Both the position numbers and the translations under genes were made by a program. From Nitrospirae bacterium CG2_30_53_67 (GTDB lineage: Bacteria; CG2-30-53-67): a stretch of 15,126 nt of DNA. The stretch's first letter is position 1, and every line of letters begins with the position of its first letter. Positions 1 through 15,126 of this stretch are shown in pieces. The stretch is taken from contig MNYV01000144.1 of the NCBI GenBank assembly GCA_001873285.1, positions 1 to 15,126 on the forward strand. The letters are read 5' to 3'. The notes beneath the pieces were generated by a model. That model ran no database searches. It was not told the origin of the DNA and saw nothing but the letters and a program-made list of their open reading frames with translations.

Positions 1-176
1 ACATAAACCGACGGAGAATATCCCCGATTGCTGCCGGGCTGCGGCAATTGGGACTCCACAAGGGCTTTCAGGCCAAGACCCTCATTGAACTCGGAGAGCA
101 GGGATAATCCCCCATGGGCCGTTAAAGCCTCGGATGTCGATTCTAACTTGAAAGGAAACACGGTTTGTTGTATCAT
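1..176 (-). CDS. IS1380-family transposase, N-terminal part (runs off the window edge)
   Basis: A minus-strand frame is open from an ATG at 176 to base 1, about 58 codons, so the gene is cut by the window. The product begins MIQQTVFPFKLEST and continues with LTAHGGLSLLSEFNEGLG and QPGSNRGYSPSVYV. This matches the characteristic N-terminus of IS1380-family DDE transposases as I know them: a short leader, then the AHGG, GLG and PGSNRGY blocks. The catalytic residues lie beyond the window, so whether the gene is intact cannot be seen. The start is preceded by AGGGGTGATGAG, a plausible ribosome site. The transposase would act on its own element's terminal repeats. The outer end of the element probably lies between the gene and about position 292, but I cannot place the terminal repeat without the other end. 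Confidence 0.85.
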   Translation of the reverse strand, partial: MIQQTVFPFKLESTSEALTAHGGLSLLSEFNEGLGLKALVESQLPQPGSNRGYSPSVY

Positions 177-212
177 CTCATCACCCCTTTTGGTTGGCGG
201 TTTCACCTTACA

Positions 213-248
213 GGTGAGTATTATACTCACCAGAAACCTATAAACCAA
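213..248 (-). promoter_or_regulatory. Transposase promoter embedded in a palindrome
   Basis: Reading the minus strand, a TTGGTT -35 (plus 243-248) lies 17 bp from a perfect TATAAT -10 (plus 220-225). The -10 sits in the middle of the perfect inverted repeat GGTGAGTAT-T-ATACTCACC (213-231). A protein bound to the palindrome would occlude the promoter, so this is a candidate autoregulatory operator for the transposase gene starting at 176. The sequence elements are seen directly; the regulation is inferred. Confidence 0.55.
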
Positions 249-298
249 GAGGGTTTTTTGTTCTTAATGATTTTCTATCGCTGATTTAGGGTTCCGCC

Positions 299-482
299 CG
301 GGTCTGCGACAAATTTATAGGTAACCATTTCTCTAACACTCATTCCCCGACTCGATCGGGGAATCCAGACAAAACATAAGGAGTGGATGCTCCGGTTGGC
401 CCTGTCCTCCGATCCCCCGATCAAGTCGGAGGACAGGCCCGATCGGGGGATCGAAGGACAGACATTTTTGTCGCACATCCCC
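299..482. repeat. MITE-like element A, copy 1
   Basis: The left end reads GGGTCTGCGACAAATTTATA. The right end, reverse-complemented, reads GGGGATGTGCGACAAAAATG, so the element has imperfect terminal inverted repeats. A second copy with better ends is at 4286-4412. Both copies also share an internal palindrome built on CCCCGA-loop-TCGGGG (here 342-364). There is no coding capacity. Size, terminal repeats and repeated occurrence fit a non-autonomous miniature element; the autonomous partner is not in the window. This copy carries an extra hairpin block at 401-452 that copy 2 lacks. Confidence 0.7.
401..452. repeat. Two overlapping, mutually exclusive hairpins
   Basis: The arm CCTGTCCTCCGA (401-412) pairs perfectly with TCGGAGGACAGG (426-437). 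The arm GATCCCCCGATC (411-422) pairs perfectly with GATCGGGGGATC (441-452). The second arm set starts inside the first stem and crosses its loop, so a transcript could form one stem or the other but not both. No U-rich tract follows at 453. The block lies inside element A, upstream of the predicted selA promoter, so it is probably a nested repeat rather than a selA leader switch. Confidence 0.6.
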
Positions 483-493
483 GCGGAACCATC

Positions 494-523
494 TTGACTT
501 GAATGTGCGCGATAGGGTATTTT
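494..523 (+). promoter_or_regulatory. Predicted selA promoter
   Basis: TTGACT (494-499) and TATTTT (518-523) are separated by 18 bp, giving a sigma-70-type promoter with a start near 530 and a leader of roughly 70 nt before selA. It begins 12 bp after the right end of element A, so the element sits immediately upstream of the promoter. Confidence 0.5.
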
Positions 524-602
524 ACATGAATCTGAACAGCCGGAGGGAGACCTTAAGAACTCATTTGGGAGATGCCGCCGAGGATCAAACAAGGAACCAA
601 GA

Positions 603-2015
603 GTGAATCAAGGAAACAAAAAACTTCGGAATCTACCCGCCGTTGAAACCGTCCTGAATGCCCCGGACATCCAGCAGGCGCTCAAGGAAACGCCGAGATG
701 GCTGATCCTGGATGCCATACGGAGTGTCCTCAACCGGATCCGTGAGAAAATCCTCTCCGGATTTCCGATGTCCGATGAGGAAACCGGCCTGATGATGATC
801 ATTCCGCTCGTCATGGAGTCCATGAAGACCCTGGGGCGCTGCCGACTCCGGCCGGTGATCAACGCGACGGGCGTGGTCATCCATACCAATCTTGGCCGCT
901 CGGTCCTATCCCAGGAGACCATGGACCATGTAGCGGAAGTCTCGTCCCGATATTCCAACTTGGAGTATGATCTTGAAACAGGGAGACGCGGCTCGCGCGA
1001 GAGCCACGTGGAAGAGATCCTCTGCCGGCTCTCCGGCAGCGAGTCGGCCCTGGTGGTCAACAACAATGCCGGCGCCGTACTCCTTGCGTTGAACACCCTG
1101 GCCGAGGACAAAGAGGTCATCGTTTCCAGGGGCCAGCTCGTGGAGATCGGCGGCTCATTCCGGATCCCTGACGTGATCAGGAAATCCGGCTGCACCCTGA
1201 TCGAAGTGGGGACCACAAACAAGACCCACCCCAGGGATTACCGGAATGCCGTCAGCCCGAAAACCGCCTGCCTGCTCAGGGTCCATTTGAGCAACTTTGA
1301 AATGAAAGGGTTTGTCCTGGAGGTCTCCCGCAAAGAGATCAAGGAGATCGCCCTCGAATTCGACCTCCCGCTCGTGGAGGATCTGGGGAGCGGGAGCCTG
1401 ATCGACCTCTCTGAATACGGATTAAAAAAGGAACCCACGGTGCAGGAATCCATTGACGAAGGTGTCGATCTGGTGACGTTCAGCGGGGATAAGCTTCTGG
1501 GCGGGCCGCAGGCCGGGATCTTGGCCGGCAAGAAAGCCATCCTCGACAAAATCAAAAAAAACCCGCTCACCAGGGCCCTGCGGGTCGATAAGATGACCCT
1601 TGCGGCCTTGGAATCGACCTTGCGGGAATGGATGGACCCAGGCCAAGCCCTGAAACGGATCCCCGCACTGAGAATGATGACCCTGCCGGCCGGCGAGCTG
1701 AAATTCAGGGCCGAAAAACTTTCGGCGATGATCCGATCCAGAATTGGAGACGCCCTGGTTATCGAGGTCGAGCAGGATGTCTCCGAGGTCGGCGGCGGCG
1801 CCTCACCGGAAGCCGCCATCCCGACTTGGGTGGTCTCCCTTTACTCATCGAAGGTTTCTGTAAACGAGATCGAAGAGTCCTTCCGCTTTGCCGATCCCCC
1901 GGTCATCGGACGGATTAGAAAAAACCGATTCATTCTGGACGTGAGAACGGTTCAGGACCATGACCTCGAGGAGATCGCCGTCGCAGCGGAAGAGGCCATG
2001 GGTGCAAAAGAGTAG
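603..2015 (+). CDS. selA: L-seryl-tRNA(Sec) selenium transferase (selenocysteine synthase)
   Basis: Cytoplasmic PLP enzyme that converts seryl-tRNA(Sec) to selenocysteyl-tRNA(Sec) using selenophosphate. The 470-residue product is close to the usual length (about 460). It has an N-terminal helical domain (residues 1-80), the VINATGVVIHTNLGRS block, NNNAGAVLLALNTL, GGSFRIPDV, EVGTTNKTH, and SGDKLLGGPQAG, in which Lys297 is the PLP-binding lysine. The start is GTG, chosen because AAGGAA lies about 7 nt upstream and the N-terminus fits the family. tatC follows 79 bp later on the same strand. The usual partner selB, and selC and selD, are not in the window. The presence of selA implies the organism makes selenoproteins; none is encoded here that I could see. 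Confidence 0.97.
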   Translation: MNQGNKKLRNLPAVETVLNAPDIQQALKETPRWLILDAIRSVLNRIREKILSGFPMSDEETGLMMIIPLVMESMKTLGRCRLRPVINATGVVIHTNLGRSVLSQETMDHVAEVSSRYSNLEYDLETGRRGSRESHVEEILCRLSGSESALVVNNNAGAVLLALNTLAEDKEVIVSRGQLVEIGGSFRIPDVIRKSGCTLIEVGTTNKTHPRDYRNAVSPKTACLLRVHLSNFEMKGFVLEVSRKEIKEIALEFDLPLVEDLGSGSLIDLSEYGLKKEPTVQESIDEGVDLVTFSGDKLLGGPQAGILAGKKAILDKIKKNPLTRALRVDKMTLAALESTLREWMDPGQALKRIPALRMMTLPAGELKFRAEKLSAMIRSRIGDALVIEVEQDVSEVGGGASPEAAIPTWVVSLYSSKVSVNEIEESFRFADPPVIGRIRKNRFILDVRTVQDHDLEEIAVAAEEAMGAKE

Positions 2016-2094
2016 CCGGATGTTTTTTATTTTATATCATTCATGGGAGTCTGGATCCTCCGTCCATATCCCGTGAAATTCTTGGGTTGAGGTC

Positions 2095-2847
2095 ATGATT
2101 GAAGACAAAAAAATGCCCCTGACCGAACACCTGGTGGAACTCCGCTCCAGGCTGATCAAGATGACGATCTGCATCGTGGCCGCCTCAATCGTATGCTATA
2201 TCTTCCGATTCCAAATCCTGGAGTTTGTCCAGGCGCCGATCAAGAAATCCATGAAAAACGAGCCGCTCAGGTATTTTTCCCTGATGGAACCCTTCCTTGT
2301 CCATATCAAGGTATCGGTCTACGCCGGTCTTTTCTTCTCGATCCCGGTCATCCTCTACCAGATGTGGATGTTTGTGGCGCCGGGGCTCCTGGAGAAAGAA
2401 AGAAAATATGTCCTGCCGTTTATCATCATGGGGAGCCTCTTCTTCCTGCTCGGCGCAGGCCTTTGCTACCTGGTCATCCTCCCCTATGGAACCGAGTTCT
2501 TTCTCAGCTTTGATCCCACACTTCAGTCCACCATCAATATTGCAAGCTATATCAGTTTCTATATCTCGATGACCCTGGTTTTCGGGTTCGTCTTCCAACT
2601 CCCCTTGATCATGGTCGTTCTGAGCAGAATCGGATTCGTGACCTCCCAGGGGCTGGCCAAAAAAAGAAGACACGCCATCGTCATCATCTTCATCGTGGCA
2701 GCGATCCTCACCCCTCCGGACCCGGTGAGCCAGACCTGTATGGCCATCCCTCTCGTCATCATGTACGAACTCAGCATCTATCTGACCCGGATCTTCGGAA
2801 GAAAGATCCCGGAAACCAAGAGCGCCGCACTCGAACGCCGGACATGA
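2095..2847 (+). CDS. tatC: Sec-independent protein translocase TatC
   Basis: Inner-membrane receptor of the twin-arginine translocase, which exports folded and often cofactor-containing proteins. The 250-residue product has the cytoplasmic N-terminal motif LTEHLVELRSRL (Glu15), which helps bind the RR signal. It also has six hydrophobic spans, APGLLEKERKY after the first periplasmic region (residues 95-105), FGFVFQLP (163-170, with Gln where the E. coli protein has Glu170), and TPPDPVSQ (206-213) before the last spans. All are hallmark TatC blocks. GAGG lies very close to the ATG, so initiation may be weak or coupled to selA upstream. No tatA or tatB is nearby. The neighbouring selA suggests a link to exported selenoenzymes; that is an inference. 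Confidence 0.97.
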   Translation: MIEDKKMPLTEHLVELRSRLIKMTICIVAASIVCYIFRFQILEFVQAPIKKSMKNEPLRYFSLMEPFLVHIKVSVYAGLFFSIPVILYQMWMFVAPGLLEKERKYVLPFIIMGSLFFLLGAGLCYLVILPYGTEFFLSFDPTLQSTINIASYISFYISMTLVFGFVFQLPLIMVVLSRIGFVTSQGLAKKRRHAIVIIFIVAAILTPPDPVSQTCMAIPLVIMYELSIYLTRIFGRKIPETKSAALERRT

Positions 2848-2866
2848 CCGATCCGCTTCTTATTCT

Positions 2867-2890
2867 AACTTGCAATCAAGTTGAGACTTT
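2867..2890 (+). terminator. Possible weak terminator after tatC
   Basis: AACTTG (2867-2872) and CAAGTT (2877-2882) form a short 6-bp stem with a CAAT loop, followed by gagactttt. It lies 20 bp after the tatC stop. The stem is AT-rich and the U-run short, so confidence is low. The sequence overlaps the edge of the transposase remnant and may be incidental. Confidence 0.25.
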
Positions 2891-3085
2891 TAATCCACGG
2901 CCCCAAGGACTCACAGTCGCGTACTCATACTTGAATTCCCGCACCAGCGCCAGGTTCACCATGGGCCTTAACGGCGCCGGCGCCCAGCAGGAACGGGGAT
3001 CGCTCATCCGACCCAAGCGAGCCTCGTCCTGAAACATCAGACGAACCGGCAAATGGTTCTGGTTCTTCAGGCAGACGGCTTCCAC
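2876..3085 (-). pseudogene. IS630-family transposase fragment
   Basis: The minus strand encodes a 69-residue fragment containing LPVRLMFQDEARLGRM, CWAPAPLRPMV and REFKYEYATVSPWGRG. The FQDEARFG-type block followed by CWAP, RP and YEYATVSP is the signature of the central DDE domain of IS630-type transposases; the Asp in FQDE is one of the catalytic acidic residues. Only the middle of the protein is present: there is no N-terminal helix-turn-helix, no C-terminal Glu region and no stop-free continuation. This is therefore a dead remnant of an insertion sequence lost from this site. A plus-strand open frame over the same bases is its shadow. Confidence 0.85.
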
Positions 3086-3472
3086 AAGCTCCGGGAGTTT
3101 TTTTTAAACTCTTCTTGCGCAGCCTGTTTATGGAGAGGCAAAGGTCTGAATCACGTGAAGTTCATGCTGATAGGACATTTTCTGAACGCAAAGCTCAATA
3201 AACAGCAATATGCCTATCAGAAAAAGCTCGAGCAGATGGAAGAAAAACTAAGTCCTTCAATTCATAATTTCGATTACGAACCTATGAACTCAGGACTGAG
3301 TACTGAGTGAGCATTTAACCGGATCTTGCTACACAAAAATGTGTCACCATATTTACGAATCCAAGCACTAATCAACCGCACCAATAATCTGCTCCTGGAA
3401 TATTGATTAGAAGTAATGATCTTGCAGTTATCTGTTTCGAGAATTCAGTATCCCGGGTCGAATTTTCAGGGT
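3086..3472. other. Gene-poor spacer between the transposase remnant and slyD
   Basis: No recognisable gene. An open plus-strand frame ends at 3310 (its lysine-rich tail includes NAKLNKQQYAYQKKLEQMEE), but its first part overlaps the IS630 remnant and it has no family resemblance I can name. Within the spacer are a truncated end of repeat element B (3343-3360) and the inverted repeat CTAATCAA (3368-3375) / TTGATTAG (3403-3410), separated by 27 bases. Nothing resembling a strong terminator for the minus-strand slyD was found. Confidence 0.5.
3343..3360 (-). repeat. Truncated end of element B
   Basis: The sequence GTCACCATATTTACGAAT is the exact reverse complement of 18 bases at 4057-4074 inside the left terminal repeat of element B. 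It lies in inverted orientation, on the other side of slyD. Only one end is present, so this is a solo or truncated copy whose body should extend leftward; no opposite end is seen to the left. Confidence 0.65.
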
Positions 3473-3994
3473 CTAACCGCCGCAACTGCATCCGCTTCCG
3501 CATTGCGAAGCGTCACCCTGATCGCAGGACGACATGCTGTTCAGCTCATCGATCTCTTCCTGAGAAGCCTTTCTGACGGATTTGATCACGATATCAAAGA
3601 CCAAAGTCTTCCCGGATAGGGGATGGTTCAGGTCGATCTCCGCCATGTCCTGTTCGATAGCCGTCACCGCAAAGGTCACAGGCATCCCCTGGGGAGACCT
3701 GGATTGAAAGGTCATGCCGACCTTGAGCTCCAAATCCTCAGAGAAATGGCTGACCGGGACCTTCTGGATCAGTTCGGGAACATGCTCCCCATACCCATCT
3801 TCCGGCTGGATCACTGCCTGAAAAGAGTCGTTCTCTTCCCGGCCCATTAATTCCTTTTCCAAACCGGGGATGATCTGGTTATAGCCGCAGATGAACTCGA
3901 TCGGTTCATCGGGCTTGGATTTGTCCACCACCTCCCCGGATTTGAGGCTCAGTTGATAATCCATAGTGACATGCGATTCTTTTTGAATTTTCAT
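3473..3994 (-). CDS. slyD: FKBP-type peptidyl-prolyl cis-trans isomerase, SlyD-like
   Basis: Cytoplasmic prolyl isomerase and chaperone. With the start at 3994 the product is 173 residues, preceded by AAAGGG about 9 nt upstream; an in-frame ATG at 4033 would add 13 residues without a better ribosome site. Visible blocks are VTMDYQLSLKSGEVVD, GYNQIIPGLEKELMG, QPEDGYGE (63-70), then the insert-in-flap chaperone domain (about 70-120), and the SlyD signature DLNHPLSGKTLVFDI (121-135). The last 20 residues contain four cysteines (157, 165, 169, 171) in a Gly/Ser-rich tail. In E. coli SlyD a His/Cys-rich tail binds nickel and supplies hydrogenase maturation. The tail here is shorter and lacks histidine, so metal binding is likely but the metal is unknown. 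The gene stands alone between repeats. Confidence 0.95.
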   Translation of the reverse strand: MKIQKESHVTMDYQLSLKSGEVVDKSKPDEPIEFICGYNQIIPGLEKELMGREENDSFQAVIQPEDGYGEHVPELIQKVPVSHFSEDLELKVGMTFQSRSPQGMPVTFAVTAIEQDMAEIDLNHPLSGKTLVFDIVIKSVRKASQEEIDELNSMSSCDQGDASQCGSGCSCGG

Positions 3995-4050
3995 ATTCTT
4001 TACCCTTTTTAAAAATATAATAAAAACATCCATCCCTTGAAGAACTAAGC

Positions 4051-4207
4051 GGTCCTATTCGTAAATATGGTGACGTACCGAGAGGGTCGTAGGGCGGGTT
4101 CATCAAGGCGCGCGACCGAGGCGTACCCCTCTGGTACACCGCAAGGAGCGGAACGCCGATGAGACCGCCCTACGGCACTCGAATGCCACCGTATTTACGA
4201 ATAGGGC
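4051..4207. repeat. MITE-like element B, complete copy
   Basis: The left end GGTCCTATTCGTAAATATGG and the reverse complement of the right end, GGCCCTATTCGTAAATACGG, agree at 18 of 20 bases. Inside the ends a second inverted pair follows: CGTAGGGCGG with downstream CATCAAGGCG on the left, and CCGCCCTACG with CGCCGATG on the right. At the centre is GTACC-cctct-GGTAC. The whole 157 bp therefore folds as one long imperfect hairpin. There is no coding capacity. A solo end occurs at 3343-3360. The palindromic structure fits a miniature mobile element; a structured RNA is an alternative. Confidence 0.75.
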
Positions 4208-4214
4208 CACTAAG

Positions 4215-4257
4215 GCGCCCACCCATACACATGGATGGGCGCAGGCTATTTTATTTT
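4215..4257 (+). terminator. Orphan terminator-like hairpin
   Basis: GCGCCCACCCAT (4215-4226) and ATGGATGGGCGC (4231-4242) form a 12-bp stem with one C-A mismatch and an ACAC loop, followed by aggctattttattttt. The shape is that of a plus-strand intrinsic terminator, yet no plus-strand gene lies upstream: slyD starts at 3994 and runs the other way. It either protects the downstream phosphate operon from read-through or is part of the surrounding repeat block. Confidence 0.5.
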
Positions 4258-4285
4258 TCCTGTTTTGTCAATTCTTTTAAATCCC

Positions 4286-4412
4286 CTGGGGTGTGCGACA
4301 AATTTATGGGTACACATCAGGATTACATATGTTTGTCATTGTCCGGTCCCCCGATCGAGTCGGGGAATGACACTCTTAGAGAAATATTTACCTATAAATT
4401 TGTCGCAGACCC
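4286..4412. repeat. MITE-like element A, copy 2
   Basis: The left end TGTGCGACAAATTTATGGGT and the reverse complement of the right end, TCTGCGACAAATTTATAGGT, agree at 18 of 20 bases. In reverse orientation its right half resembles the left half of copy 1 (about 299-364), including the ends, the TTTCTCTAA stretch and the CATTCCCCGACTCGATCGGG palindrome. At about 127 bp it is shorter than copy 1 because it lacks the double-hairpin block. It has no coding capacity. Confidence 0.75.
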
Positions 4413-4459
4413 AATCCCCGGCAAGAGATGCGCTGATCCGGCAGGGATTTTAAAAATGA

Positions 4460-4477
4460 TTTTCATTAAACTGTGAT
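4460..4477 (+). promoter_or_regulatory. Pho-box-like sequence upstream of the phosphate operon
   Basis: TTTTCATTAAACTGTGAT matches the classical PhoB box (CTGTCATAAAACTGTCAT) at 14 of 18 positions, counted by eye. The second half-site, CTGTGAT, is nearly perfect. It lies 6 bp before the -35 element of the promoter serving two phosphate-uptake genes, the context in which PhoB control is expected. The first half-site is weak, so this is a candidate only. Confidence 0.45.
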
Positions 4478-4483
4478 TATACC

Positions 4484-4512
4484 TTGACGGGAGGGACCTG
4501 ATCAGCTAATAT
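4484..4512 (+). promoter_or_regulatory. Predicted promoter of the DUF47-pit operon
   Basis: TTGACG (4484-4489) and TAATAT (4507-4512) are spaced by 17 bp. The expected start is near 4519, giving a leader of about 80 nt before the first gene. Confidence 0.55.
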
Positions 4513-4521
4513 CTTCTCGTC

Positions 4522-4538
4522 TTTCAGAATATCTGAAA
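4522..4538. promoter_or_regulatory. Operator-like palindrome just after the transcription start
   Basis: TTTCAGA-ATA-TCTGAAA is a perfect 7-bp inverted repeat with a 3-base centre. It begins about 3 bp after the predicted transcription start of the phosphate operon, a typical repressor position. The stem is too weak to be a terminator. I do not recognise the regulator. Confidence 0.45.
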
Positions 4539-4601
4539 CAAATAACAAAGAAAGCCGGCAGGCCTCATCCGGCGCCTGGTGTTCCCGATAAGGTAAAAAA
4601 C

Positions 4602-5219
4602 ATGAAAATTTTCCCCAAGCAGGTCGATTTCTTTGAAATATTTGATCAAGCAGCGGATAATGTCAATGAGGCGTCCTCTCATCTCGTGGATCTTTTTGCC
4701 GATTTTTCCCTCCTGGAAGAAAAGATCAAAAAAATCTACGACCTCGAACAGAAAGGGGATACCCTGACGCACGAGGTCATGAAAAGGCTGAATATGACTT
4801 TCATCACGCCGATTGACCGGGAGGACATTCATACCCTGGCGGCCCGGCTGGACGATGTCCTGGACCTGATCTGGGGGGCCGTGGATCGGTTAAGCGTTTT
4901 CAGGATACAGGCCGGCACCCCGCAGGCCCTTGAACTGGCAAAGACGCTCCACAAGACCACCGAAGCCATTGTCCGGACCATCGGTTATCTCAAAGAAAAA
5001 AAATACTCCTTTGTCTCCGACACCTGTATTGAGATCAACCGGCTGGAAAACAAGGTGGACCGGATCTTCAGGGATGCCCTGGGACAACTCTTTGATGACA
5101 TCAAGGACCCTTTGATGATCATCAAATGGAAAGAGATCTATGAACATCTTGAAGATGCATCGGACCGCTGCGAGGATGTGGCCAATATCCTCGAGAGCAT
5201 CGTCTTAAAATATGCTTGA
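4602..5219 (+). CDS. DUF47 (PhoU-like) phosphate-transport accessory protein
   Basis: Cytoplasmic all-helical protein of the DUF47/PhoU-related family, usually encoded beside Pit-type transporters and thought to regulate or assist them. The 205-residue product shows family features: FFEIFDQAADNVNEASSHLV near the N-terminus, a helical stretch ending YDLEQKGDTLTHEVMKRL, the conserved TFITPIDREDIHTLAARLDD block (residues 66-85), and the C-terminal WKEIYEHLEDASDRCEDVAN block. Acidic pairs in the helices fit the metal-cluster sites known in PhoU. The ATG follows TAAGG at about 9 nt. Its last 8 bases overlap the start of pit, indicating translational coupling and probably a fixed ratio of the two proteins. 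Confidence 0.93.
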   Translation: MKIFPKQVDFFEIFDQAADNVNEASSHLVDLFADFSLLEEKIKKIYDLEQKGDTLTHEVMKRLNMTFITPIDREDIHTLAARLDDVLDLIWGAVDRLSVFRIQAGTPQALELAKTLHKTTEAIVRTIGYLKEKKYSFVSDTCIEINRLENKVDRIFRDALGQLFDDIKDPLMIIKWKEIYEHLEDASDRCEDVANILESIVLKYA

Positions 5220-6195
5220 AGTTATTCTTATCATCGTGATTTTGGCCGTTCTCTTTGATATCAGCAACGGTTGGAATGACTCTGCCAATGCCATTGCCAC
5301 GGTGGTCTCCACCCGGGTGCTCAGCCCTTTACAGGCAGTCATCCTCTCCGCCATCATGAATATCCTGGGGGCGTTTTCCTCCACGGCCGTGGCCAAGACC
5401 ATCGGCTCCGGAATCGTGGCCCCGGATTCCGTCACCAATATCGTGGTGGGTTCGGCCCTGATCTCGAGCTTTCTCTGGAATGCGGCCATGACATTGATCG
5501 GGATGCCTGTGAGCGCCTCCCATGCACTGATCGGGAGCCTCATGGGCGCGGCCGTGGCCTTCAAGGGGATCGGGATTCTGGAGTATGCGGGACTGACCAA
5601 GATCTTTCTGGCGCTTTTAATTTCTCCGGTCTTGGGGATTCTGGGAGGCTTTTGCCTGATGAAGGCAATCCTTGCATTCTTCGGGACCCGCTCTCCTGGT
5701 AAAATCAACAAGGTCTTCGGCAGGCTTCAGCTCGTCTCATCCGCCTTTATGGCCTTTTCCCACGGTTCCAATGACGCCCAGAAGGTCATGGGGATCATCA
5801 CCCTCTCTCTGGTCAGCGGGGGCTTCCTCCAGGCCCTTGAGGTTCCCTTCTGGGTCATCCTGGTCTGCGCCATGGCCATGGGGGTGGGGACGGCCATAGG
5901 AGGTTGGCGCGTGATCAAGACCCTCGGGGTGCAGATGCTGAAGCTCCAGCCCGTCCACGGATTCGCGGCCGAGACATCGGCAAGCCTGATCATCATCATA
6001 TCAAGCTTTTTCGGCCTTCCTGTCAGCACGACCCATGTCATCTCGACCAGTATCATGGGGGTCGGAGCCACTCAAAGGATCAGGGCTGTGCGCTGGGGTG
6101 TGGCAGGAAAGATCGTTTTGGCGTGGTTCTTTACACTCCCCATGAGCATCCTCATGGCGTGGCTGATCTGCAAGATCTTGCTCCGGATCCTCTAA
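5212..6195 (+). CDS. pit: PiT-family inorganic phosphate transporter
   Basis: Inner-membrane cation-coupled phosphate symporter. The 327-residue product is the short bacterial form (E. coli PitA is near 500) and has about ten hydrophobic segments. Both family signature repeats are present: FDISNGWNDSANAIATVVST (residues 15-34) and AFSHGSNDAQKVMGI (about 182-196). They form the inverted-topology halves that bind phosphate. GMPVSASHALIG and GLPVSTTHVISTS are the paired P-S-x-x-H segments. The ATG lies inside the end of the DUF47 gene. The stop codon abuts the stop codon of the convergent doxX with no bases between, so there is no room for a dedicated terminator. Confidence 0.95.
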   Translation: MLEVILIIVILAVLFDISNGWNDSANAIATVVSTRVLSPLQAVILSAIMNILGAFSSTAVAKTIGSGIVAPDSVTNIVVGSALISSFLWNAAMTLIGMPVSASHALIGSLMGAAVAFKGIGILEYAGLTKIFLALLISPVLGILGGFCLMKAILAFFGTRSPGKINKVFGRLQLVSSAFMAFSHGSNDAQKVMGIITLSLVSGGFLQALEVPFWVILVCAMAMGVGTAIGGWRVIKTLGVQMLKLQPVHGFAAETSASLIIIISSFFGLPVSTTHVISTSIMGVGATQRIRAVRWGVAGKIVLAWFFTLPMSILMAWLICKILLRIL

Positions 6196-6651
6196 TCATC
6201 TCTTTCCCATTTTTTCTGACAGAATTCTGTCGAGCGACCAGAGGCCGCCCCCTTTGATCATCAGGGCGATGGCAATGGCCGCAGCAAGGATATGGTACTC
6301 GAACCCTTCTCCCTTCTGGGTTCCAAACCAGTTCATGAAGAAGCCGTTTCCGAAATGAAGCATCCATACGGCCACGACCATGACGGAGGCGATGCCGAAG
6401 GCTGCGACCCGGGTCAGCAGCCCGACGATCAGTCCCATGGACCCGAGAAATTCCGCCATGATGGCCAGAAAAGCGAAGAGAGGAGGGATCCCGAGAGAAC
6501 CGGTGAAACTATTCATGGTCCCTGCAAATCCGTGACCGCCGAACCAGCCGAGGACTTTCTGGGCCCCGTGCGGGAAGAAAACGATCCCGAGCAGGACTCG
6601 AAGGACCAGGGCCGAAACATCCTTTTCCGTATGGAATAATTTCCGGACCAT
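6196..6651 (-). CDS. DoxX family membrane protein
   Basis: Small integral membrane protein of the DoxX family, 151 residues from the start at 6651. This start was chosen because a perfect AAGGAGG lies 6 nt upstream; the in-frame ATG at 6684 lacks such a site. Four hydrophobic segments are visible. The family block LRVLLGIVFFPHGAQKVLGW near the N-terminus, GFAGTMNSF, and a Gly-rich segment (FLGSMGLIVGLLTRVAAFGI) are typical. The biochemical role of this subgroup is not settled; relatives include thiosulfate:quinone oxidoreductase subunits, but many are uncharacterised and linked to redox or thiol stress. The gene is single, convergent with pit, and preceded by a hairpin repeat at 6689-6728. 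Confidence 0.92.
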   Translation of the reverse strand: MVRKLFHTEKDVSALVLRVLLGIVFFPHGAQKVLGWFGGHGFAGTMNSFTGSLGIPPLFAFLAIMAEFLGSMGLIVGLLTRVAAFGIASVMVVAVWMLHFGNGFFMNWFGTQKGEGFEYHILAAAIAIALMIKGGGLWSLDRILSEKMGKR

Positions 6652-6688
6652 GAAAGACCTCCTTGACAAAGGCTCAATGAGCATGAAG

Positions 6689-6728
6689 CGTCAAGTCATC
6701 AACCTCCGGCAAAGCCGGAGGCTTGACG
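6689..6728. repeat. Nested hairpin repeat (CCGGCAAAGCCGG family), copy 1
   Basis: Inner stem CCTCCGGC (6703-6710), AAA loop, GCCGGAGG (6714-6721). Outer arms CGTCAAG (6689-6695) and CTTGACG (6722-6728) are also perfectly complementary, with an unpaired TCATCAA on one side. The same core with other outer bases recurs at 6913-6931. No U-tract follows on either strand, so a dispersed REP-like palindrome is more likely than a terminator. Confidence 0.65.
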
Positions 6729-6771
6729 TTTGCCGCCCCCTCAAAGGGGCCTATTCGCAAACGATTAAAAA

Positions 6772-6862
6772 CACCCTCCCCTCAATCCCCTCCCATCCAG
6801 GGCTGGGGAAGGCCCACTGGTAGTTCCCTCGCCCCTTGTGGGAGAGGGGAAGGGAGAGGGGT
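6772..6862. repeat. C-rich/G-rich inverted repeat (REP-like)
   Basis: A left arm rich in CCCTCCCCTC and CCCCTCCCATCC is mirrored by a right arm GGGAGAGGGGAAGGGAGAGG, with a centre around GGGCTGGGGAAGGCCC. The arms are imperfectly complementary. A shorter element of the same composition is at 11203-11242. Such blocks are common between genes in some anaerobe genomes; I see no coding or promoter signal in it. Confidence 0.55.
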
Positions 6863-6912
6863 AAAGCATTGCAGTTAATTGCATACTCCCGGAATGGTCA
6901 AACTCTAAGAGT

Positions 6913-6931
6913 CCCCCGGCAAAGCCGGGGG
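6913..6931. repeat. Hairpin repeat (CCGGCAAAGCCGG family), copy 2
   Basis: CCCCCGGC-AAA-GCCGGGGG is a perfect 8-bp stem with a triloop, followed on the plus strand by TTTACC. It shares the CCGGCAAAGCCGG core with 6703-6721. It lies 70 bp after the end of the minus-strand methyltransferase gene and could stall polymerase there, but it lacks the U-run of an intrinsic terminator. Confidence 0.6.
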
Positions 6932-7001
6932 TTTACCTAAATTCAATTAAAGTGATTGATCCGATCCTTGATTTCAATTAAGTCAGAAGGCGGCGAAAAT
7001 G

Positions 7002-8183
7002 TCAAGGCGGCGGGAGTGGTGACGAGCCTGTTTTTTTCATCTTCCTGCTCCCTTCATACATCTCGTATTCAAGGAGCCTGCACTCGATCTCGCTGTTGAA
7101 AAAGGGGATTTTCTTTTTTGCTTTCAGTCCGACCTTTTTGGCCAGGCCGGGGTTGCCGGTAAAAACATAGCCGGTATAGCCCTTGCATCTCTGTTTGAAA
7201 AAGTCCCCTATCCCCCTGTAGACGCCTTCGAGCGCTTCGGTTTTTCCCATCCTCTCGCCGTACTCCGGATTGAGCACAACTACGCCGCCGCCATCCGGGA
7301 CCGGAGTTTCCGAATAGTCGCCTACGTGGAATTCGATCAGATGCTCGACCCCGGCCTGCGCTGCATTTTTCTTTGCGCCCTCAACGGCTTTACGGCTGAT
7401 ATCGGTGGCGATGATCCTGCCGTTCAGGGTTTTTCTTTCTTGTTTTTTTGCTTCCCGGCGAAGCGCACTCCATAAGGAAGCATTAAAACCCGTAAGGTGC
7501 ATGAATCCGAAATTGTTTCTCAGAAGACCGGGCGCCCTGTTTAATCCGATCCATGCGGCCTCAACGGCCAGGGTCCCGCTGCCGCACATGGGATTGATAA
7601 AATTCCCGTTGCCGTCCCAGCCGGTTGTCAGGACCACGGCGGCCGCAAGCGTCTCCTGCATCGGCGCTTTCAGGGGGATCTTTCTGTATCCTCGCCTGGG
7701 AAGGGGTTCCCCCGATGTGTCCAGATAAACCGAACAGTGTTCCCCTTTCCAGTAGAGGTGGACCACGGTCCGGTCTCTTTCAGGGCCTGAATCCGGCCGC
7801 CGGCCGCGTTTTTGCTTTATCCGGTCGACAATGGCATCCTTGCACTTGACATTGACATAGCGTGAATCCCTGATGTTCGGGTTCTCCACGCTGGACGTCA
7901 CGCACAGGTACCCGTCGGAAGCGATGTAATCTTCCCAGTGGATTCCTGAGATTCCCCTGTAGAGGTCTTCGGCATCTCTTGCACCAAATTCTCTCATCAA
8001 AAAGAGCACGCGGTGCCCTGTACGGAGGAAGAGGTTGAGTTTCAACGTATCCTCGATGGTCCCCTCCGTAACCACGCTCGCGATCGTCTCGGACAGGACC
8101 GGGAAACCAAGAGCAAGGATTTCCTGTTTCAGGTAAGGGGGGATCGCCTTGGGGCATGTGACCAGGATCCTGTTTTTTTTCAT
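7002..8183 (-). CDS. THUMP-domain class I SAM-dependent rRNA methyltransferase (RlmL/YpsC-like)
   Basis: Predicted 23S rRNA guanine-N2 methyltransferase of the RlmL N-half / YpsC group. With the start at 8183 the product is 393 residues, as in YpsC. GGGG lies 8 nt upstream of this ATG, while another ATG at 8189 is too close to it. The frame stays open to 8363, but that extension resembles nothing and covers a repeat. Order: ferredoxin-like N-terminus and THUMP domain (about 1-155), RGYRKIPLKAPMQETLAA (164-181), SAM motif I FINPMCGSGTLAVEAAW (195-211), motif around IIATDISRKAVEGAKKN, and motif IV LNPEYGER (304-311). The usual motif IV is NPPYGER; here the second Pro is Glu. The last 15 or so residues are basic, then proline-rich. 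Confidence 0.9.
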   Translation of the reverse strand: MKKNRILVTCPKAIPPYLKQEILALGFPVLSETIASVVTEGTIEDTLKLNLFLRTGHRVLFLMREFGARDAEDLYRGISGIHWEDYIASDGYLCVTSSVENPNIRDSRYVNVKCKDAIVDRIKQKRGRRPDSGPERDRTVVHLYWKGEHCSVYLDTSGEPLPRRGYRKIPLKAPMQETLAAAVVLTTGWDGNGNFINPMCGSGTLAVEAAWIGLNRAPGLLRNNFGFMHLTGFNASLWSALRREAKKQERKTLNGRIIATDISRKAVEGAKKNAAQAGVEHLIEFHVGDYSETPVPDGGGVVVLNPEYGERMGKTEALEGVYRGIGDFFKQRCKGYTGYVFTGNPGLAKKVGLKAKKKIPFFNSEIECRLLEYEMYEGSRKMKKTGSSPLPPP

Positions 8184-8206
8184 TTTCATCACCCCAGGGT
8201 TATAGG

Positions 8207-8290
8207 AATCAAGGGGCCAAGGGTTCAAGTGAAATACTGAAAAGCAGGCAAAATCTCCGGAGAAAAAGACTGGAACCCTTGACCCCTGAT
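8207..8290. repeat. Inverted repeat upstream of the rRNA methyltransferase gene
   Basis: The left arm contains AAGGGGCCAAGGGTTCAAGT (8211-8230). The right arm, reverse-complemented, contains AGGGGTCAAGGGTTCCAGT, and an ATCA lies at the outer end of each. The 38-base centre is unpaired. The element lies between the predicted minus-strand promoter and the gene start, so it would be transcribed as part of the methyltransferase leader. It is probably another miniature repeat. Confidence 0.6.
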
Positions 8291-8336
8291 GTTTTCGCCC
8301 ACGCTTTTGGAGGTGATCTGAAAAAGCTGACCCTAC

Positions 8337-8363
8337 TCTATAATATGACCTGCGGTCTGTCAA
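8337..8363 (-). promoter_or_regulatory. Possible promoter of the rRNA methyltransferase gene
   Basis: On the minus strand a perfect TTGACA (plus 8358-8363) is followed 15 bp later by TATAGA (plus 8337-8342). The spacer is shorter than the ideal 17 bp. It is back-to-back with the plus-strand promoter of the peptidase gene. Confidence 0.35.
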
Positions 8364-8376
8364 AAAAAATTTGGTA

Positions 8377-8406
8377 TTGCATATGACGGTGTTTTTCAGA
8401 TATGGT
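8377..8406 (+). promoter_or_regulatory. Possible promoter of the M16 peptidase gene
   Basis: TTGCAT (8377-8382) and TATGGT (8401-8406) are spaced by 18 bp. Both hexamers are only moderate matches. A start near 8413 would place the hairpin at 8408-8437 at the very 5' end of the message. Confidence 0.35.
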
Positions 8407-8407
8407 A

Positions 8408-8437
8408 CACCCTTAACAAATTCCCGGATTAAGGGTG
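8408..8437 (+). promoter_or_regulatory. Leader hairpin before the M16 peptidase gene
   Basis: CACCCTTAA (8408-8416) and TTAAGGGTG (8429-8437) form a perfect 9-bp stem with a 12-base loop, followed by gaatattttta. It could be a 5'-end stabilising stem, an attenuator or an operator. The ribosome site GGAGG near 8463 lies outside it. Confidence 0.45.
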
Positions 8438-8474
8438 GAATATTTTTAGAGGGTTTTAAAACGGAGGAAGGGAT

Positions 8475-11183
8475 ATGACTCGGAGATTTTTGAGGTTTTG
8501 GACGTTTTGGGGAGTGGCGCTGATTGTTTCAGGGCTGATCCGCCCGGAGGTTTGCAATGCCGAGGACACGGGTTCTACAGGATACAAGGAGGTTTTACGT
8601 ATGGAGGGTCTCACCAAGATTGTGCTGGATAACGGTTTATCCGTGGTCATCTCAGAAAATCATGCCGCTCCTGTAGTGGCCCTGCAGGTCTGGGTCAAGG
8701 TCGGAAGCCGTTATGAGCAGGACGACCAGGCCGGGATCTCCCACGTGTTTGAGCATATGCTCTTCAAGGGGACGAAAAAACGGGGCGTGGGGGAGATCGC
8801 CAGGGAGGTAGAGACCGCCGGGGGGAACATCAACGCCTATACCTCCTTTGACCACACGGTCTACCATCTCGTCCTGGCCAGCCGGTATTTTGATGTGGGC
8901 CTGGACGTGCTTTCCGATGCCATCCAAAACTCCTCATTTGATCCGGGCGAACTGGCCAGGGAATCCGAGGTGGTACTGGAAGAGCTCAAGCGGTCGCAGG
9001 ATGACCAGGACCAGGTGGCGGGCATCAAGATGTTCGAAACGGCCTATACGGCCCATCCGTACCGCAGGCCCGTGATCGGTTACGAAAAGACGTTTATGGG
9101 TCTTACCCGGGACCGATACCTTAACTATTTCCATCAATGGTATGTACCGAACAATATGAGCCTGATCGTGGCCGGGGACATCAAGGCCGAGGAGGTGATT
9201 CCCCGGATTGTGAAGGCCTTCAGCGGTTACGCCCCGAATCCGAATCTCACGCATGAGGTCCCGCAGGAGCCGGAGCAGAAAGAGACCCGGGCTGTGGTCA
9301 CGAGGATGGAGAGCGCCCAGACCTATCTGAACATGGGCTACCATATCCCCGATCTTCGCGATCCACGGAATCCAGCCCTGGACCTCCTCGGGATGATCCT
9401 GGGGCAGGGGGAGACCTCCAGGCTCTACCGGGAGGTGAAGCGGGAAAAGGAACTGGTGCGCAGCATCTATTCCTATGCCTTCACACCCATAGACCCGGGG
9501 ATGCTGCTGATTGATGCAGCCCTGGACGTCTCGAAGATCGAAGAAGCCCTCAGGGAAACCCTTCGTCAGGTTCACCGCCTCCAGGTGGAGCCGGTGAGCG
9601 AGGAAGAACTCTTCCGGGCGAGGACCAATGTGGAGAGCGACTTCATTTACAGCAAGGAGTCCATGGAGGGCCAGGCCAGAAAGATCGGTTATTACGAATC
9701 CGACTTCGGAGACCCGTTATATCAAAAAACCTACCTCAAGGGGATCGCCTCAGTCACACCGCAGGAGATCATGGACCTGGCCAGGACCTATCTCAGGCCC
9801 GAGAATCTGACCGTTTCCCTTTTACTTGCCCCAGACCAGCGCACGGACCTCAATGCCGAAAGTCTGAAGAGGATGGTGGAAGAGATCACCCGGAAGATCA
9901 TCGATTCGTCCCGTCCGGCCAAAGCCGGGGAAGAGGGCCTGCCGCGGAAGCTTGTCCTTGCAAACGGCATCCGGCTGATCGTCAAGGAGAATCATGCGGT
10001 TCCCACGGTATCGGTGAAGGTCGTCTTCCCGGGTGCGCAGCGCTACGAGACCGAAGCCACGAGCGGCCTCTATCATTTCATCGCCTCCATGCTGGATCGG
10101 GGTACGGATAAACGCGGAGCCTCGGAGATCTCCGCGGAGATCGAGGACATGGCCGGGAGTGTGAGCGGGTTCTCCGGACGGAACAGCTTCGGCGCTGATC
10201 TCACGATCTTGAGCCGGCATTTTTTTAGAGGGATGCATCTTCTTTCGGATCTCCTCCTGCATCCATCCTTTGATCCGTCCGAGATGGAGAAGGTCAGGCA
10301 GGATATCCTGACCGACATCAAACAGCAGGAGGATATCCTGACCCAGAGGGCCGGGAACCTCTTCCGCAGGACCCTGTATCGGACCCACCCCTATCGAATG
10401 CGGGTCATCGGAGAGGAGAAGACGGTTTCCGACTTCTCGCAGACGGATCTGGAAAAAGCCTATTTTGATTCGATCTCTCCGGACCGGATGGTGATCGCCA
10501 TCGTGGGAGACATCACGGAAAAGGAAGCGGTCAGAGCGGTCGAGGACCTCTTCGGAAAGATGGAGAAAAACAAGGTCATCGAGCCGGACATCAAACAGGA
10601 GGTTTCTCAGAATGAGGTGCGTGAAGGCCGTGAGACTGCGGACCGCCAGCAGGCCCATATGATCCTCGGTTTCCTCGGCGCCACGGTCACATCCGAAGAC
10701 CGGTATCCTCTTGAGGTCTTGAACAATGTGCTGGCCGGGCAGAGCGGGCGGCTCTTCATGGAGCTTCGGGACAAGAAAAGCCTGGCCTATGCCGTGACCT
10801 CCTTTACCCAGGAGGGTGTGGATCCGGGATACTTCGCGGCCTATATCGGTTGCAGCCCGGAGAAACTCGCCGAGGCAAAAGAAGGGATCATTGCCGAGCT
10901 TCGCCGCATCCGTGAAGAAAAGGTTTCCAAAGACGAGATGGATCGTTCCAAGAAGAACCTGATCGGGCAGTTTGAAATCGATCTCCAGACCAACGGGGCC
11001 ATGGCATCCTCTCTGGCCCTTGACGAACTGTACGGGAACGGCTTCGATGCCTACCGGAAGTATGCGGAACGGATCGAGAAGGTCACGGCAAAGGAGGTGC
11101 AGAGGATCGCCAGGAAGTATATCGATCTTTCGAGATATTCCCTGGCCGTAGTGTCCCCTGGGTCAGGAGATGGGAAAAAATAG
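8475..11183 (+). CDS. Secreted two-domain M16 family zinc metallopeptidase
   Basis: The 902-residue product starts with a signal peptide (RRFLRFWTFWGVALIVSGLI, likely cleaved after VCNA), so it acts in the periplasm or on the outer envelope. Domain pair 1 (about 45-480) carries the inverted zinc motif HVFEH (His90, Glu93, His94), with the third ligand expected in SEVVLEEL near residue 170; it is predicted active. Domain pair 2 (about 490-890) repeats the fold, beginning KLVLANGIRLIVKENHAVPT. The motif position reads HFIAS (534-538), which lacks the catalytic Glu and second His, so this half is inactive and probably shapes the substrate chamber. Active and inactive M16 halves are often separate subunits, as in mitochondrial processing peptidase; here they are fused. 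GGAGG precedes the ATG. The substrate is unknown. Confidence 0.96.
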   Translation: MTRRFLRFWTFWGVALIVSGLIRPEVCNAEDTGSTGYKEVLRMEGLTKIVLDNGLSVVISENHAAPVVALQVWVKVGSRYEQDDQAGISHVFEHMLFKGTKKRGVGEIAREVETAGGNINAYTSFDHTVYHLVLASRYFDVGLDVLSDAIQNSSFDPGELARESEVVLEELKRSQDDQDQVAGIKMFETAYTAHPYRRPVIGYEKTFMGLTRDRYLNYFHQWYVPNNMSLIVAGDIKAEEVIPRIVKAFSGYAPNPNLTHEVPQEPEQKETRAVVTRMESAQTYLNMGYHIPDLRDPRNPALDLLGMILGQGETSRLYREVKREKELVRSIYSYAFTPIDPGMLLIDAALDVSKIEEALRETLRQVHRLQVEPVSEEELFRARTNVESDFIYSKESMEGQARKIGYYESDFGDPLYQKTYLKGIASVTPQEIMDLARTYLRPENLTVSLLLAPDQRTDLNAESLKRMVEEITRKIIDSSRPAKAGEEGLPRKLVLANGIRLIVKENHAVPTVSVKVVFPGAQRYETEATSGLYHFIASMLDRGTDKRGASEISAEIEDMAGSVSGFSGRNSFGADLTILSRHFFRGMHLLSDLLLHPSFDPSEMEKVRQDILTDIKQQEDILTQRAGNLFRRTLYRTHPYRMRVIGEEKTVSDFSQTDLEKAYFDSISPDRMVIAIVGDITEKEAVRAVEDLFGKMEKNKVIEPDIKQEVSQNEVREGRETADRQQAHMILGFLGATVTSEDRYPLEVLNNVLAGQSGRLFMELRDKKSLAYAVTSFTQEGVDPGYFAAYIGCSPEKLAEAKEGIIAELRRIREEKVSKDEMDRSKKNLIGQFEIDLQTNGAMASSLALDELYGNGFDAYRKYAERIEKVTAKEVQRIARKYIDLSRYSLAVVSPGSGDGKK

Positions 11184-11202
11184 AAAATAGCCAATAGAAA
11201 AA

Positions 11203-11242
11203 TTTCCCCTCCCTCGACTGGAGGGGATAAAGGGGAGGGTGA
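11203..11242. repeat. C-rich/G-rich inverted repeat between the peptidase and flavoprotein genes
   Basis: TTTCCCCTCCC on the left faces GGGGAGGGTGAAA on the right, with an internal CCCTC-gact-GGAGGGG. It has the same composition as the element at 6772-6862. It ends just before the ribosome site of the next gene (AAGGAG, 11246-11251), so folding could affect access to that site. No U-run follows, so it is not a standard terminator. Confidence 0.55.
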
Positions 11243-11259
11243 AAAAAGGAGTCATTACC

Positions 11260-11811
11260 ATGAAAATCCCGGAGAAGATTGATCTGGCGTACCGCTTTCT
11301 CACCCTGGGCTGCACGGTTCTTGTGACCTCGGCCTGTAAGGGGGAGACCGATATCCTGACGGTCTCCTGGCAGACGCCGGTCAGCAAGAATCCTCCCCTC
11401 TTTGCCGTCGCTGTGGCCAAGGGTCACCATTCGCACAAGCTCATTGACCGGAGCGGCGCCTATGTCATCAATGTTCCAAATGAATATCTGATTAAAGAGG
11501 TCTTTTATTGCGGCACCCATTCCGGCCGGGACGTGGACAAGTTCAAAGAGACAGAACTAACGTCCGAGCCCGGAGAATTTGTGGAAGCGCCTCATATCAA
11601 GGAATGCGTGGCCTATGTGGAGTGCCGGGTGGAAAGCGCCTATACGTCCGGGGACCATACCCTTTTTATCGGTAAGGCCCTCAAGGCTGAGGTAACCCGA
11701 GGGATCTTCGACGGAGTCTGGAAGATCGGAGAGCCCGGCACCGAGTTTCTCATCCATCTCGGCGGTCCGCACTTCTTCGTCCCCGGCCGGGTGATCAAGG
11801 CGGCGCCATAG
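11260..11811 (+). CDS. Flavin reductase domain protein, flavoredoxin-like
   Basis: Predicted cytoplasmic FMN-binding split-barrel protein of 183 residues. The ATG at 11260 has AAGGAG 9 nt upstream; an in-frame GTG at 11239 would start inside a repeat and has no such site. Family features are the N-terminal TLGCTVLVTSACKGETDILT strand pair, the SWQTPVSKNPPLFAVAV block that contacts the flavin phosphate in relatives, HHSHKLI, and the FYCGTHSGRDVDKF segment. Length and these blocks match flavoredoxin-type proteins of sulfate reducers, which carry electrons to sulfur-compound or thiol reduction; the electron partner is not visible here. It lies between the peptidase and trpE genes without an obvious shared pathway. 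Confidence 0.88.
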   Translation: MKIPEKIDLAYRFLTLGCTVLVTSACKGETDILTVSWQTPVSKNPPLFAVAVAKGHHSHKLIDRSGAYVINVPNEYLIKEVFYCGTHSGRDVDKFKETELTSEPGEFVEAPHIKECVAYVECRVESAYTSGDHTLFIGKALKAEVTRGIFDGVWKIGEPGTEFLIHLGGPHFFVPGRVIKAAP

Positions 11812-11851
11812 GGATGATGGTTGAATCTAAAACAAATTTTCTATCTACACT

Positions 11852-13387
11852 ATGGAGACCACAACCGAAAGAGCAGAGATCACCCCCACACTCAAGGATT
11901 TTTTAAACCTTTCCCGGGGCCCCAAGGCGGTTCCGATCTTCCTGAAGATCCCCATGGGGACGCTCGACCCGCCTTCGGTCTTTGAGCGCGTCCATGAGGG
12001 GAGGGATTCTTTTCTTCTGGAGTCCGTCAAGGGGACATCACAGATCGGCCGGTATTCCTTCGTGGGCTCACGCCCTTTCCGGGTCTTTGAGAGCAAGCAT
12101 GACCAGATCCGGATTCGTGAAGGGCTCTATGAGACCCTGATCCAGGGGAACCCCTTTTCCGAGCTCCGACGCCTGCTTCAGGAAACCCCGATGGTCAGAA
12201 TGAAAGGCCTTGCTTTTTTTACCGGCGGGGCCGTGGGCATGATCGGGTACGATGCGGTCCACTTCCTTGAGCGCATCCCCAGGACGGCCAGGGATGATCT
12301 TCAGATTCCCGACCTCTATTTCCTGTTCGTGGATACGGTGGTGGTCTTTGATCATGTGGAGCGGGAGATCATCCTGGCCCATGTCCCCATGCTGAGGAGG
12401 CGCCCGGATGCAGAGGAAGAAAGGGTCCGGGCATACAACCGGGGTGCGGAACAACTCAAGGCGCTTCTCCAGAGGGTGATTACGCCTGCTTCGAAAAGAG
12501 CGGCTCAGTCTGACGCCGGACCCAAGGACTTTACCGTAGCCGCCAATATGGGGAAAGAAGATTACATGGAGATGGTCCGCCGGGCCAAGGCATATATCCG
12601 GGCGGGCGATATCTTCCAGGCCAACCTCTCCCAGCGGCTGACCGCAGAGATCGGGGACCTCGACCCTTTTCGTCTCTATAAGGTCCTGCGTGAGATCAAC
12701 CCTTCACCCTTTGCGGCGTTTATGGACTTTGAAGGTTTTCAACTGGTGAGTTCCTCACCCGAGCGGCTCATGCGCCTGCATCAGAGAATCGTGGAGACCC
12801 GCCCTATTGCCGGGACCCGGCCCAGGGGGAGAGACGCCAGGGGTGACCAGGCCATGAGCGCGGAGCTGATTACCAATGAAAAGGAGCGGGCCGAGCATAT
12901 CATGTTGATTGATCTCGAACGAAACGACATCGGCCGCGTCTGCGATTACGGCTCGGTCTCTGTGGATGAATTCATGGCGCTGGAGGAGTACTCCCACGTG
13001 ATCCATATCGTCTCCAATGTGCGCGGGCGGCTCCATGAGAAAAAGGATCTGTTTGACCTGATCCGGGCGGCCTTTCCGGGAGGGACCATCACCGGCGTGC
13101 CCAAGGTGCGCTGCATGGAGATCATTGACGAGCTCGAGTCCGTGCAGCGCGGGCCGTACACCGGCTCCATCGGCTATCTCGGCTTCAACGGAGACATGGA
13201 CCTCAACATCATCATCCGGACCTTCGTGATCAAGGACGGACGCGCCCACGTGCAGGTGGGCGCCGGCATCGTGGCCGACTCGGACCCGGAGCGGGAATAC
13301 CTTGAGACCCTGCACAAGGCCGACGCATTGCTTCAGGCATTGAAGGTGCTGGAAGATGAAGGCGGTCTCCCCGCTCACGGAGGATAA
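11852..13387 (+). CDS. trpE: Anthranilate synthase component I
   Basis: Large subunit of anthranilate synthase, the first step of tryptophan synthesis (chorismate to anthranilate). The 511-residue product has the N-terminal regulatory domain with SFLLESVKG (residues 53-61); the LLES motif is the tryptophan feedback site in TrpE. GRYSFVGSRPF follows. The chorismate-binding domain (about 230-500) includes AGDIFQANLSQR, SSSPERLMRL, ETRPIAGTRPRG, LIDLERNDIGRV, GGTITGVPKVRCMEIIDELE and GAGIVADSDPEREYLET. All key blocks are intact. The ATG lacks a clear ribosome site, and only 40 bp separate it from the flavoprotein gene. The glutaminase partner TrpG, expected next, is absent; a free GGAGG sits at the end of the gene. 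It can use ammonia or a TrpG encoded elsewhere. Confidence 0.97.
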   Translation: METTTERAEITPTLKDFLNLSRGPKAVPIFLKIPMGTLDPPSVFERVHEGRDSFLLESVKGTSQIGRYSFVGSRPFRVFESKHDQIRIREGLYETLIQGNPFSELRRLLQETPMVRMKGLAFFTGGAVGMIGYDAVHFLERIPRTARDDLQIPDLYFLFVDTVVVFDHVEREIILAHVPMLRRRPDAEEERVRAYNRGAEQLKALLQRVITPASKRAAQSDAGPKDFTVAANMGKEDYMEMVRRAKAYIRAGDIFQANLSQRLTAEIGDLDPFRLYKVLREINPSPFAAFMDFEGFQLVSSSPERLMRLHQRIVETRPIAGTRPRGRDARGDQAMSAELITNEKERAEHIMLIDLERNDIGRVCDYGSVSVDEFMALEEYSHVIHIVSNVRGRLHEKKDLFDLIRAAFPGGTITGVPKVRCMEIIDELESVQRGPYTGSIGYLGFNGDMDLNIIIRTFVIKDGRAHVQVGAGIVADSDPEREYLETLHKADALLQALKVLEDEGGLPAHGG

Positions 13388-13397
13388 GAGAACCCTC

Positions 13398-13433
13398 TTG
13401 ACATTCTGCTCTTTTAATGTACGCTGTTGTACA
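13398..13433 (+). promoter_or_regulatory. Promoter and YefM-type operator of the antitoxin gene
   Basis: A perfect TTGACA -35 (13398-13403) begins 11 bp after the trpE stop. A weak TACGCT (13420-13425) is the best -10 at 16 bp spacing. Overlapping it is the inverted repeat TGTAC-GCTGTT-GTACA (13418-13433). E. coli YefM operators carry palindromes with a TGTACA core, so the repeat fits autoregulation by the Phd/YefM-type protein encoded 18 bp downstream. Confidence 0.55.
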
Positions 13434-13450
13434 GAATGGAGGGGTTTCAG

Positions 13451-13687
13451 ATGAAGACGATATCATTCACCGAATTTCGCAAAAATGCCTCAAGCCTTTT
13501 CTCTATCGTCGAGGATGGGGAGGTTATTGTTGTCTTGCGGCATGGTAAACCCATTGCTGAAATTGTACCGGTATCACCGAAGCATGGCATTCCGTCCTGG
13601 AAGAGACCGGGTTTAAGACTTTCAGTCAAGGGCGTAAAACTGTCTTCGGCCATTCTCGAGGAGCGCGAGCTTGAAGACGTTCTTTGA
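13451..13687 (+). CDS. Phd/YefM-family type II antitoxin
   Basis: The 78-residue DNA-binding antitoxin would neutralise a cognate toxin and repress its own promoter. The N-terminus MKTISFTEFRKNASSLFSIV, then GEVIVVLRHGKPIAEIVPV, is the classic Phd/YefM fold. The C-terminus ending SAILEERELEDVL is the toxin-binding tail seen in Phd-type partners of PIN-domain toxins. The ATG at 13451 follows GGAGGGG by 6 nt; an in-frame TTG at 13427 would lie inside the operator and is less likely. It has its own promoter-like elements. The toxin that should follow is reduced to a stub (13671-13739), so this looks like an orphan antitoxin. Confidence 0.9.
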   Translation: MKTISFTEFRKNASSLFSIVEDGEVIVVLRHGKPIAEIVPVSPKHGIPSWKRPGLRLSVKGVKLSSAILEERELEDVL

Positions 13688-13739
13688 TGCTTCAGCATTC
13701 GCAGTGAATAAAGTTCTTTTCTCAGTTTCATTTCTCTGA
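13671..13739 (+). pseudogene. Truncated PIN-domain (VapC-like) toxin stub
   Basis: A TTG start at 13671, overlapping the last 17 bases of the antitoxin gene, opens a frame reading MKTFFDASAFA and then VNKVLFSVSFL before a TGA at 13737-13739. FFDASAFA is the canonical beginning of PIN-domain RNase toxins, with the first catalytic Asp. After about 11 codons family resemblance stops and the DNA turns AT-rich. The remaining catalytic acids of a PIN domain, roughly 120 residues more, are missing. I read this as a toxin gene truncated at about 13704 by the event that brought in the following methyltransferase gene. The stub is short, so confidence is moderate. Confidence 0.6.
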
Positions 13740-13780
13740 TAGATTAACATACCAACTCAAAAAAATTCCGGTATGAAATC

Positions 13781-15126
13781 ATGGCCAATAACGGGAAAAT
13801 CCGCAAGAAAGATTCAGCAAGGCTGACGTGGGACAGCAAGCCGCGCCGTGCGCCGAATCCCAAGGATATAGAATTTCAAACCGCAGAGGTCGTGATTCCC
13901 AACCCGGTCCGCAGGGAAGAGCTCCCCTTGTCATTTAGAGACGGCATCATTGGTGAGGCTGAGATTGACAAGCAGAAGATGAACCGCCTGATATGGGGCG
14001 ACAATTTGCTTGCCATGCAGGCCCTATTGTCGCAGGGTTATGAAGGCAAGATCAACCTCATCTACATTGACCCGCCTTTTGATTCAAAGGCAGACTACTC
14101 CCACAAAATGACCATCAACAACAACCCCACTTTAGAAAAGGGAGGCAAGGGGGGATTTGAACGGGGGGTTGAATTCGCCAAAGAACCCTCTGTCATTGAG
14201 CGCCTTGCATACAAAGACACATGGGCAGGAGGGACTGACTCATACCTTGATATGCTCTATCCGAGATTGCAGTTGATGAAAAGACTGCTGGCGGAGGATG
14301 GAAGTATTATTGTTCATTTAGATTATCATATAGTTCATTATGTCAAAATACTTTTAGATGAAATTTTCGGTAGAGGACTTGAAAAAGACGATATTGGATA
14401 TCGAAATGAAATTATTTATTGTTATAGCGGTGGAGGAACCCCACCAACCGAATACCCGAGAAAACACGACAATATTCTTTGGTATTCCAAAGGTCGCAAA
14501 TGGATTTTCAATACTCAATACAGACCATATTCGGAAGGTACTGTTCAAAGGGGGAGGACTGCTGTAAAAGGAGAAAATGCCAAACTTAACCCTTTGGGTA
14601 CGCCTGTGAATGATTGGTGGACTGACATCAAAAAGATAACAAGCCCCACCGATCCCGAAAAAACTTATTACGATACTCAAAAATCAGAAGATTTACTCAC
14701 AAGGATTTTACAGTGCCATAGCAGTACAAGTAATCTTATTGCCGATTTCTTCTGCGGCTCTGGCACAACATTAGCTGTTGCTGAAAGGCTCAACTGTCGC
14801 TGGATTGGCTGCGAACTTGGAAAGGTTGGGATTCAGGTTGCCCGCGCAAGGCTTGTTGAACAGCAGGCAAGACCCTTCCTGATAGAAAACATCGGCAATT
14901 ATCAGCGGGAGATGATTTATCTTACAGGCGGACGCATCTATGAGATGCAGAATCTTATTCTTAAACTCTATGGCGCAACTCCTCGTGATAAGATGAGCGG
15001 GCTCGGCATACGCAAGGCAGATGACGGCGTAGAGGAACTTGTGTACGTGGGCTATCCGGATAGACCTGTCTCAGCAGGCAAGGCAGAGGAACTTGCGCTT
15101 CAGGCGCAGAAGTTGGACGGCAGGGG
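13781..15126 (+). CDS. Site-specific DNA methyltransferase, beta class (type III Mod-like), 3' end beyond the window
   Basis: The frame is open from the ATG at 13781 to the window end, at least 448 codons without a stop. It is an adenine or cytosine amino-methyltransferase using SAM. Motif order is catalytic DPPF (residues 97-100, in LIYIDPPFDS) first, SAM motif FFCGSGTT (323-330) second: the beta class, as in type III Mod proteins. Other family blocks are NRLIWGDNLLAMQALL (68-83), KEPSVIERLAYKDTW (134-148), LAEDGSIIVHLDYHIVHYVK (170-189) and WWTDI (279-283). DPPF rather than DPPY suggests N6-adenine but does not prove it. The target-recognition region (about 200-310) is short and AT-rich. 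Residues about 114-130 look like a translated repeat insertion. No clear ribosome site precedes the ATG. A helicase/nuclease partner may lie to the right. Confidence 0.92.
   Translation, partial: MANNGKIRKKDSARLTWDSKPRRAPNPKDIEFQTAEVVIPNPVRREELPLSFRDGIIGEAEIDKQKMNRLIWGDNLLAMQALLSQGYEGKINLIYIDPPFDSKADYSHKMTINNNPTLEKGGKGGFERGVEFAKEPSVIERLAYKDTWAGGTDSYLDMLYPRLQLMKRLLAEDGSIIVHLDYHIVHYVKILLDEIFGRGLEKDDIGYRNEIIYCYSGGGTPPTEYPRKHDNILWYSKGRKWIFNTQYRPYSEGTVQRGRTAVKGENAKLNPLGTPVNDWWTDIKKITSPTDPEKTYYDTQKSEDLLTRILQCHSSTSNLIADFFCGSGTTLAVAERLNCRWIGCELGKVGIQVARARLVEQQARPFLIENIGNYQREMIYLTGGRIYEMQNLILKLYGATPRDKMSGLGIRKADDGVEELVYVGYPDRPVSAGKAEELALQAQKLDGR
14128..14172. repeat. Intergenic-type repeat inserted in frame within the methyltransferase gene
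   Basis: The run containing CCCCACTTTAGAAAAGGGAG, then GGCAAGGGGGGATTTG and ACGGGGGG, is typical of G-run/C-run intergenic repeats in composition. It encodes a low-complexity stretch (PTLEKGGKGGFERGV) between the conserved blocks SKADYSHKM and EFAKEPSVIE, where relatives as I know them have only a short linker. The reading frame is kept. The element's exact borders cannot be set without an uninterrupted homologue. Confidence 0.5.

Follow-up and report, generated by a model that had tools for sequence, protein, structure and literature searches.

A toxin stub between a Phd/YefM antitoxin gene and a type III Mod gene, behind a pabB-like gene of a metagenome-assembled genome

Results

Behind a pabB-like gene of the metagenome-assembled genome (MAG) G000, a Phd/YefM-family antitoxin gene is followed by 11 initial codons of a VapC-like PIN toxin gene and, 77 bp further on, by the beginning of the Mod gene of a type III restriction-modification system (Table 1). 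We favor, with no more than even confidence, the reading that a single imported defence island, holding both a Phd/YefM-PIN pair and the type III Mod, came to lie behind the pabB-like gene, and that its toxin was broken. The window (the whole stretch of 15,126 nucleotides analysed here) is the complete contig C144 of MAG G000, which comprises 183 contigs and 2.36 Mb and is ~95% complete.

Table 1. Features of the window around the toxin stub, with positions counted from the first nucleotide of the window.
Feature	Positions	Strand	Basis
TrpE/PabB paralogue, most likely pabB (aminodeoxychorismate synthase component I)	11852..13387	+	TIGR models, C81 comparison, best solved relative
GGAGG in last codons of the pabB-like gene	13379..13383	+	read directly
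Promoter-like TTGACA-N16-TACGCT, operator-like half-sites and ribosome site ahead of the antitoxin gene	13398..13444	+	read directly; similar in L046, L048
Phd/YefM-family antitoxin, 78 aa	13451..13687	+	Pfam PF02604 (PhdYeFM_antitox), E 2.5e-11
VapC-like PIN toxin remnant: 11 native codons (13671-13703), 11 unrelated codons, TGA 13737-13739	13671..13739	+	VapC homology
77-bp junction, 30% GC	13704..13780	+	between toxin stub and Mod
Type III restriction-modification Mod gene, 448 codons from its start to the contig end	13781..15126	+	Pfam, PADLOC, homologues
In-frame REP-like repeat in Mod (NNNPTLEKGGKGGFERGV), 18 codons replacing a 3-codon turn	14117..14170	+	alignment with relatives, genome counts

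The gene upstream of the junction is most likely pabB

The gene that ends with the TAA at 13385-13387 had been taken, in a sequence-only reading, for a trpE that lacks its partner trpG, and proved to be a PabB-like paralogue. Two TrpE/PabB-type proteins were found in G000, one encoded on C144 and the other on contig C81, with 45% identity between them. The genuine trpE lies on C81, where trpG follows 12 bp on and trpD comes next in an intact run. The C144 protein resembles PabB in passing the PabB-clade2 model TIGR01824 (411.6 against a cut-off of 408.55, with C81 TrpE below it at 377.2) and in having the PabB structure 7pi1 as its best solved relative (a TrpE for the C81 protein), and it differs in also passing, just barely, the TrpE model TIGR00564 (trpE_most; 519.9 against a cut-off of 517.7), on which the C81 protein reached 604 bits. 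A third model, TIGR00553, was narrowly missed by the C144 protein and narrowly reached by its ortholog in G001. Only one TrpG-like protein of G000 scored above cut-off. In Bacillus subtilis, PabB and TrpE share one TrpG/PabA, and the simplest reading is that the C144 gene would be a pabB whose product uses the genome's single TrpG amidotransferase.

An interrupted trp operon, with an insertion between trpE and trpG, was ruled out because the trpEGD run is whole on C81 and because no trpG follows the ortholog in any of four same-family relatives (G001, G003, G004 and G005). This corrects an annotation trap, in which a lone pabB-like gene is mistaken for a trpE without trpG. The GGAGG in its last codons, earlier described as a free ribosome site, is indeed present; as a leftover signal of a lost gene it is unsupported, since the + strand of the window has 39 copies of the motif and the C-terminal tail that encodes it differs in the orthologs of all four relatives, and is thus unconserved even within the genus.

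The interval behind pabB differs among relatives

In G001, which belongs to the same genus, the ortholog (91% identity) has BrnT and BrnA behind it, while an smr-macro pair lies directly behind it in G003 and after other sequence in G004 and G005. DNA synteny between C144 and G001 runs, with gaps, from 4468 to 13355 and then stops, and the only shared flank behind pabB in these two genomes was a 9-bp match (TTGACATTC; P 0.06 against shuffles). The smr gene of G000 has been reduced to approximately its last 31 codons, which lie on another contig (C88; locus L148, 4310-4404) upstream of an intact macro-domain gene and next to guaB-guaA, and the pabB-smr interval must therefore have been rearranged in this lineage. 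Since the same-genus G001 carries an unrelated BrnTA pair at the very same spot, the site behind pabB is a recurring landing site, at which the pabB-smr gap of this family accepts unrelated toxin-antitoxin (TA) modules (VapBC-type in G000, BrnTA in its sister species).

On its other side, the pabB-like gene is separated from an M16 peptidase gene by a flavin reductase gene (11239-11811), which is missing in G001 and precedes the pabB-like ortholog in G005; in G003 it is likewise there, as an ORF end. Farther upstream, the minus-strand ORF fragments 1-248 and 2876-3085 look by eye like transposase pieces, and neither of the two translations tested gave a Pfam match.

The antitoxin gene is complete and its toxin ends after 11 codons

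The self-contained Phd/YefM unit seen earlier 11 bp past the pabB-like stop was borne out by Pfam (Table 1), and the antitoxin also scored above the TIGR01552 cut-off. Its putative control region consists of TTGACA (13398-13403), TACGCT (13420-13425), TGTAC..TGTACA (13418-13433) and GGAGGGG (13438-13444) ahead of the ATG at 13451, and a comparable layout is found upstream of the homologous antitoxins of L046 and L048. Judging from its family and this conserved layout, the antitoxin is probably an autorepressor that binds the TGTAC half-sites at its promoter, and it may still be expressed. A 16-bp repeat (13354-13369 and 13449-13464) is likely due to chance.

The protein is 63-68% identical to antitoxins in G049, G038 and G073, each of which is paired with an intact PIN toxin of 137-140 aa that matches Pfam PIN and starts with VKTFFDSSAFAKRY, MKTLCDSSAFAKRY or MKIFFDSSAFAKRY. 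In the window, the corresponding gene starts with TTG at 13671 and encodes MKTFFDASAFA through 13703, followed by unrelated codons and a TGA, so that the earlier observation that the PIN match ends at about this position holds. When all 30,194 ten-residue positions in the six frames of the window were scored with BLOSUM62, KTFFDASAFA outscored all other positions against the N-termini of each of the three homologous VapC toxins (score 47 versus a self-score of 50), and with two of these toxins every other window position stayed below half the observed score. Of a VapBC/Phd-PIN module, the locus thus holds the antitoxin and, in place of a complete adjoining PIN toxin gene, 11 codons. An antitoxin without its toxin would not cause addiction; it may be decaying, or it could neutralise an incoming VapC that is related to the lost one.

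The rest of vapC, which had been expected at the far side of the methyltransferase block, was found nowhere in the contigs of the ~95%-complete G000 (which also lack the rest of Mod), with a query that did recover the toxin from the genome it was taken from and from three others. The 77-bp junction between stub and Mod showed no detectable homology to VapC or to sequences upstream of other Mod genes, its hairpins and inverted repeats were not significant, and no target-site duplication was seen.

The methyltransferase belongs to a widespread type III Mod family

The methyltransferase is a Mod, as indicated by Pfam (N6_N4_Mtase, E 6.7e-37) and PADLOC (best match MTase_III, E 1.8e-64), and its DPPF (residues 97-100) precedes its FCGSGT (residues 324-329), which is the beta-class order. 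Its lower GC, part of the initial description, was confirmed (0.467 versus 0.588 for the pabB-like gene). Mods that are 60-66% identical occur in Thermodesulfovibrionia, Nitrospinota, Elusimicrobia, Planctomycetes, Patescibacteria-type and other MAGs; in other phyla, many are followed by a type III Res. Upstream of these relatives lie unrelated genes, in many cases only a few bases away. By analogy, a Res gene would follow Mod beyond the contig end, and Mod would methylate its recognition site. The C-terminus of Mod was not found elsewhere in the G000 contigs. The scans run against IMG/VR returned no relatives of either the antitoxin or Mod, and a viral origin was rejected on this ground.

TA genes accompany several members of this family. 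A DarT and a macro protein (DarTG) lie between Mod and Res in L107, L127 and L136 (in L127 by reading-frame similarity), HicA does so in L112, and a DUF2281-PIN pair is located between Res and Mod in L124. On plasmid p1 of Acidithiobacillus caldus, moreover, a helicase gene is followed by Phd/YefM (45% identical to the antitoxin studied here), VapC and an N-6 DNA methylase. This cargo and the plasmid arrangement indicate that TA modules, as identified by sequence, are usual neighbours of defence-island methylases. Across L105-L136, the Mod-Res interval is apparently a variable cargo position, with DarTG, HicA, VapBC, AAA/PHP proteins and DUF3800.

One imported island or successive insertions

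The antitoxin and Mod genes have GC3 values of 0.50 and 0.48, respectively, against 0.73-0.76 for host genes, although the antitoxin value, coming from 78 codons, is a rough measure. This composition suggests that antitoxin and Mod arrived together. An island of this kind would have brought a type III Mod with a VapBC-type TA pair beside it. The toxin would have been lost past codon 11, either through a deletion or when it was fused to the Mod flank; the intact VapBC homologues show what was lost. No second genome in which this antitoxin adjoins this Mod family was found, a literature search for the antitoxin, toxin-stub and Mod arrangement returned nothing relevant, and a later arrival of the restriction-modification block inside vapC would have left an identical C144 sequence.

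That later arrival is the core of the main alternative, for which we see a real though smaller chance. The sequence-only reading had proposed two successive insertions, of a TA unit between trpE and trpG and then of a restriction/defence block into the toxin gene. Of this reading, the TA unit behind the gene, the truncation of its PIN toxin to 11 codons and the foreign methyltransferase alongside all stand, and the trpE/trpG site does not; in its amended form, a VapBC unit landed behind pabB and a type III restriction-modification block then entered vapC. The toxin does break inside its coding sequence with Mod only 77 bp on, members of the Mod family have landed downstream of many unrelated genes, and the BrnTA pair of G001, which has no Mod at this site, implies that a lone TA module can land there. 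Two insertions are, however, harder to reconcile with the missing remainder of vapC, the foreign GC3 common to antitoxin and Mod, and the lack of a target-site duplication at the junction. Because of this shared GC3 and the TA cargo of the Mod family, one island accounts for the locus no less well than two insertions.

It is rather improbable that the toxin was removed when pabB and smr were separated by rearrangement, with the same recombination joining Mod there: smr does survive as its last ~31 codons beside guaBA on C88, but a link between C88 and C144 was not observed, and C88 reaches neither Mod nor vapC. That metagenome assembly joined unrelated pieces at the junction is very hard to credit, for although G000 is a draft MAG of 183 contigs, with a composition shift at the junction and a contig end within Mod, the junction holds no repeat long enough to mislead an assembler and the independent genome G001 also has TA-type DNA directly behind its pabB-like gene.

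Whether it arose from one island or otherwise, the locus represents a common kind of defence-gene wreckage, ordinary turnover behind a misnamed gene, and adds a case in which the toxin was lost and the antitoxin kept beside a mobile restriction system.

Dispersed repeats occupy one loop of Mod

At the site of the in-frame repeat in the C144 Mod, most relatives have just three codons (EGN or similar). The Mod of L105 carries a nearly identical insert, and other relatives carry different ones at the same site: SVIPAKAGIQ (L106), SVIPAEAGIQ (L115 and L122), CHPRENGDPE (L139), SVIASEEAKQS (L111), ASAEATAGK (L113 and L114), PSTSGRGEGEG (L107) and, at a contig end, a KGG-type repeat that is read in the opposite orientation (L137). 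We read these inserts as putative translations of other dispersed repeats. Indeed, the KGG-type repeat has 3 copies in G000 (up to 2 mismatches) and 13 in the genome of L105, and the VIPA-type repeat has 5 to 30 copies in the genomes of L106, L115, L122 and L139. These counts cover whole genomes for the KGG and VIPA types (backward-read controls gave 0), and the other families were judged by eye.

In a structure prediction of low confidence (mean pLDDT 44.6), the repeat loop forms a beta-hairpin turn soon after the catalytic DPPF. Passive tolerance of this turn is the default explanation for the inserts. Approximately eight separate events in several phyla are involved, one of them in C144, and each insert would come from a repeat family of its host group. 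The loop might alternatively be a site at which REP-like repeats land specifically, or be selected to vary, which we consider doubtful. The repeat-collecting loop is the part that specialists might follow up, and adds modest interest to the locus. The C-terminal half of Mod in L115, L119, L121 and L122 has further in-frame, repeat-like inserts (e.g. SARLPTGQAGR and LPAEASAQAG), and the Mod of L122 has an apparent GIY-YIG domain inside.

Comparison with known systems

Intragenic REPs are known, and different REPs occur at about the same recB site in two Xanthomonas species (PMC3733652); the occurrence of several repeat families at one Mod site across phyla is an extension of this phenomenon. 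The Mod inserts resemble the REP/RPE repeats inside coding genes (PMC3733652) in being short, dispersed, palindromic and in frame within a protein, and differ in that several repeat families, in different phyla, share one loop of one restriction gene.

The antitoxin and stub resemble the VapBC-like modules of L046, L047 and L048 and of the A. caldus plasmid in antitoxin identity, in their promoter/operator-like layout, in the toxin N-terminus and in a toxin start that overlaps or abuts the antitoxin end. Unlike those modules, the C144 pair cannot act as a TA system, because its toxin has only 11 codons. Likewise, the locus shares with type III restriction-modification systems that carry TA cargo a Mod that is closely related to Mods followed by Res, whose loci hold DarTG, HicA or VapBC, but here no Res was seen, the TA genes lie upstream of Mod and are broken, and Mod itself is cut by the contig end.
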